DNA of 64,000 bases from Prosthecobacter debontii. GTDB lineage: Bacteria > Verrucomicrobiota > Verrucomicrobiia > Verrucomicrobiales > Verrucomicrobiaceae. Below, piece by piece: positions 1 through 64,000 of this stretch. Position 1 is the stretch's first letter; each line of letters starts with the position of its first letter. Position numbers and translations under genes: made by a program. A model generated the notes under the pieces. It saw nothing but the letters and a program-made list of their open reading frames with translations. It searched no databases and was not told the DNA's origin. Location of the stretch: positions 1-64,000 of the forward strand of contig NZ_FUYE01000019.1 in NCBI RefSeq assembly GCF_900167535.1, read 5' to 3'.

Positions 1-194
1 TCATGGGGCAGCATTCTCCAAGGGCAACCAGCCCGGACGACATAACGAACGGCATTGAACACATCGCGCAAGGAGTGCTCCCGTTGCGGAGCCTCTTCCG
101 TCATGAGTTCAAGGTAAGGGCGGCAAAACTGCCACTCTTCATCGCTGACATCGGTGGGATACGGAGGCTTGGGTTTCACTGTTTTGGATGCCAT
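1..194 (-). CDS. IS5-family transposase, N-terminal part (cut by window edge)
   Basis: The ATG at 194 opens a minus-strand frame that runs without a stop off the left edge, about 64 codons. The translation contains YPTDVSDEEWQFCRPYL, then LRDVFNAVRYVVRAGCPWRML. This is the familiar N-terminal DUF4096-type region of IS5-group DDE transposases (statement from family knowledge). The catalytic DDE residues would lie outside the window. The gene reads towards the left edge, opposite in direction to the gene it interrupts. Confidence 0.85.
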   Translation of the reverse strand, partial: MASKTVKPKPPYPTDVSDEEWQFCRPYLELMTEEAPQREHSLRDVFNAVRYVVRAGCPWRMLPH

Positions 195-257
195 CCCAAG
201 CTTATGCCTACTCTTTCACCCATTGTACAGCCCCTTTTCAAAGTTCATAACACGCTC
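1..257 (-). mobile_element. IS5-type insertion sequence, 5' end only
   Basis: The left edge carries the transposase start of an IS and about 60 bp between that start and the presumed element end near 257. The outer end reads GAGCGTGTTATGAACTTTG on the minus strand. It abuts CTAG/TAG at 257-260, which is a known kind of target duplication for IS5-family elements. The other end lies outside the window, so the inverted repeats and the duplication cannot be compared. The boundary is inferred from where the host reading frame begins. Confidence 0.7.
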
Positions 258-258
258 T

Positions 259-1332
259 AGTTTACCACTCATCGCCTCAGAGGGACTCGCGGATGGCGTG
301 CGTTATCCCCAGGCAGAGGGCACGTGGCTCAAGGCAGAGGGACTGAAAAATGAAGGGCTGAGCCACACGATCGAGCTCACGCCGGGGCATTTCTATCAGG
401 TTCATCCGATCCCGGGCAAAAAGAGTACCGGCATCTACCACTCCACGAGTTCCACCAGCCTCAACCTAACCAACCCCAAGATCAATACGGCGGCCCTGAA
501 TCTGGTAGCTGAGTTTCCCATCCAAGAGGCACGCTGGGTCCAGGAAAACTCCCAATGGTATCTGATCGGACGCAAGGAAACGGACGGCCCAACTTTAAAA
601 CTTCGGCTGTCTTGGAATGAGCTGACCACCATTCCCCCGCGTCCGCCGGTGAAAGACCACATCCGCGTGGCCCTCTTCGATGATTACGGCAGCTTTGGCA
701 AAGGCGTCCCGCGCTGTAGCGAACTGCTGAAAGCCCAGACCCACATGGAGGTGACTCTGGTGAAACCGGCCCTCATCCGTCAGGGCGGACTCAAGGACTA
801 CGACGTGGTCATCTTCACCGGTGGCAGTGGCGGTAAGCAGGCAGGCACACTCGGCCTTGTGGGTCGTGAGCAAGTCCGCCGATTTGTCGAGTCAGGCGGC
901 GGTTACATCGGCATCTGTGCAGGTAACTACCTGGCCTGCGACGGCTTTTCCTGGGGCGTCAAAATCCTCGATGCTAAAACCAAGTCCTCCAAGTGGGCAC
1001 GGGGCGTGGGTGATGTGAAGATCGAGTTCACTCCCCAAGGACGCGAGATTCTAGGCATGCCGGAAGGACTCATGGATGTTCGGTATGCCAATGGCCCCGT
1101 GTTCACCACCGCTGAAAACGACGTCATTCCAGACTTTGAACCGCTCGCCTATTTCCGCACCGAGTTGGCGGAAAATGGTTCGCCTAAAGGAGCCCAAATC
1201 AACTCCCCCGCCATGATCATCGGCCACTATGGCCAAGGCCGCGTGCTCTGCAGCAGCCCGCACCCTGAGCAACAGCCGGGGATGGAGTCGTTCATTGTCC
1301 GCGCTGTCGAATGGACGGTCGGGCAACGGTGA
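259..1332 (+). pseudogene. BPL_N / class I amidotransferase-like protein, 5' end removed by IS
   Basis: An open frame runs in from the IS end and continues to 1332. The host-derived part starts at about 259 and has no convincing start codon of its own. The C-terminal 220 residues look like a BPL_N (biotin protein ligase N-terminal-like) domain. They start at HIRVALFDDYGSFGKG and contain GGYIGICAGNYLA, where the Cys is in the position of the amidotransferase nucleophile elbow. About 130 residues precede this domain and I do not recognise them. The longer frame from 154 is a chance read-through of antisense IS sequence. The protein may still be made from an internal start, so calling it a pseudogene is inference. 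The oxidoreductase gene converges on it 9 bp downstream. Confidence 0.65.
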
Positions 1333-1341
1333 TCTCAATCA

Positions 1342-2370
1342 TCACACACACTTCACCGCGGCACGGTTTTCCATCGCCTGCCACACGGCTTCCACGACGC
1401 GCATGTAGCAGACGCCTTCGGTGAAATCGGGCGTTGGCCGAGGTGCACTGGGGTCACGAACCGCCTGGATAAAGTCGCGTTCCACGGTCCACTCTCGCTG
1501 CATCTCCGTTGGCACAGGCACCACTTCCAAGGGCCCTCCTGCTTTACCCAGGAAGAGTTCGTCCGTCGTGAAGTCGTAACTCAGTGTTCCCTCGCTGCCG
1601 AACAGCCAGAGCTTGTCCGTCGGAGCATGCGCCGCCACACCGCTGAAAAGCATCGTCGCTTCCAAACCACTCCGAAAACGTGCGAGCACATTCACAAAGT
1701 CGGGAATCTCCACGCTATAGCCTTCCCGTTCCGGGATCACCACCTGCCCTCGGGCTTCCACCTCGACGATGTGACCTAACCATTTTTGCAGCACTTCTGT
1801 GTAGATCCCCAACGTCAAAATCTGAATGCCACTGATCTCCTCCCTCTGCCGCCAGTGAGCAGGCTGAGAAGCATCCAGCCAGGCCGCATTGAAGCTGTGC
1901 AGGAGTGCATGAAACGGCGCGCCGATGGCTCCCTCAGCCAGTAGCTTTTTTACCATCTCCCCGCCCTTCATCCCATGAGGTGCCGGACAGATCGCCGTCA
2001 CCAGTTCGGGATGACTCTGGGCACGCTCCCACATGCGCTCGGATTCTGGCAAGGTCGCCGCCATGCGTGCCTGAGTGAACACATGCTTACCACACTGGAG
2101 AGCAAAGTCCGTCGCATCATGATGCATGCACGGAGGGGCTCCGACCCACACCACATCCACGTCCTCATTGTCCACCACATCCTCCCAGCGGGCGAAGGGC
2201 TTGGCCTCGGGAGCGAATTCCCGACAAAACGCCTCGGCACTGGCCAAGCTGGAATTGGCCACGGCGGTGATTTGGACGTTGGGCAGCGCACGCAACCCTG
2301 GCAGGTGACGCTGTTTCACGATTCCCCCTGCCCCGACAATGCCAATGCGGATGATCTTTTCTTCGCTCAT
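1342..2370 (-). CDS. Gfo/Idh/MocA family oxidoreductase
   Basis: This is a predicted NAD(P)-dependent dehydrogenase of 342 residues. The N-terminal Rossmann fold is shown by RIGIVGAGGIVKQRHLPG, followed by a C-terminal alpha/beta domain of the family type. The substrate is probably a sugar or cyclitol, but nothing here fixes it. The open frame extends to 2538, but the ATG at 2370 is preferred: it is preceded by GGAGGA, and the longer form would overlap the divergent MOSC gene. No operon partner is obvious. Confidence 0.85.
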   Translation of the reverse strand: MSEEKIIRIGIVGAGGIVKQRHLPGLRALPNVQITAVANSSLASAEAFCREFAPEAKPFARWEDVVDNEDVDVVWVGAPPCMHHDATDFALQCGKHVFTQARMAATLPESERMWERAQSHPELVTAICPAPHGMKGGEMVKKLLAEGAIGAPFHALLHSFNAAWLDASQPAHWRQREEISGIQILTLGIYTEVLQKWLGHIVEVEARGQVVIPEREGYSVEIPDFVNVLARFRSGLEATMLFSGVAAHAPTDKLWLFGSEGTLSYDFTTDELFLGKAGGPLEVVPVPTEMQREWTVERDFIQAVRDPSAPRPTPDFTEGVCYMRVVEAVWQAMENRAAVKCV

Positions 2371-2466
2371 TCCTCCCAGTGAAGCCAGCCTCTGGCCGGG
2401 TGCAAAGGAATGCTGCCAGATGATTCCTGAATTGCAGCGCCGTGGGCTGTGGATGACAATGCCTCC

Positions 2467-2922
2467 ATGCGGATTCTCCACCTCTACATTTCCCCAGAGC
2501 ACAACTACTTTGGGCATCATGGCAAGCCGCCAGGCCAAGCGGCGATTGAGGAAGTGGAATCAGTGGAATGTGTGGCGGGTCAGGGCTTGGTCGGAGATCG
2601 CTTCTTCGGCCACAAAGAGAATTACAAAGGCCAAGTGACCTTCTTTGCCCATGAAGTGTATGAGCGACTCTGCGAGCAGTTCCAGGCCATGGGCATCTCA
2701 CCTGCCATCTTTCGTCGCAATGTGATCACGAAAGGAGTCGATCTCAATACGCTGATCGGTCAGGAGTTCGAAGTCCAAGGCGTGCGCTTCATCGGCACGG
2801 AGGAATGCCGACCTTGCTACTGGATGGATCAGGCTTTAGCGCCTGGGGCCGAAGAAGCCATGAAGGGCAATGGCGGCCTGCGCGCGCGTGTCCTTAGCGA
2901 TGGCACGCTGCGCAAAGACTAA
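2467..2922 (+). CDS. MOSC domain protein
   Basis: A single-domain protein of about 151 residues resembling MOSC proteins, the sulfur-carrier domain found at the C terminus of molybdenum cofactor sulfurases. Visible marks are GQGLVGDRFFGH near the N terminus, RRNVITKGVDLNTLIG in the middle, and EECRPCYWMDQAL with the conserved Cys that would carry sulfur. Two starts are possible, 2449 and 2467. The second gives the usual N terminus MRILHLYISP. The substrate is unknown. It is divergent from the oxidoreductase, so both promoters would lie in or near the start regions. Confidence 0.75.
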   Translation: MRILHLYISPEHNYFGHHGKPPGQAAIEEVESVECVAGQGLVGDRFFGHKENYKGQVTFFAHEVYERLCEQFQAMGISPAIFRRNVITKGVDLNTLIGQEFEVQGVRFIGTEECRPCYWMDQALAPGAEEAMKGNGGLRARVLSDGTLRKD

Positions 2923-2986
2923 TCATTGGGAAAAAGAGTTCGTACTGTCATACAACCTCCCTGCTGAAGTCACAGACTGGCACGAC

Positions 2987-5185
2987 ATGAAACGCTCAGC
3001 CTTTTTCCTCACTCTTTTGCTCACCGGTTCCGCCACCGCGCAGCTCGCTATCGTGGAGCAGCGCTTCAAGGAACTGGACAAGAATGGCGATGGCTTAATC
3101 GCAGGTGAAGAGATGCAAGCCGCGGATTATCTGTCCAAGCTGGACCTGGATGGCAATGGCTCACTCACGCTGGCGGAAGCGAAAACAGCCATTGCCCGAA
3201 CCGAGAAAGCCAAGACCGCCGCGACACCCGGAAAAACAGGCATCGCGGAATTCGATAAACTGGACAAAAACGGCGATGGCCTCCTCACTCGCGACGAATT
3301 ACTGCAAAAGCGATGGATGCGTTTCCTCGATGGCAATGCGGACGGCCAAGTCACTCTAGCCGAAGCCACCGAAGCCATGAGCCGACTGCGCAAGAAGGGC
3401 CTGCCTGAAGAAAGCACCGCCCCGGTCACGCCAGCCTCTGAAGACCCCAGCCTGAAGGAAGCCCCTGAAATCCTGAAAGGCAGTGAGCATGGCGTCGGTC
3501 ATCTGGTGGCCGATCTTGTCCTGAAAGATAACCACGGCCAAGAGCAGCCTCTGAGTCAACGCTTGGAGCAAAGCCAGGGCATAATCCTCGCCTTCTTCGG
3601 AGCCACCTGCCCCATCAGCGGTAAGCTAGGAGCGGAACTCGCTCGCTTAGAAAAAGACGCCGCCGAGCAGCAGGTTCAGATGCTATTGGTCTGTCCAGTC
3701 GCGGTAGAAACGGCGGAGGATATCCAAGCCTTCATCACCAAGCACGGCCTCACCTCACCCGTCATTCACGACACCGATGGCCAGCTCGCACAGGCTCTGC
3801 AGGCCACCACCACCACGGAAGTCTTTCTTCTGGATGCCGCACGCACACTGATTTATCGCGGGGCCATCAATGACCAATACGGCCTCGGTTACGCCAAGGA
3901 CAAACCTAACAAGACCTATCTTCGCGACGCACTGGCCGCGATGCTGCGTCACGAAAGTCCTGAGATCACCGCGACCACAGCCCCAGGTTGTGCCCTGGAT
4001 CACCAGGAAAAAACTCAGGTCGTTCAAAAAAACGTGACTTATCACAACCAGATCGCTCGCATCATGCAGGCCAATTGTGTGACCTGTCACCGCAAAGATG
4101 CCATCGGCCCCTTCAGCCTGGAAACCTATGACGACGTTATCGAAAACGCCGGTATGATTCGCAAGCAGGTGGAGCGAGGTGCCATGCCTCCGTGGTTTGC
4201 CGCCGAGCCGCCTACCGGCCAGCACAGCCTCTGGATCAACGACACCTCTCTCTCTGCTCAGGATAAGCAAGACCTCCTGACCTGGCTAGCCGGCGGCCGT
4301 CCACTTGGCAATCCCTCCGATGCGCCCAAGCCACTGCACTTTCCTGAAGAATGGGCCATCGGCACCCCGGATGCCATCGTGCAGCTTCCCAAGCCGATCT
4401 CCATCAAAGCCGAAGGCACCATGCCTTACCAGTTCGTCACCGCCACCACCTCCTTTGACAAAGATCAGTGGGTTCAAGGTTACGAAATCATGCCCACCGA
4501 CCGAGCCGTGGTCCATCATGTCATCGTGCAAGTCCATCCCAAAGGCAGTGATGTGAAGGACCGTGGTGAGGGAACCGAGGGTTATTGGGCAGCCTATGTC
4601 CCCGGTAACTCCGCGCACATCTGGCCAGAAGGTTTTGCCAAAAAACTCCCCGCAGGTTCCATCGTCAGCTTTCAGATTCATTACACCCCGAATGGCCGCA
4701 AGACTGAGGACCAACTGCGCATGGGACTCGTCTTTGCGAAAGAGCCACCCCGTTACCTGGTCCACACCGCCGCCGTCGCGCATACCCGCCTGAACATCCC
4801 TGCCGGTGAGGGACATCACATCGAAGTGAAGGAACAAACGGTGCCCCGCGACATGAACGTCATGGCCTACATGGCTCACATGCATGTGCGAGGCAAAGCC
4901 TTCAAATTTGAAGTAACACCTCCCGGTGGAGGCACACCCGAAGTGCTGCTGGATATCCCCCGCTACGACTTCAACTGGCAGCTTCGTTATGACTATGCGC
5001 AACCCCGCTTTCTAGCTCGCGGCAGCAAGGTCAAGATCACCGCCGTCTTCGATAACAGCGAGAGCAATCCCGCCAATCCAGACCCCACAAAGAACGTGCG
5101 TTGGGGTCCCCAGACCCAGGATGAAATGATGATAGGCTACTTCGAGTATTACACCTCCAGCGGTGCCGATGTGGCCGTGCAGTAA
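2987..5185 (+). CDS. Secreted EF-hand / redoxin / cytochrome c / Cu-monooxygenase-like fusion
   Basis: An exported protein of 732 residues with signal peptide MKRSAFFLTLLLTGSATA. Four EF-hand loops lie near residues 31-42, 53-64, 93-104 and 115-126 (for example DKNGDGLIAGEE). A thioredoxin-like peroxiredoxin fold follows, with FFGATCPISGKL at about 203-214; the resolving Cys typical of thioredoxins is not seen. A single c-type haem site CVTCH is at 364-368. The last 300 residues carry His-rich motifs (VHHVIVQVHP, HMHVRGKAF) like the copper type II monooxygenase fold. The start at 2987 is chosen because it gives a clean signal peptide. A periplasmic redox role is likely; the substrate is unknown. 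Confidence 0.75.
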   Translation: MKRSAFFLTLLLTGSATAQLAIVEQRFKELDKNGDGLIAGEEMQAADYLSKLDLDGNGSLTLAEAKTAIARTEKAKTAATPGKTGIAEFDKLDKNGDGLLTRDELLQKRWMRFLDGNADGQVTLAEATEAMSRLRKKGLPEESTAPVTPASEDPSLKEAPEILKGSEHGVGHLVADLVLKDNHGQEQPLSQRLEQSQGIILAFFGATCPISGKLGAELARLEKDAAEQQVQMLLVCPVAVETAEDIQAFITKHGLTSPVIHDTDGQLAQALQATTTTEVFLLDAARTLIYRGAINDQYGLGYAKDKPNKTYLRDALAAMLRHESPEITATTAPGCALDHQEKTQVVQKNVTYHNQIARIMQANCVTCHRKDAIGPFSLETYDDVIENAGMIRKQVERGAMPPWFAAEPPTGQHSLWINDTSLSAQDKQDLLTWLAGGRPLGNPSDAPKPLHFPEEWAIGTPDAIVQLPKPISIKAEGTMPYQFVTATTSFDKDQWVQGYEIMPTDRAVVHHVIVQVHPKGSDVKDRGEGTEGYWAAYVPGNSAHIWPEGFAKKLPAGSIVSFQIHYTPNGRKTEDQLRMGLVFAKEPPRYLVHTAAVAHTRLNIPAGEGHHIEVKEQTVPRDMNVMAYMAHMHVRGKAFKFEVTPPGGGTPEVLLDIPRYDFNWQLRYDYAQPRFLARGSKVKITAVFDNSESNPANPDPTKNVRWGPQTQDEMMIGYFEYYTSSGADVAVQ

Positions 5186-5223
5186 GGCAAACTCAGCTCA
5201 TTCCTTTCTTCCCAGAAAACGCC

Positions 5224-6045
5224 ATGAGACTCAAATCCTTCAACTTCTGGGAAGTCACTTCTGGGAATGTGCTGGGTCTGACCACCCAATATCTGATCTA
5301 CTGCGGCATTGCCTGGGTGTTGGGCTATTGGCTTTTCAAACGGGCGTGGTTTCACCGTGAAATCATCTCCCGTTTTCCCCGTAGCCGAGACATCTGGCGA
5401 GACATTGGGTTATCCGTCTCCTCCATCCTCATCTTCAGCCTGGTGGCAGGCCTCACTTATTTAGCGGCCAAAAAAGGTTGGACCCAGATCTATTGGAAAC
5501 GGGCGGAGCATAGCCAAGTTTGGTTTTGGACCAGCATCGTCTGCACGATCTTCCTGCATGACGCTTGGTTTTACTGGACGCATCGACTCATGCACCACAA
5601 GAAGCTATTCAAGTGGTTTCACAAGGCCCATCACCTTTCGCACAATCCGACCCCATGGACAGCTTATGCCATGGACCCGCTCGAAGCCTTGGTGAACGCG
5701 ATGATCTTTCCCCTCGCTGCCTTGACCCTCCCGCTGCACCTCCATGCCTTCAGTCTGTTCATGGTCTGGCAGATTGTTTTCAACGTGGCGGGCCATGCAG
5801 GCTATGAATTTTACCCGCGTTGGTCTCTACGAACGCCCCTGGGTTGGATCCTCAATACCCCAACCAACCACGTCATGCACCATGAGAAACTGCGGGGAAA
5901 CTACGGGCTCTATTTCAATCTCTGGGATCGCCTCATGGGCACGAATCACGCCGAATACGAAAAGCGTTTCACCGAGATCACCAGCGGTAACAAAAGGGCC
6001 ACGACGACAACACCTCCCTCCTCGGCTCCAGCCGCGACACCATAG
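5224..6045 (+). CDS. Sterol desaturase / fatty acid hydroxylase superfamily membrane protein
   Basis: A 273-residue membrane protein with the three His clusters of the di-iron fatty acid hydroxylase superfamily: HDAWFYWTHRLMHH, then KAHHLSHNPTPW, and NHVMHHEKLRGNYG near the C terminus. Several hydrophobic segments precede the first cluster. The family oxidises lipid or sterol substrates at the membrane; the substrate here cannot be told. The short tail is rich in Thr, Pro and Ala. It starts 38 bp after the redoxin/cytochrome fusion on the same strand, so the two may be cotranscribed. Confidence 0.85.
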   Translation: MRLKSFNFWEVTSGNVLGLTTQYLIYCGIAWVLGYWLFKRAWFHREIISRFPRSRDIWRDIGLSVSSILIFSLVAGLTYLAAKKGWTQIYWKRAEHSQVWFWTSIVCTIFLHDAWFYWTHRLMHHKKLFKWFHKAHHLSHNPTPWTAYAMDPLEALVNAMIFPLAALTLPLHLHAFSLFMVWQIVFNVAGHAGYEFYPRWSLRTPLGWILNTPTNHVMHHEKLRGNYGLYFNLWDRLMGTNHAEYEKRFTEITSGNKRATTTTPPSSAPAATP

Positions 6046-6054
6046 CTTAGCGGA

Positions 6055-7899
6055 TCACCCTTTCTTCAATCGCTCATACGCTGACTTCACCACCCATCCC
6101 GTGGCTTCCAAGGCAGCGCGGGCTTGATCAGGCGTGGAGGCCGTGAGTTGAACGAGGATCCGGATCGCTCGATCTCGCAACTTCACGTTGGAGGGATTCA
6201 AATCCACCATGAGATTGCTGATCACCTTGCCGACCTTGGTCATGGCCAGCGTAGTGATGATGTTGAGCACCAGCTTGGTGGCCGTGCCGGATTTCAAACG
6301 AGTCGAACCCGTCAGCACCTCGGGTCCCACATTGGGCGTGAGCAGAACCTTCGGTTTCCAGGCCGGTTCGCGCAACTTGCGCACGGCCTCTCTCATTGCC
6401 GGATTGAAGCACAGCAGCACCGTGAATGCACCCCGGCGATTGGCCTCATGCAAGGCTCCCCACACAAACGGCGTGCGACCACTGGCGGCGATGCCGATGA
6501 AGACATCCTGGGCGTCAAGCTGTCGGAAAGAGATCGCTTCACTTCCGGCCTGCACATCATCCTCAGCTCCTTCGACAGCGCTCCATAGGGCCTGCCGCCC
6601 CCCGGCAATGATACCCTGCACCTGTTCACGCGGAGCACGGAACGTCGGAGGTATCTCACTGGCATCCAGCACCCCGAGACGCCCGCTGGTGCCTGCTCCG
6701 GCATAAAAGAGGCGCCCGTTGGTTTGAAACGCGGCCACGACTTTCTCGACCACCTGAGTCAGGGCCCGCTTCTCCTTCAAGACTGCCGCAGGGATCAGGG
6801 CATCTTCGCTCAACATGAGTTCGATCCCTTGGGGCAAGGGCAACCGATCCAGCTTGATCGAACGAGGATTACGCAGCTCGGTGGGAGAGTCTGAGAGAAC
6901 TTGCAGGTCCGCGATTGGAGCAGGTAGGGTCAGGGGTGCCACAGGTTGAGACGCGGAACAGGCTTTGCCGATCTCTGGCCTAACCACACCTTCAGCCAGC
7001 TTCACGGCACCCCACACCGAGGGCCGTGCGAGTGGTATGACGCGTGCACGTCTGCTCCAGCACGTCCTGATACGGCGGCTCACGTCTCGCATGAAACTGG
7101 GATTGCGCAGCATGACACCGCCATTCAGAACGAACTCCACCGGACTACCCGCCGGGGCAATCTGACTGGCACATGCGCATGCGTCTTCGGCCAGCATCGC
7201 TGCGGCATCCGCCAAGATTTTTTTGGTCAATCGATCCCCTGTCTGAGCGACGGCAAAGACGGTCACCGTGAGATTCGCGATCTCGGTTTTCGTCGCATGC
7301 ACGGACCACGGGATGAGCTGATCCGGTTCATTGAACATGAGAGCATTCAGAATCGCCACACCCAGCTTCCCCATACGGCCTCGGTGATCCAGATCCGCCA
7401 TCACCGCACGTAAAGCACGCAGGCCGATATCACAGGCACTGCCGCGGTCGCCAATGATGTGCCCTCGCCCCCCAACCTTGGCCGTTCGTCCGTCGGGCGT
7501 GCGGCCAAAGCAGCACGAACCTGTGCCACTCAAGACGAGCACCCGCGGCAGTTCCTTGACCGACTCCGGTGCCGCAGCGAGGGCTGTTTCCAGGTCATTC
7601 GTCGCGACACAGGGGATGTTGGGCCAGATGCGTGAAATCGCCTTGGCCAGTCGCTCTTGATCCACATGGGTGCGTGCCCCGGCCAGCCCGACACCGATGG
7701 CTTGCGGGACATAAAGCAGTCGCTCCGCTATCGCTCGGAGATGCCAGCGTAATTCGCGGTCCGTCATCAGCGAGAGCACCGCGGGTCCGGTTTGGAAATT
7801 CATCAGTGTCGTCCCTGCGCCATCCACCAACCGCACGCTGGTGCGGGTGCCGCCGCCTTCGATACCCAACAGCACAGGAGAAACAATGGAAGCGGTCAT
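6055..7899 (-). CDS. murQ: Fused BadF-type MurNAc/GlcNAc kinase and MurNAc-6-phosphate etherase
   Basis: A 614-residue fusion. Residues 1-305 are a BadF/BadG/BcrA/BcrD-type sugar kinase: GIEGGGTRTSVRLVDG is the phosphate-1 loop, with LSGTGSCCFG and GGVMLRNPSF later. Residues 335-614 are MurQ, beginning with the family N terminus TELRNPRSIKLDRL. The two glutamates that correspond to the catalytic pair of MurQ are visible in DASEIPPTF (E414) and VEGAEDD (E444). Family knowledge: MurQ converts MurNAc-6P to GlcNAc-6P and lactate, and a BadF-type kinase, MurK of Clostridium acetobutylicum, phosphorylates MurNAc and GlcNAc. The inferred role is two consecutive cytoplasmic steps of cell-wall recycling. 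Confidence 0.88.
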   Translation of the reverse strand: MTASIVSPVLLGIEGGGTRTSVRLVDGAGTTLMNFQTGPAVLSLMTDRELRWHLRAIAERLLYVPQAIGVGLAGARTHVDQERLAKAISRIWPNIPCVATNDLETALAAAPESVKELPRVLVLSGTGSCCFGRTPDGRTAKVGGRGHIIGDRGSACDIGLRALRAVMADLDHRGRMGKLGVAILNALMFNEPDQLIPWSVHATKTEIANLTVTVFAVAQTGDRLTKKILADAAAMLAEDACACASQIAPAGSPVEFVLNGGVMLRNPSFMRDVSRRIRTCWSRRARVIPLARPSVWGAVKLAEGVVRPEIGKACSASQPVAPLTLPAPIADLQVLSDSPTELRNPRSIKLDRLPLPQGIELMLSEDALIPAAVLKEKRALTQVVEKVVAAFQTNGRLFYAGAGTSGRLGVLDASEIPPTFRAPREQVQGIIAGGRQALWSAVEGAEDDVQAGSEAISFRQLDAQDVFIGIAASGRTPFVWGALHEANRRGAFTVLLCFNPAMREAVRKLREPAWKPKVLLTPNVGPEVLTGSTRLKSGTATKLVLNIITTLAMTKVGKVISNLMVDLNPSNVKLRDRAIRILVQLTASTPDQARAALEATGWVVKSAYERLKKG

Positions 7900-8075
7900 G
7901 GGAGGGAAAACCTAGCGCCAAGATGTCACAAACTTGTGAACTGTCGAGCCTGCCGCCGGGGCATCTGCGCCAGGAAGGTAAGGAGTTTGTAAGCAGCATC
8001 TGAAATCATTGATTCTATAATTTGAGAATCTAAAATGCGGTCGTTCTCAATTTTGAAACCATTCCTGTGCCTACG

Positions 8076-10724
8076 ATGCGTTGCCTCCCCCGCAGATTGC
8101 TCAAAATGGTCGCCAGCTTTCTGGCGCTTCACCTCAGTCTGTGGGCCGGAGTGAATCCCACTCGGCTCATGGTGGACCTGTCACCCACGCCAGACACGGT
8201 CATGCTGAGTGCCTTTGATCTCAGCATCGTGGAGGCCGATGCGAAGGTGGACCTGGAAGCGCAGCAGACCTTGGGCAACAAGGTGCTGGCACGAGTGAAC
8301 GTTTTTGAGCTTCCGCCAAGATCGCGAGCTATCGACATCGCTAAAAAGATCGGCGTGCCTACTCTGGAGGCGACCCAAGCAGGCTGGACACGGCTAGACG
8401 CCACGCACCCTAACTGGGTGCCTCTGGTGGTGCGTGAGATGGTGCAACATGCCGCGGAGCAGGGTTTCGATGGATTCGTCCTGACCGGCCTGGAAACCAT
8501 CAGCCAGGATGCCGAGCGCGCGGCCTGTTTGAAAGCCATTCAAGAACTGGATCGCATCTATCCTGACAAACAACTGATCCTCGAAAACGGTTTGGATCTC
8601 GTGGCCGAAGGCCGTCGTTTTCTGGATGGCGTGCTGTTCATCGGGCGGGCTGAAAATCCAGCGGTGAGAGATCAGCGCATCCGGGAGGTGAAGCGTCATG
8701 GCCTCCAACCTCTGGTGGTGGAGTCCTTACCCGAGACAGTCACGGATGAGGAGATCGCCCGGCACACCGAGCATTTTCGCGCCATGGGTGCGGTTCCCTT
8801 TTTTACCACTCCTGATCTCCAGGGCACCCATCTGGGGCCACTGGTGGAGGTCACGCGTCATGTGGTCGTGATCCACTCGGGAGCCGCATCGGAGACCTTC
8901 ACCGCTCATGTTCTGCAGGGATCGCTAGAGTGGTTAGGCTGGCAGGTGAGCTATGTGGATGCAGGGAAAATGCAGCAGCCGGAGCAAGTGCAGGAATGGC
9001 AGCAAGCCGATGCGCTTATTCTGGACGCCAACCTCCAGGCTCAGCCCCAGCAGCAGGGTTTCTTGCTCGATGCTGTGCGTGCCCTCAAGGAACGCCGAGC
9101 CCCGCTGCTGCTGACCGGTGCCCCTTGGGGCAATGACGCCGACTTTTCCCAATGGTCTCAGACCCTAGGCCTACGTGGCAACGGGAGAGCCCTCCCAGTC
9201 ACAGGCAAGGCCAGCATCAAGCCCATCGCCTCCCCCTGGTTGCATCAGGCGGGCAGTATGCGCGCACGGACCCTCGGTTTTCGTGATCTGCGTGCCCCAG
9301 CGGGAGCCTCGGTCCTCAGCGCCATCGAAGCCGATGGCATTCTTTTCGATCAAGTTTTTATCACGTCATGGGGTGGAGTGTGGCTGGATGCCATGGCGAA
9401 AGAAGCCGGGCCACAAATCGCCCCGCTGCCATTTCTCGAACATTGGTTAGGCCGCTATTCCCGCGTTCCCGTCATGGATGTAGCCAGCCAAAATGGTCGC
9501 CGTTTGCTCATTCCGGTCGTGGATAGTGAGGGCTTTACCCAATCCACAACGCTTCAAGGACTGCCGCTTGCTGCAGAGGCATTGACCGAGCGACTGCTCT
9601 CACGCTACTCGCTTCCGTTCACCGTGGCCGTGTGTGAAGGAGATCTGCGAGGCACCAATCCAGGTCTGGACCCACGGGATACGCTGCGCTATGAAGCTGC
9701 CGCACGGGCGATCTTCTCACTGCCTCAGGTGCATGCCGCAGCCGGCAGCCTGAGCCGCCCCTCGAGCTGGGAAACCTGCCCGGAGATGGAGCGCGAGGTC
9801 GCAGGCACCATGGCCTACGTTCATCGCCGCCTGCTGCCTGCAGGACGCCATGTGGACCTGATGCTGTGGCCTCAAGGAGCGCGGCCTACGGATGAAGCCG
9901 TGGCGTTTAGCCATCGCATGGGGGTGGAAAATGCATGGATCACCGCCACCACTACCCTGCCTGGCACATCGCCAGCTAAGATGGCGCAAACCTGGGGTCA
10001 GCATCAGAGTCTCCTCACGCTCACACCTTTACCTCATCAAGGCGCCCTGAGGGCAGCCGAATTTATCGCCCACGAAGAGGCACAAAACGCCAGCCGCTGG
10101 ATGCAACCGGTGAATGCCATCTTCAGCTTTCGTGATGCAGCAACAGAGGAAAGGCTGTGGGAAGCTGAAAACATTCTCGACTGGTGTGCCTCCCAGCCTC
10201 TGCATGCCATCACACTGGCCGAGCACGCCAAGATCGTTCGCGATGCCGCCCGCACACGCCTGTTTGAGCAAGGCCCTGGGCACTGGATTCTGGTCAATGC
10301 CGGGCAGGCACGCACCCTTCGCCTACCTGTGAGTGCCGGCATTCCAGATCTGGACCGCAGCGTCGGTCTGGCCGGTTACAGCGTGCGTGGCCCGGATCTT
10401 TACATTCATACGTTAGGCCGTCGCCGCACCGAGTTGGTGCTAACCCCGCAGGGCACGCCCACTCATCTCCGACTCACGTCCGCCAGTGGCAAGCTCCGGT
10501 ATGATGAAGCGGGCCAGCAGCGCGCCCTGATTCAGGTGGCGGACCTGCGTCCGGTCGAGCTCAGTTTTGCAGGGATTGCCCCCGGGTCGGTCTGCCAAGT
10601 CTTCACCACCGATCACCCGCAATTCCTCACCGCAGATTCGCGGGGGCAGATCGAAGTCACGGTCCCAGCGCAAAGCGCCGTGCGTGTGCAGGTGCTCAAC
10701 TCCCCACAAGCGGCGATGCGATGA
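8076..10724 (+). CDS. PelA-like exported protein (GH114-like plus deacetylase-like), motifs degenerate
   Basis: An 882-residue protein with signal peptide MRCLPRRLLKMVASFLALHL. Residues 30-270 resemble the GH114/TM1410 barrel of PelA, and about 460-640 resemble the PelA deacetylase (VPVMDVASQNGRRLLIPVVD, then LLPAGRHVDLMLW). PelA trims and deacetylates the Pel exopolysaccharide in Pseudomonas. Here key positions differ: the barrel has GFVLTGLE where FLDTLD is expected and LENGLD where NRGFE is expected. The deacetylase has VVDSEGF for DGDGF, and AAGSLSRPSS where the His-box SHTYSHPF is expected. The start 8076 (ATG) is preferred over GTG at 8067. The downstream gene overlaps by 4 bp. Confidence 0.65.
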   Translation: MRCLPRRLLKMVASFLALHLSLWAGVNPTRLMVDLSPTPDTVMLSAFDLSIVEADAKVDLEAQQTLGNKVLARVNVFELPPRSRAIDIAKKIGVPTLEATQAGWTRLDATHPNWVPLVVREMVQHAAEQGFDGFVLTGLETISQDAERAACLKAIQELDRIYPDKQLILENGLDLVAEGRRFLDGVLFIGRAENPAVRDQRIREVKRHGLQPLVVESLPETVTDEEIARHTEHFRAMGAVPFFTTPDLQGTHLGPLVEVTRHVVVIHSGAASETFTAHVLQGSLEWLGWQVSYVDAGKMQQPEQVQEWQQADALILDANLQAQPQQQGFLLDAVRALKERRAPLLLTGAPWGNDADFSQWSQTLGLRGNGRALPVTGKASIKPIASPWLHQAGSMRARTLGFRDLRAPAGASVLSAIEADGILFDQVFITSWGGVWLDAMAKEAGPQIAPLPFLEHWLGRYSRVPVMDVASQNGRRLLIPVVDSEGFTQSTTLQGLPLAAEALTERLLSRYSLPFTVAVCEGDLRGTNPGLDPRDTLRYEAAARAIFSLPQVHAAAGSLSRPSSWETCPEMEREVAGTMAYVHRRLLPAGRHVDLMLWPQGARPTDEAVAFSHRMGVENAWITATTTLPGTSPAKMAQTWGQHQSLLTLTPLPHQGALRAAEFIAHEEAQNASRWMQPVNAIFSFRDAATEERLWEAENILDWCASQPLHAITLAEHAKIVRDAARTRLFEQGPGHWILVNAGQARTLRLPVSAGIPDLDRSVGLAGYSVRGPDLYIHTLGRRRTELVLTPQGTPTHLRLTSASGKLRYDEAGQQRALIQVADLRPVELSFAGIAPGSVCQVFTTDHPQFLTADSRGQIEVTVPAQSAVRVQVLNSPQAAMR

Positions 10725-12148
10725 AACTGACCCGAAGCCGTGCCTTTCTCCTCCTCGTTCTTTATGCCGTCTTGATCGGTATCTGGACGTGGCGCTTCAT
10801 GCCTAAATCCGCCCATGCAGCGGAGATAGGGGATTCACAGCCTACAGCGCAAGAAGGCATCGCCGGTTGGCTGGCTGCTGCGCCTCAAGACACCGCCTTA
10901 CCGGCGCTCCTGGCCTTAGCGCGCATGCCTGAGGAACAGGTGCAAATCTTGGCTGCCTGGCTGAGTTTTTCCCCTGACCGTCAAATCCGTCAATTGACCG
11001 TTCAGAAAGCTCCGATTGCCGACCTCGGTCCCGAATGGAATGCCGCGCTTCTGCACACCTGGTTAGCCCAAACACCCCAGATCGACCTCATCGAGGTGCA
11101 TCTGATGATCGCCGCCGCCGGGGATCGGGTGGCGGACAACCAGAGGCAGGCAATCCTGGAGGACCTCGCACGCCGCGCCCAGCGGCAAGGCGATCTCGTC
11201 GATGCCGTGACCATTCTAGGGCGTGCCTGTGAACTGCCAGGGGCCACTTGGGAAACCCTTCGCCAGTTGACCATGGCGGCACGCACAGCTCGTCATACCG
11301 GTCCGGCTCAAAAAGCTCTGCGTCTCTGGATTCAACGCCATGCGGACACTGAGCAGGATAGTCTGATCGAAGAAGCCAAGGACCAAGCGTTTTCGCTCAT
11401 GATGGAGGCAGGAGATGTTGAAGAAGCACTCTCACAGCAATTGGCGGAATTCGCTGGTACTGCGCCCTACTCCGAACACGCTCTGGATCGCGCTTGGTTG
11501 GCGGCTCAGCAAGCCCGTCAGGGCTCGCGCTTTCTGCCCTACCTGGAGCGTCATCTGCAATCTTTTTCCGAGCACTCGCTCTCCATTCAGGCGCTTCAGC
11601 AGCAGTCTGACATCTCGCCGAATTACCTGCGTTGGCTTTCCTGCTACGCCTCCATCTGTGACGATGAGCAGCCCAATGCCGTGAGCTTCGCGGCCTTTCT
11701 CCGGCTGGTGGCAGCCCGTGATCCACGTGCTTTGCCCAGGCTCTGCGCCCTGGCTAAAACTCCAGCTCAGATCGAGCAACTCGACGAAGCACTGAACGCA
11801 GCCCTGGACTGCGCGGAGACTCAGAGCACGGTGCTTCAACTCGCGCAAACGCACCCTGTGGCCAAACGCATGCTGGCTCTGCGTCTGCGGCAGGCTCCTT
11901 ATCACCGCCAACTTCACTATGCCGCCACTCTGGCAGCAGCAGCCGCTCAGTCTCAGGGCTCCGCATCGGTGCTTTGGCAGGAGTTTCTCCGGCGATTCCC
12001 AGATGATGTATCGGCCCGCCGTCGCTTGATTCAAGCCCATCTCCAGGATCATCAGCCGGCCATGGCCTTGCGCGCCTACGCGGAGTTGCCTAACCAATCT
12101 TTAACCGAAGATGATCGACATCAGATGACGATCCTTCAGCAGCTCTGA
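10721..12148 (+). CDS. Membrane-anchored helical-repeat (TPR-like) protein, partner of PelA-like gene
   Basis: A 475-residue protein with one N-terminal membrane segment (AFLLLVLYAVLIGIWTW) followed by an almost wholly helical, Ala/Leu/Gln-rich region of the kind made by TPR or related repeats. I see no catalytic motif. Its ATG overlaps the PelA-like stop by 4 bp (ATGA), so the two are almost certainly cotranslated. In Pel systems a TPR protein (PelB) pairs with PelA at the outer membrane; this protein is much shorter and lacks a recognisable beta-barrel, so the parallel is only suggestive. Confidence 0.55.
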   Translation: MKLTRSRAFLLLVLYAVLIGIWTWRFMPKSAHAAEIGDSQPTAQEGIAGWLAAAPQDTALPALLALARMPEEQVQILAAWLSFSPDRQIRQLTVQKAPIADLGPEWNAALLHTWLAQTPQIDLIEVHLMIAAAGDRVADNQRQAILEDLARRAQRQGDLVDAVTILGRACELPGATWETLRQLTMAARTARHTGPAQKALRLWIQRHADTEQDSLIEEAKDQAFSLMMEAGDVEEALSQQLAEFAGTAPYSEHALDRAWLAAQQARQGSRFLPYLERHLQSFSEHSLSIQALQQQSDISPNYLRWLSCYASICDDEQPNAVSFAAFLRLVAARDPRALPRLCALAKTPAQIEQLDEALNAALDCAETQSTVLQLAQTHPVAKRMLALRLRQAPYHRQLHYAATLAAAAAQSQGSASVLWQEFLRRFPDDVSARRRLIQAHLQDHQPAMALRAYAELPNQSLTEDDRHQMTILQQL

Positions 12149-12156
12149 GAGAGCGG

Positions 12157-14361
12157 TTAAAGCCGGTAATCCAGGCTCACAAAGTCCAAGATCCTCTGCC
12201 AGAGCACCTGCCAGACGGGCAGTTCATCACCATACACACGGGCACTCCCCGTCATTCCCGGTCGGAGGTGCCCATCCGGATTGTGGAGAAGCACGGTCAC
12301 CCCGTAAATCACCTCCAGCGGTTTCAGGTGCCCCTGAGCATCGGGCTGCGCCGCGATGTCCCCTCCGAGCGTGGCGACGAGGTTCGGCGGCAGCTCAGTG
12401 GTGGGTGGGGTTTTCAGGTCTGCCACCACCTCGCCAAGGTAGGTCTCCTGAGGCCGGGCACGCATCCGTAGTTCCACCTTTTGGCCAGCATGGATGTCAC
12501 GCGCCTGACGTTCATTGAGCGGGATGAACACGCGTAGTTGAGTCAGGTCCGCAATCTCACACAGGGCATCTCCAGGGCGCATGGCCGCCGAACTCAAGCG
12601 ATCAAGATCCGGTGTTAACACCACTCCGGCACGGGGTGCCTTCAGGATGCGTTTTTCATCCTGACGCTGAGCTTCTACCAGCGCAATCTCTGCCTCAGCC
12701 AGGGAGGTCTTGGCTTGCTGATAATAGGCCGGAGCATTCGCCCCTAAGGTGAGATCCAAATACTTCCGGCGCCGCTCCACTTCCAGCTTGCCCACAGTTA
12801 CCGCGCTGCTGAGACGGGGGCTGGATAGCACGGCAAGAGTTTCACCCGCCTGCACCGTTTGCCCCGTCCGCACACGAATCTCTTCGATCTTCCCAGGCAC
12901 CTCTGCACGCACCCAATCCTGCTCCACCGACTGCATGACGGCCGGGCGCTCCACCTTGATCTGCCAGGGGCTGAATAAGATCACGGTCAGCACAACAACG
13001 CCCCCCGCAAGCACTGTCAGAGGCCGCCGCCAACGTGAAGGCTGATGGCGCTGCTGTGCGAGCTGCTGTTTGAAAAAGGAAACCACAGGGACGATCAACA
13101 TGGAGATCAATGCGCCGATCCCAATGGCATCTCCCAACCAGCTCAGGCCATAGGGCTTCAACAGATGGTGGAAGATCATCGCAATCCCTAGCGTGATCTG
13201 CAGCAGATAGAGCTGGGCGGCGAAACTATACAAGACAAACCAGCCGCGATTTTGCCGCGGCAACAGCCGCTCGACCTGTGGCTTAGCTTCGCCACCGAAG
13301 ATCCAACGGCGACACAGATCACTCACGCAGAGTTGGGCCTTCGAGCGCAGATTGGGCACGCCCAGAATGTCCGTCAGCATGTAGTAACCGTCGAACTTCA
13401 TCAGCGGATTGGCATTGAAGAGCACCGTCCAGACACTGGTGATCAGCATCAGATTGAACAGCAACTGCTGCCCGGGCCCGAGCTGAGAGACCGCCCACAA
13501 AAGCGTGGCGATGGCAGCGATCACCAACTCGACGTAGATCCCGGCGGCTGCCACCAAGACACGATGCCGACGACGTGGAAAAAGATAACTGTCCGTGACA
13601 TCCGCATACAGAAACGGGCTGAACACAATGACCATCGCCCCCATCTCATGCACCTCCCCCCCGTAATGCTTGCACGTCAGTCCATGACCGAATTCATGAA
13701 TGACCTTCACCACAATGGTGAGCACCCACACCAGCGCGAGATTGGGCAGGGTCAGGAAATCATTCAGCGAGGGGGCAATGCGCGGGAAATTGAGCACGAA
13801 AACCGAAAGCCCAGCGACGAAAATGACTAGGCTGATGACGAACCCGCGCCAAGTCCAAATCGCCCGCAGCGGCCTCTCCAGACGCGTCAGCAACCGATCA
13901 GGATCCCAGAGCGGAATCTTGAGAAACAGCGCACTCATGAACATCCCCCACGGGGTTTGGGGCCTCTGGCGGGAACGTTCCAGTTGCAGTTGCTTGTGGG
14001 CACCGACCGCAGTGGCCTCCAGAAACCCGGCCACGAGCAACTCATGAGCAAACTGGATGATCCGCTCATTGAGCGACTGATCACTCTGCGCCAAAGCCAC
14101 ATGCGGATAAGCCTCTAAAAAAGCACACCTGATCTCCACCACCGAGCGCCTTCCATCAAACAGTGCGGCAAGGCTGTAGTCCTCTACCGGTAACCGAAAG
14201 TATTTCAAGGAAAGCGGGTCCTTAATGATCACAAAGGCGCGCCCCTCGAAGACCTGATGGCTGATCTGGAGGTCACTCCGGAAGGCCGAGGGCACCTGCG
14301 CTTCAAGCAGACGCGTCTGCTCTTGCTCAGCCTTCACCGGGGTATCCAGGATCTCCATCAT
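12157..14361 (-). CDS. PqqD-like / site-2 protease (M50) / HlyD adaptor fusion
   Basis: A 734-residue membrane protein with three parts. Residues 25-115 look like a PqqD-type winged helix (YSLAALFDGRRSVVEI). Residues 170-440 are a polytopic membrane region with the zinc-protease motif HEFGH at 222-226 and the third ligand in NPLMKFDGYYM. The last 270 residues are an HlyD-like barrel-sandwich adaptor (VRAEVPGKIEEIRVRTGQ). Family knowledge: such proteins are annotated as putative peptide zinc metalloproteases and sit with export systems. It starts 8 bp after the stop of the upstream HlyD gene, so they form an operon. No ABC or RND pump is in the window. The downstream end converges on the TPR-like gene. 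Confidence 0.75.
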   Translation of the reverse strand: MMEILDTPVKAEQEQTRLLEAQVPSAFRSDLQISHQVFEGRAFVIIKDPLSLKYFRLPVEDYSLAALFDGRRSVVEIRCAFLEAYPHVALAQSDQSLNERIIQFAHELLVAGFLEATAVGAHKQLQLERSRQRPQTPWGMFMSALFLKIPLWDPDRLLTRLERPLRAIWTWRGFVISLVIFVAGLSVFVLNFPRIAPSLNDFLTLPNLALVWVLTIVVKVIHEFGHGLTCKHYGGEVHEMGAMVIVFSPFLYADVTDSYLFPRRRHRVLVAAAGIYVELVIAAIATLLWAVSQLGPGQQLLFNLMLITSVWTVLFNANPLMKFDGYYMLTDILGVPNLRSKAQLCVSDLCRRWIFGGEAKPQVERLLPRQNRGWFVLYSFAAQLYLLQITLGIAMIFHHLLKPYGLSWLGDAIGIGALISMLIVPVVSFFKQQLAQQRHQPSRWRRPLTVLAGGVVVLTVILFSPWQIKVERPAVMQSVEQDWVRAEVPGKIEEIRVRTGQTVQAGETLAVLSSPRLSSAVTVGKLEVERRRKYLDLTLGANAPAYYQQAKTSLAEAEIALVEAQRQDEKRILKAPRAGVVLTPDLDRLSSAAMRPGDALCEIADLTQLRVFIPLNERQARDIHAGQKVELRMRARPQETYLGEVVADLKTPPTTELPPNLVATLGGDIAAQPDAQGHLKPLEVIYGVTVLLHNPDGHLRPGMTGSARVYGDELPVWQVLWQRILDFVSLDYRL

Positions 14362-14369
14362 GTGAGCAG

Positions 14370-15107
14370 CTAGGGCTTGGCGAAGTCCGCCTCAACACGC
14401 ATGCCGGGTTTTAACTTCAGGTCCGGATTATCCAGTTCTAACTTGACCCGATACAAGCCGCTCTCCGCATCCAGCCGAGGATCGAGAAAAACGATTCGAC
14501 CGATCACCTCGGGAGAGCCCGTGATGGAAGGCACATGCAGCTTCTGTTGCACCCCAGTTTTCAAGCTGCCGATCTGCTCAGGCTCCAGATAAAACTGAGC
14601 CTCCACCTTCTGAATATGCACGATCTGGAGCAGCACTTCGTGCAATTGTACCGACTCCCCGGGCTCCTTACCCCGATGCACCACGACACCTTGGATTGGG
14701 GATTGCAGGGTCTTTTGCTGGAGCCTTACCACAGAGGCATCCCGCTGAATCTTGGCCAAGTCGTATTCGATACTTTTGCGCAGGGCCTCTTCCTTCGTGC
14801 CAATGTCCTGCTTCAGCAGCTTCTGCGCGGCTTCGTGGTCAAATTTGGCCTTCTCCAAGATCTTTTCCGCACGCTCCACATCCATCTTTTCGAGATCATC
14901 CACCAGCCGCACCAGAGGTTGTCCCACCGTCACAGTATCCCCTTCATCCACCATGACTTCTTTGACGAGGCCTTCCACCGGCGTGCCCACCTTCACTTCT
15001 TGGAGAGGCAGCAGCAAGCCGGTCACAGACTCTGCCCTGCCCACTGAGGCAATGGCCCATAGAGCGGTGACAAACAGGCAAAATCGGTAACCAAAAGGAT
15101 GAATCAT
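14370..15107 (-). CDS. HlyD-family periplasmic adaptor
   Basis: A 245-residue membrane-fusion adaptor with N-terminal signal sequence MIHPFGYRFCLFVTALWA. The lipoyl-like half-motifs are VEGLVKEVMVDEGDTVTVGQ near residue 45 and IQGVVVHRGKEPGESV near residue 140, flanking a short helical hairpin (residues 70-130). It ends with the membrane-proximal strand GMRVEADFAKP. It is a compact version of the RND/ABC adaptor fold and is the first gene of the pair with the M50 fusion. It is divergent from the RDD gene; the promoter should lie in the 178 bp between them. Confidence 0.8.
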   Translation of the reverse strand: MIHPFGYRFCLFVTALWAIASVGRAESVTGLLLPLQEVKVGTPVEGLVKEVMVDEGDTVTVGQPLVRLVDDLEKMDVERAEKILEKAKFDHEAAQKLLKQDIGTKEEALRKSIEYDLAKIQRDASVVRLQQKTLQSPIQGVVVHRGKEPGESVQLHEVLLQIVHIQKVEAQFYLEPEQIGSLKTGVQQKLHVPSITGSPEVIGRIVFLDPRLDAESGLYRVKLELDNPDLKLKPGMRVEADFAKP

Positions 15108-15285
15108 TCCTGCTTAGGTTACGCATGACCTCGCTTCACAGCAACCTTGGAACTTAAAGAGCTTATCATCTCTTGGCTTGTCAAAGCGGTCCGGTTTTCT
15201 TAGCCTTGGCCGGATGGCTGCTGCCTTATCCAGCACCCCATCGGGTCCGTCGCGTCAATCCATAACATCAATACCACTGATTCCT

Positions 15286-15783
15286 ATGAGCGAAGTTAAT
15301 CCCTACCTGCCCCCTCAGGCCGATATCATTCCACCTTCAGATCCCACCACGCAGCCGCTGGCATCGCCGTGGATCCGCCTGGTCGCTCAAATCGTCGATG
15401 GCCTGATTGCAGGCGGCATCACGGCGGTCTGTCAGCTCATCGCCGGCTACTATACCCGCGTCTCTGCGGGCACCGTCAGTATGCTGGAGCCCTTTCTGTG
15501 GAGCCTGCTCACCATGGCCATCATCCTCGGCATCAATTGGAACTTCCTGCTCCAAGGCCAGACCATTGGCAAAAAGGTGATGAAGATCCGCATTGTCCGT
15601 AAAAGTGGCGCGCCTATCGACCGCACCCGTATCCTCACGCATCGGCTTTTGCCTGTGTGGGTGGCATCCGTTATCCCCATCATCGGCGGCATCGCCGTCA
15701 TCGTCGATGCCCTGTGCATCTTCCGCAGTGGTCATAACACCCTGCACGATGACATCGCCGACAGCAAGGTGGTGACCGCCTAA
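15286..15783 (+). CDS. RDD family membrane protein
   Basis: A 165-residue integral membrane protein. The family signature is seen as SPWIRLVAQIVDGLIAGG, with Arg and Asp in the first membrane segment, and the second half carries LTHRLLPVW and a third hydrophobic stretch. A short Pro-rich cytoplasmic leader (MSEVNPYLPPQA) precedes it. Function within the family is poorly defined (ion or solute transport has been proposed). The frame extends upstream to 15178, but the ATG at 15286 starts the conserved leader. A strong hairpin terminator follows 17 bp after the stop. Confidence 0.85.
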   Translation: MSEVNPYLPPQADIIPPSDPTTQPLASPWIRLVAQIVDGLIAGGITAVCQLIAGYYTRVSAGTVSMLEPFLWSLLTMAIILGINWNFLLQGQTIGKKVMKIRIVRKSGAPIDRTRILTHRLLPVWVASVIPIIGGIAVIVDALCIFRSGHNTLHDDIADSKVVTA

Positions 15784-15800
15784 CAAAAACCATTCCAACT

Positions 15801-15837
15801 AAAAAGCCTCCAAGATCCAGGATCTCGGAGGCTTTTT
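15801..15837. terminator. Bidirectional intrinsic terminator
   Basis: Arms AAAAAGCCTCC and GGAGGCTTTTT enclose a second pairing AGATCC/GGATCT with a one-base loop, giving a near-continuous 17 bp stem. The A-run on one side and T-run on the other allow it to end both the RDD transcript and the convergent purT transcript. Confidence 0.88.
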
Positions 15838-15865
15838 CGTTTACCCGGAAGGAAGTTCTCCCGGC

Positions 15866-17047
15866 TTACAGCTTGATCTCCATCGCTTGAGCCGCGCGAT
15901 GGGCCTTGCCACGGGCAGCTTCCACACTGTCTGCCCGGGCCAGCGTCACGGCCATGCGGCGCTGACCGCTGACGGTGGGTTTCCCGAACAGACGGAGCTG
16001 CGTATCGGGCTCGGCGAGCACTTGATCAAGCTGGCCAAACTGCACCTGGGAAGAGTCTCCTTCCACGAGGACGGCGCAGGAGGCACTCGGCCCATGCTGG
16101 CGAATGTTCGGAATCGGCAAGCCCAGGATGGCCCGCACGTGCAGGGCAAACTCGGACAGATCTTGAGAAATCAGGGTCACGAGACCGGTATCATGCGGGC
16201 GCGGAGACACTTCACTAAAGATCACATCATCGCCCTTGATGAAAAGCTCCACGCCGAAGAGCCCCCGGCCTCCCAGCGCCTCCGTGATGGCACCGGCCAT
16301 GTGCTCGGCGGCGGCCAGGGCTTTGTCGCTCATCGGATGTGGCTGCCAGGACTCGCGATAGTCGCCTTTGATTTGAGTATGTCCCACCGGGGCGCAGAAA
16401 GACGTGCCACTGGCGTGGCGCACGGTCAGCATGGTGATCTCGTAATCGAACTCGACAAAGCCTTCCACGATCACCTTGCCTTTCCCGGCGCGCCCGCCTT
16501 CCTGCGCATACTGCCAGGAGTGGGCAATGTCCGCCTCGGTTTTCACCACGCTCTGGCCTTTGCCGGAAGAGGACATGATGGGCTTCACCACACAGGGCAT
16601 GCCGATTTGGGCGATGGCAGCGCGGAATTCCTCTTCGGTTTGGGCAAACACATACGGGGAGGTTTTCAGCCCCAGTTCTTCAGCCGCGAGACGGCGGATG
16701 CCTTCGCGGTTCATAGTCAGCTTGGCAGCCCGGGCCGTGGGCACCACGGTGAAGCCTTCCTCCTCCAGCTCCACCAGCGTATCCGTGGCAATGGCCTCGA
16801 TCTCCGGCACGATGAAGTTCGGTTTTTCCACCTCCACGAGACGTCGTAGGGCCTCACCATCCAGCATGGAGATCACGTGGCTGCGGTGCGCCACCTGCAT
16901 GGCAGGCGCATTGGCATAACGATCCACAGCGATCACCTCACAGCCGAGGCGCTGGAGTTCGATGACGACCTCCTTGCCCAGTTCACCTGAGCCGAGGAGC
17001 ATAACTTTAGTTGCAGTGGAAGAAAGTGGGGTGCCGATGAGGGACAT
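15866..17047 (-). CDS. purT: Formate-dependent phosphoribosylglycinamide formyltransferase
   Basis: PurT uses formate and ATP to formylate GAR in purine synthesis, avoiding the folate-dependent PurN route. The 393 residues match the family length. Visible marks are the N-terminal [20 protein letters not shown] nucleotide-like fold, the ATP-grasp lid region [15 protein letters not shown], and the metal-binding [20 protein letters not shown] followed by HDTGLVTL. The LysM gene lies 30 bp upstream on the same strand, so cotranscription is possible though the functions are unrelated. Confidence 0.95.
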
Positions 17048-17077
17048 GCGCCACCCTTGACCGAAGAGAGCCTCCCG

Positions 17078-18439
17078 TCAATTCAGCGACACAGCTCCGA
17101 GGGAGGGAACCACGACTTCATCCCCCTCCTTCAGTTTGGCATCTGGAGCCATTTTGTTCAGCTCACGGATTCTCTCTGGGGTGGTGTTAAAGAGGTTGGA
17201 GACGGTATGGATGTCATCCCCACGCTCCAGGCGGTAGGCCACGATGCCGCGGCGATTGCTGCTGACGGGAGCGGAGACTGGCTTCGGCGCTGGCGCAGAT
17301 TCCGGTGCCGGAGCCACCGTGGCAAGCTGGGGCGCCGGGGTGGGAGCGGGGGCTGGAGAGGTGGCATAGAGCCCCGCTCCAGGCAGAGGCACCGTATCTG
17401 AATCCGCTGGTGGATACACTGGAGCAGGACTGCGTGGGGCGGGAGACGCAGAGCCTCCCGGCACGAGGAGCTTCTGACCTGGAGCGATCAGATTGGCGTC
17501 TTTCAGCTTATTGGCGGCGGCCATGCTGGCGGTGGAGACACCGTAGCCTTTGGCGATGGCCCCCAGGCTTTCCCCAGGTTTCACAATGTGCAGGCGTGCG
17601 CTCATGCTCTGGCGCTCATTGGGCAGCACGGCGGGGGTGGTGCCCACCTTTTGACCGGGGATGACGATACGCTCTCCCACCAGCAGGCGGTCGGGATAAA
17701 CGGAGGGATTAGCCCGAGCCAGCGTGTCCATGGTCAGCCCATGGGTCTGAGCGATCTGGGAAAAGGTATCTCCTGGACGCACGATGTGGGCTCCGCCGGA
17801 GGGCGACTCCTGCAGCAGCGAGATGCCACTGTAGCCAGGGATGATCAGGGACTGCCCCACTGTGATGGTTTCTCCCGAGATACGATTGGCCGCCTTCAGC
17901 TCATTGATGCTGGTATTGTGCCGCTCGGCGATGCGCCACAGCGTATCCCCCGGGCGCACGGTGTAAACACCGCCGTCGGCGTGACTGCTGCCCTGGCCTT
18001 GGCCGCCTTTGCCAAATTCCAGATGGTTTAGCCGCTGATCCTGGCGGGCGTCATTTTTCTCCAGACGCGCCACCTTCGTCTCCAGGCTCACGGGTTTTGA
18101 ACGCGTGCTGGTCGTGGAAGAGGTGTTGCTGGTGGGGGACTTCGGCTTGCTCGGGGTCGAGGTGGGTTTCACCGTCGGCGGCTTGTAGTTCGGCGGCGTG
18201 CCAAACCCGGGCTGGTATTGAGGTGTCGAGTTCAGGGTGGCCTGCCGTGTCGTTCCCGGGGGAACATAGGCGGAGCCAGCCTGGCGATAGTAAGGCTGCT
18301 GGACGGCCCCAGGGGCACCCACGCCAGCACCTGCTGGAGGGTAATTCTGCGCCTGCACCTGCGGAGCGGTCCAGATGGCAAGAGCCGCTAAGAGCCAACG
18401 CGGGTGCTTCGGGAAAAAAACAGCAGGCAGCGCTTTCAT
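17078..18439 (-). CDS. Exported protein with four LysM domains
   Basis: A 453-residue protein with a signal peptide that probably ends near APQVQAQ. A Pro/Ser/Thr-rich and coiled section is followed by three LysM modules, beginning YTVRPGDTLWRIAERHN, HIVRPGDTFSQIAQTHG and HIVKPGESLGAIAKGYG, then a Pro/Ala-rich linker and a fourth more divergent module (YRLERGDDIHTVSNLFN) at the C terminus. LysM binds the glycan backbone of peptidoglycan. There is no attached peptidase or amidase domain, but an amidase gene is divergent from it, so the two may act together in wall remodelling. Confidence 0.88.
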   Translation of the reverse strand: MKALPAVFFPKHPRWLLAALAIWTAPQVQAQNYPPAGAGVGAPGAVQQPYYRQAGSAYVPPGTTRQATLNSTPQYQPGFGTPPNYKPPTVKPTSTPSKPKSPTSNTSSTTSTRSKPVSLETKVARLEKNDARQDQRLNHLEFGKGGQGQGSSHADGGVYTVRPGDTLWRIAERHNTSINELKAANRISGETITVGQSLIIPGYSGISLLQESPSGGAHIVRPGDTFSQIAQTHGLTMDTLARANPSVYPDRLLVGERIVIPGQKVGTTPAVLPNERQSMSARLHIVKPGESLGAIAKGYGVSTASMAAANKLKDANLIAPGQKLLVPGGSASPAPRSPAPVYPPADSDTVPLPGAGLYATSPAPAPTPAPQLATVAPAPESAPAPKPVSAPVSSNRRGIVAYRLERGDDIHTVSNLFNTTPERIRELNKMAPDAKLKEGDEVVVPSLGAVSLN

Positions 18440-18502
18440 GCGCGCATTTTAGTGATTATAATAGTTAAGGCCAAGAGATATTTTAAAATAACGAACAATT
18501 TT

Positions 18503-19363
18503 TTGAAAAAACGTCGGTCCAGCCCTGCCACAGTAAAGGATACCCTCTTCGGGGAATATCTGCGCGGGACGCTGTCTTACCTGGCCCTCGGGGCGGTTTT
18601 TCTGACATTGGGCTGGCTTTCCGATCGCCTGGAGGCCGTCCCAGGGATTCAACTCAACCCCTGGCAGATGGACGCTCCGCTCATCGTGGTGGATGCGGGG
18701 CATGGGGGGCATGATGGCGGTGCTGTTGCCGGAGGGGCGCTGGAGAAGGAACTGGCCCTGAAGCTGGCCCTGGACCTACGCGGCCAACTGCTCGCCCATG
18801 GGATGCGTGTGAAAATGACCCGTGAGAGTGATGTCTTTCTCCCCCTGGAGGGGCGGGCCGCCATCGCCAACGATCTCCAAGCCGACGCCTTCATCAGCCT
18901 TCACCTCAATACCAGTGCCAATCCCGACGTCAGCGGCATCGAGACCTATTTCACGGAGCATAAGACACTGGCGGCTCAGCGCGCCCTCCAAGCCCGGTGG
19001 AAGCTGACCTCCAGCGCGGTGAAGGATCTGCGCGGACGCTGGTTGGCGGCCTCCATCCAGCAGCAGCTCTGCACGCTCACCCAGGCGGTGGACCGGGGCA
19101 TCAAGGAGCGGAACTATGCGGTGGTCACCCGCACCCAGGTGCCAGCCGTGCTGGTGGAGTGCGGCTTCCTTACCCATCCCGATGAAGCGGCGAAACTGAA
19201 GCAAGCGGACTATCAGAAGCAGCTCATCCAGGGCATCAGCACAGGCTTGAGGCACTTCCTCCAGGCGCGTCAAAACCAGCCTGGCAAGGGGATCGAGGCC
19301 CTGAGTGATCCGGCTTTGGCCGCCACTCAAGAGGAAGCGGGCGCAGAAACCACTGCTCCTTAG
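18503..19363 (+). CDS. N-acetylmuramoyl-L-alanine amidase (Amidase_3)
   Basis: A zinc amidase that removes stem peptides from peptidoglycan. Zinc ligands are visible in VVDAGHGGHDGGAVAGG, a Glu in PLEGRAAIAN and a His in AFISLHLNTS; the catalytic Glu is in PAVLVECGFLTHPDEA. A hydrophobic segment TLSYLALGAVFLTLGWL acts as a signal anchor. The start is uncertain: a GTG at 18404 would overlap the divergent LysM gene by 36 bp, so the in-frame TTG at 18503 is chosen, although no good ribosome site is visible. The short C-terminal tail is Ala/Glu-rich. Confidence 0.85.
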   Translation: MKKRRSSPATVKDTLFGEYLRGTLSYLALGAVFLTLGWLSDRLEAVPGIQLNPWQMDAPLIVVDAGHGGHDGGAVAGGALEKELALKLALDLRGQLLAHGMRVKMTRESDVFLPLEGRAAIANDLQADAFISLHLNTSANPDVSGIETYFTEHKTLAAQRALQARWKLTSSAVKDLRGRWLAASIQQQLCTLTQAVDRGIKERNYAVVTRTQVPAVLVECGFLTHPDEAAKLKQADYQKQLIQGISTGLRHFLQARQNQPGKGIEALSDPALAATQEEAGAETTAP

Positions 19364-19434
19364 CACCAAGCCGACACCGAGGCTGGCAGTCTTAATGCTT
19401 CATGCTATAAACCTCCGGCTTTCTTTTGATTCCC

Positions 19435-20184
19435 ATGCTTTCCCTCACTGCCCGTAGCCTATTTTGGACCTTGGTCCTGCTAACGGCGGCTGCGCTAGCT
19501 TTATATTTCACCTTCAGCACGGTGCATTACCGGTGGAATTGGGAAAGTGTCTGGACCTATCGCTATCAATTCGCATGGGGCTGGCTGACCACTATGGCTA
19601 TTTCAGTGGTAGCCATGGTTTTAAGCGTGCTCGTAGGATTCGCCCTGATGTTGAGTCGGCGCAGTCCTATTTTGCCACTTCGCCTCTTCGCCACTGGCGT
19701 GGTCGAGTTACTCAGAGGCTCTCCCCTCCTGGTGCAACTCCTCATCGGCTACTACATCATCGCCACGGCGCTCCAGGTGAATGACAAGCTGCTGGTGGGC
19801 ACCCTGCTGCTGGGGCTGTTTGAAGGGGCTTATCTTTCCGAGATCTTTCGCGGAGCCGTAGAGAGCATCGGCGCTACCCAGCGTGAGGCGGCCCGGGCCG
19901 TGGGTTTCAACACGGTGCAGACCTACCGCTATGTTATCATCCCCCAGGCCGTGCGGCGCGCTCTACCGGGGACCACAGGGCAGCTCGTCTCCCTCATCAA
20001 GGACTCTTCGCTGCTCTCCGTCATCGCCATTGAGGAACTGGTGCAAAAGGTCCGCATTTTGAACAGCAGCAGCTACACCGCGCTCGAAGGTTACCTGCCC
20101 TTGGCTGCCGCCTATCTCATCGTTACACTGCCCCTTTCCTGGTATGCCGGGCGCTTGGAAAGGAGGTTCGCCTATGAAACTTGA
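19435..20184 (+). CDS. Polar amino acid ABC transporter permease (HisM type)
   Basis: A 249-residue inner membrane permease. The EAA loop that docks the ATPase is seen as EAARAVGFNTVQTYRYVIIP, and VVELLRGSPLLVQL is the family signature near the middle. The first in-frame start is a TTG at 19426; the ATG at 19435 is preferred. The ATPase gene overlaps its last 11 bp. No substrate-binding protein gene is adjacent, so the substrate (probably a polar amino acid) is unknown. Confidence 0.9.
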   Translation: MLSLTARSLFWTLVLLTAAALALYFTFSTVHYRWNWESVWTYRYQFAWGWLTTMAISVVAMVLSVLVGFALMLSRRSPILPLRLFATGVVELLRGSPLLVQLLIGYYIIATALQVNDKLLVGTLLLGLFEGAYLSEIFRGAVESIGATQREAARAVGFNTVQTYRYVIIPQAVRRALPGTTGQLVSLIKDSSLLSVIAIEELVQKVRILNSSSYTALEGYLPLAAAYLIVTLPLSWYAGRLERRFAYET

Positions 20185-20911
20185 AACTCTGAACGTGGTG
20201 AAACGCTATGGCAGCTTCGCCGCGCTGGATGGCGCTAGTTTCAAGACCGGTGATGATGCCCGTGTCGTGGTGTTGCTCGGTCCCAGCGGCGGGGGAAAAT
20301 CCACCCTCCTGCGTGTGCTCGGCGGCCTGCTCATCCCTGACTCCGGGGACGTGCGGGTCAATGACCAAGCCTTACCTCACGACCCGGCTGGCGCTCTCGG
20401 CACCCTACGGCAAAACGGCTTCGTCTTCCAGGGCTACAATCTCTTTCCACATCTGACCGCACAGCAAAATGTGGCCCTACCGCTCACCGTCGTGCACGGA
20501 TTCACAACGGCTGCCGCCCAAGACCGCGCCCACGAGTTGCTGACGCGTCTGGGCCTCGCCGACCATGCGCACAAGCGCCCAGCCGAACTCTCCGGCGGGC
20601 AGCAGCAGCGGGCCGCAATCGCGCGCGCGCTGGCTTCCCGACCTCGCCTCCTCCTGCTGGATGAGCCCACCTCCGCTCTGGACCCGGTGATGACAGGGGA
20701 GGTGCTGGATGTCATCCGCGAACTGGCCCAGGATGGCCAACAGATCGTTCTGGCCACGCACGAAGTCAGCTTTGCCAAACAGGTGGCTGACTGGGTGGTC
20801 TTCCTCGCAGAAGGAAAAATCCTCGAATCTCGACCAGCAATTAAGTTTTTTACTGATCCATTGTCATCTTTCGCGAAGGACTATTTGACGGCGATCTTAA
20901 AATATCGTTGA
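20174..20911 (+). CDS. Amino acid ABC transporter ATP-binding protein
   Basis: A 245-residue ATPase subunit (GlnQ/HisP type). It shows Walker A GPSGGGKSTLL, Q-loop FVFQGYNLFPHLT, signature LSGGQQQR, Walker B LLLLDEPTSALDP and the H-loop ATHE. The ATG at 20174 follows AGGAGG at 20161-20166, which lies inside the permease gene; this fixes the start and implies translational coupling. Confidence 0.93.
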   Translation: MKLETLNVVKRYGSFAALDGASFKTGDDARVVVLLGPSGGGKSTLLRVLGGLLIPDSGDVRVNDQALPHDPAGALGTLRQNGFVFQGYNLFPHLTAQQNVALPLTVVHGFTTAAAQDRAHELLTRLGLADHAHKRPAELSGGQQQRAAIARALASRPRLLLLDEPTSALDPVMTGEVLDVIRELAQDGQQIVLATHEVSFAKQVADWVVFLAEGKILESRPAIKFFTDPLSSFAKDYLTAILKYR

Positions 20912-21078
20912 ATCCGCCAGTCACATTGGCCCGGACTAAGCTGCATCCGATGATGAAGCTCAGTTCAAAAAAATTATAAACTTGGTAACTGCTTTCTAAA
21001 AACAGAGTAGCGCCTCTGTAAACACCCCCAAATGCGGGAATTCCTGTTGCTAAGATTCACATTCATTATAAAATCCAT

Positions 21079-21795
21079 ATGATGCTAAATCTTCCAGAAC
21101 CTCAGACCGGTCTTAGTGTCTCCCCCTGGATGGATGCACGGCCCAAAGGCCCCTTCCACCTTAGCGCTTTCCTGGCGGATGCCGCCGAGCGCACGCCGGA
21201 AACCACCCTCACGGTGGACGGCATGGAACTCACCTACGAGCAAGCCTGGATGAACGTCCTGCGCATCGCGACTTGGCTTCAGCAGAACGGTGTAAATCGT
21301 GGCGACAAAGTCGTCACCGTTCTGCGTCACAGCCCGGATTTGCAATTGATCACCCTCGCTGTGGCTCACATTGGCGCTGTGATCTCCGTAATCTCCCCGC
21401 AGATTCGTCAGCCCGCTTTCCAAGAGATCCTGGAAGAAGCTGAGCCGGTGTGCATTTTCCTCGAGCGCACAAGCCGCCATCTCAAAGCTGTGGCGGACAA
21501 CATCCTCACCGTCTGGCTGGGCGAAGGCCTCAACGGCGGTAACTGGGATGAGGCTGACTTCAGTGAAGTGATGGAAACTCGTCCTGCCTGGGGCATGCGT
21601 TTCCCAGGTAAGTCTGAAGATCCTGCCTTCCTGGTGTTTTCTGACCGAGCCAACGAAGGCCATCAGCGCGGTGTGCTCCTCTCTCACGATAAAGTGCGCA
21701 GCATCCTCTCCCATCAGACCACGCCGAGCCGAGACATCCTCTCCGTCTTTGAAAGCGCCATGGATGAGATTGAGGCCCTGCCTGCAGCCGCGTAA
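21079..21795 (+). CDS. AMP-binding family N-terminal fragment, stand-alone
   Basis: A 238-residue protein matching only the first part of acyl-CoA synthetase/adenylation enzymes: ETTLTVDGMELTYEQAWMN, then NRGDKVVTVLRHSPDL and LAVAHIGAVISVISPQI. Where the adenylation P-loop (YTSGTTGxPKGV) is expected it has VFSDRANEGHQRGVLLSH, so the Ser/Thr/Gly loop is gone but the following GV--SH survives. The protein ends about 50 residues later with its own stop; the AMP- and acyl-binding core and C-terminal lid are absent. No frameshifted remainder is seen downstream. It may be a decayed gene or a small protein with a new role. A hairpin at 21830 follows. Confidence 0.7.
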   Translation: MMLNLPEPQTGLSVSPWMDARPKGPFHLSAFLADAAERTPETTLTVDGMELTYEQAWMNVLRIATWLQQNGVNRGDKVVTVLRHSPDLQLITLAVAHIGAVISVISPQIRQPAFQEILEEAEPVCIFLERTSRHLKAVADNILTVWLGEGLNGGNWDEADFSEVMETRPAWGMRFPGKSEDPAFLVFSDRANEGHQRGVLLSHDKVRSILSHQTTPSRDILSVFESAMDEIEALPAAA

Positions 21796-21829
21796 CATCG
21801 TCCGCCTCACTATTCGAGGCTCCTTTAAT

Positions 21830-21863
21830 CGCCCAAGCTTCCACTCGTGAGGCTTGGGCGTTT
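21830..21863 (+). terminator. Putative intrinsic terminator
   Basis: CGCCCAAGC and GCTTGGGCG pair across a loop of about 13 bases and are followed by a short TTT run. It lies 35 bp after the stop of the AMP-binding fragment. The T-run is weak. Confidence 0.55.
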
Positions 21864-21890
21864 GCTTGGCGAGGATAAGGGAGGTTTCAA

Positions 21891-21927
21891 AAAGTTGCAA
21901 AGTTGCCACCCTATACACGGCAACTTT
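21891..21927. repeat. Palindromic repeat 1, type A (one right half-arm missing)
   Basis: Left arm AAAGTTGCAAAGTTGCC has two GTTGC units, while the right arm has only one GGCAACTTTT. A 9 bp stem forms (AAAGTTGCC with GGCAACTTT) around a loop containing CCTATA. It is the most degenerate type A copy. GTTAGGCAAA follows about 35 bp later, as it does after repeat 6. Confidence 0.75.
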
Positions 21928-21988
21928 TCGGGCTTTTACCGTTCACCGTTGAAATACAACCTGTTAGGCAAAATGACGCATACCAGGG

Positions 21989-22037
21989 AAAATGTTTCCA
22001 TGTTTCCACCCCTAGACATGGAAACTTGGAAACATTT
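21989..22037. repeat. Palindromic repeat 2, type B
   Basis: Left arm AAATGTTTCCATGTTTCCA pairs with the right arm TGGAAACTTGGAAACATTT with a single mismatch around a loop ACCCCTAGAC. The layout is that of type A (two GTTxCC units then two GGxAAC units), but T replaces G and A replaces C at paired positions. Confidence 0.85.
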
Positions 22038-22085
22038 CAGGGCTGGCTTCTGATCGAATTTTTACGCTCCGTTAACACCCCATCG

Positions 22086-22133
22086 CAAAGTTGCCGAGTT
22101 GCCATAGCTAAGCACGGCAACTCGGCAACTTTG
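22086..22133. repeat. Palindromic repeat 3, type A
   Basis: Arms CAAAGTTGCCGAGTTGCC and GGCAACTCGGCAACTTTG are perfect 18-base complements around loop ATAGCTAAGCAC. The spacer between units is GAG/CTC here instead of AAG/CTT in repeat 4, another paired change. Confidence 0.88.
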
Positions 22134-22369
22134 AGTCCTCATCACTGTCTGGTGAGAGCTCGTGGACGTATTCGAACAACCCTGCGTAGGCCTTAGCGAA
22201 TATATGTGTCATTATGTCACTATTAAACGCTAAAGAGGGTATGAATGATATGAAGAGATACCCACAATCACATCATTTGTTAGCTATCATTGAATGTAAG
22301 GTGCTGGCACTTGGAGAGCCAGACAACCTCATTCAATCCTTCTGATCGACGACCGCTGAAGGGAGATCG

Positions 22370-22417
22370 AAAAGTTGCCAAGTTGCCGTGCTTAGCTACG
22401 GCAACTTGGCAACTTTT
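22370..22417. repeat. Palindromic repeat 4, type A
   Basis: Arms AAAAGTTGCCAAGTTGCCGT and ACGGCAACTTGGCAACTTTT are perfect 20-base complements around an 8-base loop GCTTAGCT. A T follows the right arm, giving five T in a row. This is the longest perfect stem of the set. Confidence 0.9.
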
Positions 22418-22496
22418 TCACACGTCTATCGAGGGGCGTTGAGACGGTGGGTTATCCACTCCACGAAGGTCAATCAGGTCCTCCATGACCGTGAAG

Positions 22497-22535
22497 AAAT
22501 GTTTCCATCCCTAGACATGGAAACTTGGAAACATT
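22497..22535. repeat. Palindromic repeat 5, type B (one left half-arm missing)
   Basis: The left arm has a single unit AAATGTTTCCA and the right arm has two, TGGAAACTTGGAAACATT. The loop TCCCTAGACA is nearly identical to that of repeat 2, so the two type B copies share descent. Confidence 0.8.
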
Positions 22536-22588
22536 GACATGCCGAAATCCCGAGCTGGCTTTCAGACAAGCTTGAGGCATCTCCTGAC

Positions 22589-22633
22589 AAAGTTGCAAAG
22601 TTGCCGTGTATAGCTGGGCAACTTTGCAACTTT
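22589..22633. repeat. Palindromic repeat 6, type A
   Basis: Arms AAAGTTGCAAAGTTGCC and GGCAACTTTGCAACTTT are perfect 17-base complements around loop GTGTATAGCTG. The first unit is GTTGCA with TGCAAC opposite, a paired change relative to GTTGCC/GGCAAC. GTTAGGCAAA follows about 35 bp later. Confidence 0.88.
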
Positions 22634-22887
22634 TCAGATCGAGCCCATCTCCATCGAAACACATCCGGTTAGGCAAACTGAAACAAGGCATCGACAGCTT
22701 CACACAAATCGGGTCTCGATCAGCACCCACGGGCTTGTTTTGATTTCAGGTGTCTCGCCGGGATTTCGTGCCTTCTCGCGTTAAACCCATCTCATAGGAT
22801 CGGGCGAGCTCACCACGGAACCCCGCTTTTGTAGAACAAGGCTGATCTGCGCTCGCGTGGGGCTTTATAAGCCAGAGCGCCTAAAAA

Positions 22888-22962
22888 TGGTGCACGGAGA
22901 GGGATTCGAACCCCCGACCAACTCGGTGTAAACGAGCCGCTCTACCACTGAGCTATCCATGC
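22888..22962 (-). tRNA. tRNA-Val (TAC anticodon)
   Basis: On the minus strand a full cloverleaf folds: acceptor GCATGGA pairs with TCCGTGC (one G-T pair), the D arm is GCTCAGTGGTAGAGC, the anticodon stem GCTCG/CGAGT holds loop TTTACAC, and the T arm has GGTTCGAATCC. Anticodon TAC reads GUA and other Val codons. The 3' CCA is encoded. Confidence 0.95.
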
Positions 22963-23067
22963 ATCTGGAGTCCTGGATATTTCGAGAAGGATCGGCCTCA
23001 TGCAAGGGAAGATTTCATCTGGGCATCAAGTTAATGCCCGTCCTTGACGGATCAGATGCCCATGGAA

Positions 23068-24048
23068 TCACATGCCGATGTCGCCCTCAGCGAGCACGGT
23101 GTGCTTACGCACGTGCTGGAAAGCGGGTGGCAGCAGGAAATAGTGGCAGACCTCTTCCTGCCTGCGGAGCAGGGCGGGCATGCCAAAGAACGCAGGCTCT
23201 TGCTCGAAGTCTGCAATGGTGAGCAAACGCCCATGGTCGTAGGGGAGTAAGCCCGGATCTTGGGTGACCGCCCCGATCAGGGCCAGCAGCTCATGGCTCT
23301 CCTCACGCGTGGTGAAGGTCTCCACCACGTCCCAGGCAGGCAGCCCTTTGCGACGACGTGGGGTGATGAATACAAAGGAACTCAGGGTGCCTTGAGCATC
23401 CACCACCCCAACGAAGTGGTGCTTTCTCACGGGAGAGGCTTGATACCACTTTAAAGAGTCCAAGGAGACCCACTTCTCCAGTCGTTCCGCATCGCGATAA
23501 GGCCGAGCGAGTTGATGCACCTCGGTCAAGTCCTTGATGACACGGAGGCTGGGGTCCAGTGAGGGCCAGCTCTGCAAGCCATTGAAGCAGGCCAGTTTTC
23601 CCAGGGCGAGATAATGGCAGGTGATCTGAGTTTCCGCACGGGCACCCAGTTTGAGCAATGCCTCACGGATACGGGGCAGCGGAGTGGAGTGAACGATGAG
23701 GTATTCTTTCATCAGTTCCCGCTGAGCGAGAAACATCTCTGCGGCGATCCGGGGGTAATCCTCATGCACCCGGAAGCTGGTGGCATAGCCGCCCTGCACA
23801 GGCTGCCCCTGCCACGCAAAGAGGGCCGGGATGCCCCCTGCAAAGCCGATGACTTCCCCCTCCTTCAGCGCCACGTAACCCAGGTGAGACTGGGGGCTGC
23901 GGACAGGATTCTCATCCCACCAGTGGGTGAAGCGCTGCCGCCAGAGTTTCACTGGCACATCAGGCCAGCCTTGATGCAGAAATTCCGCCAAGGCTTCACG
24001 CGCAACGACGCCGTCTTGGTAAGGAATGATCTCAGGGCAAGCGCTCAT
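23068..24048 (-). CDS. GNAT-like acyltransferase
   Basis: A 326-residue protein. The first half fits a GNAT acetyltransferase fold: LGYVALKEGEVIGFAGGIPA is the central strand pair, then GGYATSFRVHEDYPRIAAEMF would cover the CoA-binding turn and helix, although the classic RxxGxG loop is not seen. The second half contains SSFVFITPRRRKGLPAWDVV, perhaps a second GNAT-like unit. The start is uncertain; ATG at 24048 is preferred to the TTG at 24102. It is the last protein gene of a minus-strand run and lies 77 bp downstream of the DUF1501 gene. The substrate is unknown. Confidence 0.55.
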   Translation of the reverse strand: MSACPEIIPYQDGVVAREALAEFLHQGWPDVPVKLWRQRFTHWWDENPVRSPQSHLGYVALKEGEVIGFAGGIPALFAWQGQPVQGGYATSFRVHEDYPRIAAEMFLAQRELMKEYLIVHSTPLPRIREALLKLGARAETQITCHYLALGKLACFNGLQSWPSLDPSLRVIKDLTEVHQLARPYRDAERLEKWVSLDSLKWYQASPVRKHHFVGVVDAQGTLSSFVFITPRRRKGLPAWDVVETFTTREESHELLALIGAVTQDPGLLPYDHGRLLTIADFEQEPAFFGMPALLRRQEEVCHYFLLPPAFQHVRKHTVLAEGDIGM

Positions 24049-24124
24049 CAAGGTGAACTTAGCCTCCCCGATAAAGCCGAAGACATGAAAATCCAACAAC
24101 AAACAAAAATCTTACATTGGAGCC

Positions 24125-25552
24125 TCAGGCGAGGATGGGTCGCACGACCTCTCCATGCACATCGGTGAGCCGAAAATCCCGCCCCTGATAGCGGAAGGTA
24201 AGTCGCTCATGATCCAGCCCCATCAGATGCAGCAGCGTGGCATTGAGATCATGCACATGCACGCCATTCTCCACCACATTGAAGCCCATCTCATCGGTGC
24301 GGCCGTAAGTGACGCCTGCCTTCACGCCTCCTCCGGCGAGCCACATGGTGTAGGCGTCTTTGTGGTGGTCTCGTCCTGCGGCGGTTTGTTTCCCCTCCCC
24401 ATCCGCGCCCTGACGGAGTGGCGTGCGGCCAAATTCACTGCCCCAGACCACCAAGGTTTCATCCAGCAGGCCACGCTGCTTGAGATCACGCACCAGCGCG
24501 GCCATGGCCTGATCCACATCCTTGGCCTTAGCAGGCAAGCGTTTATCCAGCCCGCCATGATGATCCCAGTCAGAATCATAGAGCTGGACCATGCGCACAC
24601 CGCGCTCCACCAGTCTGCGGGCTAACAAACAATTGTTGGCAAAGGATTGTTGCCCGGGCTTCGCGCCATACATGTCCAGCGTGGCAGCGTTTTCCTGAGA
24701 GATGTCCATCAGTTCAGGCACGCTGGCCTGCATGCGATACGCCATCTCATACTGACTGATGCGGGTGGCGATCTCGGGATCACCCACCAGACCGAGCTGG
24801 CGCTCATTCAGCGCCCGCACCGCATCCAGCACCTGCCGGCGATCCTGTGCCGAGTGTCCCTTGGGATTGTTTAAAAACAACACTGGCTCGCCACTGCTGC
24901 GGAACTGCACACCCTGATACACGCTGGGCAGGAAGCCGGTGCTCCACAGCGCTGTGCCAGCACCTCCGGGCGGCCCCGAGAGCAAGACCACATAGGCGGG
25001 CATATCGCGATTCCCACTGCCCAGACCATACGTCACCCAGGAGCCTAAGCTGGGGCGTCCACCCTGGCCGAAGCCAGTATGCAGAAACATCTGTGCAGGA
25101 GCATGGTTGATCTCATTCGTATGCATGCCCTTCAGCACACAAATCTCATCAGCTACGGTGGCCAGATGAGGCAGTAGCTCAGACATCTCCTGCCCGCTCT
25201 GACCATGCTTTTTAAACTGATAGGTGGAGCCCGCGAGCGTCATCTCTCCGCCGATGAAGGCAAAGCGCTTTCCCTTCAGCAGTTCCTCTGGGCACTTTTG
25301 CCCGTCATGCTTCTGCAGCACCGGCTTGTAGTCGAACAAGTCCAGCTGTGAAGGTGCCCCGATCATGTGCAGGTAGATCACCTGCTTGGCCTTCGGGGCA
25401 AAGTGGGGGGCCGCAGCCGCCAGCTTCTCCATGGGAGACTGCGCGGGCAGATCACGGGCCAGCAGCGAGCCCAGTGCGGCGGAGCCCAGAGTCAGACCGC
25501 TCTGGGTGAAAAAGTGCCTGCGTGACACATGGAGGAAGTCAGGCTTCATCAT
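24125..25552 (-). CDS. DUF1501 protein with Tat signal
   Basis: A 475-residue exported protein. The N terminus [20 protein letters not shown] is a twin-arginine-type signal. DUF1501 proteins belong to the alkaline phosphatase/sulfatase fold; here [24 protein letters not shown] and [21 protein letters not shown] are the usual marks, and the His residues would bind metal. In Verrucomicrobiota and Planctomycetota the gene normally sits next to a DUF1549/DUF1553 cytochrome-type gene; none is here. A GNAT-like gene follows 76 bp downstream and the unknown membrane protein precedes it by 71 bp. Confidence 0.92.
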
Positions 25553-25623
25553 ACCCCTATAACGCCACCTTCCGCCGGGCGGCTTTCAGGCGAAAACCGC
25601 AGTCGCCTTGTCTGATCCCGCCT

Positions 25624-27483
25624 TCACTTCTTCACCGGAGCTGCTACGGCAACCCCCAGGCTGACGGTAGGCTCACGATCATCATTCAGCGGTGGGTTGG
25701 TGGGCCTCCCGCCTTCCTCGATCAGGTTCACCCCCACAGAATAAACCAGACCGCGATCCCGATCATACAGCAGTGCCTCCCCCGAAAAGGGATCGAGAGG
25801 CACCGCCGAGAGATACTGCGGCACCAGCTCGCGCAGTTCCTTCGGCAGCGAGCGCTTCTCCGCTAGATAACGCCGCAGCGCGAAGAGGCAGCTCACCAGC
25901 CCATGCCGTGCCTTGCTCAGGCTATGCTCCTGAGGCAAGGCGAGGTAGCCCTCGATGTGATCACTGAAGTAAGTCTCACCGCTGGAATTGGGGTGATAAA
26001 AGCGCGGGGTCGTCAGCCGGATCACCGGCTCCACACTGACGGAGAGGCGGGTGTAAGGAGGCCGTGTCACCTCATCTCGAAGCTGGCGGAAGGCATCGGC
26101 AAAGAGACTGAGCGTCTCATTCATTTTAAAGAACAGCCTCCCCGGACGCTGGTGGAGCTGACCGCCGGGCATGGTGTCTAGGAGTTCCCCGCTGGCTGGG
26201 CCTAGCAGCAACTTCTTCTCATGCACGTAGTAAGCGGCGCTGGCCTGCTTCATCACCTCATCCCGTGGCTGACATTGGGTGAACTCGGTCTGAAACCGTT
26301 CCAGGGTGGCACCATCCAAATGCGTGGTTTTAAGCAACTCCGCCAGCAACTGCACCGCATCTCCATGCAACTCCATCGCCCGATGCATGTAGCCGGGCCA
26401 GGCCCAAACCTCCTGAAGACGTCGGCTCAACTCCGCCAGATCAATGGCTGACACGAGAGCGGGCTCCTCATCGCCACGCCGCTCCAGGTAAGCGGACTGC
26501 GCCTGCAAGAGGAGCCCCACGTAAGACCAGGAGCGGTGTTGACTGAGATCCTCCCGATGCCACTCGGCATGATGCGGATGCCAGTCATAGTCCTCCAAGA
26601 GGTCCCGCAGATTATCGAAAGCAGTACCATTTGACCTAACCAAGAGTGCTAAAGAAGGCGTATCCCAGGTCCAGGCAGACTGATCCTGCAAGGCCGTATT
26701 TTCCGGGGGCTGGATGGAGTCTAAAAAAGCGCGCAGCTTTTTCACCGCTTGGGTGGTGGGGGATTGATCGAAGGCCATGACCGGCCGTAAATCCTCATCC
26801 GATTCACGCGGCGTATCGTGCAGATAAATCCATGCCAGCAGGGTAAAGCCCAGGGTGCCTAAGCTCAGGGAAATGAGACTGCCCCAGGCATAGTTGTTGG
26901 AGCGACGCGGGATGCGCTTGCGCACAGGAGGGCTCACACTCTCCACATCTTCACTCGGAGGCTGGGGCTTCTCCGGCACTGGCGGAGCCGAGCGGGCGGC
27001 TTGCTTCGGCACGCCTACGGAACGCGGCACCACGCGGATCTCGGCAGGTGCACTCCCCGTCTTCATGGCCGGAGGTGGCTTCGCCACCGTGGGGGGAGGA
27101 CTCGCGGGTGCCGGAGCCTTGACGGCTTCCAGAGGGGTCCGCCGGGGAGGTAACATGACCGGGGCTTTCACCGGTGGCGGAGGGGGATCTTCCTCCGGCT
27201 CCTCTTTCTCGAAGCGCAGGATCATCTGCCCTAGCCCCAAAGGCTCTTCGGCCCTTGCAGGACTGCTGCCTCGTGCTTCGGCCAGATCAGGCTTCGCGTG
27301 AATGTCCTCTGGAGCTTCTGCATCCTCAGCCAGACCGATCCGCTTCCGCCATTCATCATCCGGCGGGATCCATTCATCTTCACATCCCCACGGAGAACTC
27401 CAGCCGTCATTGGGCAGATTCCACGACATCGCCCCCAGGGTCGCTCTGCCCCTGAAGCTGTGGCGATGTGCATTCTCTGTCAT
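25624..27483 (-). CDS. Unknown single-pass membrane protein with Pro-rich cytoplasmic part
   Basis: I do not recognise this 619-residue protein. Residues 80-200 are rich in Pro, Ala, Lys and acidic residues. One clear membrane segment (SLISLSLGTLGFTLLAWIYL) follows a basic stretch RKRIPRRSNN. The remaining 400 residues are predicted outside and largely helical; the last part (PQYLSAVPLDPFSGEALLYD) is a phrase often seen in Verrucomicrobia and Planctomycetes hypothetical proteins. The ATG at 27483 lies 7 bp after the rppH stop and suggests coupling; an ATG at 27429 is an alternative with a GGGGG upstream. Confidence 0.7.
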   Translation of the reverse strand: MTENAHRHSFRGRATLGAMSWNLPNDGWSSPWGCEDEWIPPDDEWRKRIGLAEDAEAPEDIHAKPDLAEARGSSPARAEEPLGLGQMILRFEKEEPEEDPPPPPVKAPVMLPPRRTPLEAVKAPAPASPPPTVAKPPPAMKTGSAPAEIRVVPRSVGVPKQAARSAPPVPEKPQPPSEDVESVSPPVRKRIPRRSNNYAWGSLISLSLGTLGFTLLAWIYLHDTPRESDEDLRPVMAFDQSPTTQAVKKLRAFLDSIQPPENTALQDQSAWTWDTPSLALLVRSNGTAFDNLRDLLEDYDWHPHHAEWHREDLSQHRSWSYVGLLLQAQSAYLERRGDEEPALVSAIDLAELSRRLQEVWAWPGYMHRAMELHGDAVQLLAELLKTTHLDGATLERFQTEFTQCQPRDEVMKQASAAYYVHEKKLLLGPASGELLDTMPGGQLHQRPGRLFFKMNETLSLFADAFRQLRDEVTRPPYTRLSVSVEPVIRLTTPRFYHPNSSGETYFSDHIEGYLALPQEHSLSKARHGLVSCLFALRRYLAEKRSLPKELRELVPQYLSAVPLDPFSGEALLYDRDRGLVYSVGVNLIEEGGRPTNPPLNDDREPTVSLGVAVAAPVKK

Positions 27484-27490
27484 ACCCGGG

Positions 27491-27991
27491 TCATGAGACC
27501 TTAGCGCTTAAGTCCACTCCAAAGAAGTCTAAAAACACCTGATGATAAACCGCACGTTTAAACTTGGGCACCCACTCCATCTTGAACGCTTCCGGCTTGA
27601 TCCAGCACCAGCGGCTGAACTCCTGATGCGTCGCCGCCAGATTGACATCACTGTCCTGCCCCAAAAAGCGGCAGCGGAAATAGGTCTGCTCCTGGCCGCC
27701 ATAGATGCCGTATTTCAGCCGTCCCTTGGCAAAGGCGTAACGGTACCCCCCTCGCTGCTCCAGCAGTTCCACCTTATCCCGGGTGACCCCGATCTCTTCC
27801 GCCATCTCACGGAACATCGCCGTTTCTGCATCCTCCCCATCATCAATGCCGCCCTGAGGGAACTGCCATGCTCCGGGGATATTGATGCGCTCCGCGACAA
27901 AGATTTCATCACGGTCATTCATGAGGATCACACCCACATTCGGGCGATAGACAATGGGAGTGGGAATGGGCAGAGGAGACTTATCAGGCAT
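27491..27991 (-). CDS. rppH: RNA pyrophosphohydrolase (Nudix)
   Basis: A 166-residue Nudix hydrolase. The Nudix box is GGIDDGEDAETAMFREMAEE followed by IG, and the preceding RPNVGVILMN and GAWQFPQGG match RppH, which removes pyrophosphate from the 5' ends of mRNA and so starts decay. YRYAFAKGRLKYGIYGGQEQ and WVPKFKRAVYHQV near the end are also family-like. The ATG at 27991 is preferred to the longer GTG-type frame to 28033. Members of the same family that hydrolyse Ap4A cannot be excluded. Confidence 0.88.
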   Translation of the reverse strand: MPDKSPLPIPTPIVYRPNVGVILMNDRDEIFVAERINIPGAWQFPQGGIDDGEDAETAMFREMAEEIGVTRDKVELLEQRGGYRYAFAKGRLKYGIYGGQEQTYFRCRFLGQDSDVNLAATHQEFSRWCWIKPEAFKMEWVPKFKRAVYHQVFLDFFGVDLSAKVS

Positions 27992-28115
27992 TGGGGGGCT
28001 GAGGCAAAATACGACATCAATCCTCGCTGTCATCCCCGAGGTCGATTTTTAGACCCGCATGAAGTCTCGCATGTGAGAAAAATGACACACAGGGGCGTCG
28101 CCGCCTTTGAGTCCA

Positions 28116-28640
28116 TCAGCTCAATCGATGCTTCCAGTCGCCCCCATAACGCACGCTCTCCGGCGGACAGGGCAAAGCAGCCAGGGCTTCCGCAGGGGTA
28201 AGGGATACCCCCGGGAGATGCAGATGCGGTCGGATCTCGGCGAGGGGTTGCAAAACAAAGCGTCGCAGATGCAGGCGCGGATGCGGCACGGTCAGCACGG
28301 GATCATCGCTGTGGTAATCGCCTGCATAGAGGAGATCGAGATCAAGGCAACGCGGGGCATTTTTTTCCCGCTGGAGCGGCCGTCCCATGAGAGCCTCCAC
28401 CGCCACCAGATGCGCATGCATTTGCTGAGGTGTCAGGTCCGCCTCGACCTCGATGACCGTGTTTAAAAAAGCCTGCGTGCCCGGTGCACAGTCCACCGGC
28501 TCCGTCTCATACAGCGACGCAGCAGCGGTCAGCCGGGCCTGCGGAATCCGTGCCAGCAGATGATCCACACCTGCCTCCAGGTGGCGCTGGCTGTCTCCTT
28601 GATTGGAGCCCAGAGCGATCCCGAAAGCAGTTAGAGGCAT
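28116..28640 (-). CDS. folK: 2-amino-4-hydroxy-6-hydroxymethyldihydropteridine pyrophosphokinase
   Basis: FolK transfers pyrophosphate to hydroxymethyl-dihydropterin in folate synthesis. The 174 residues contain the N-terminal IALGSNQGDSQRHLEAGV, the substrate-binding SLYETEPVDC, and the signature PRCLDLDLLYAGD followed by VPHPRLHLRRFVLQPLAEI. It starts 13 bp after the dapB stop, so the two genes form an operon. Confidence 0.93.
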   Translation of the reverse strand: MPLTAFGIALGSNQGDSQRHLEAGVDHLLARIPQARLTAAASLYETEPVDCAPGTQAFLNTVIEVEADLTPQQMHAHLVAVEALMGRPLQREKNAPRCLDLDLLYAGDYHSDDPVLTVPHPRLHLRRFVLQPLAEIRPHLHLPGVSLTPAEALAALPCPPESVRYGGDWKHRLS

Positions 28641-28653
28641 GGATTCAAAGAGG

Positions 28654-29391
28654 TTACTTCAGGCCCAGCACATCCTGCATGTCATAGAGACCTGCAGGCT
28701 TATCGGCCAGCCAGCGCGCGGCGCGCACCGCCCCACCGGCAAAGGTATCGCGGCTGCTGGCCTTGTGAGTCAGTTCCACACGCTCGCCCACATTGGCAAA
28801 GACTACGGTGTGATCTCCCACCACATCCCCACCCCGCAGAGCGTGAACACCGATCTCCTTCGGCGTGCGGGCACCGACATCACCGAAACGACCATGGCGG
28901 CAGTCGGAGTCATAGGACAGGCCACGCACGTCGGCGAGGATCTCCACCAGCGTGCGGGCGGTGCCGCTCGGGGCATCCTTCTTCATGCGGTGATGCATCT
29001 CGATCACTTCGAGGTCAAAGTCAGGCCCGAGCAGTTCCGTGGCCTTGCGGGTCAGCCAAAACAGGGTATTCACGCCGACGCTGAAGTTGGAAGCGAACAC
29101 GACTGGGATCACCTTCGAGGCCTCGCGGATGTGTGCTAGTTCCTCATCAGTATGACCTGTGGTGCCGATGACTAGGCTCTTCTTCAGCTTCACCGCTTCG
29201 GTCAGCAACTCATCGGTGAAATGGTGAGAGCTGAAATCAATGACGCAATCGCACTTCTCCAGGGCAGGAGCCAAAGCGTCCCCCAGATCAATCGTCGCTC
29301 CGACAGCCACACCCTGGGCCTGGGCCGCACTGATCACGGCCTGCCCCATCCGGCCCTTGCTGCCGGTCACTAGAAGTTTGAATTCGCTCAT
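28654..29391 (-). CDS. dapB: 4-hydroxy-tetrahydrodipicolinate reductase
   Basis: DapB reduces the dihydrodipicolinate precursor in lysine and diaminopimelate synthesis. The 245 residues show the nucleotide fold LLVTGSKGRMGQAV, the hinge DFSSHHFTDE, GTTGHTDEEL, and the active-site EMHHRMKKDAPSGTA with the catalytic His pair and Lys. It heads the minus-strand run that continues with folK and rppH; the promoter should lie in the 103 bp before the divergent acyltransferase gene. Confidence 0.95.
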   Translation of the reverse strand: MSEFKLLVTGSKGRMGQAVISAAQAQGVAVGATIDLGDALAPALEKCDCVIDFSSHHFTDELLTEAVKLKKSLVIGTTGHTDEELAHIREASKVIPVVFASNFSVGVNTLFWLTRKATELLGPDFDLEVIEMHHRMKKDAPSGTARTLVEILADVRGLSYDSDCRHGRFGDVGARTPKEIGVHALRGGDVVGDHTVVFANVGERVELTHKASSRDTFAGGAVRAARWLADKPAGLYDMQDVLGLK

Positions 29392-29494
29392 AAGAGCCGT
29401 GGAGATAGCCAGTTCTGAGGGGATTGCAACCGCCCGCCGGAGTGAAAAGACTTAACCCCTTGTCATCGCACCTCCATGATTTATATCCAGCCTC

Positions 29495-30088
29495 ATGACC
29501 TTCACCGAATGGAAGCAGCACGTGAAAGCAGACCAGTTTCGATACGCTGGCAGCCAGGGACGAGGTCCATTCATCCGCACGTGGTTCTCTGAATCGGGCT
29601 TCAGATTCACCCTGGTCATGCGCTTATGCCGCTATCTACGCTCCCAGCCCTGGAGCCGCTATGGCCTCTACCATCTGTGTTTGCTATGGCACCGCCGCCA
29701 GCAGGTCCGCTATGGTGCTTACATTGATTTCATGACCGAGATCGGTCCCGGCCTCTATCTCGGGCATCTGGTCAGCATCGTGGTGAATCGCCGGACGGTC
29801 ATTGGCGCCAATTGCTCCATCAGTCAGGGCATCACCTTGGGCCAAACCAACGCCCGCAGTAAGCGCCCCGGCTGCCCCAGTCTGGGAGATCGTGTTTACA
29901 TCGGGTGCGGTGCCGTGGTCGTGGGTGGCATCCATCTCGGCAATGACAGTGCGGTGGCCCCCAATGCTGTGGTCATTCGGGATGTCGGGGCCAGTGAGGT
30001 GGTGAGCGGCAATCCTGCCACGGTGATTTCAACACGTGGCTCAGAAGGCTATGTCTCCCACTGTGCTGAGATACCCGAAGCGAAGTAG
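29495..30088 (+). CDS. CysE-like left-handed beta-helix acyltransferase
   Basis: A 197-residue hexapeptide-repeat acyltransferase. The repeats run from YIDFMTEIGPGLYLGHLVSI through RTVIGANCSISQGITLG and RVYIGCGAVVVGGIHLG to NDSAVAPNAVV, with the catalytic His in YLGHLVSI and the end motif VSGNPATVI. It resembles serine acetyltransferases, but the N-terminal helical domain is short (about 75 residues) and the insert is QTNARSKRPG instead of the usual TGK type. Polysaccharide O-acetyltransferase is equally possible, so no symbol is given. Confidence 0.8.
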   Translation: MTFTEWKQHVKADQFRYAGSQGRGPFIRTWFSESGFRFTLVMRLCRYLRSQPWSRYGLYHLCLLWHRRQQVRYGAYIDFMTEIGPGLYLGHLVSIVVNRRTVIGANCSISQGITLGQTNARSKRPGCPSLGDRVYIGCGAVVVGGIHLGNDSAVAPNAVVIRDVGASEVVSGNPATVISTRGSEGYVSHCAEIPEAK

Positions 30089-30121
30089 GCACCCCTGGGC
30101 CCAACTTAGGGCCAAAGAGCT

Positions 30122-30304
30122 TTATCCCTCCTCGGCTTTCCCCTTCCGCACCCCCGACCCGAGGAAGAAGATGATGAGCGAGGCTCAGAGCATGGAACTG
30201 CCAAGGAAGAAGAAGCCGAAGGAGTAGGAGCCTGTGCTGGTCTTGATCCAACCGAGGATGGACGGCCCTGCCTCGTTACTCATGGTTAACAATCCGGACT
30301 TCAT
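30122..30304 (-). pseudogene. MFS transporter C-terminal remnant
   Basis: About 60 codons remain on the minus strand. AGPSILGWIKTSTGSYSFGF is like the last extracytoplasmic turn and TM12 entry of MFS anion/carbohydrate transporters. The next helix reads FFLGSSML, an in-frame TGA, then ASLIIFFLGSGVRKGK and a stop. No other part of the transporter is present; a complete GntP permease ends 7 bp upstream on the same strand. It is too short and interrupted to be functional. Confidence 0.6.
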
Positions 30305-30310
30305 TCTTAG

Positions 30311-31702
30311 TTAGCGCATGGGCAGCAGCCAAGCGCCGATCATGACGACGGGTAGCCCGACAACCCCCATGAGCGACATCATGGGGGTGACAATCTTAAG
30401 GGTCTGGGTCTCCGTCATTCCACTCATCCGAGTGATAATCCAAAAGCCACTGTCATTGAGCCACGGGACCGGTTTCGAACCACAACCGACAGCAAGAGCT
30501 AAATACACCGGGTGAAAAGGCAGACCTCCAGACTCCATGAAGGCACGGGCTAACGGGGCTGCCGTGATCATGGCCACCGTCGCAGACCCCTGGGCCGTGC
30601 GCACCAGAGTGGTGATGAGAAAGCAGATGGGCAGCGCCCAAAACTTCGAGGCACCAGCGCCTAGATTCTGAATAACTTCCGCCACCCCGGTCTGACGCAG
30701 CGTGCTGCCAAACGCTCCACCCGCCGCTGTAATCAAAAGCACGGTGGCTCCAGACATGATAGCCCCTTGCACCACTTCCTGGAGTCCGCCTTGAGTCGCG
30801 ACATCGCCATGCCTCTTCTGCCAGGCTAACAGACACAAACTGATGATCGCACCTGCCGAGAGGGCTAGATTGCTATCCGCATACCAAGGTGTCTTCGCCT
30901 GCAGGGAGCCCCAAGTAATAAGCACGATGGGCACCACGATCGGCAGAATCGATAAGGCCAAGGAAGGCAACGGACCACTGGCGGCGGCATCCACAGCCTG
31001 AGCGTCCTCCACGGGCAACTCAATCTTCCAACGCCGGTTCGCCCACACCGCATAAGCGAGACCAAAAGACGCTGTAAACAGTCCCACGATCAGCCCGCCC
31101 ACCATCATCGTTCCTACATCCACCCCCAACTCCTTTGCGGCGAACAGCGGCCCCGGAGTGGGAGGCACCAAGGAATGGGCCATGGTGGCACCGGCAATGA
31201 TGGTTAAGATGTAAAGCAGGTAGTTCCCCCCCGTGGCCTTGGTCATGGCCTTACCAATGGGCATGAGCAGGTAAAACACCGCGTCGAAGTAAACCGGTAT
31301 TGCCAGGCTGAATCCGGTCAACACGAAAGCAATGTGCGCCCGTGCACGTCCGAAAAGCCCCAGCAAACTCTGCACAATCCGCATGGCCGCCCCAGAATCC
31401 AAAAGGCTCTTTCCCATGATGGAAGCCATACAAATCAGTAGCCCCATGCTGGCACAGGTTTCGCCAAAAGCCTTCATCACACGCTCCGGTGGAGTAGTCG
31501 CGGCGAACTTGGTCGCCTCCACTGCGGTCATCTTGCCGAGAACCTGCTGCTGGCTAGCGTAGGACACCAGCGCATCCTGAGGGGTAACCACCGCCACGAC
31601 AAATGCGGCCAGCATCATGGCAAGGAATGCGTGGAGACGCAGCCCCAGCAAGGCGAGCACAACAATAATAAGGCCGAGGGCAACAAGACTGAGAGAAATC
31701 AT
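30311..31702 (-). CDS. GntP family gluconate:H+ symporter
   Basis: A 463-residue integral membrane transporter with about 12 hydrophobic segments. Family marks are FALTGFSLAIPVYFD-type sequence (FVLTGFSLAIPVYFDAVFYL), HSLVPPTPGPLFAAKELGVD, and near the end GCGSKPVPWLNDSGFWI. GntP proteins import gluconate or related sugar acids. There is no gluconokinase in the window. It is preceded by the ferritin-like gene on the same strand (93 bp gap) and followed by an MFS remnant. Confidence 0.9.
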   Translation of the reverse strand: MISLSLVALGLIIVVLALLGLRLHAFLAMMLAAFVVAVVTPQDALVSYASQQQVLGKMTAVEATKFAATTPPERVMKAFGETCASMGLLICMASIMGKSLLDSGAAMRIVQSLLGLFGRARAHIAFVLTGFSLAIPVYFDAVFYLLMPIGKAMTKATGGNYLLYILTIIAGATMAHSLVPPTPGPLFAAKELGVDVGTMMVGGLIVGLFTASFGLAYAVWANRRWKIELPVEDAQAVDAAASGPLPSLALSILPIVVPIVLITWGSLQAKTPWYADSNLALSAGAIISLCLLAWQKRHGDVATQGGLQEVVQGAIMSGATVLLITAAGGAFGSTLRQTGVAEVIQNLGAGASKFWALPICFLITTLVRTAQGSATVAMITAAPLARAFMESGGLPFHPVYLALAVGCGSKPVPWLNDSGFWIITRMSGMTETQTLKIVTPMMSLMGVVGLPVVMIGAWLLPMR

Positions 31703-31795
31703 GAAAAGGGTTGGGAACCTGCACTCAACGAGAAGCCGCCCCCCCGAGTCAACCCTGAATGTCCGTCATTCAATCTTCGGGACTCTTTTGATCGC

Positions 31796-33235
31796 TCACG
31801 CGCTCGCTGCGAGTTTCTCAAGATCGGCCCGAGTTGCTTCATACGTCGTGGCAAACTTTAAGGCCTCGGGGTCTGGCTGGATACCCTGGCGCTCGCAGAA
31901 GCTGGCGTAGAGACCCGGCCACCAGTTGCGGTGATCGGTCTTCCCTTCCTCCTTCCAGGCATTCCAGTTGCTGAGCACCTTGCTCCAGCACTGACTGCCG
32001 AAATCGATCGCCTCCTTTTGATCGCCAAACGCGCTGACATACCAGTCACGACCGATGCGTGCATGCAGGACCTCATCCGCCCAGTCATAGTCCTGGAACA
32101 CTTTGCTGAGTTCATCCCCACTATCTGCCCCGACTTCCCATTCGAACCGCTTGCCCGTCTTCGTCATCAACCCTTGCTCAATGAAGTAGAGCACAGCATG
32201 GCGCTCCCAGGGCTTGAGTTGGGTGTTCAGGCCCAGAGACCAAGTGAAGTTCACCATCACCTGCTTGGGCCAATCGATACCCAGCTTCACAAAGCCCACT
32301 TCCCCCATCATGGCATGCCGGGCCTCATCCCAGAGCTGGCGTGTCATGTCACGATAGTAGGCCCAGGGCTTGTCCTGCGTCTCGGTCAGAATCGTGGCCA
32401 TCATCTCCGGCACATCGATCTCCCGCAGCCGCTTGTAATACATCATCAAGGTCTTGTCCCGACTCTGGAAACGCGGGTCATACAGGAACTCCTCCGCGTG
32501 GACTCCCATGTTGTAGGGATCGGGAAAGCGGTCATCACGCCGCGGCAGCTTGTCATAGGGCAAGGGCTGCTGGCTGTAGCAAGGTGCGCCTTCAGGGTGG
32601 CTCAAGTCAGCCTGAGGCTGAGAACCATCGAGGTCGCCCGCCGCGTCCAAAAGCGACCGCAACCAGTCACGCCAGGGCTTCATCGCCGACAGTCGCTCCT
32701 CCGAAACTAGGGCCGCCACAGCCTGCCGACCATAGGTCACGACCTCGTCCAACTCCAAAGCAGCAAAGCGGCAGATCCTCACGCTGGGATGATCACTCAG
32801 CACATTGGTTTCCACCATATGCCGCTGTAGGCCTTTCAGGAGAGCAGGAAAAGCAAACTCATACACTCCCATCACCAACTCCTCTGTCGTGGGGGCGTTT
32901 TGGATCTCCTGAAAAAAGGTGGCTAGGTGCTGATGCGGGATTTTCTCCAGCCCCAGAGGTGGGGTGCGCATTTCTGCCACCCGCTCCCGCATACTCGTGC
33001 AATGCTCCGCACAGTAGTGCGCGTGCAGACTGAAGGCCATCTTCAACTCATACACCGGCTCCGCCGTCAGCCTCGCTTCGAGGATCTGCATCAGCCGTTT
33101 GAAGGCAAAGTGGTAGCGCTTGATACGATCCACACTTTCCTCCACCCCCAGTCCGGGCTTGGCAGCTTCCTCAAAGGAACCCAGTCCTGCCAAAGGGGGC
33201 AGGTTCCGATAAGTGGGGTAGGAAAAGGCAGTCAT
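31796..33235 (-). CDS. Putative ferritin-like di-metal protein of unknown function
   Basis: A 479-residue soluble, helical protein. I do not recognise a named family. Metal-binding ExxH motifs of ferritin-like proteins are visible twice: LWDEARHAMMGEVGF and DWADEVLHARIGRDWYV, with upstream Glu/His in HYCAEHCTSMRERV and FAALELDEVVTYGRQAV that could complete two pairs. This pattern recalls DUF455-type proteins. The ATG at 33235 is chosen because the longer frame to 33307 has an unlike N terminus. Neighbouring genes give no clue. Confidence 0.6.
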   Translation of the reverse strand: MTAFSYPTYRNLPPLAGLGSFEEAAKPGLGVEESVDRIKRYHFAFKRLMQILEARLTAEPVYELKMAFSLHAHYCAEHCTSMRERVAEMRTPPLGLEKIPHQHLATFFQEIQNAPTTEELVMGVYEFAFPALLKGLQRHMVETNVLSDHPSVRICRFAALELDEVVTYGRQAVAALVSEERLSAMKPWRDWLRSLLDAAGDLDGSQPQADLSHPEGAPCYSQQPLPYDKLPRRDDRFPDPYNMGVHAEEFLYDPRFQSRDKTLMMYYKRLREIDVPEMMATILTETQDKPWAYYRDMTRQLWDEARHAMMGEVGFVKLGIDWPKQVMVNFTWSLGLNTQLKPWERHAVLYFIEQGLMTKTGKRFEWEVGADSGDELSKVFQDYDWADEVLHARIGRDWYVSAFGDQKEAIDFGSQCWSKVLSNWNAWKEEGKTDHRNWWPGLYASFCERQGIQPDPEALKFATTYEATRADLEKLAASA

Positions 33236-33429
33236 GGTCCAGGCTATTGTCTTGCTTGAGCAGTCCACATGACAACACGAAGTCAAAAGGCACGGAACAC
33301 GGAGCAATTTTTACCAATCCCACTCACCACGATCCTTCGCTCGCCGCACACAGGACCCAATAAATGCACGATTAGGATATAAAAATTTTGAAATTTATAA
33401 ACCGCGTTTTAAATTTCAAAAAGTTCGTC

Positions 33430-33849
33430 ATGCAGCTCCCTTCACTCTCAAATCTGAGTTCTCCTCTGGATGAACTTGCCGCCGTTCGTCAACGGCTGCT
33501 GGCAGTGAAAGCGTCCCTCGTCAAGGCCTGCCAAGAGCTGGACACCCAAATCCAGGCCCTGGAGAACGTCACAACGGCCGTCTCCTTGGAAGAGACCTCC
33601 CCGACGCCTCCGAGCCTCTTTGAGAGCGAGCCCGTGCCTCCGGTGGATACGCCATCGGCATCCCCTGCCCCGACAACAAAGGCAGTCTCGGCGACCGAAT
33701 CCCTCCTGCCCACCAAGAGCGTCATCCTCGAAGCCAAAGGGCCGGTCAGCGTGGATCCGAACCTGGAACAAGCAACCCTAGAGGAACTGAACAAGGCGCT
33801 TTCAAAGGCCTTTGCCCAGATCTCCAGTCGTCACCCTTGGGCAGGTTAA
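33430..33849 (+). CDS. Small hypothetical protein
   Basis: A 139-residue protein with no recognised domain. Residues 8-45 are a short helical or coiled stretch (LDELAAVRQRLLAVKASLVK), the middle is Pro/Ser/Thr-rich and probably disordered, and the end has another short helix LEELNKALSKAFAQI. ATG at 33430 is preferred to the TTG at 33388. The upstream 60 bp are very AT-rich and may hold the promoter. Confidence 0.6.
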   Translation: MQLPSLSNLSSPLDELAAVRQRLLAVKASLVKACQELDTQIQALENVTTAVSLEETSPTPPSLFESEPVPPVDTPSASPAPTTKAVSATESLLPTKSVILEAKGPVSVDPNLEQATLEELNKALSKAFAQISSRHPWAG

Positions 33850-33950
33850 GCTGGGCCTCCAGAGCCAAGCTCGGCCCTCATTGTATTGGTGTTCTACCCA
33901 AGACGAATTCAGCCCGAATTCAAGATTGCACCTTTAGTTAAAAGGTTAAT

Positions 33951-34907
33951 ATGGCTTCTATGACTTGTTGGTGCAATACTCTTACAGTTGTGCTTTTCGG
34001 TCTCATTTCCTGCGGAAAAGCTCAGGTGTCCGTGCCTGCCAATATCGAGGTTCGACATGACGTGCCGTATGCGGATACAAAAAATTCGCGGCAAACTCTG
34101 GATCTTTTTCTGCCTAAAACAAAAAGTGAGCAACCTCTACCGCTCATTATTTCCATCCACGGAGGCGGCTGGAGCAGCGGAGATAAGACCGATGCGTTTG
34201 TCGGTATCCTACATCTGCTCCTACAGGAAGGAAAATTTGCAGGAGCATCAATCAACTATCGCCTCACGAATGAAACTCGATGGCCGGAACAAATCTATGA
34301 CTGCAAGGCAGCGATCCGCTGGCTGCGTGCCCATGCAAAAGAACTAAACATCGATCCTCAAAAATTCGGTGTCATCGGCGGCTCTGCTGGTAGCCATCTA
34401 GCCTGTTTGCTCGGCACCAGTGGAGATGTAGCTGAATTGGAAGGAAATCTCGGGGCTGATCTAACCACGAGTAGCAGGGTGCAGTGTGTGGTCAACATCT
34501 GCGGTCCCATCAATTTTCTAACCATCGGCCAATACCCGAGTGATATCTCATGGAACGAAGCCAAATCCATTGGCGGTAAGCTGCTTGGAGGGGCCATTCC
34601 AGCCTTGCAGGAAGTAGCACGCCAAGCTTCGCCGATTACCTATATCACGACGGATGATCCGCCCTTTCTTTCCGCACATGGCACTCGTGATACCATCGTT
34701 CCGTTTGAGCAGGCCACCGAGTTCAATCAGGCGTTGAAAAAAGCCGGAGTGCCGCAGGTTCTCATCATTGGTAAAGATGGCGAGCATGCCTTCTTTCATA
34801 AAGACGTAATGACGCGTGAACGACTTTTTTTGGAGAAGTGGCTGCTTGCTCGGGATCACCTGATTGCGATGAAAGATGCCACTATCACGATTCCTCCGAA
34901 AAAATGA
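33951..34907 (+). CDS. Exported alpha/beta hydrolase (carboxylesterase type), possible lipoprotein
   Basis: A 318-residue esterase-like protein. The oxyanion motif IISIHGGGWSSG, the nucleophile elbow IGGSAGSHLA, the Asp in AHGTRDTIVPF and the His in DGEHAFF form a full catalytic set of the HSL/BD-FAE type. The N-terminal segment ends LFGLISCGK, which could be a lipobox. Base composition is lower in GC than its neighbours, hinting at recent acquisition. BD-FAE-like enzymes remove ester groups from plant polysaccharides; the substrate here is unproven. Confidence 0.85.
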   Translation: MASMTCWCNTLTVVLFGLISCGKAQVSVPANIEVRHDVPYADTKNSRQTLDLFLPKTKSEQPLPLIISIHGGGWSSGDKTDAFVGILHLLLQEGKFAGASINYRLTNETRWPEQIYDCKAAIRWLRAHAKELNIDPQKFGVIGGSAGSHLACLLGTSGDVAELEGNLGADLTTSSRVQCVVNICGPINFLTIGQYPSDISWNEAKSIGGKLLGGAIPALQEVARQASPITYITTDDPPFLSAHGTRDTIVPFEQATEFNQALKKAGVPQVLIIGKDGEHAFFHKDVMTRERLFLEKWLLARDHLIAMKDATITIPPKK

Positions 34908-35045
34908 TGATCCCACCCAGTCGCAGACGAATGCGGCTGAGTTTCAAGTCCGAAGCGGTCTTGGGTCATCGAGCCCTCCTTTCATCATTGGCTTGGGCGG
35001 AAGCGCATCGATAAGTTATCCCCCATGCAGGATGCCTCAGTCGGC

Positions 35046-36887
35046 CTAACTCCTGGTCACCCGCCAAGTGAGCCTGCCTGCGGCCACCGTGATCTCCCAG
35101 ACCTCTGCGGTTTCCTGCTTCGAGTAAGCCCTTGAAACACGCGCCGATTGGCTCCGCAATTCCCCACCTGCCCCCTCCACCGTGAACAGCCACGTGGAGG
35201 CACCTCGTGTAATCCTCAGCGTCCGGGCCTCCTCCTTCACCACCTTGCATTCGGGAGCCCAGATCCACGAGACGGTTAGGGGCTTGCCGTGCAGTTCGAG
35301 GTCCGTCACCGTGATGCCGGAGTCATCCACCGCGACGTGCCGCTGAAACGACAACCCCTCATGCGTGAGCTTGGCCAAAGCACCACTGGCCAGCAATTCC
35401 AAGCGGGGCACTTCATGGGGACGCCGCTGGAGAAACGGCCCCAGACGAACGGGTGTGCGATAGCCACTCGGAGGCCGGGGACCATTGTGCGCAGTCCAAG
35501 CGGCCAGTTCCCGCCGCAGCTCGGGATAACCGTAATACCCCCCCGTGCCAGGATCGATCAATAAGGCATGATCGCCATCCCAGAGGGAAAGGTGGAGTGC
35601 ATCGCAGTGCCCATGAGCGGCCAGATTTCCAAAACCGAGTGCGGATGCATCCAACCGCGCCATCCAGCCCTTGCGAAAAACCACCAGTCCGCTGTCTGGA
35701 TGCACGCGCCAGCCTTGTTCTTCTTCGACGAGCGCCGGGGGCAGGCCTAACCAGAATTGCAAAGCCCCCGATTTCCCTTCCATCCACTCACGCCATTCCG
35801 CCCCGGCAGACTCCCGCTTTAAAGTCGACGGCAGCACCTGAGCATCGTCGTTGTCACCGAAGTCCCAGGCCTCCTTGCCATGAGCCGCCGAGTGGAAGAA
35901 ATCCATCGCATGCAAAAGCCGCTCATAAACAGGCCCTGCCTTGCAACCGACGGTTCGAGCAGCCTGAAGGGCCAACTCGAAAGCAAACAAATGATAATGC
36001 AGAGCCTGCTCCCGAGAGCCTCCATCCGGCGCGAACTGATGCAAGATCTCCGCCTCCAGCAAAGCCCAAGCCGCCTCTGTGGAACAGGCCACGGCAGCCA
36101 CCTGCGGCCAGCGCGCTGCGGTCAATACGAGCGCCGCCAGCTCACCTAACAAATGATTATTGGCGGAAGATCCCACCGAGCGACAGCGCCAGACCCAGGC
36201 TGCATGCGCTGGGACGATCCGCTGCGCCAGTCGCTCTTGAGTTTCGCGGATGATCGGCCCCACGCCTTCCTCTGGCAAGGGCGTGTCTTGAATCAGAGCG
36301 TCTAGCCAAGTGAAATTGATCAAGCGCAGCGCTGCCTCCAGCGGGCTCGTCCAATTGACCCCCATGCCGGGAGCATTGCGCTCACACCAATCCTCCAGCC
36401 AGAGCTGAGCGGTGCGGATGGCATCGAGATCGTCATTCAGCCAGCCATGCATGACCAGCCGTGTCATTTCCGTCCAGCGGTTGATCTCCCAGATGCTGCG
36501 CACATCCGCCCCGTCAGGCAAGTGCCTATGGTTCAGACGGTACGCCGGTTGCTCGGGATCAATCACCACCCCACACACCGGATCGCGATGCCAACAGGGC
36601 GGTGAGCCCACGGCGACCTCGCGCCAACCGAAAAGCTGCCATTGCCCTTGCTGGAGCGTGACGGCATCCACAGCCAATTGCTGGCGCAGCTCTGCCGTCG
36701 CTGAACCTCGATCAGGCAGCCGCGGCACCCGTGCGTCGGCAGGTCCAGGATCGGCCCCCTCGAGGCTGCTGAAGAAGCTCGCCTCTGTAGCTCGCTGCCA
36801 TTTTTCCACCACCCGGTGGGCCATCTCCACAGGCGTCATGGCCCGCAGTCGAGAGACATACCAGGAGATAGACGTGAGAGACTTCAT
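35046..36887 (-). CDS. Heparinase II/III family polysaccharide lyase-like protein
   Basis: A 613-residue protein with the N-terminal alpha/alpha toroid and C-terminal beta-sandwich of the family. Marks are WTSPLEAALRLINFTWL, SSANNHLLGELAALV with the catalytic Asn-His region, and FGNLAAHGHCDALHLSLWDG followed by LLIDPGTGGYYGYPE. Such proteins are frequent in exopolysaccharide loci, where they probably trim the uronic-acid polymer. No signal peptide is evident. The ATG at 36887 is 4 bp after the bi-domain oxidoreductase stop, so they are coupled. It is the last gene of the polysaccharide run. Confidence 0.85.
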   Translation of the reverse strand: MKSLTSISWYVSRLRAMTPVEMAHRVVEKWQRATEASFFSSLEGADPGPADARVPRLPDRGSATAELRQQLAVDAVTLQQGQWQLFGWREVAVGSPPCWHRDPVCGVVIDPEQPAYRLNHRHLPDGADVRSIWEINRWTEMTRLVMHGWLNDDLDAIRTAQLWLEDWCERNAPGMGVNWTSPLEAALRLINFTWLDALIQDTPLPEEGVGPIIRETQERLAQRIVPAHAAWVWRCRSVGSSANNHLLGELAALVLTAARWPQVAAVACSTEAAWALLEAEILHQFAPDGGSREQALHYHLFAFELALQAARTVGCKAGPVYERLLHAMDFFHSAAHGKEAWDFGDNDDAQVLPSTLKRESAGAEWREWMEGKSGALQFWLGLPPALVEEEQGWRVHPDSGLVVFRKGWMARLDASALGFGNLAAHGHCDALHLSLWDGDHALLIDPGTGGYYGYPELRRELAAWTAHNGPRPPSGYRTPVRLGPFLQRRPHEVPRLELLASGALAKLTHEGLSFQRHVAVDDSGITVTDLELHGKPLTVSWIWAPECKVVKEEARTLRITRGASTWLFTVEGAGGELRSQSARVSRAYSKQETAEVWEITVAAGRLTWRVTRS

Positions 36888-36891
36888 CCGC

Positions 36892-39036
36892 TCAGACAGC
36901 AATGGCACACCCCTGGCGCAAGCTGTCCAGCGCTGCAAACGTCAAGAGCATGCTTTGCCGGGCTTCGGGGTAAAGAAGCGGGTGATCTTTCTCTGAATTG
37001 AGAAAAGCCGACCAGGCCCGCATCTCCTCCGCGTGGCCTTTGCTGCGATAAGTGTTCACGGTCTTTTTGCGATTCCGATACCACGTCAGCTTCTGGAAGT
37101 TTTCACATTCCACGACCAGGCCGGTGGCAAAGACTCGGAAGGTCTCCTTGGGAAAAGCGTAGTCCCCTTCCGCCGAATAGATGATCTGGGCGGACGAGCC
37201 CTCTTCAAACTCGATCTGAGCTGTCACACTGTCCGGGAAGTCGGGGCGTCCCAATGTTTGCGCGATCACTCTGACCGGTCTGCCCAGCAGGTGGCAGGCA
37301 TAATCAAAGAAATGACAGGCTTCACCGAGCACACGCCCACCGCTCTGCTCCACATTGGCATACCAATGGTCCGGTGCCAGCGCGCCTGCGAAGACATGAT
37401 AAGCCAGCGTCTTGGGACCCGGGATCGCTTTCAGCACGGCCTTCATCTCCACGGTGGCAGGTGCAAACCGACGGTTGAACCCCACCATCACAGAACCAGT
37501 TCCAACGACCATCGAGGCATCAATCTGCGCCAATTCATCTCGGGTCAGGCAGAGCGGTTTTTCGACAAACACATGCCGTCCCGCTTTCAGCGATTCAATC
37601 ACCAAAGGCGCATGCAGATGATGTCGGGTGCCGATCAGCACCGCATTTCCACGACCCAATAAGGCCACCGCAGCATCGGTCTCGGCTTGGGCGAAACCAA
37701 ACTTCTCTTTCACATGTCGGGCGCTCAAGCCGGTGCCATTGACAATCGCGCCCAACTTCACCTGCTCCTTCAGATGAGGCAGCAACATCGTGCGCACGAA
37801 GTTCCCAGCTCCGATCACATCCAGTAAAGGGGCGTGCCCAGAGGTTAGACGCGTCGGGCCTATCACGGGAATCTCCGAGGCAACGCCCTGGGGCGACACC
37901 AGCGGAACATCAGCGGCTTTTTCATACTCCAGCACCACGCCGATATCCGTATTGCCCGGTTTCATCAGCGCATCATACACCGCCACAGCCCCCGCGAAGG
38001 CAGCCCGCCGTGTCGTCACGGGGGTGAGGTCCAAACGACCTGACTGCATCAACTGGAGGCAGGCCTCGAAATTGCGATTCTCCGTCCAGCGCACATAACC
38101 AAAAGGATAATCTCGACCCGCCCATTCATACTCAGGATCGTAACGACCAGGACCGTAGCTGCGGGAATAACGCACCTGGATGTCCTTCATGTAAGCAGTC
38201 TTCCAGGAGAGCTCGGCATCGTAGATCCCGACGATGACCATGACCCCGCGCTCGCGCAGGCATTCGATGGCCATGTCCGCCGCCTCACGGCCTTGCCCAC
38301 CTACGCACAGCAGCACGGTATCCACACCCTGCCCATCGGTCCACTCCCGCACAGCATCCGCCGCCTTCGTCTGCCCGGGATTGATGGTGCATTCAGCTCC
38401 CATTTGAGAAGCAATACTGAGTCGGTCGGGCACATAGTCCACCGCCATCACGCGCACGCCTGAGGCTTGCAGTAAACGGGTGGCTAACAGGCCTACCAGC
38501 CCCTGTCCAACGACAAGCACCCGCTCCCCCAATTGACACCCAGCTTGCCTAACTGCCTGCATGGAAATGGCCGCGAGCGTGGTGTAGGCCGCTTGCCAGT
38601 CCTCCACGCCCTCAGGAATCCGCGCCGCCAGCAGGTCAGGCACCGCGATCATCTCCGAATGAAAGGCGCACTCAGCCCCCCCACAGGCCACACGGTCCCC
38701 CACGCGGAAGCGGCTATTCCCTTCATCCACCGCCACCACCACGCCGGCAGCCGAGTATCCTAGCGGGGTCGGAGATTCCAGGCGATTGCGCACCTTCTCC
38801 ATCGCCGCCTGCCAGCCCAGAGTGCGGGCGGTATCTAGCACCTTTTTCACCTGATCGGGGCGTGCCTTGGCCTTTTGCAGTAGAGACATGCGCGCCTGCT
38901 CGACCTTCATCTTCTCAGTGCCGGGAGAGATCACCGAGCAGGTCGTGCGCACCAGGATGCCCCCAGGAGGTGGCACCGGTGCTGGCACGTCTTGGAGTTC
39001 CAGACGACCGTCTTGATATTGAGCAAGCTGAAGCAT
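36892..39036 (-). CDS. Bi-domain oxidoreductase (zinc-type dehydrogenase + Gfo/Idh/MocA)
   Basis: A 714-residue fusion. The first 360 residues are a medium-chain alcohol-dehydrogenase-like unit (PTPLGYSAAGVVVAVDEGN, ERVLVVGQGLVGLLATRLLQ). The last 330 are Gfo/Idh/MocA-like (LDVIGAGNFVRTMLLPHLKE, HVFVEKPLCLT). This pairing is a known architecture in polysaccharide loci, often beside a heparinase-like gene as here, and is presumed to act on a nucleotide-sugar or glycan intermediate. The ATG at 39036 is chosen as the natural N terminus MLQLAQYQDG. Confidence 0.88.
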   Translation of the reverse strand: MLQLAQYQDGRLELQDVPAPVPPPGGILVRTTCSVISPGTEKMKVEQARMSLLQKAKARPDQVKKVLDTARTLGWQAAMEKVRNRLESPTPLGYSAAGVVVAVDEGNSRFRVGDRVACGGAECAFHSEMIAVPDLLAARIPEGVEDWQAAYTTLAAISMQAVRQAGCQLGERVLVVGQGLVGLLATRLLQASGVRVMAVDYVPDRLSIASQMGAECTINPGQTKAADAVREWTDGQGVDTVLLCVGGQGREAADMAIECLRERGVMVIVGIYDAELSWKTAYMKDIQVRYSRSYGPGRYDPEYEWAGRDYPFGYVRWTENRNFEACLQLMQSGRLDLTPVTTRRAAFAGAVAVYDALMKPGNTDIGVVLEYEKAADVPLVSPQGVASEIPVIGPTRLTSGHAPLLDVIGAGNFVRTMLLPHLKEQVKLGAIVNGTGLSARHVKEKFGFAQAETDAAVALLGRGNAVLIGTRHHLHAPLVIESLKAGRHVFVEKPLCLTRDELAQIDASMVVGTGSVMVGFNRRFAPATVEMKAVLKAIPGPKTLAYHVFAGALAPDHWYANVEQSGGRVLGEACHFFDYACHLLGRPVRVIAQTLGRPDFPDSVTAQIEFEEGSSAQIIYSAEGDYAFPKETFRVFATGLVVECENFQKLTWYRNRKKTVNTYRSKGHAEEMRAWSAFLNSEKDHPLLYPEARQSMLLTFAALDSLRQGCAIAV

Positions 39037-39085
39037 GGGGAAAAAGAGATCGAAGAAACGAGGCTGCTCTTCAGGGAAGTAAGAA

Positions 39086-41500
39086 TCAAGCCTCCTCAAC
39101 AGCAGGGGAACACGCTTTCTCCTGCCAGTATCGTTCAAACATGGCGATGAGTCGATCCGTGCTCTCTCGGCCTCCGATCGTCACACGCACACTCTGGGAG
39201 AGATGCCCGGAACGATCTCGAACCAGGATGCCCTGCGTCTCCAGCCAGCGCGCGAGTTCCACAGCATCGGGTGTTTGAAGCAGGACGAAGTTGCCATACG
39301 AATCAAAGCACTTCACGCTATGTGCCCGTAAGAACTCGATGAAGCGACGTCGCTCAACCTTCACCGCATCCACATGGGCACGAATGCGGGGCCAGTCTTC
39401 CAGCGCGGTCTCCGCTGCCACTTGAGCAAAGGTGGTAAGGTGCTTGGGATTGGCGACTCGTTTGATCGTGTCGATCACGGAGGCATCTGCCAGCAGGTAG
39501 CCCACGCGCAGTCCTGCCAGACCGAAGGCTTTCGAAAAGGTGCGCACAAGGATGAGGTTTGAAAGCTGTCCGATCAGAGGCACTGCATCATGCTCAGCAA
39601 ACTCCGCGTAGGCTTCATCCACAATGACCAAGGCCGAAACCTCCGCAGCCGCAGCACAGATCTTGGTGATGTTCTCTGGACTCAGGCAATAACCAATCGG
39701 GTTATTCGGGTTGGTCAGGTAGATCAGACGCGGAGTCTCCTCCCGAATGGAGGTCAGGAACTTATTCAGCGGAAAGTCCCCTTCCCCTTCGTGCATGAAG
39801 TGCGTGGTGATCGCTCCCCGCTGCTCAGCCACCGCTCGAAAGTTATCATAGCCAGGCGCCACGATCATCACCTTATCCCCCACCGTGACATAACATTGAG
39901 TGAGGTAAGCCAGCGCCATATCGGAGCCGTGCGTGGCCAGCAATTGAGCCGCCTCGACCCGGTGATGCTGGGCCAGCGCTTGATGCAAGGATTCTGGATA
40001 GGCCTCAGGATACCAAATGATGGAGTGAGGGTCCTGCACCAGGGCTGACAACCGCTCGCGAACGAGCTCCGACGTCAGAGCATCCGATTCATTCCAATCC
40101 AGCTTCAAGACCGGTTCTCCAGCCCGCGCGCGTGCCCAGGCCGCCTGCGAGGAAATGGCGTATTCCTTCCGTTCCTCCACGGCCTTATTGGCCCGCCGAC
40201 GAAGCACCACCGGGGTCTTGCCATCACGGTTAGTCTCAAAACGTTGATTGATCCGATACTCCACATGCATGGAGTCACCGAATCGTGAGCGCATCTCCTC
40301 CTTCACCGTGAGGAACCCAGGATGCCGATCAAAAGCCGGGTCCGTCGTTTCGATATTCACCACGATGTCTGACGCCCCAAATTGGACGATCTGGAAACGC
40401 ACCACGCCAGGCGCTGAGCGGAAGACGGAGTAAAAGTTAACCGAAGGCAAACGCCGCCCATCGGGAGTCAGAATCACGTCGTCTTTCCGCCCCTGCACGC
40501 GGGCAAGCTTGCGTGGATAAAGCGTGTCCTCATTCTCCGAGGCATGCCGCGTCACGATATCCCCCGTATCATAGCGAATGAAGGGCATCACCGGATTTTG
40601 CAGGCTCGTCGAAATCAAACGGCAATCCCCAGGAGCCAAGGTGTCGTCCGGCCTGAACTCCGCATGCCCATATTGCCAAACGATGTTCAGTCCGTCGTGA
40701 TCCGTGCCTTCATAGGCCACCAAGGTTGGCTCCGTCATGCCATACCAATCGAACAGGATCTGGCCAAAGACACGCTCGATGATCTCCCGCTCTCTCGGTG
40801 CCAGGGTCTCTGAAGCTGTGAAGAGCCCTTTCACCCAAGGCAGACTCCTGCCGGTGCGTTCCAGATACTCCGCCAGCACCATCAACGAGGAAGGGTAACT
40901 GCGAATGAACTTGGGCTGGAAGGCTTCGATGGCCTCCATGTATTCGGCGGCGTTCCGAGGTGAAAAATGATACGCCGACATGAACAGTGTGTTCTGCGCT
41001 TTATCATGAATCCACAAAGGATCTCCGGCTTTCGAAGGCACATAACTGCGCAAGGCCAAAAAGGGATCCCGAAACCGATATCCTGCCTGAGCCCACATCT
41101 GATACATGCAGGCATAATCCAGTGCGATGTAGCCTTCATTCAGCAACATCCGCATGGGATTCCCCGTCGTGCCGCTGGTCTCGGCATAAGCGCTCAGCCT
41201 GCGATAGCGAGCATCCACAAGATCCTCGAAGCGCTCCCGCACGATCTCCTTCGTCAACACCGGCAGTTGCGCCAGGGTCTGCGGCCCTTGGAAATCGGTG
41301 CGAGGATCGAACCCGCAGGCTTTGAAGGTCTCGGCATAATAACGCGTGCCTTCATACGCCCCCACCAGAGTCTGTTGGAGCTGATGATGAATCCAAGCCT
41401 GTCGCTTTTCCTCCGACCAGGAATCCGTGCGTTTTAAAAACGACTGATACGTCCACCAACCGTGGAGCTGCGCCAGCTTGCGAATGGACTTCTTATGCAT
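39086..41500 (-). CDS. Fusion of PaaK/CapK-like adenylating ligase with HisC-like aminotransferase
   Basis: An 804-residue protein. Residues 1-440 are a phenylacetate-CoA ligase-like/CapK-like unit with the intact adenylation loop AYAETSGTTGNPMRMLL and downstream FDWYGMTEP. Residues 441-804 are a fold-type I PLP enzyme of the histidinol-phosphate aminotransferase/CobD group: YLTNPNNPIGYCLS, IVDEAYAEF and VRTFSKAFGLAGLRVGYLLA with the PLP lysine near residue 656. Both halves keep the motifs needed for activity. The ATG at 41500 overlaps the PHP gene stop by 8 bp. The reaction is unknown; it is likely to modify or load an amino acid-like group on the surface glycan. Confidence 0.85.
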   Translation of the reverse strand: MHKKSIRKLAQLHGWWTYQSFLKRTDSWSEEKRQAWIHHQLQQTLVGAYEGTRYYAETFKACGFDPRTDFQGPQTLAQLPVLTKEIVRERFEDLVDARYRRLSAYAETSGTTGNPMRMLLNEGYIALDYACMYQMWAQAGYRFRDPFLALRSYVPSKAGDPLWIHDKAQNTLFMSAYHFSPRNAAEYMEAIEAFQPKFIRSYPSSLMVLAEYLERTGRSLPWVKGLFTASETLAPREREIIERVFGQILFDWYGMTEPTLVAYEGTDHDGLNIVWQYGHAEFRPDDTLAPGDCRLISTSLQNPVMPFIRYDTGDIVTRHASENEDTLYPRKLARVQGRKDDVILTPDGRRLPSVNFYSVFRSAPGVVRFQIVQFGASDIVVNIETTDPAFDRHPGFLTVKEEMRSRFGDSMHVEYRINQRFETNRDGKTPVVLRRRANKAVEERKEYAISSQAAWARARAGEPVLKLDWNESDALTSELVRERLSALVQDPHSIIWYPEAYPESLHQALAQHHRVEAAQLLATHGSDMALAYLTQCYVTVGDKVMIVAPGYDNFRAVAEQRGAITTHFMHEGEGDFPLNKFLTSIREETPRLIYLTNPNNPIGYCLSPENITKICAAAAEVSALVIVDEAYAEFAEHDAVPLIGQLSNLILVRTFSKAFGLAGLRVGYLLADASVIDTIKRVANPKHLTTFAQVAAETALEDWPRIRAHVDAVKVERRRFIEFLRAHSVKCFDSYGNFVLLQTPDAVELARWLETQGILVRDRSGHLSQSVRVTIGGRESTDRLIAMFERYWQEKACSPAVEEA

Positions 41501-42320
41501 GGACGGAAGCTGGGTAAGAAAAGATTTCTTGGAGCGCGTGAGCCTGCCCACCTCGGCGGGCATTCCAATAGAGTCGGTAGGCTTGCTTAGCCCAAGGTAA
41601 CAAGGGCTTCGGCACCGCGAGGTATTTTTTCACCGCGTAATAAGCCGGGGCATATTTGCGCTCGCCGGAGTTCGAGCTCTGGGCTCGGGCCAAGATGCGA
41701 AAGGCGGTGGTCCGGCTAAACATTGCCCGCACGGTGGCATGCAGATCACCTCCGCACGGTGCGATCTCATTCACACACTGCCCCACATCCGCCTCGTAAT
41801 GCGCATCACTGCCGCCAAAGACGGCACAGCCGCTCGCGGATAGCACCGGAGCCGTGCGCTGATTATCCTCGCCGCTGCCTTTGGCATTATGAAGTTCAAA
41901 CGCATCCGCTTGAGCCAGCTCGCTCAGGTTCAGCCCGCGAGGGCCTAACAAACCGTCTTTAGCCCGCAGAGGGTGCGGCACCAAAACCAAGCCCCCCTGC
42001 TCATGAATCTCACCCACGACCGCCTGATAGTCGGCTGAAACGAGAGGCTTTTGAAGAAACAAGCCGATGAGGTGGCATTTGTTCGAGAGCGTCCGCTCCT
42101 CACCGATCAAGATGTGGGTGTCACTGCCTTTCCGCCGGAACCAACGCTGAAACTCAAAAGCCCCCTCCGTGGTATCGTGATCGGTGATGGCAATCGCATC
42201 CAGCTTCTGAAGCGCAGCCGCTTTTAACAACCCATCAGGAGTGATCATGCCATCGCTGGAGGCGGTGGTATGACAGTGCAACTCTGCACGCAGCCAGCGT
42301 GATGTGCAGTCTGGGTTCAT
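41493..42320 (-). CDS. PHP-domain metal-dependent hydrolase
   Basis: A 275-residue protein of the PHP superfamily. Metal ligands are seen in RAELHCHTTASSDGMITPDG, AITDHDTTEGAF, EERT, VPHPLRAKDG and FGGSDAHYEADVG. Members cleave phosphoesters (for example DNA polymerase partner or tyrosine-kinase-linked phosphatases such as CpsB). In this locus a phosphatase acting on a glycan intermediate or a regulatory phosphoprotein is reasonable but not shown. The ATG at 42320 is preferred; the frame to 42410 starts inside the PEP-CTERM gene. Confidence 0.8.
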   Translation of the reverse strand: MNPDCTSRWLRAELHCHTTASSDGMITPDGLLKAAALQKLDAIAITDHDTTEGAFEFQRWFRRKGSDTHILIGEERTLSNKCHLIGLFLQKPLVSADYQAVVGEIHEQGGLVLVPHPLRAKDGLLGPRGLNLSELAQADAFELHNAKGSGEDNQRTAPVLSASGCAVFGGSDAHYEADVGQCVNEIAPCGGDLHATVRAMFSRTTAFRILARAQSSNSGERKYAPAYYAVKKYLAVPKPLLPWAKQAYRLYWNARRGGQAHALQEIFSYPASVHA

Positions 42321-42357
42321 GATGACAAGCAAGGGCCTCCCCTGCGGATGGCTAGCC

Positions 42358-43185
42358 TCAAGCCAGCTTTCTCCAGCGGCGCCAGAGGACCGACAGACCG
42401 AAGCAACCAATCAGCAAGGCACCACTCGGCTCAGGCACCGGAATCGCAATGATCAGGGCATCCTGGTAATTGTTGCTGTCCAGAAGCGGATACAGCGTGT
42501 TGGCGATGTAATAGTCATCGAAAACTGCCGTGTAAGCGGAATTGAAGATGCTGGGATCACCCAGATCATAAGTGCCGAAGAAATCAGCCCCGTCCTTGGC
42601 GGCTATGTCGGCGAGGATCATCTGATAGAGATCGGAGCGAGCTTGCTCCGCCGCCGTGGGCGTGGGGAGGGAGGCCCAGCGGTCAACATAACCACTCATG
42701 TCGGTGAAGTCCACCTTGGTGGTTTTACCGTAGGTTTCTGTCAGGAACTGCTGCACAGCATACAGCGAGTTGTAGAAATTGCTGTAGCCTCCGTAATTCG
42801 CAGCGACTGTCGTGTGATCCTGAATCTCTCCCGGCGTGGTAAAGGACGACCACGGCATGTAGGTATCCAGCACGTATTGCATCACCACGATCTGTTTTTG
42901 CAGCGCAATTTGAGCCGCCGAATTGGCGATGTAATCATTCTGACGCTCGGTATTCTGCTGATCCCAACCATCGGCAAAACCGACCGCATCCGCGAGGAAG
43001 CTATCGCCTGAATTGGCCGCCGGTGTGCCGCCAGGTTCGACGCATAACCACCAGTATTTCTGATCATTGATCTCATAGACACCGATGTAACCATCGTGAT
43101 CGACACCATTCACCGGCAGCGACTGGGCGGAAGCTGACCAAGCGAGGGCGAAAAAGAGGGTTAGAAGCAGGAGGGCGAACTTCAT
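42358..43185 (-). CDS. PEP-CTERM sorted exported protein
   Basis: A 275-residue secreted protein with signal peptide MKFALLLLTLFFALAWSASA. The C terminus is a textbook PEP-CTERM sorting tag: VPEPSGALLIGCFGLS, a short hydrophobic stretch, then basic residues WRRWRKLA. The mature part is Tyr/Asp/Asn-rich (NYGGYSNFYNSLYAV) and acidic, with no recognised domain. Exosortase genes cut such tags; the exosortase gene lies 170 bp upstream on the same strand. A TATAAT-like box is at 43198-43203 on the minus strand, close to the ATG; a promoter there is possible. Confidence 0.88.
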   Translation of the reverse strand: MKFALLLLTLFFALAWSASAQSLPVNGVDHDGYIGVYEINDQKYWWLCVEPGGTPAANSGDSFLADAVGFADGWDQQNTERQNDYIANSAAQIALQKQIVVMQYVLDTYMPWSSFTTPGEIQDHTTVAANYGGYSNFYNSLYAVQQFLTETYGKTTKVDFTDMSGYVDRWASLPTPTAAEQARSDLYQMILADIAAKDGADFFGTYDLGDPSIFNSAYTAVFDDYYIANTLYPLLDSNNYQDALIIAIPVPEPSGALLIGCFGLSVLWRRWRKLA

Positions 43186-43355
43186 CGCGGTTACAGTATT
43201 ATAATTTCCAGAATAAATCTAGCTTAAGTTGATTTTTTTAAAAAAGGCGCAATTCAGGCCCTTTGACTGTCAATTCTAGACCATCGGCGGGCACTGGGCG
43301 CCCTTGCTAAACCTTGTCACGCGGTCAAATCGCTGCTCCAAAATGGCTCCGCCTC

Positions 43356-46122
<2,767 letters not shown>

Positions 46123-46126
<4 letters not shown>

Positions 46127-47316
46127 GGCTTTTTTGACTCCAATAGATCCCGATAACTGTCATCCAAGACCGCCGCATAATCCGCAGGGGAGAGACTCGC
46201 CGTAGGCCCGGGCTTCATCTGAAAACGTTCGTGGATGAAGAACTGTAAAAGACGCTCTGACATGGCTTTGATTTCCCATGGCAAAAGGCACCCATTCACC
46301 CCATCCTGAAGATACATTTCATGGCCATCGTAAGGCGTCACGAGAATCGGCAAGCCACATGCGGAAGCTTCCAAAGCGACCAAAGAAAATGTCTCGTAAC
46401 GCGATGGAAATAAAAACGCATCCGCGGCCGCATACCATCGCTCCACCTCATCTGTAGGAGGCAGCAGACGCACCCATTCAGCCCAGGTCGGAGCGATTTC
46501 ATCCAACCGTCGTCTCAACGAAGGCACCGTGTGCTCACTCACCCCGATGACCCAAAACTGGAGGTTCAAACCACAGTCAGCGTGGACTTGACTGCGGATC
46601 GCATGGAGAGCTTCCACGGCCGCCCACAAACCCTTTCGCTGATAGTGGCCGGTGCTAACAAAGCTCAACACATAGTCCGTCTCGCTCACCTGCATGGTGG
46701 CGCGACCTGCCTCACGCCATCGTTCCCGCACGGCTGGCGAGAAGCGCTGGCCATCGAGCAGATTCGGCAGGACACGAACGATCTTGTTTGCTGGTAAGGA
46801 GGAGCGAATGCGGTTCGCCAATCCCTCAGAAACAGGCAGAATCACTCGCCATCTTCGCGACCCCAAGGCCAAACTTTCCTGAGTCACTCCGATGAGCGTG
46901 TGGAAGACTTTGAGGCGTTCCTTCCAGGTGCGCGCGTTCTCTTGCCACTGTAGGCGAATCCAAGTGCGATTGTGAAAGTGCAGCGACATCACATCTGCCC
47001 CGGGAATATCAGGTCCGCTGGTGTGAACGATGTCCCAGCTTTCCCCGCAAGCCCGCTTCCAGGTCAGCTTTGCCCAGGCCAGAGCCCAAAACCACAGCGG
47101 CTCCAGCAAACGCAGCCATCTGGCCTGAGGTAAGGTTACTACTTTCACGCGTTCATCGACGGTGTCGTGTTCCAGGCACCACAACTCCACCTGCCAACCT
47201 TTCTCCAGGAGATCAGGCAAAGATTGATAGAGGCTCTGTGTCGTCGGGCGCCGCGCCTGGAATCTCGGGTCCATCCATAAGACCCGTTTCTCCGATGTCT
47301 GTGAGGGAGGGAGCAT
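46123..47316 (-). CDS. Glycosyltransferase family 4
   Basis: A 397-residue GT-B glycosyltransferase. It has the N-terminal SLYQSLPDLLEKGWQVELWC, the linker VLSFVSTGHYQRKGLWAAVE, and the donor-site WYAAADAFLFPSRYETFSLV followed by ALEASACGLPILVTPYDG. The ATG at 47316 shares one base with the stop of the preceding methyltransferase gene (TGATG), which fixes the start; the longer frame to 47487 lies inside that gene. Specificity cannot be read from the sequence. Confidence 0.9.
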
Positions 47317-48011
47317 CAAGCCTCTTTCCGAAAAATCGCCAGCAATCCATAAGGCCTCTGAGCGCGGCGTTCTGCGGGAGTCAGCGAGGTCTCCGCATCC
47401 ACCAGAGCCACGGGCATAAATCGACCACGCAAAGGTAACTTCGAGCAGGCCAACATGCGATCCACGGTTCCTTGGGTGAGAAACCAATCATAACCCAAGG
47501 TCTTCATGCCATAGGGAGCAAACAAGGCGCTCAACTCTTCTTCCGTGTAGCCTTCGCGCATGTGCTCCGGGTTAGGAAAAGGTTCGGGGGGACGCGGCAC
47601 CGTGATTACGGCATGCCCTCCAGGTTTGAGGATTCGGCAGAGCTCACAGGCGGCTTTCTGGTGATCTTCGATGTGCTCGAGCACCTGAGTGGAGAGCACT
47701 ACGTCGACCGAGCTGTCTTCCAAGGGAATCTGCAGCAGAGACTCACGCATCGTTCTCACCTGGGCTAAACGGCCTGCATTCTTTTGCAGCAGCGCATAAT
47801 TTTGCTCATCGTATTCCAGAGCGATCGCCTCTGAAAATCCCAATCCCAAACACCGGCGGATGAATTCTCCGGAACCCGCACCTCCATCAAAGATCACGCC
47901 TCGGCAGGGTGTTTGTTTCATCGCCAGGGCGATGCGCGGCCATTCCACCCGATATCGAATGGTATTGAAGGTGAACAACCAGCGACGGGCCAGAGAACGC
48001 AAGACAGACAT
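47316..48011 (-). CDS. Class I SAM-dependent methyltransferase
   Basis: A 231-residue methyltransferase. Motif I is GVIFDGGAGSGEFIRRCLGL, followed by the acidic motif II EYDEQNYALL; VDVVLSTQVLEHIEDHQKAA and RILKPGGHAVITVPRP are motifs IV and V. The small size and place in the locus point to methylation of a sugar residue. The ATG at 48011 is preferred, 4 bp after the FkbM gene stop. Confidence 0.88.
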   Translation of the reverse strand: MSVLRSLARRWLFTFNTIRYRVEWPRIALAMKQTPCRGVIFDGGAGSGEFIRRCLGLGFSEAIALEYDEQNYALLQKNAGRLAQVRTMRESLLQIPLEDSSVDVVLSTQVLEHIEDHQKAACELCRILKPGGHAVITVPRPPEPFPNPEHMREGYTEEELSALFAPYGMKTLGYDWFLTQGTVDRMLACSKLPLRGRFMPVALVDAETSLTPAERRAQRPYGLLAIFRKEA

Positions 48012-48015
48012 GATG

Positions 48016-48828
48016 TTAGGCCTGAGAATGAATGAAATAGAAATTACCGTCTGAAGGCCGTGCCTCACGGTAGCCCAGTTCCAAAATGAACTGCTTCAGT
48101 TCCTCTGCTGTGCAGCCAAACTCGCGTAGCTGATGATCATAAGCTTCCACAATGAGAGCTGGCTTTTGTCGTTGCAGAAATCCTCGCATGCCACGCAGCG
48201 CCAGCAATTCCGCGCCTTCGATATCCATCTTCACGCAGTGAATGATCGGTTCCGGGTGCTGAGAGGCCCACCATTCATCCCAGACCACCACGGGCACCTG
48301 GATATCTCCGCTCGTGCCCTCGGCGGCGAGGCGTGAGTGGCCCGTATTCGTGTCATGCAGGCAGAAGGGCAACTCGCCTTCGCGGTCTCCGACGGCCAAG
48401 CGATTCACCTTCACCCGAGATGCCAACCCATTCAGAGCCACGCTCTGCTGCAGGAGACTAGCGATGGGCGGATTGGGCTCGAAGGATTGCACGTGAGCCC
48501 CGGGGCGTAGAGCCGCCACCAGCAGTGAAAAGTAACCCACATTGGCCCCGATATCCGCAAAGCCTCCATCAGGCGGCACATGATCGAGAACAAAAGCTTC
48601 CGTGACCGGCTCGATATTACCGAACAACCGCAATGCCATGGAGATGAAATCGTTGCCCGGATTGACATGCATGGGAAAGCCCGCACGAGTCCGAATCACC
48701 GAGGGAGACTTGGCCAAGGCATCTCTCCACACAGGACGCCGCAGGACATTGCGCAGCATAAAATCGCGCCCCCGAATCAGCGGCCATACACGGGCGACGG
48801 CGTGAATCAAATGGATCATCCCAGTCAT
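48016..48828 (-). CDS. FkbM family methyltransferase
   Basis: A 270-residue methyltransferase of the FkbM type, typical O-methylating partner of polysaccharide glycosyltransferases. It shows GGFADIGANVGYFSLLVAAL (SAM motif I), VQSFEPNPPIASLLQQSV and CVKMDIEGAELLALRGM. The ATG at 48828 overlaps the preceding ligase gene stop by ATGA, which settles the start against the longer frame to 48981. A second FkbM gene is at 52793. Confidence 0.87.
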   Translation of the reverse strand: MTGMIHLIHAVARVWPLIRGRDFMLRNVLRRPVWRDALAKSPSVIRTRAGFPMHVNPGNDFISMALRLFGNIEPVTEAFVLDHVPPDGGFADIGANVGYFSLLVAALRPGAHVQSFEPNPPIASLLQQSVALNGLASRVKVNRLAVGDREGELPFCLHDTNTGHSRLAAEGTSGDIQVPVVVWDEWWASQHPEPIIHCVKMDIEGAELLALRGMRGFLQRQKPALIVEAYDHQLREFGCTAEELKQFILELGYREARPSDGNFYFIHSQA

Positions 48829-50384
48829 ACTCCAATACCTCCTCGACGTGAGCGTGGACGCATCGGCACAATCTTTCGCGACCCTTCTACAGGGGGCGTG
48901 ATTGCCATCTCCGACGGCCTGGGCCGTGGAGCTAAGGCTTGTTTCCTCGCCAGAGACGCCACTGCGGCCAAGCTCATCCAAAACACCACGTTGTTAGGGA
49001 ATGTGGTCAAGATACTGCCGCTGATCACGGAGATCCCCAGGATGGCAAAGGCCAGGGCAATCATGCGTGCGGCAAACTGCCGGTCCTTAAGACCTCTCAG
49101 ATTCCAGGCCTGACGATGGCTCATCTGCAGCAGCCAAATGCCAATCAAAATCAGAGTGAAAAGAGCAATCGCACCGAATCGAACCAGCACCTCACTCAAG
49201 GGATCATGATAGTGATATCGTCCCTGCCCTGTTTCATCGATCCCCCAGCCGAGCAGGGTGTAGGCGTCCGGATTCATCAGCACCGTCGCAAAGCCTTCGA
49301 GGCGATCCCAATAAGTGCCCACCGTGATCATTCGAGCCATGAAGCTACCGGGGGAGGCCAGACTCCCAATGAAGGTGTTCACCGTCTCGATACGCTGCAC
49401 CAGCCAAGGAGACGCCACCACCATCGCCAAAAAGCTCCCCACCGTCATCACATAGAACGCCCGCGTGCGAGCTCTCGAAAAAAAGCACCACCCGCCAAAC
49501 AGAGCGATCGGCACGATCAAAATCGGCGTGCGACTGGTCGAAGCGATCAACCCCGCGAAATGAATGACGAAGCAGATCAAAGCCAGGACGGGATGCAACA
49601 CCGGGCGCTCACCTTTCTCCCGCATGGGAAAACCGAGGAACAAGCTCACGACCGCGAGACAGGCGCACACCACGGATAAGGCACTCGGCGAATTCAGCGT
49701 GGAAAAGGCCCTCACCTCCCCTGCCACGAGTTGCTTGATCTCGATGCTGAGACCGGTTTTGAGGTAGTCGATTTCAAACTCCGCAAAGCCCTGTACCTGT
49801 TGCACCACTCCATAAATCGCCACGGGGAGGAAGATGAAAACGATCAACCTCCAGAGCTTTTGAAGCTCCTGCACGGACTGGAACATCAAGGGTAAAACAA
49901 AGAGCAGTAGGGCATACAGGCCGTTGTTCGCCATCGCCTGCATCACCCCATTCAGACCCGTGCCTTCCTTCATGTAGGCCAGGGCACCAGTGCCGACCAT
50001 GAGAATGGACCCGGCCACAATCGCCACCATGTCGCGAAACACCAGCCTGCGAGTTCCCATCAAACCACCTACCGCCATCGCAACAACGATACCACCAAAC
50101 ATGGCTGGAGTGATCCCCAATACGAAGGGCAGATCCCCATGGGTGACCCGTCCTCCCATGATCATCAGACGCTTGAGAAGGTCATTGTAGCCACACAACG
50201 TCAGCCACACATAAAAGCCGACTCGCGGGGAAACAACGCTGAGCAAAAAGCCCGCCACCAGAAGATATCGACAAAACTCACCAATGGTGTTTCCCTCCGT
50301 GAGCAGAATGGAGGCCAGCGCAAACAGCCCCACCCCGCCAAGCACAATGGCGGGGAACAAGACTCCTGCGCGATTCTCATTCAT
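48825..50384 (-). CDS. O-antigen ligase/polymerase-like membrane protein
   Basis: A 519-residue protein with about 11 membrane segments and a large outer loop, the layout of Wzy/WaaL-type ligases and polymerases. The family signature is partly visible in FAGLIASTSRTPILIVPIAL and LLGWGIDETGQGRYHYHDPL, where Arg and His are expected in the catalytic loop. The 4 bp overlaps with both neighbours mark it as a member of the operon. Polymerase or ligase cannot be separated by eye. Confidence 0.78.
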   Translation of the reverse strand: MNENRAGVLFPAIVLGGVGLFALASILLTEGNTIGEFCRYLLVAGFLLSVVSPRVGFYVWLTLCGYNDLLKRLMIMGGRVTHGDLPFVLGITPAMFGGIVVAMAVGGLMGTRRLVFRDMVAIVAGSILMVGTGALAYMKEGTGLNGVMQAMANNGLYALLLFVLPLMFQSVQELQKLWRLIVFIFLPVAIYGVVQQVQGFAEFEIDYLKTGLSIEIKQLVAGEVRAFSTLNSPSALSVVCACLAVVSLFLGFPMREKGERPVLHPVLALICFVIHFAGLIASTSRTPILIVPIALFGGWCFFSRARTRAFYVMTVGSFLAMVVASPWLVQRIETVNTFIGSLASPGSFMARMITVGTYWDRLEGFATVLMNPDAYTLLGWGIDETGQGRYHYHDPLSEVLVRFGAIALFTLILIGIWLLQMSHRQAWNLRGLKDRQFAARMIALAFAILGISVISGSILTTFPNNVVFWMSLAAVASLARKQALAPRPRPSEMAITPPVEGSRKIVPMRPRSRRGGIGV

Positions 50385-51451
50385 CGGTGAAAACTAGCAA
50401 AGTGCGTCAGAGCTTCCTCCGCCACAAGGTCAGGTTGCAATGCGGTGAGGCAAAACGGGCGCTCGCTTTCAGGCCTCCCTGCGGCAGCCACCGCACACGT
50501 GTTCGAGCAGCAGGGCACACACTGCAGCGGCACCGTTATCACATGCCCGTGAGAGACGCGAAACGGGCCTGTGCGAAGAGCCGCCGTCGGCCCAAAAAGC
50601 CCCACCGCCGGGGTGCCCATGGCCAGCGCGATATGGAAGAGTCCCGAATCGTTACCAATAAGCCCTGCGCAACGGTAGAGGTAAGCGGCAACCTCTTTGA
50701 TGCTGAGCTTGCCCTGCATATCCAGCGTGCCTTCGGGCATAGCCTGCATGTCAAAATCTCCGTCTCGCCCCAGCACCACCGGCGTCCAGCCTTGCTCCAG
50801 AAGCCGTCGAGCTAACCGTGGCCAGTAAGACAGCGGCCATTGTTTGAGATCTCCAGACACGAGTTCATTGCCTGCCCGAGGCACCAGCGCGATGTGCTTG
50901 GGCAAAGGCGCATCCTCCGTCTCCAGATGCGACAAGTCCGCCGAAAACCCTTGATCAGGCAATCCCGTCGCCGCCAGCCAGGTGCGCAAAAACCAAAGGG
51001 AAGTGTGATCATCATTGCGCGGATAATCCAACGGCACCGGAATGGCGAGATCCAACCCCATGAAAGGCTTCCAAGCCTCCGTCCTGAGACCAACACGTCG
51101 TCTTGCCCGAGCCGTCAAAGCCAAAACCGTCCGCGACCAAGCCAAGTCCAGGCATAACAAAAGATCAAACTTACCCGCCCGCCGCACGTGTCCCCACAAT
51201 CGCCAGAACAGCCGATTGGAAGAACGGTTGGCAAAGGCGCTGACGGGTAACGCATGCACTGTATCCACCCAAGGTGAGCCCTCCAGCAGGATGGCGGCGT
51301 TGGCATTCAAAAAGACCTCGATTCTCGCGTGCGGTGCATCATGGCGGATCTGACGCAGCAGCGGCGTCATCTGCGCGACGTCTCCGAGTCCACAGCAACG
51401 CACAATGGCGATGCGCTGAATGCGGCCGACCTGGAGAGGAAACAACATCAT
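50381..51451 (-). CDS. Glycosyltransferase family 9 (heptosyltransferase-like)
   Basis: A 356-residue GT-B protein. RIQRIAIVRCCGLGDVAQMT is the N-terminal motif, LALTARARRRVGLRTEAWKP follows, and IGNDSGLFHIALAMGTPAVG then LFGPTA is the donor site. The C-terminal Cys-rich part (CVPCCSNTCAVAAAG) is of the kind seen in RfaF/WaaC relatives. The neighbouring GmhA and HldA genes fit a heptose donor. It is followed by the ligase-like gene with 4 bp overlap. Confidence 0.85.
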   Translation of the reverse strand: MMLFPLQVGRIQRIAIVRCCGLGDVAQMTPLLRQIRHDAPHARIEVFLNANAAILLEGSPWVDTVHALPVSAFANRSSNRLFWRLWGHVRRAGKFDLLLCLDLAWSRTVLALTARARRRVGLRTEAWKPFMGLDLAIPVPLDYPRNDDHTSLWFLRTWLAATGLPDQGFSADLSHLETEDAPLPKHIALVPRAGNELVSGDLKQWPLSYWPRLARRLLEQGWTPVVLGRDGDFDMQAMPEGTLDMQGKLSIKEVAAYLYRCAGLIGNDSGLFHIALAMGTPAVGLFGPTAALRTGPFRVSHGHVITVPLQCVPCCSNTCAVAAAGRPESERPFCLTALQPDLVAEEALTHFASFHR

Positions 51452-51458
51452 ACCATCC

Positions 51459-52781
51459 TCATGAAAGCACGGCCAAGACGGATTTGAGATGCAGCCAGCG
51501 ACGCTTTGGCTGCCAACACCAACGTAAGGGCTCCAGTAGCGCAGCTCCTTGCAGCCGAGCGATCCAGCGGAGGTCAGCGACGAACCAAGTGGCGACCAGA
51601 GCGCCTAAACTGTAGCTCACCAGCGTGGCCCAGGCAGCGCCTTGGGCTCCATAGCTCGGAATCCACAGGAGATTCAAACTCACATTCAACGCCAAAGCCA
51701 GCCAGGAGAAGAAGGCTGTCAAGCGGGGCCGATCCAAAGCCACCAAAACCGCATGCCTCCACTCACCCAAGAAAAATGGCACGGCGGCCAAACAATGAAT
51801 CATGAGCACCGGAATGGAAGGCTGATAAACAGTGCCAAAGAGCCCTTGAATGATAAGCCCTCCCACCAGCCACAACCCGACAGCAGAAGCATACCCCAGC
51901 AAGGCGGCGATAGAAAAACCCAGCCCGGTGGCGTCATGAAAAGCCGCTTGTCGATCCACGGTTTTCAGCTTGGCTAGACGAGGTAGGAGCAGCGTGACCA
52001 AGATCGGAGACAAGGCATAGGCGAGCTCGCTCAATCGCACAGCCGCCCCATAGATTCCCGTTTCGGTGGCCCCAGAGATATGCTCGATCATCATGGTATC
52101 CACACGCAGCAGTAGCAAGCTGCCCGCTTGACTGATGAAAAGCACACCGCCTCGCGAGAGAATGGAACTCGCAACGCGCCGATTCCATCCGGCCAGCCAA
52201 AAGCCTCGTCCACGCTTCTTCCCCGTCCACAACCCAAGGAGACTGACCACCACACTCTCCATGGCGATGGTCCATGCGATCACTGGCAAGGTGGGCAACA
52301 GAACCACCGCGATCAAGCGAGCCCCTGCCGCCGAGAGATAACCAGCCATGGCATTGCGAGCAGAAACGAAGGCGCGGCCACAGCTTTCCTCCCAATTGTT
52401 GTGCACGCTCACTCCCATGAGCAGCAGAGGCATGGCCGTAGCGGCCAAAACGCTCCAGGGTAGTGTGTGTGTGCCTGCATTCCATAAACACAAGATGCCG
52501 GTGGCAAATACTCCTGAGACTAACCAAAATTTAAAAACAGTCCCAGCGATGACCGGCCCTAACAATCGCCGCCGTCCCAACTCTTTCAGCAAAAGCTGTC
52601 TCACGCCGAGTTCCACCAGACTGTAAGCAATCGATCCGACCGCTGTGGCCGTGGCCAAGACTCCAAACTGGGAGGGGCCTAAAACGCGCGCCACCCACGA
52701 GCCCAAAAAGAATCCGATGAGCAACCGCAAGGCGTGGTTGCCGATCATCCAGCGGGCACTGCGTGGTAGGTCCGAGGACAT
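51459..52781 (-). CDS. Polysaccharide flippase (Wzx type)
   Basis: A 440-residue membrane protein with about 12-14 hydrophobic segments of the MOP/oligosaccharide flippase superfamily: NHALRLLIGFFLGSWVARVL at the N terminus and MIEHISGATETGIYGAAVRL in the middle. It would turn lipid-linked glycan repeats across the inner membrane. The start can be the ATG at 52781 or a GTG at 52796 overlapping the FkbM stop; the ATG has AGGTGA 11 bases upstream and is preferred. Confidence 0.88.
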   Translation of the reverse strand: MSSDLPRSARWMIGNHALRLLIGFFLGSWVARVLGPSQFGVLATATAVGSIAYSLVELGVRQLLLKELGRRRLLGPVIAGTVFKFWLVSGVFATGILCLWNAGTHTLPWSVLAATAMPLLLMGVSVHNNWEESCGRAFVSARNAMAGYLSAAGARLIAVVLLPTLPVIAWTIAMESVVVSLLGLWTGKKRGRGFWLAGWNRRVASSILSRGGVLFISQAGSLLLLRVDTMMIEHISGATETGIYGAAVRLSELAYALSPILVTLLLPRLAKLKTVDRQAAFHDATGLGFSIAALLGYASAVGLWLVGGLIIQGLFGTVYQPSIPVLMIHCLAAVPFFLGEWRHAVLVALDRPRLTAFFSWLALALNVSLNLLWIPSYGAQGAAWATLVSYSLGALVATWFVADLRWIARLQGAALLEPLRWCWQPKRRWLHLKSVLAVLS

Positions 52782-52792
52782 GCCGTTCACGG

Positions 52793-53599
52793 TCACCTAC
52801 GCGCAACGATGATGGAATAGGATTCGTGAGGCTTCTCGGCCTCGGGATGAAGGATGCGCTCTTCGATCTCCTTGAAACCAGACTGTCGGAGTCGTTCCAT
52901 CATCCAGGCATGATTCGTTTTCGATTGAATCTCCGCAATCAAGACCTGCAAGCCATTCAAATAGCGACCGAGACCTTCGACGATGTCGCATTCAGCGCCT
53001 TCAGCATCCACCTTCAGCCAATCCGGCGCCATGATGTCACCGGCATCGATCAAAGCATCCAGACGTTCGATCTTTACTCGAATGCGCTTCAGTGAGGGAT
53101 CGGAGTCATAGAGTTCAAGACGATGTCCCCCACTATTCTCGGGATCCACCAGGATATTCAGTTCACCGGTTTCTTTTCCCAAGGCCATCGGCATCACTTG
53201 GCCAATGTTCTGGCGGCAAAGTTCATGCTCGACAGGTTCAAAGGTCGCGAGTTTCACCCCGGGATACCGCAGAGAAAAATACAGCGAGGCCAAGCCAATA
53301 TTCCCGCCTGCATCCACCAGACACCGAGGAGCCTCTTCAGAATGGATGGCATAACAACCTGTGTGAAAGACATCTTCGAAGATGATGATGTCTGTGCCGT
53401 TTTCACGCAGCTTCACCGGCACTTCCCGTCCGGCATACCGAAAGGTGATGGCATGAACTTGAGGCGAATATCGAGCCAAACCGCGATTCACCAACACATG
53501 CTGAAAGGACAACCACATCAGCCGTAGACGATCCTCCAAGCCTGCGCCCATGAGCCACGCAAAGCGCCAACGACGCAATTGACCGAGTATCTTTTTCAT
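52793..53599 (-). CDS. FkbM family methyltransferase
   Basis: A 268-residue methyltransferase. It shows CLVDAGGNIGLASLYFSLRY (SAM motif I), VKLATFEPVEHELCRQNIG, and DWLKVDAEGAECDIVEGLG. It is the second FkbM gene of the locus and only moderately similar to the one at 48016, so the two probably methylate different sugar positions. The ATG at 53599 is preferred to the longer frame to 53650. The gap to gmhA upstream is 81 bp. Confidence 0.87.
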   Translation of the reverse strand: MKKILGQLRRWRFAWLMGAGLEDRLRLMWLSFQHVLVNRGLARYSPQVHAITFRYAGREVPVKLRENGTDIIIFEDVFHTGCYAIHSEEAPRCLVDAGGNIGLASLYFSLRYPGVKLATFEPVEHELCRQNIGQVMPMALGKETGELNILVDPENSGGHRLELYDSDPSLKRIRVKIERLDALIDAGDIMAPDWLKVDAEGAECDIVEGLGRYLNGLQVLIAEIQSKTNHAWMMERLRQSGFKEIEERILHPEAEKPHESYSIIVARR

Positions 53600-53680
53600 C
53601 CTGGGAATGGAGCGTCGCCGCCGGGAATCAACCAACCCCTCCGCTCTCAATCACTGGTCGCAGACAAAGCCTTTCAGTCG

Positions 53681-54256
53681 TCACTCCTTGAAAGCGGCTT
53701 CGACGTATTCGCAAAGCACATGCCCGGCTAACAAATGACACTCCTGGGCATAGGCCGTGACCGACGTCGGAACACAATAGGCATAGTCAGCCACGGCTGC
53801 ACAATCCGCTCCTTTTTCAGCGGTAAAGGACACGACCACACAGCCGATCTCTTTGGCCGCTTGCAGCCCTGCCACCACATTCTTGCTGGTGCCGGACGTG
53901 GAGATGCCCACCACGACGTCCCCGGGCTGCGCAAGCGCTTCCACTTGGCGGGCGAAAACAGTCTCAAAACCATAGTCATTGCTATGCGCCGTGAGCACGG
54001 AGGTATCCGTCGTCAAAGCAAGGCCCGCGAGAGCCCGACGATTGATGCGGTAGCGCACACACAGTTCAGCGGCCAGATGCTGAGCATCCGCCGCGCTGCC
54101 GCCATTGCCGAAAAACAGCACCTTTTTACCGGCCTTCAGGGCGTCCACCCAGGCCTGGGCAATGGCTGACAGGATGGCCTGACATTCGTCCAGGCGTTTA
54201 AGGGCTGCAAGATGACCATCGAGGTGGCCCTGAAACATGGAGGCGAAATCAGACAT
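53681..54256 (-). CDS. gmhA: D-sedoheptulose 7-phosphate isomerase
   Basis: GmhA makes D-glycero-D-manno-heptose 7-phosphate, the first step to nucleotide-activated heptose. The 191 residues carry the SIS fold with LFFGNGGSAADAQHLAAELC, the next part RYRINRRALAGLALTTDTS, DVVVGISTSGTSKNVVAGL and the C-terminal YAQECHLLAGHVLCEYVEA with the catalytic His. It lies 10 bp downstream of hldA. Confidence 0.93.
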   Translation of the reverse strand: MSDFASMFQGHLDGHLAALKRLDECQAILSAIAQAWVDALKAGKKVLFFGNGGSAADAQHLAAELCVRYRINRRALAGLALTTDTSVLTAHSNDYGFETVFARQVEALAQPGDVVVGISTSGTSKNVVAGLQAAKEIGCVVVSFTAEKGADCAAVADYAYCVPTSVTAYAQECHLLAGHVLCEYVEAAFKE

Positions 54257-54266
54257 GGGGATAAAA

Positions 54267-55268
54267 TCAGTCTTCGAAGGCTTGCAGGAGTTCCTCCATC
54301 GTCAAGCGGGCAGTGCCTAGCTTACCGACGACGATGCCGCTGGCACGATTGGCCACGTTAGCTGCGTCTTCAGAACTCAAACCCGCAGCCAAAGCCAGCG
54401 TGAGGAAGGCAATGGCCGTATCCCCTGCCCCGGAAACGTCATAGACTTCACGAGCCCGTGTGGGGATGTGATGCGGGGCACGATCTCGCTGGAAGAGGAT
54501 CATTCCTAATTCACCCAGAGTCACCAGCACCTGACCGACGCTCCATTGATCCAGGAGTTGCTCGCCCACTTCCAGGAGGCGGCGATCTTCCAGAGGCGGC
54601 CCCGGAGTGCGGTGATCCTGAATGCCCGCGGCGGCAAAGGCTTCCAATCGATTGGGCTTCACCAAAGTGGCCCCTCGCCAACTCAGGGGGTTGCGGGGGG
54701 AGGGATCGACGGTCACGAGTTTACCCGCCGCCTTGGCCATGCCCAGCACCTGGTCTGCCAGAGCCTGAGTCACAAAGCCTTTGCCGTAATCTTCCACGAT
54801 GATGCCATCCAGCTCAGGCAGCATGGCCTCCACCTTCTGGCACACCTCCTTGAGCTCATCGGCGGAGAGCTTTTCAATCGTCTCCCGATCCACACGCACC
54901 ACATGCTGCTGGCGTGCAATGATCCGGGTTTTAGCAATCGTCGGCAGGATGCTGCTTTCGAGCATGGGATCGGTATTGACCCCTTCTCCATTCAGCAGGC
55001 TTTTCAGTTCATTGGCAGCGCTGTCTTTCCCGACACGCCCCATCAGAAACGAATGCGGGGTGAAGGCCGAGAGATTGCGCGCCACGTTCGCCGCTCCACC
55101 GGGAAAGGTGGTCTCTTTGGTGACCTCGACAATTGGCACCGGAGCCTCGGGCGAAATCCGCCGGACAGCCCCCCAGATAAAGTGATCCAGCATCACATCG
55201 CCAATGACGAGAATGCGGCAGCCCGCCATGCGCTGAATGGCATCACGGGCAGAGTCGAGGGTCAGCAT
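54267..55268 (-). CDS. hldA: D-glycero-beta-D-manno-heptose-7-phosphate kinase (PfkB type)
   Basis: A 333-residue PfkB-family kinase, like the first domain of HldE/RfaE. Marks are ILVIGDVMLDHFIWGAVRRI, SPEAPVPIVEVTKETTFPGG then AANVARNLSAF, and the catalytic YDVSGAGDTAIAFLTLALA. The cytidylyltransferase domain of bifunctional HldE is absent, so it is the HldA type. The ATG at 55268 is chosen; the frame to 55301 overlaps aroG. It lies 16 bp after the aroG stop. Confidence 0.88.
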   Translation of the reverse strand: MLTLDSARDAIQRMAGCRILVIGDVMLDHFIWGAVRRISPEAPVPIVEVTKETTFPGGAANVARNLSAFTPHSFLMGRVGKDSAANELKSLLNGEGVNTDPMLESSILPTIAKTRIIARQQHVVRVDRETIEKLSADELKEVCQKVEAMLPELDGIIVEDYGKGFVTQALADQVLGMAKAAGKLVTVDPSPRNPLSWRGATLVKPNRLEAFAAAGIQDHRTPGPPLEDRRLLEVGEQLLDQWSVGQVLVTLGELGMILFQRDRAPHHIPTRAREVYDVSGAGDTAIAFLTLALAAGLSSEDAANVANRASGIVVGKLGTARLTMEELLQAFED

Positions 55269-55284
55269 GGGAGCAAAGAAAAAG

Positions 55285-56346
55285 TTAAGCGCGCCGGGCA
55301 CGCACTGCGGCAGCCAGGGTATCCAGCATCGTTTCAGTCGCCGCCCAGTTCACACAGGCGTCGGTGATGCTCTGGCCGTAGGTCAGTTCACAGCCAGGTT
55401 TGGCATCTTGGCGGCCCTCCACGAGATGACTTTCGATCATCACTCCCGTGATCGCTTTACTGCCTGCCGTCATTTGATCCGCCAGAGACTGGGCGACACC
55501 GGGCTGCTTGCGATAGTCCTTGAGGCTGTTGCCATGGCTGCAATCCACCATCACGCTTCCTGGTAAACCGCGAGCCGTGAGTTGATTGACAACCGTCTCG
55601 ATGGACTGCGCATCGAAATTCGTGCCCGCTTTTCCACCGCGCAGGATCACATGGCAGGCATCATTCCCTCGTGTCTTCACGATCGCTGCCACGCCATCCT
55701 TCGTTACCGAAAGGAAGCAGTGCTGGCCTGCGGCGGCTTGGATGGCATCCAAAGCAGTCTGGATGCTGCCATCGGTCCCGTTTTTGAAACCCACCGGCAT
55801 GGAAAGCCCCGAGGCCAACTGGCGGTGCACCTGACTCTCGGTGGTGCGGGCCCCAATGGCCCCCCAGGCGACAGCATCCGCAATGTATTGCGGCGTGATG
55901 ACGTCCAGAAACTCCGTCGCTGCCGGCACCTGCATTTTAGCCAGATCGATCAATAAGCTACGGGCTCCCCGCAGACCTGTATTGATGTCATAGCTTTCAT
56001 TCAGATGCGGGTCATTGATAAAGCCTTTCCAGCCCACCGTGGTGCGCGGCTTTTCAAAATAGACGCGCATGAGGATCTCCAGATCCGCAGCGTATTTTTC
56101 ACGCGCCTTCACGATGAGATGCCCATACTCCAGGGCGGACTTGCGATCATGGATCGAACAAGGCCCGACGACGACCAGCAAGCGGTCATCCTTCTGCTTC
56201 AAAATCGCCTCAGAGCGTCGGCGAGCCTGCTCCACAAAGGCGGCCTCCTCTTCTCCAAGCGGGATGTCATGCATCAGCAACGCTGGCTGAATGAGGGGCA
56301 AGATCTCCGCCACGCGGAGGTCATCGGTTGGGTGGGATAGGCTCAC
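55285..56346 (-). CDS. aroG: 3-deoxy-7-phosphoheptulonate synthase (class I DAHP synthase)
   Basis: First enzyme of the shikimate pathway, condensing PEP and erythrose-4-phosphate. The 353-residue form begins VSLSHPTDDLRVAEILPLIQ, matches the usual family start, and shows LVVVGPCSIHDRKSALEYGH, EKPRTTVGWKGFINDPHL, ATEFLDVITPQYIADAVAWG, FKNGTDGSIQTALDAIQAAA and VMVDCSHGNSLKDYRKQPGV. The start is taken as the GTG at 56346; a TTG at 56367 and the longer frame to 56535 are alternatives. Its place at the head of the glycan locus may be incidental. Confidence 0.9.
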   Translation of the reverse strand: MSLSHPTDDLRVAEILPLIQPALLMHDIPLGEEEAAFVEQARRRSEAILKQKDDRLLVVVGPCSIHDRKSALEYGHLIVKAREKYAADLEILMRVYFEKPRTTVGWKGFINDPHLNESYDINTGLRGARSLLIDLAKMQVPAATEFLDVITPQYIADAVAWGAIGARTTESQVHRQLASGLSMPVGFKNGTDGSIQTALDAIQAAAGQHCFLSVTKDGVAAIVKTRGNDACHVILRGGKAGTNFDAQSIETVVNQLTARGLPGSVMVDCSHGNSLKDYRKQPGVAQSLADQMTAGSKAITGVMIESHLVEGRQDAKPGCELTYGQSITDACVNWAATETMLDTLAAAVRARRA

Positions 56347-56694
56347 AGGACTCGAACAGGTTGGCAAAAAGGGCGCGCAAGGTGAGCCTTTTTGACGAAA
56401 TCGCAAGCAAGTGAATGCAGGACCCGCATTTGAAGAAGCTGCCGCCCTCGGTCGAGCAACTTGCGCTGCCACCGCTCGCGACTCATGAAAGTTCCGGGTG
56501 CAGGTCCACGCGGGGCATCTGGCCATCGTCGGCAATGACGTAGCAAGTATGTCTATTACAGAAATTTAAACAGACCGACACTGCTTTGCAATGGCTTAAA
56601 TTTTAGAAAACCAAAGCAAATCAGCCTATAGCTCCCGAAGTAGGAGATTAGTCCTTTTTAATCTAGAGTCGCCTTTCAGGCGGTCCGAGGGCTG
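56347..56694. other. Intergenic region, 348 bp, no gene seen
   Basis: The region lies downstream of the RRM gene and upstream of aroG. Next to the RRM stop are two small hairpins (CGCCT/AGGCG near 56670-56690 and AGATTA/TAATCT just below), which could end its transcript, though no strong T-run follows. The middle is AT-rich and may hold the aroG promoter. Near 56371-56398 AAAAAGGGC and GCCTTTTT form an imperfect hairpin just before the aroG start. I see no open frame with a family match. Confidence 0.6.
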
Positions 56695-57147
56695 TCAGTC
56701 CCAGCCGCCATCGAAGTCCTGATTGCGACGACCCCGATCCCGTGGCTTCGACTTTTTACCCCCACGATCACGGTCGTCCCAGTCATTGTAGGACGGCTGC
56801 GTTTGTGGGCGATGTCCACCACCGTTGCCACCTCGGTCAGGCTTTTTATTGCCGCCTCCGGCATAACCGCCGCCTCCAGCCCCTGAAGTAGGACGAGGGC
56901 GCTCTTCTTTCGGACGCGCCTCCACAATTTTCACCGCACGCCCAGCCAAGTTGGTGCCCTCAAGAGCACTCATGGCGGCTTGAGCTTCGGCATCGTTCGG
57001 CATATCGACAAAGCCGAACCCACGTGAGCGACCTGTTTCTCGATCCATCACGACCCGGCAGCTACCCACCGTGCCATAAGCAGAGAATTCACTGCGGAGT
57101 TCATCATCAGTCACGCTGTAAGCAAGATTACTGACGTATAAGTTCAT
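56695..57147 (-). CDS. RNA-binding protein with one RRM and Gly/Arg-rich tail
   Basis: A 150-residue protein. Residues 1-80 are a canonical RNA recognition motif with RNP2 LYVSNL and RNP1 RGFGFVDM. The remaining 70 residues are low-complexity, rich in Gly, Arg, Asp and Lys (GAGGGGYAGGGNKKPDRGGN), like RGG tails of eukaryotic and cyanobacterial RRM proteins. Bacterial members are often cold-induced; nothing here proves regulation. It is a single-gene unit: the divergent methylase gene begins about 200 bp upstream. Confidence 0.9.
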   Translation of the reverse strand: MNLYVSNLAYSVTDDELRSEFSAYGTVGSCRVVMDRETGRSRGFGFVDMPNDAEAQAAMSALEGTNLAGRAVKIVEARPKEERPRPTSGAGGGGYAGGGNKKPDRGGNGGGHRPQTQPSYNDWDDRDRGGKKSKPRDRGRRNQDFDGGWD

Positions 57148-57353
57148 TGAAGGATGTCGGAATCAGGAAGCCGCCAATTGGGGAAGAATACACAGGAGCT
57201 CGACTCATGGCGTCAGGATCGAACTCCCAGTTGCTCCAAAACGGAGACAACAAGCAGAAATTAGGCATTTGAATTTCTTCTGTCAATTCTGGCTCATCGC
57301 TCAAAATGACGTGAGCGGCCTTGCCAGAATCTCCAAGCTTTGAAAAATGCAGG

Positions 57354-57989
57354 ATGCAAAACCAAGCCCCTTCTCCCCGTCTCGCCAGCCAAACGGGCGG
57401 TCTCCCCTCCGCCGTGAAATGGGCTCAACTCCTCCTGGCCGACCGGCTCCAGCCGGGAGACATCGCTCTGGATGCCACCACGGGGAATGGCCATGACACG
57501 CTTTTTCTCAGCTTGTGCATCGGTCCCACCGGGCATGTTTACGGCCTGGATCTTCAAGCCGCCGCGATTGCTGAAACCCAACGCCGTCTGACCGAAGCGG
57601 GCCTAACGAGCGAACAATTCACCCTGATTCATGCAGGCCATGAGACGATGCTCGACCACGTCAAGCCGGAACATCAGGGTAAGGTCGCAGGCATCATGTT
57701 TAACCTGGGCTACCTGCCCGGCTCGGACAAAACCGTCATTACCCGCACGGAGACCACGCTAGCAGCGATCCAAGCAGCGCTGACCTTACTCAAACCCGGC
57801 GGGCTGCTCACCCTCGCCGTCTATCCAGGCCATGAAGGGGGAGCACAGGAGCAAGCCGCCATCACCGCTTGGGCATCGGCGCTGCCGCCGCGGGCGTGGG
57901 AAGTTCAGCATCTACGCCCGGTGAACCGTTCAGCGAGTCCTCCTGAGTGCTGGGTGGTCTGGAAAAATCCGCTTTCTCTCGGGAAGTGA
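57354..57989 (+). CDS. rRNA methylase-like SAM methyltransferase (YtqB type)
   Basis: A 211-residue class I methyltransferase. Motif I is GDIALDATTGNGHDTLFLSL followed by VYGLDLQAAAIAETQRRL; GIMFNLGYLPGSDKTVITRT with the NLGYLPG catalytic-type motif is characteristic of the YtqB/rRNA-methylase family, and LLKPGGLLTLAVYPGHEGG is motif V. The substrate of this family is not settled for every member (a tRNA 5-aminomethyl-uridine methylase is one). ATG at 57354 is preferred to the upstream TTG. Confidence 0.85.
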   Translation: MQNQAPSPRLASQTGGLPSAVKWAQLLLADRLQPGDIALDATTGNGHDTLFLSLCIGPTGHVYGLDLQAAAIAETQRRLTEAGLTSEQFTLIHAGHETMLDHVKPEHQGKVAGIMFNLGYLPGSDKTVITRTETTLAAIQAALTLLKPGGLLTLAVYPGHEGGAQEQAAITAWASALPPRAWEVQHLRPVNRSASPPECWVVWKNPLSLGK

Positions 57990-58010
57990 CTTCATTGAAA
58001 CTCTGTTCGT

Positions 58011-58077
58011 AGCCCTCGTGGTTCGGTGCATCCTGTAAAACTGAGGGCCGTGGATGATGACGGCACAACCGAGGGCT
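58011..58077. repeat. Inverted repeat in convergent gap
   Basis: Arms AGCCCTCGTGGTT and AACCGAGGGCT pair over 11 bases with a two-base bulge around a loop of about 43 bases. It lies between two convergent stops, so it may end both transcripts, but the loop is long and there is no T-run. Confidence 0.35.
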
Positions 58078-58086
58078 TCTCACATC

Positions 58087-59223
58087 TCACTCCTCTTTCG
58101 GAGCATCGCCGATCTGTAGCAAGCCCTGCTCCAAGACTTCCGGCACCGGTTCCACCGCTTTGGCCTTGAGGGTCTTGAGCGTCTCCAGGTCATTCATCAG
58201 CGACTCTTTCTCGGCCAATAAGGACTTCACCTCCGTCAAAAGCGTTTCCACTTCCGCAGCTTGGTTTCCCGTGCCTTGGGCCGATGTCGCCGCCTCTTGG
58301 GCCTCACTTAAGCGATACTCCAGCTCCGCAATCTTATAACCATCCTCGCGGGCCTTCTTGCGGGCTTCGGCTTCGATGTGGTTAATCTTCGCTTCCAGTT
58401 CAAGAATCCGTTTGTCTGTGGATGCGGCAGCGTTCGATTCCGAAGGCTCAGGCAATACCCCCACCGCGCTCATGAACTCTTTCTGAACCATCGCCGCCTT
58501 TGCCTCCGCAGCAGCGAGCTGGCGTTGCAATCCGGCGATTCGTGACTCCGCCGTCGTCTGGTAAGAGGTATGCTTCTCTTTGAGCTGGGCGATCTCCTCA
58601 TCCACGGTCCCCAGTCGAGCTTGATCGGCCGCCAGAGATTGCTCTCGCTCGGCCAATTGACTCACCAGATCTGCCTCGCGTGCGCTTGCCTTTTCTTGAT
58701 GGGTCGCTAGGGCTTGTTGGGTCTTGTGAAGCTGCTGTTCCAGGTCCTGGGCTCGGTTCTGCGTCACCGTCAGCGTTTGCTCCACCGCGCTCAACCGGCC
58801 TCGCTCAGCAGTCAGCGCCACTTCCAGATCGCCAATGCGAGCCTGAGTAGGAGCTAACTGAGCCGCGACCTCGCGCACGGAAGTCAGATCAGCCTCCAAG
58901 TCGCTGATGCGCCTGTAAGCATCCGCTTCACGTCTCTGCGCCGCATCCCGGAAAAGTGCGAACCTCTCCTCAACCACCGCTTTCTCAGCACCAGCAGCCT
59001 CCAATGCCTTCCTTGCCGCTATTTCCTGCTGGCTCAGCTCAGCCTTCTGAGCCTCAAGCACCGACTGAAACTCGCCCCGCTCCAGCTCGTGCTTGAAGAC
59101 CAAAGCCCCGATCTTCTTCTGCTGAAGCCACCACGCTAAACCATACCCCAAGGCAGCGGTGAGCACAGAGGCTCCCAAAACCTGAATTTCAGAAGTAAGA
59201 GCCATAACCATGGGCGGAATCAT
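58087..59223 (-). CDS. Membrane-anchored coiled-coil protein
   Basis: A 378-residue protein. Near the N terminus is a single hydrophobic segment (VLGASVLTAALGYGLAWWL), then basic QQKK, then about 290 residues of nearly unbroken coiled coil rich in Ala, Glu, Gln, Leu and Lys (for example LSQQEIAARKALEAAGAEKA). It ends with a short acidic tail. There is no enzymatic motif. The ATG at 59223 is chosen; a GTG at 59262 and an ATG at 59205 are alternatives. Function unknown; the long rod suggests a scaffold or spacer at the inner membrane. Confidence 0.7.
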   Translation of the reverse strand: MIPPMVMALTSEIQVLGASVLTAALGYGLAWWLQQKKIGALVFKHELERGEFQSVLEAQKAELSQQEIAARKALEAAGAEKAVVEERFALFRDAAQRREADAYRRISDLEADLTSVREVAAQLAPTQARIGDLEVALTAERGRLSAVEQTLTVTQNRAQDLEQQLHKTQQALATHQEKASAREADLVSQLAEREQSLAADQARLGTVDEEIAQLKEKHTSYQTTAESRIAGLQRQLAAAEAKAAMVQKEFMSAVGVLPEPSESNAAASTDKRILELEAKINHIEAEARKKAREDGYKIAELEYRLSEAQEAATSAQGTGNQAAEVETLLTEVKSLLAEKESLMNDLETLKTLKAKAVEPVPEVLEQGLLQIGDAPKEE

Positions 59224-59374
59224 CAGATCAGTGAAAACAACATCGCGCGTTTTGTCGAGCACGGATCATGCCGTCCCTAACATCTGACGCAAGCGATGCC
59301 TCACTGCGGAGATTATTTTCCGCCTCAAAGTCTGCTTGAGCGGGCCTGTGTCAGCGTCACTGTGAGGTGTGACC

Positions 59375-60070
59375 GTGACATCCGTCGCTTCCACCATCCA
59401 TGCAGAAGTCGCCCCTGGCGTCATTCTGGATTCACGCCGTGCCTTGATCCACGTTCGAAAGCGCTGGATGGCTTTGGCTGATGTTCACTACGGCTATGAA
59501 GTGCACCGTAGTCGGCAGGGAGCACTACTGCCGAAGTGGGGCATGCAGCAATGCGGGGAGACTCTTTTCTCCCTGATTGACGATTATCAGCCGCAAAGGC
59601 TCATCTTAGTCGGAGACATCATGGACGGCAGCTTCTCTGCCGCTGAGACGGGACTGTTTCTCGATCAACTCCGCGAGCGGGTGCCTGAACTCATCTTGGT
59701 GGAGGGTAATCATGACCGCCCCGCCCTGCGGCGTGGCTGGTCCCTGATTCGCAGCCATTGCGAAGAAGGCTTCTTTTTTACCCATGGGCATGAAGGCATA
59801 GCTCCACCATCCATGGACATCGAGCCAAGATTTTCTCCCTCCAGTCTTATCGCCATCACAGGGCACGAGCATCCTGCGATTTCTCTGACCGATGGAGCAG
59901 GACTACGGCTTAAACTCCCGGCTTTGATCCAGCAGCAGTGCAGTCAGCATCGAGAGCATTGGATTTTACCAGCCTTCTCCCCTTGGGCAGCGGGGGGAAG
60001 ATTTCAGCCTTCCTCGACCGTGCTGGCCACCTGGGCTTGCACCGCCAAACGTGTCTGGAAGATCGTTTGA
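59375..60070 (+). CDS. Calcineurin-like metallophosphoesterase
   Basis: A 231-residue protein of the metallophosphoesterase fold. The metal ligands are in MALADVHYGYEVHR (DxH), LILVGDIMDGSF (GDxxDG), LVEGNHDRPALR (GNHD), FFTHGHEG and ITGHEHPAI (GHxH). It resembles the family of small proteins annotated as ligase-associated or YfcE-like phosphoesterases. The GTG at 59375 is preferred because GAGG lies 7 bases upstream. It converges on the TPR ligase gene with a 10 bp gap. Confidence 0.8.
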   Translation: MTSVASTIHAEVAPGVILDSRRALIHVRKRWMALADVHYGYEVHRSRQGALLPKWGMQQCGETLFSLIDDYQPQRLILVGDIMDGSFSAAETGLFLDQLRERVPELILVEGNHDRPALRRGWSLIRSHCEEGFFFTHGHEGIAPPSMDIEPRFSPSSLIAITGHEHPAISLTDGAGLRLKLPALIQQQCSQHREHWILPAFSPWAAGGRFQPSSTVLATWACTAKRVWKIV

Positions 60071-60080
60071 ACGGCGGGCA

Positions 60081-62567
60081 TCAAGAATCAGGAATGAGCT
60101 CCATGGCCTGCTCCATCATCTCCCAAGCTCGCCGTTGATCCCCCAATTCTGCATCCAGCAGCGCTAACTCGACTTTCATATAAGCCGGAGCATCAGGAAG
60201 CAAAGTCACTCGCTCGGCTGTTGCACGGGCTCCCTTGAGATCATGCGCAGCCCGCTGAGCGAAGTAGAGCTCGATACCAGGCCTCACATCCGTCGGATTA
60301 AAGAGGAACGCTCGCTCAAGCCGAGGCACATTCGCGCCCGCAATGATTGGAGGCTTACCTGGCCGTTTGAGGAATTTTTTGGCCATGATCAAAGCTTCTT
60401 CATACCGGCCTTGGCGTGCCATCTCGATAGCGAGCGTGCGCCAGCCAAACGGTTGGAGATCAGCATTGGATTCCAGCATCTGAATCAGTTCCTCACGATT
60501 GCCTCGCTCATGCCAAAGCTTCATAAGCAATCTTAGATGCTGGTGCTCCAATTGGTCTAACTTAGGATGCTTCTCGATAAACTTCGGCAGATATTCATTC
60601 CAATACTGTGGATGAATGTGCTCCATAAACACCATCTGCTTATTGGTATTTTCAGCGAGATTCCACAGAGGTGCAAGCAACTCAGCGTATGGAACGGACG
60701 CACTGACCATTCGTTGATAGTTCAAAGTCGAGGTGCTGCCTCCTCGCGCTTCTCGCTGCAAACACTCCCGCCATGGGATCATGGCATATTCAGGAGCAAA
60801 CTTCAGCCAGTAGATACCTTCCTCATAACAGAGAGCCGCATAGTCAGGCTCCAAGGCCCGCGAACGACCAAACTCCACCAACGCTCTTTCCGGTCTTTGT
60901 CTCAGCTTCAGGAGCAACTGCCCACGGAAATAATACAACCGGCAATCCATCGGCGAAAGCCAAATGCACCGGTCCACTAAAGCCAAGGCTTCCCGATAGC
61001 GCCCATCTTTGTTTTCCTCGATAGCCTCTCCACGCAAAAAAAACGCTGCAGACTTCAAGTCTGGAGCCCATTGACGAAGGCCGATACCCAGCCATAAAAC
61101 ACCCAAACAAAAAACGGCCAAACCAAGCATTCTAGCCATACTTTGGCTCACCCACCCTGATCTTACCGTCAGCACCTGCGGCCGAATCGCCAAGCCCAAC
61201 AGCAACATCGTCTGCATGCCATAGGCCAAGATATGATTGGGCATGTCGAAAACAGAATGTATCAATGCCATCCCCGCCCCAATAGCGGCAGCCTGTCTCA
61301 ATCTCCGGCCCGAGCGATCTCGTGACTTATCACTCCGAGAGGTAGCCCACGGACCCGAGGACCGAGCGATCCACACCAGTAGCAGACTAGAGGGCAGCAC
61401 CAGTAGAAGGCCTCCTTCAAAGAGGAGAAGCAGCACATCACTCTCCGGATGCCAGAACTTGAACATCGGATTGTTCATTGTGGAAACCTGAGGAAACACA
61501 GAGCTAAAGGTGCCCAGGCCTTTGCCAACCCAAGGATTCTCAGTGAACTGCCTGACGACTTGCCGTGCTAAATCCACACGCATGGACGACTCGACAACAG
61601 AACTATTATCCTCCTGAAGCAAACCACGGATGCGACTTCCTAACTTTCCGCCAGAAACCGAAGCTACCGAGATGATGACGATCAATAGCGCACCACCCAC
61701 CGCCAATTTGCGCAACGTTCCTCGCTTCATCGCCGACGTAGTCACCCAAGCAATCAATCCGAGAAAGAGGATCAGCAAGCCACCACGCGAAGTATTCATT
61801 AAAATCGCCGTGAAAGGCATCCAAAATATCACTCCGAAAAACCACACTAAGCGGGACTTTCTACGGTAGGCATCATAAGCGGAGGCCGCACACAAAATGC
61901 TCGTGATCGCATTGAGACTGGCGGTATGATTTCGATTCGCAAAGGGACCGAATACATCCCACGTGTAAACGTCGTAGCGTGGCCACCAAAGTATGGGCTG
62001 GAGATAGGCATCCACCCAAGACGCAGCAACGACCACCGCTCCACCGACAGCGAGTGTGTAGATGGCAACTCTGCGCCCGGCATCTGCAGCCCCATGCGCT
62101 AAACACGCCCAAAACCAGACAAGCCCGACCAATAAGCCTAACCAAGCTTCCAGAGTCGCCTTGGGCACGGGAGTCAATGATGACGGCAATTCAATCCCCC
62201 ATGCCTCCCACAACATCTGCCGCCAGTGAGGAGATGCTCCAAGCCAGTTCAAGGGTAAAAAGGCACAGCTAGGCAAAACCGCCAACAATAAAAGGGCTAT
62301 GGCCGGTCCTCGCGGCAAACGAAACAGCGGCGGACAGCAAAGCACCGTGCCGCCGAGCAAACAACAAATGACTCCGAAAGACCAAGTTTCCCGCCCTGAA
62401 CCCAGCATAAAAGCCAGCACAGTCACCAGTGCAAACATGCAGGTCTGCCAAGAGGGAGGAACGTGCGGTAAATTCGCCTTATCTGGACTCCGGAGGTCCC
62501 TGCTCGATGCAGATTCAAGGGCGGGCTCCGCAGAGTTAAAGTCAGTCACAGAAGGCTCAGAGGACAT
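60081..62567 (-). CDS. O-antigen ligase/polymerase-like protein with C-terminal tetratricopeptide region
   Basis: An 828-residue protein. About 10 membrane segments occupy residues 40-470, with the periplasmic-loop motif FANRNHTASLNAITSILC and TSRGGLLILFLGLIAWVTTS typical of Wzy_C/O-antigen ligase proteins. The last 350 residues are helical repeats (TPR-like: YREALALVDRCIWLSP, GRYEEALIMAKKFLK). This layout is known in some Gram-negative pilin and glycan ligases. ATG at 62567 is preferred to the TTG at 62582. It lies 34 bp from the WecA-type stop on the same strand. Confidence 0.82.
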   Translation of the reverse strand: MSSEPSVTDFNSAEPALESASSRDLRSPDKANLPHVPPSWQTCMFALVTVLAFMLGSGRETWSFGVICCLLGGTVLCCPPLFRLPRGPAIALLLLAVLPSCAFLPLNWLGASPHWRQMLWEAWGIELPSSLTPVPKATLEAWLGLLVGLVWFWACLAHGAADAGRRVAIYTLAVGGAVVVAASWVDAYLQPILWWPRYDVYTWDVFGPFANRNHTASLNAITSILCAASAYDAYRRKSRLVWFFGVIFWMPFTAILMNTSRGGLLILFLGLIAWVTTSAMKRGTLRKLAVGGALLIVIISVASVSGGKLGSRIRGLLQEDNSSVVESSMRVDLARQVVRQFTENPWVGKGLGTFSSVFPQVSTMNNPMFKFWHPESDVLLLLFEGGLLLVLPSSLLLVWIARSSGPWATSRSDKSRDRSGRRLRQAAAIGAGMALIHSVFDMPNHILAYGMQTMLLLGLAIRPQVLTVRSGWVSQSMARMLGLAVFCLGVLWLGIGLRQWAPDLKSAAFFLRGEAIEENKDGRYREALALVDRCIWLSPMDCRLYYFRGQLLLKLRQRPERALVEFGRSRALEPDYAALCYEEGIYWLKFAPEYAMIPWRECLQREARGGSTSTLNYQRMVSASVPYAELLAPLWNLAENTNKQMVFMEHIHPQYWNEYLPKFIEKHPKLDQLEHQHLRLLMKLWHERGNREELIQMLESNADLQPFGWRTLAIEMARQGRYEEALIMAKKFLKRPGKPPIIAGANVPRLERAFLFNPTDVRPGIELYFAQRAAHDLKGARATAERVTLLPDAPAYMKVELALLDAELGDQRRAWEMMEQAMELIPDS

Positions 62568-62601
62568 CGGATCAGAAGTCAAATCGCAATAGGGTTATGG
62601 G

Positions 62602-64000
62602 TCAAATACGCTCGAGCCTGGCAGGCAGCTTCCCCCAGCGCTCTAAACAGCGGTCCAATACCGTCACGAGCTCATCTCCCCGGCGCTGCCACTCTCCGTC
62701 TTCAAACTGATTTTGAGGACGATATAAGACGCAGTAACGTCCATCGGCTAAATAAAGCCGCACAGCCGCCGTGTTCTCAGCAGCCTCCGATCGAAAGCCG
62801 ATCCAGTTCACCCTATCAAAAAAGGTGTCGGCAAATTCTTCGACCGATTCACAAACCTCGATATCAAAATCCAAAACTCGCGCGTGAGCCCGAGCATGCT
62901 CCAGGCGGTGACGACGTTGCATGGCGAGATTGATCTGCTGCCTGAGATTTGACCAACTGCGCACGTAGCCCAAATAGCGAGCGGCCCCGATAGCGAGCAG
63001 GAACAATATCGCACCAGCCACAGGTAGAGCGATCCCCTTCGTCAGCAGAATACTGATCCCCACAAGACTCAAGACCACGCAGACCGAATACATAGCCACC
63101 AAAGCGCGCCCTTTACTATACCCTAGCAAGATCAGCCTGTGATGGATGTGCTCTGCGTCTGCTCTAAAGATGGGCACTCCGCGAATGGCCCTTCGTAAGA
63201 TGGCAAAGCCTGTATCTAAGATGGGCACACCAAGTGCAATGACAATCACTAGCAAAGCGGCAATGATCGACCCTTTGTTCGAACTTTTCAGAGAAACGGA
63301 AGCCACAAAAAAGCCGATCAGATAAGCACCACCATCGCCAAGGAAGATACGTGCCGGTGGAAAATTGAAAAACAAGAAACCAGACAACGCACCTGCCATC
63401 ACAATTGAGACAATCATGATGTCCGGCATGCCAGAGACGTAACCGACAATGGCTAAAGTCAGCGATAGAAACAGGCCAAACCCACCCGCCAAGCCATCCA
63501 TACCATCGATCAAATTGATCACATTCGGAATCGCGACCAACCAAAAAAGGGTCAGCGGCAGGCTCCACCAACCGAGTTCCAATCCACCGGGACCAAATGG
63601 ATTACTCAGAACATCAATGGATAAACCGAAGGAATAAAGAATCAAAGCGGCTCCCAGCTGCCCGACGAGTTTCACACGCGCTCCCAAGGGCTTCAAATCA
63701 TCGGCAAGCCCCACCGTGAACATCAGCGAATTGCAGAGCAATACGGGTAGCCAACCACTGAAGGTCACTCCCGTAAACAAAGCCGCAGCCAGTACACCTA
63801 ACACGACGGATGCGTAAATAGGAACTCCACCAAGACGAGACACCGCGCGGTCGTGGAGTTTTCTCCTCCCATCGGGTTGATCAATACCAATCGTATTGAA
63901 CCGCCGGATGATCATTAGATTACCCGCGCTGCTGATGAGGACGGCCCCCAAGAAAAAGATCAAAACCTCGCTCCACCCAAAGAGAGGGTAAAGAATAGGT
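62602..64000 (-). CDS. MraY/WecA-type polyprenyl-phosphate sugar-1-phosphate transferase, 5' end cut by window edge
   Basis: At least 465 residues with about 11 membrane segments. The catalytic signatures are VSRLGGVPIYASVVLG, the Asp-rich NVINLIDGMDGLAGG loop and ARIFLGDGGAYLIGF, plus AEHIHHRLILLGYSKGRALV near the C-terminal loop. The protein attaches a sugar-1-phosphate to undecaprenyl phosphate to start lipid-linked glycan synthesis. The frame continues without a stop past 63963 to the window edge (PILYPLFGWSEVL), so the start is outside. The C-terminal extension of about 120 residues is soluble and I do not recognise it. Confidence 0.9.
   Translation of the reverse strand, partial: PILYPLFGWSEVLIFFLGAVLISSAGNLMIIRRFNTIGIDQPDGRRKLHDRAVSRLGGVPIYASVVLGVLAAALFTGVTFSGWLPVLLCNSLMFTVGLADDLKPLGARVKLVGQLGAALILYSFGLSIDVLSNPFGPGGLELGWWSLPLTLFWLVAIPNVINLIDGMDGLAGGFGLFLSLTLAIVGYVSGMPDIMIVSIVMAGALSGFLFFNFPPARIFLGDGGAYLIGFFVASVSLKSSNKGSIIAALLVIVIALGVPILDTGFAILRRAIRGVPIFRADAEHIHHRLILLGYSKGRALVAMYSVCVVLSLVGISILLTKGIALPVAGAILFLLAIGAARYLGYVRSWSNLRQQINLAMQRRHRLEHARAHARVLDFDIEVCESVEEFADTFFDRVNWIGFRSEAAENTAAVRLYLADGRYCVLYRPQNQFEDGEWQRRGDELVTVLDRCLERWGKLPARLERI

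Follow-up and report, generated by a model that had tools for sequence, protein, structure and literature searches.

What is a stack of six palindromes doing at the 3' end of a tRNA gene? The question is raised by a window of 64,000 nucleotides of Prosthecobacter debontii DNA (contig NZ_FUYE01000019.1, positions 1 to 64,000), in which a sequence-only reading had described six palindromes of two sub-families at 21891-22633, with paired base changes in their stems. All six are present, and we have followed them through the rest of the genome, related bacteria and viral contigs.

An ordered stack of palindromes in extra DNA beside tRNA-Val

A complete copy consists of two tandem 6-base boxes per arm, four per palindrome, which read GTTGCC (type A) or GTTTCC (type B) and stand two bases apart within an arm around a core of about 12 bases that contains CTA; P1 and P5 each have only three of these four boxes (Table 1). 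The perfect arms of 17-20 bases previously described for three copies are those of P3, P4 and P6 (18, 20 and 17 nt, respectively), and the paired changes that had been listed, namely G/T within the box, AAG to GAG in P3 and GTTGCA/TGCAAC in P6, are likewise there. What had not been described is the pairing of the copies with one another, in which P3 and P4 form an inverted core and the direct pair P2/P5 and the inverted pair P1/P6 lie outside it. The first 47 nt of P4 (22370-22416) are identical to a copy at C1:484713-484759.

Table 1. Features of the window and genes of palindrome-bracketed cassettes in other loci.
Feature	Position or locus	Strand	Remarks
AMP-binding-family gene, left border	21079-21795	+	238 aa; PF00501, 5.5e-21
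Extra DNA with palindrome stack	21796-22887		1,092 nt, ~1,080 more than in five relatives
Palindrome P1	21891-21929	+	type A, right arm incomplete; inverted partner P6
Palindrome P2	21990-22037	+	type B (GTTTCC); direct partner P5
Palindrome P3	22086-22133	+	type A (GTTGCC); inverted partner P4
40-nt motif	22193-22232	+	between P3 and P4
Palindrome P4	22370-22417	- (relative to P3)	type A
Palindrome P5	22497-22536	+	type B; one box missing from left arm
Palindrome P6	22589-22633	-	type A, outer boxes GTTGCA; inverted partner P1
tRNA-Val(tac)	22888-22962	-	extra DNA begins at tRNA 3' end
Cassette gene	L022		TIR-pentapeptide
Cassette gene	L021		DMP19; no PADLOC match
Cassette gene	L061		HNH_2; PADLOC HNH 2e-80
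Cassette gene	L067		Fic; PADLOC PDC-S04 3.8e-31, SoFic 3.3e-21
Cassette genes	L119		AAA ATPase and partner; PDC-M31A 1.7e-109, PDC-M31B 2.3e-70
Cassette gene	L110		NOV_C protein; PDC-S36 9.5e-101

Three comparisons confirm that the six palindromes are real and exclude chance. In the 6.29-Mb genome, the degenerate pattern GTTKCCNNGTTKCC-N-GGMAACNNGGMAAC matches at 11 sites and its reversed control at 0, the 11 falling into four clusters (that of the window, on C19, and those on C1, C9 and C14). Hairpins with a score of at least 13 number five in the real window, four of them within the palindrome cluster, and are absent from mononucleotide-shuffled DNA (97 kb, one shuffle). Finally, 19 boxes crowd into the 1,092-nt intergenic stretch, compared with 1.0 per kb in the remaining window.

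The 40-nt motif between P3 and P4 was found in the 48 genomes of the genus, with up to 3 mismatches, only in the window and inside the matching pair at C1. It overlaps the 60-nt stretch of lowest GC, which starts at 22199 and whose GC of 0.30 is on a par with the lowest 0.1% of flanking windows. Inside the C1 pair there is also a stretch (L020 ~8366-8640; C1:484365-484640) that is repeated on several contigs of a relative, G034, and is apparently a separate element inserted between the palindromes.

The DNA that carries the stack is extra. The gene at its left border adjoins tRNA-Val in six relatives, and in five of them the distance from the gene's stop to the tRNA 3' end is 9, 11, 12, 12 and 15 nt, as against 1,092 nt here; in the sixth, the tRNA is reversed and lies 142 nt away from that gene. 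The extra DNA extends past P1 and P6. No duplication of the tRNA end or other att-like repeat was found at the far side of the window insert, tblastn gave no match in the 64-kb window to the Rep protein described below, and an Rfam scan returned the tRNA only. Since the window thus has neither a rep gene nor a detected att duplication, its copies may be inert. In empty-site comparisons at C1 and C14, the two flanks were never found together at short distance.

The boxes of one copy largely agree in identity

The paired changes had been taken to indicate that pairing itself is kept, as RNA or DNA hairpins. The changes stand, but that inference is not supported. Among 53 copies, whose selection by the palindrome pattern biases them towards paired arms, the boxes that face each other across the stem agree in 53 of 53 cases at the outer position and in 36 at the inner, which is left unpaired in the other 17. 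Box combinations that do not pair agree as well, two of them in 50 and the other two in 39 of the 53 copies. Shuffles favour pairing over random columns and cannot separate pairing from shared box identity. With two unpaired combinations agreeing in 50 of 53 copies and inner paired boxes in 36, covariation was dropped as proof of selection for a hairpin. Box identity appears to be largely common to all boxes of one copy, as expected of the repeated binding site of one protein, and stem pairing therefore need not be the cause: where all boxes serve one protein, paired arm changes need not mean RNA or DNA hairpins.

The palindrome follows a rep gene in three phyla

The sub-families described earlier belong to a dispersed family, with further copies in the same genome and in relatives. 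Exact copies occur in 10 of the 115 genomes searched (its own, eight others of the genus and one of another genus), while a covariance model, R2, has matches at E <=0.01 in 15 of the 48 genomes of the genus, some of them single and weak, with 25 matches per genome at most when both strands are counted. Among stretches with the pattern in named GTDB contigs, 16 of 18 belong to contigs titled Verrucomicrobia, Verrucomicrobiaceae or Prosthecobacter, and the remaining two to one Deltaproteobacteria and one Nitrospirae contig. Viral contigs contained no instance of the exact palindrome pattern.

Several variants of the design occur. In one palindrome (L064 4125-4210), an arm is expanded by several extra tandem copies of the 8-base box unit. 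The same layout is also built from GGTTCAC/GGGTCA-type boxes (L065 4582-4631, L077 319-368 and L142 154-253), in most cases around a TA-rich centre such as CCTATATATAGG; those of L065 and L077 adjoin members of the GTTKCC family, and such palindromes may be where a second Rep acts. Near a Y1 transposase gene lies another palindrome, 68 nt long and with ACTGCC boxes (L144 257-324).

The palindrome of C9 and those of the Deltaproteobacteria and Nitrospirae contigs come after the stop codon of a gene for an AAA_25 ATPase, the Rep of this report. A tblastn search for Rep over 48 sources (the window, the palindrome loci and three GTDB contigs) found homologs in ten, and in all ten, from three phyla, the core of the palindrome begins no more than about 40 nt past the rep stop codon. 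These loci include the Deltaproteobacteria and the Nitrospirae contig, both of which had been found by DNA pattern only. In four of them (L022, L115, L086 and L102), further boxes lie beyond the palindrome. Relative to rep, the palindrome has a different polarity in L115 and an ambiguous one in L102 and L086, and in the Prosthecobacter-group loci rep lies outside the palindrome pair.

Rep is a homolog of AAA_25 (RepA-like) helicases with a C-terminal HTH-like region. Pfam confirmed AAA_25 in the three Reps scanned, one per phylum; among solved structures, the Rep profile matches the RepA helicase 1g8y best, its C-terminal part has a weak match to a transcriptional regulator, and in L086, L102 and L115 the C-terminus is matched by PHROG HTH or DNA-binding families. 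PHROG primase/helicase families are matched as well; primase families match L086, L102 and the gene that precedes rep in L069. In other loci, a primase before rep or fused to it is suggested by weak similarity or by eye only; at C9 (L022), the preceding gene has no Pfam or PHROG match and resembles a primase only weakly. A terminase small subunit is encoded near the L086 palindrome, and Pfam identified an integrase in L102 only. Searches of phage and plasmid records by protein returned remote AAA_25 matches and, on a Nitrobacter plasmid, a single partial match of 46%.

The C9 Rep of the window's own genome (L022 5907-6974) has GTTTCC boxes behind its gene and makes a candidate partner for the type B copies; no Rep was assigned to this genome's type A boxes. 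A co-variation between the HTH of Rep and the boxes (Arg after SKWA with GTTGCC boxes) seemed suggestive on inspection and was set aside, n being too small and the other phyla not fitting.

Viral Rep relatives fetched by protein alone

Because the ten Rep loci had been fetched for their palindromes, an independent test was made on viruses. With an alignment of the ten Reps (A2) as the query, 56 viral loci were retrieved on protein similarity alone, of which 55 had enough sequence; single-protein scans of viral contigs had returned no Rep relatives, which the alignment scan then found. We asked for a hairpin with a score of at least 10 within 250 nt of the stop together with a 6-mer occurring at least 7 times within 400 nt of it, thresholds that were set after 34 of the viral loci had been seen. 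This combination occurs downstream of 14 of the 55 viral rep genes and at none of the 298 ends of other genes in those loci; the 14 amount to 13 distinct loci, two being identical downstream of rep, and the other 41 relatives lack it. Positives make up 9 of the 20 relatives whose match covers the HTH-like region and 5 of the 35 others, and for the 20 HTH-covering relatives the Mann-Whitney P value is 1.2e-6 for the hairpin and 2e-11 for the repeated boxes.

The viral boxes differ from GTTKCC (CGCAAC, GGGACA, CTTGCA and others), and the layout of two boxes per arm recurs, with a CCTA core in several. In two viral loci, L179 and L181, in which an integrase looks present by eye, inverted pairs of tandem-box palindromes stand behind rep, 286 and 152 nt apart, distances to which the P3-P4 spacing of 236 nt is comparable. 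Clearly inverted partners were seen in these two of the eight viral palindrome pairs aligned, and not clearly in the other six.

The loci thus have boxes directly 3' of rep and the same layout, with other boxes, behind viral Reps. We read the palindromes as probable Rep-binding, iteron-type origin elements and the window as a Rep-less stack of them, and put the probability of this reading at roughly three in four. Rep binding and origin function are the best reading because the palindromes occupy the same position 3' of rep as the origin of PICIs.

Inverted partners and the transposon alternative

Most partner palindromes in relatives are inverted and bracket short cassettes. For 85 palindromes in the 31 loci with at least two copies (13 single-copy loci of 44 being left out), there are 37 reciprocal best partners within a locus, of which 29 are inverted, 7 direct and 1 a tie. 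The inverted pairs are not independent, as ten come from one orthologous hotspot in eight species and three from another, and a count nearer to independence is about 18 inverted to 6 direct. Among 25 pairs chosen by hand, mostly for opposite polarity, 24 are inverted, and partners have a similarity of 0.90, compared with 0.71 for shuffled ones (0/2000).

Matching inverted ends around cargo are also what one would see if the palindromes were the terminal inverted repeats (TIRs) of non-autonomous transposons (MITEs, some with cargo), moved by some transposase and with Rep only as a shared vehicle. The excess of inverted partners and their similarity both fit such elements, as do the existence of insert-free sites, the common interior motif of two pairs in the window's own genome and the fact that similarity mostly ends near the palindrome ends. 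At the window insert itself, however, a target duplication was looked for and none found, and the extra DNA reaches outside the outermost palindromes; the cassette open frames listed, which were partly scanned, contained no recognisable transposase. Transposon ends would, moreover, leave the fixed place behind rep in three phyla and in viral loci unexplained, and we regard this alternative as unlikely.

Terminators, REP-type palindromes and attC sites

It is distinctly unlikely that the copies act as bidirectional transcription terminators or insulators where acquired genes, rep included, end. Many do have a stem preceded by A-runs and followed by T-runs, and the copies next to rep sit directly after its stop codon, but most copies of the mixed sub-family have no T-run, further boxes lie beyond the hairpin behind rep in four loci, the same box serves in three phyla, and it is box identity, not pairing, that is best kept.

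A RAYT transposase gene had been suggested as something to look for, and the association was sought in 37 Y1 loci, drawn from 171 Y1_Tnp matches counted in ten genomes; about 1.5 kb on each side of these genes contained 0 matches to the palindrome model. Spread of REP/BIME-type palindromes by RAYT (Y1) transposases is thus very improbable here, even with palindromes in inverted pairs, 10 Y1_Tnp matches in the window's own genome and, in the passages of PMC3733652 drawn on, long TIRs on record on both sides of RAYTs. The copy number is low (at most 25 matches per genome on both strands together), inspection of the 8 nt beside the boxes (alignment A1) showed no conserved GTAG or CGTC tag, and one Y1 gene has a different REP-like family of its own. 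This RAYT-like gene of the same genome (L037 667-2535; G000:C13 near 66633) stands amid six copies of another palindrome, GCCCAGGGTT...AACCCTGGGY, a classical-looking REP family unrelated to that of the window. Integron attC ends read RYYYAAC ... GTTRRRY, and attC sites were ruled out by inspection, as the boxes read GTTKCC inward, the opposite layout.

Cassettes and hotspots

Judged by their protein matches, some of the cassettes between palindromes encode candidate defence proteins (Table 1); that defence genes are enriched in them is an impression. PADLOC had no match for a 235-aa protein of L061 or a 182-aa frame of L106, Pfam gave nothing above cut-off for L062, L074 and L108, and many short cassettes, that of the window included, have no recognisable gene. 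In L119 (3323-6586), the palindrome-bracketed pair of AAA ATPase and PDC-M31B genes adjoins an HNH gene. The hotspot to which L119 belongs holds an HNH gene, a NOV_C gene or the AAA pair, in three species.

At hotspot 2, the distance between the flanks is 41 nt in G004 and ~2-3.6 kb in the species with palindromes. But ~0.8-0.95 kb also separates them in four palindrome-free species (G008, G036, G017 and G011), so insertion at this site is not peculiar to palindrome-bearing ones; the palindrome-free loci (L131-L134) contained no similar palindromes and two unrelated hairpins. The outer palindromes have an identity of 96% (5 ends) and 95% (6 ends) between species, values biased upward because 5 of the 16 outer ends, which are of other types, were omitted (both of G022, both of G047 and one of G027); in the 40-nt windows next to them, identity falls to 53-63% at one end and to 50-85% at the other. 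The hotspot 2 loci of the eight species yielded no Rep homolog, and such conservation without Rep points to use in trans or to homogenisation between copies.

A proposed mechanism

As far as its sequence tells, the window cluster is genuine: an ordered stack, lying in inserted DNA, of orphan palindromes that look like origins of a Rep replicon family. We propose that each palindrome would be an iteron cluster bound by the C-terminal HTH-like region of Rep, and that a palindrome, sometimes with the further boxes, would form the origin at which Rep starts replication, the helicase step presumably being carried out by the AAA_25 (RepA-like) Rep itself. The replicon served may be a phage, a phage satellite (PICI-like island) or a similar integrated replicon. 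The window stack, in DNA inserted at the 3' end of tRNA-Val, would be a remnant of such a replicon or an element dependent on one, and could be used by a Rep acting in trans. An AT-rich interior is not a general part of the design: L077 and L074 have no unusual GC dip, and viral L179 has 67% GC between its palindromes.

Orphan origins might bracket cassettes for a purpose, with the Rep of an infecting phage or an induced satellite firing them in trans and thereby amplifying or mobilising the cassette, or being titrated by it; we think this rather unlikely. Were it true, phage replication itself would raise the dose of defence, and the gene-less window would be a decoy or a minimal dependent replicon; functional orphan pairs could couple the replication of an invader to the copy number of host defence genes. 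The tandem-box palindrome just 3' of an AAA_25 rep gene offers a readable signature for likely phage or satellite origins, and such origin-like sites appear to persist in chromosomes without their initiator.

Comparison with known systems

Among the matches listed from the open-licence PMC literature, we recognised no description of a GTTKCC palindrome element. Among the closest known systems are the PICIs, in which, according to the passages of PMC6092414 consulted, a primase gene and rep are followed immediately 3' of rep by the origin, two sets of iterons flank an AT-rich region, and interference genes, sometimes with terS, lie nearby. The likeness to this pri-rep-ori order of PICIs and SaPIs is the probable iteron-type origin immediately 3' of rep, in 10 of 10 rep loci; it fails for the window cluster itself, which has no rep. 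P3 and P4 flank a dip in GC to 0.30, as the iteron sets flank an AT-rich region, whereas the palindromes of L077, L074 and L179 do not. The present family differs in that each palindrome arm has its boxes in tandem and the core contains CTA, rep is missing from most of the Prosthecobacter-group palindrome loci examined, and cargo lies between two palindromes. A whole PICI, with integrase, att and rep on one island, is not what the window contains.

The PLE, a phage satellite of V. cholerae, likewise has an iteron origin that an initiator (RepA_N) can drive in trans during phage infection, as passages of PMC7145576 describe; the PLE initiator belongs to a different family, not predicted to be a helicase or primase, and the PLE is one island, whereas here the putative orphan origins are dispersed. 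REP, BIME and REPIN elements and TIRtrons are also extragenic palindromes, often in inverted pairs; the present family differs from them by its low copy number and by having no tag and, in the loci examined, no link to a RAYT. P4/P2-type hotspots, in the part of PMC9122126 drawn on, resemble those described here in that defence cargo is swapped at one phage or satellite site, but here the swapped cargo is bracketed by origin-like palindromes.
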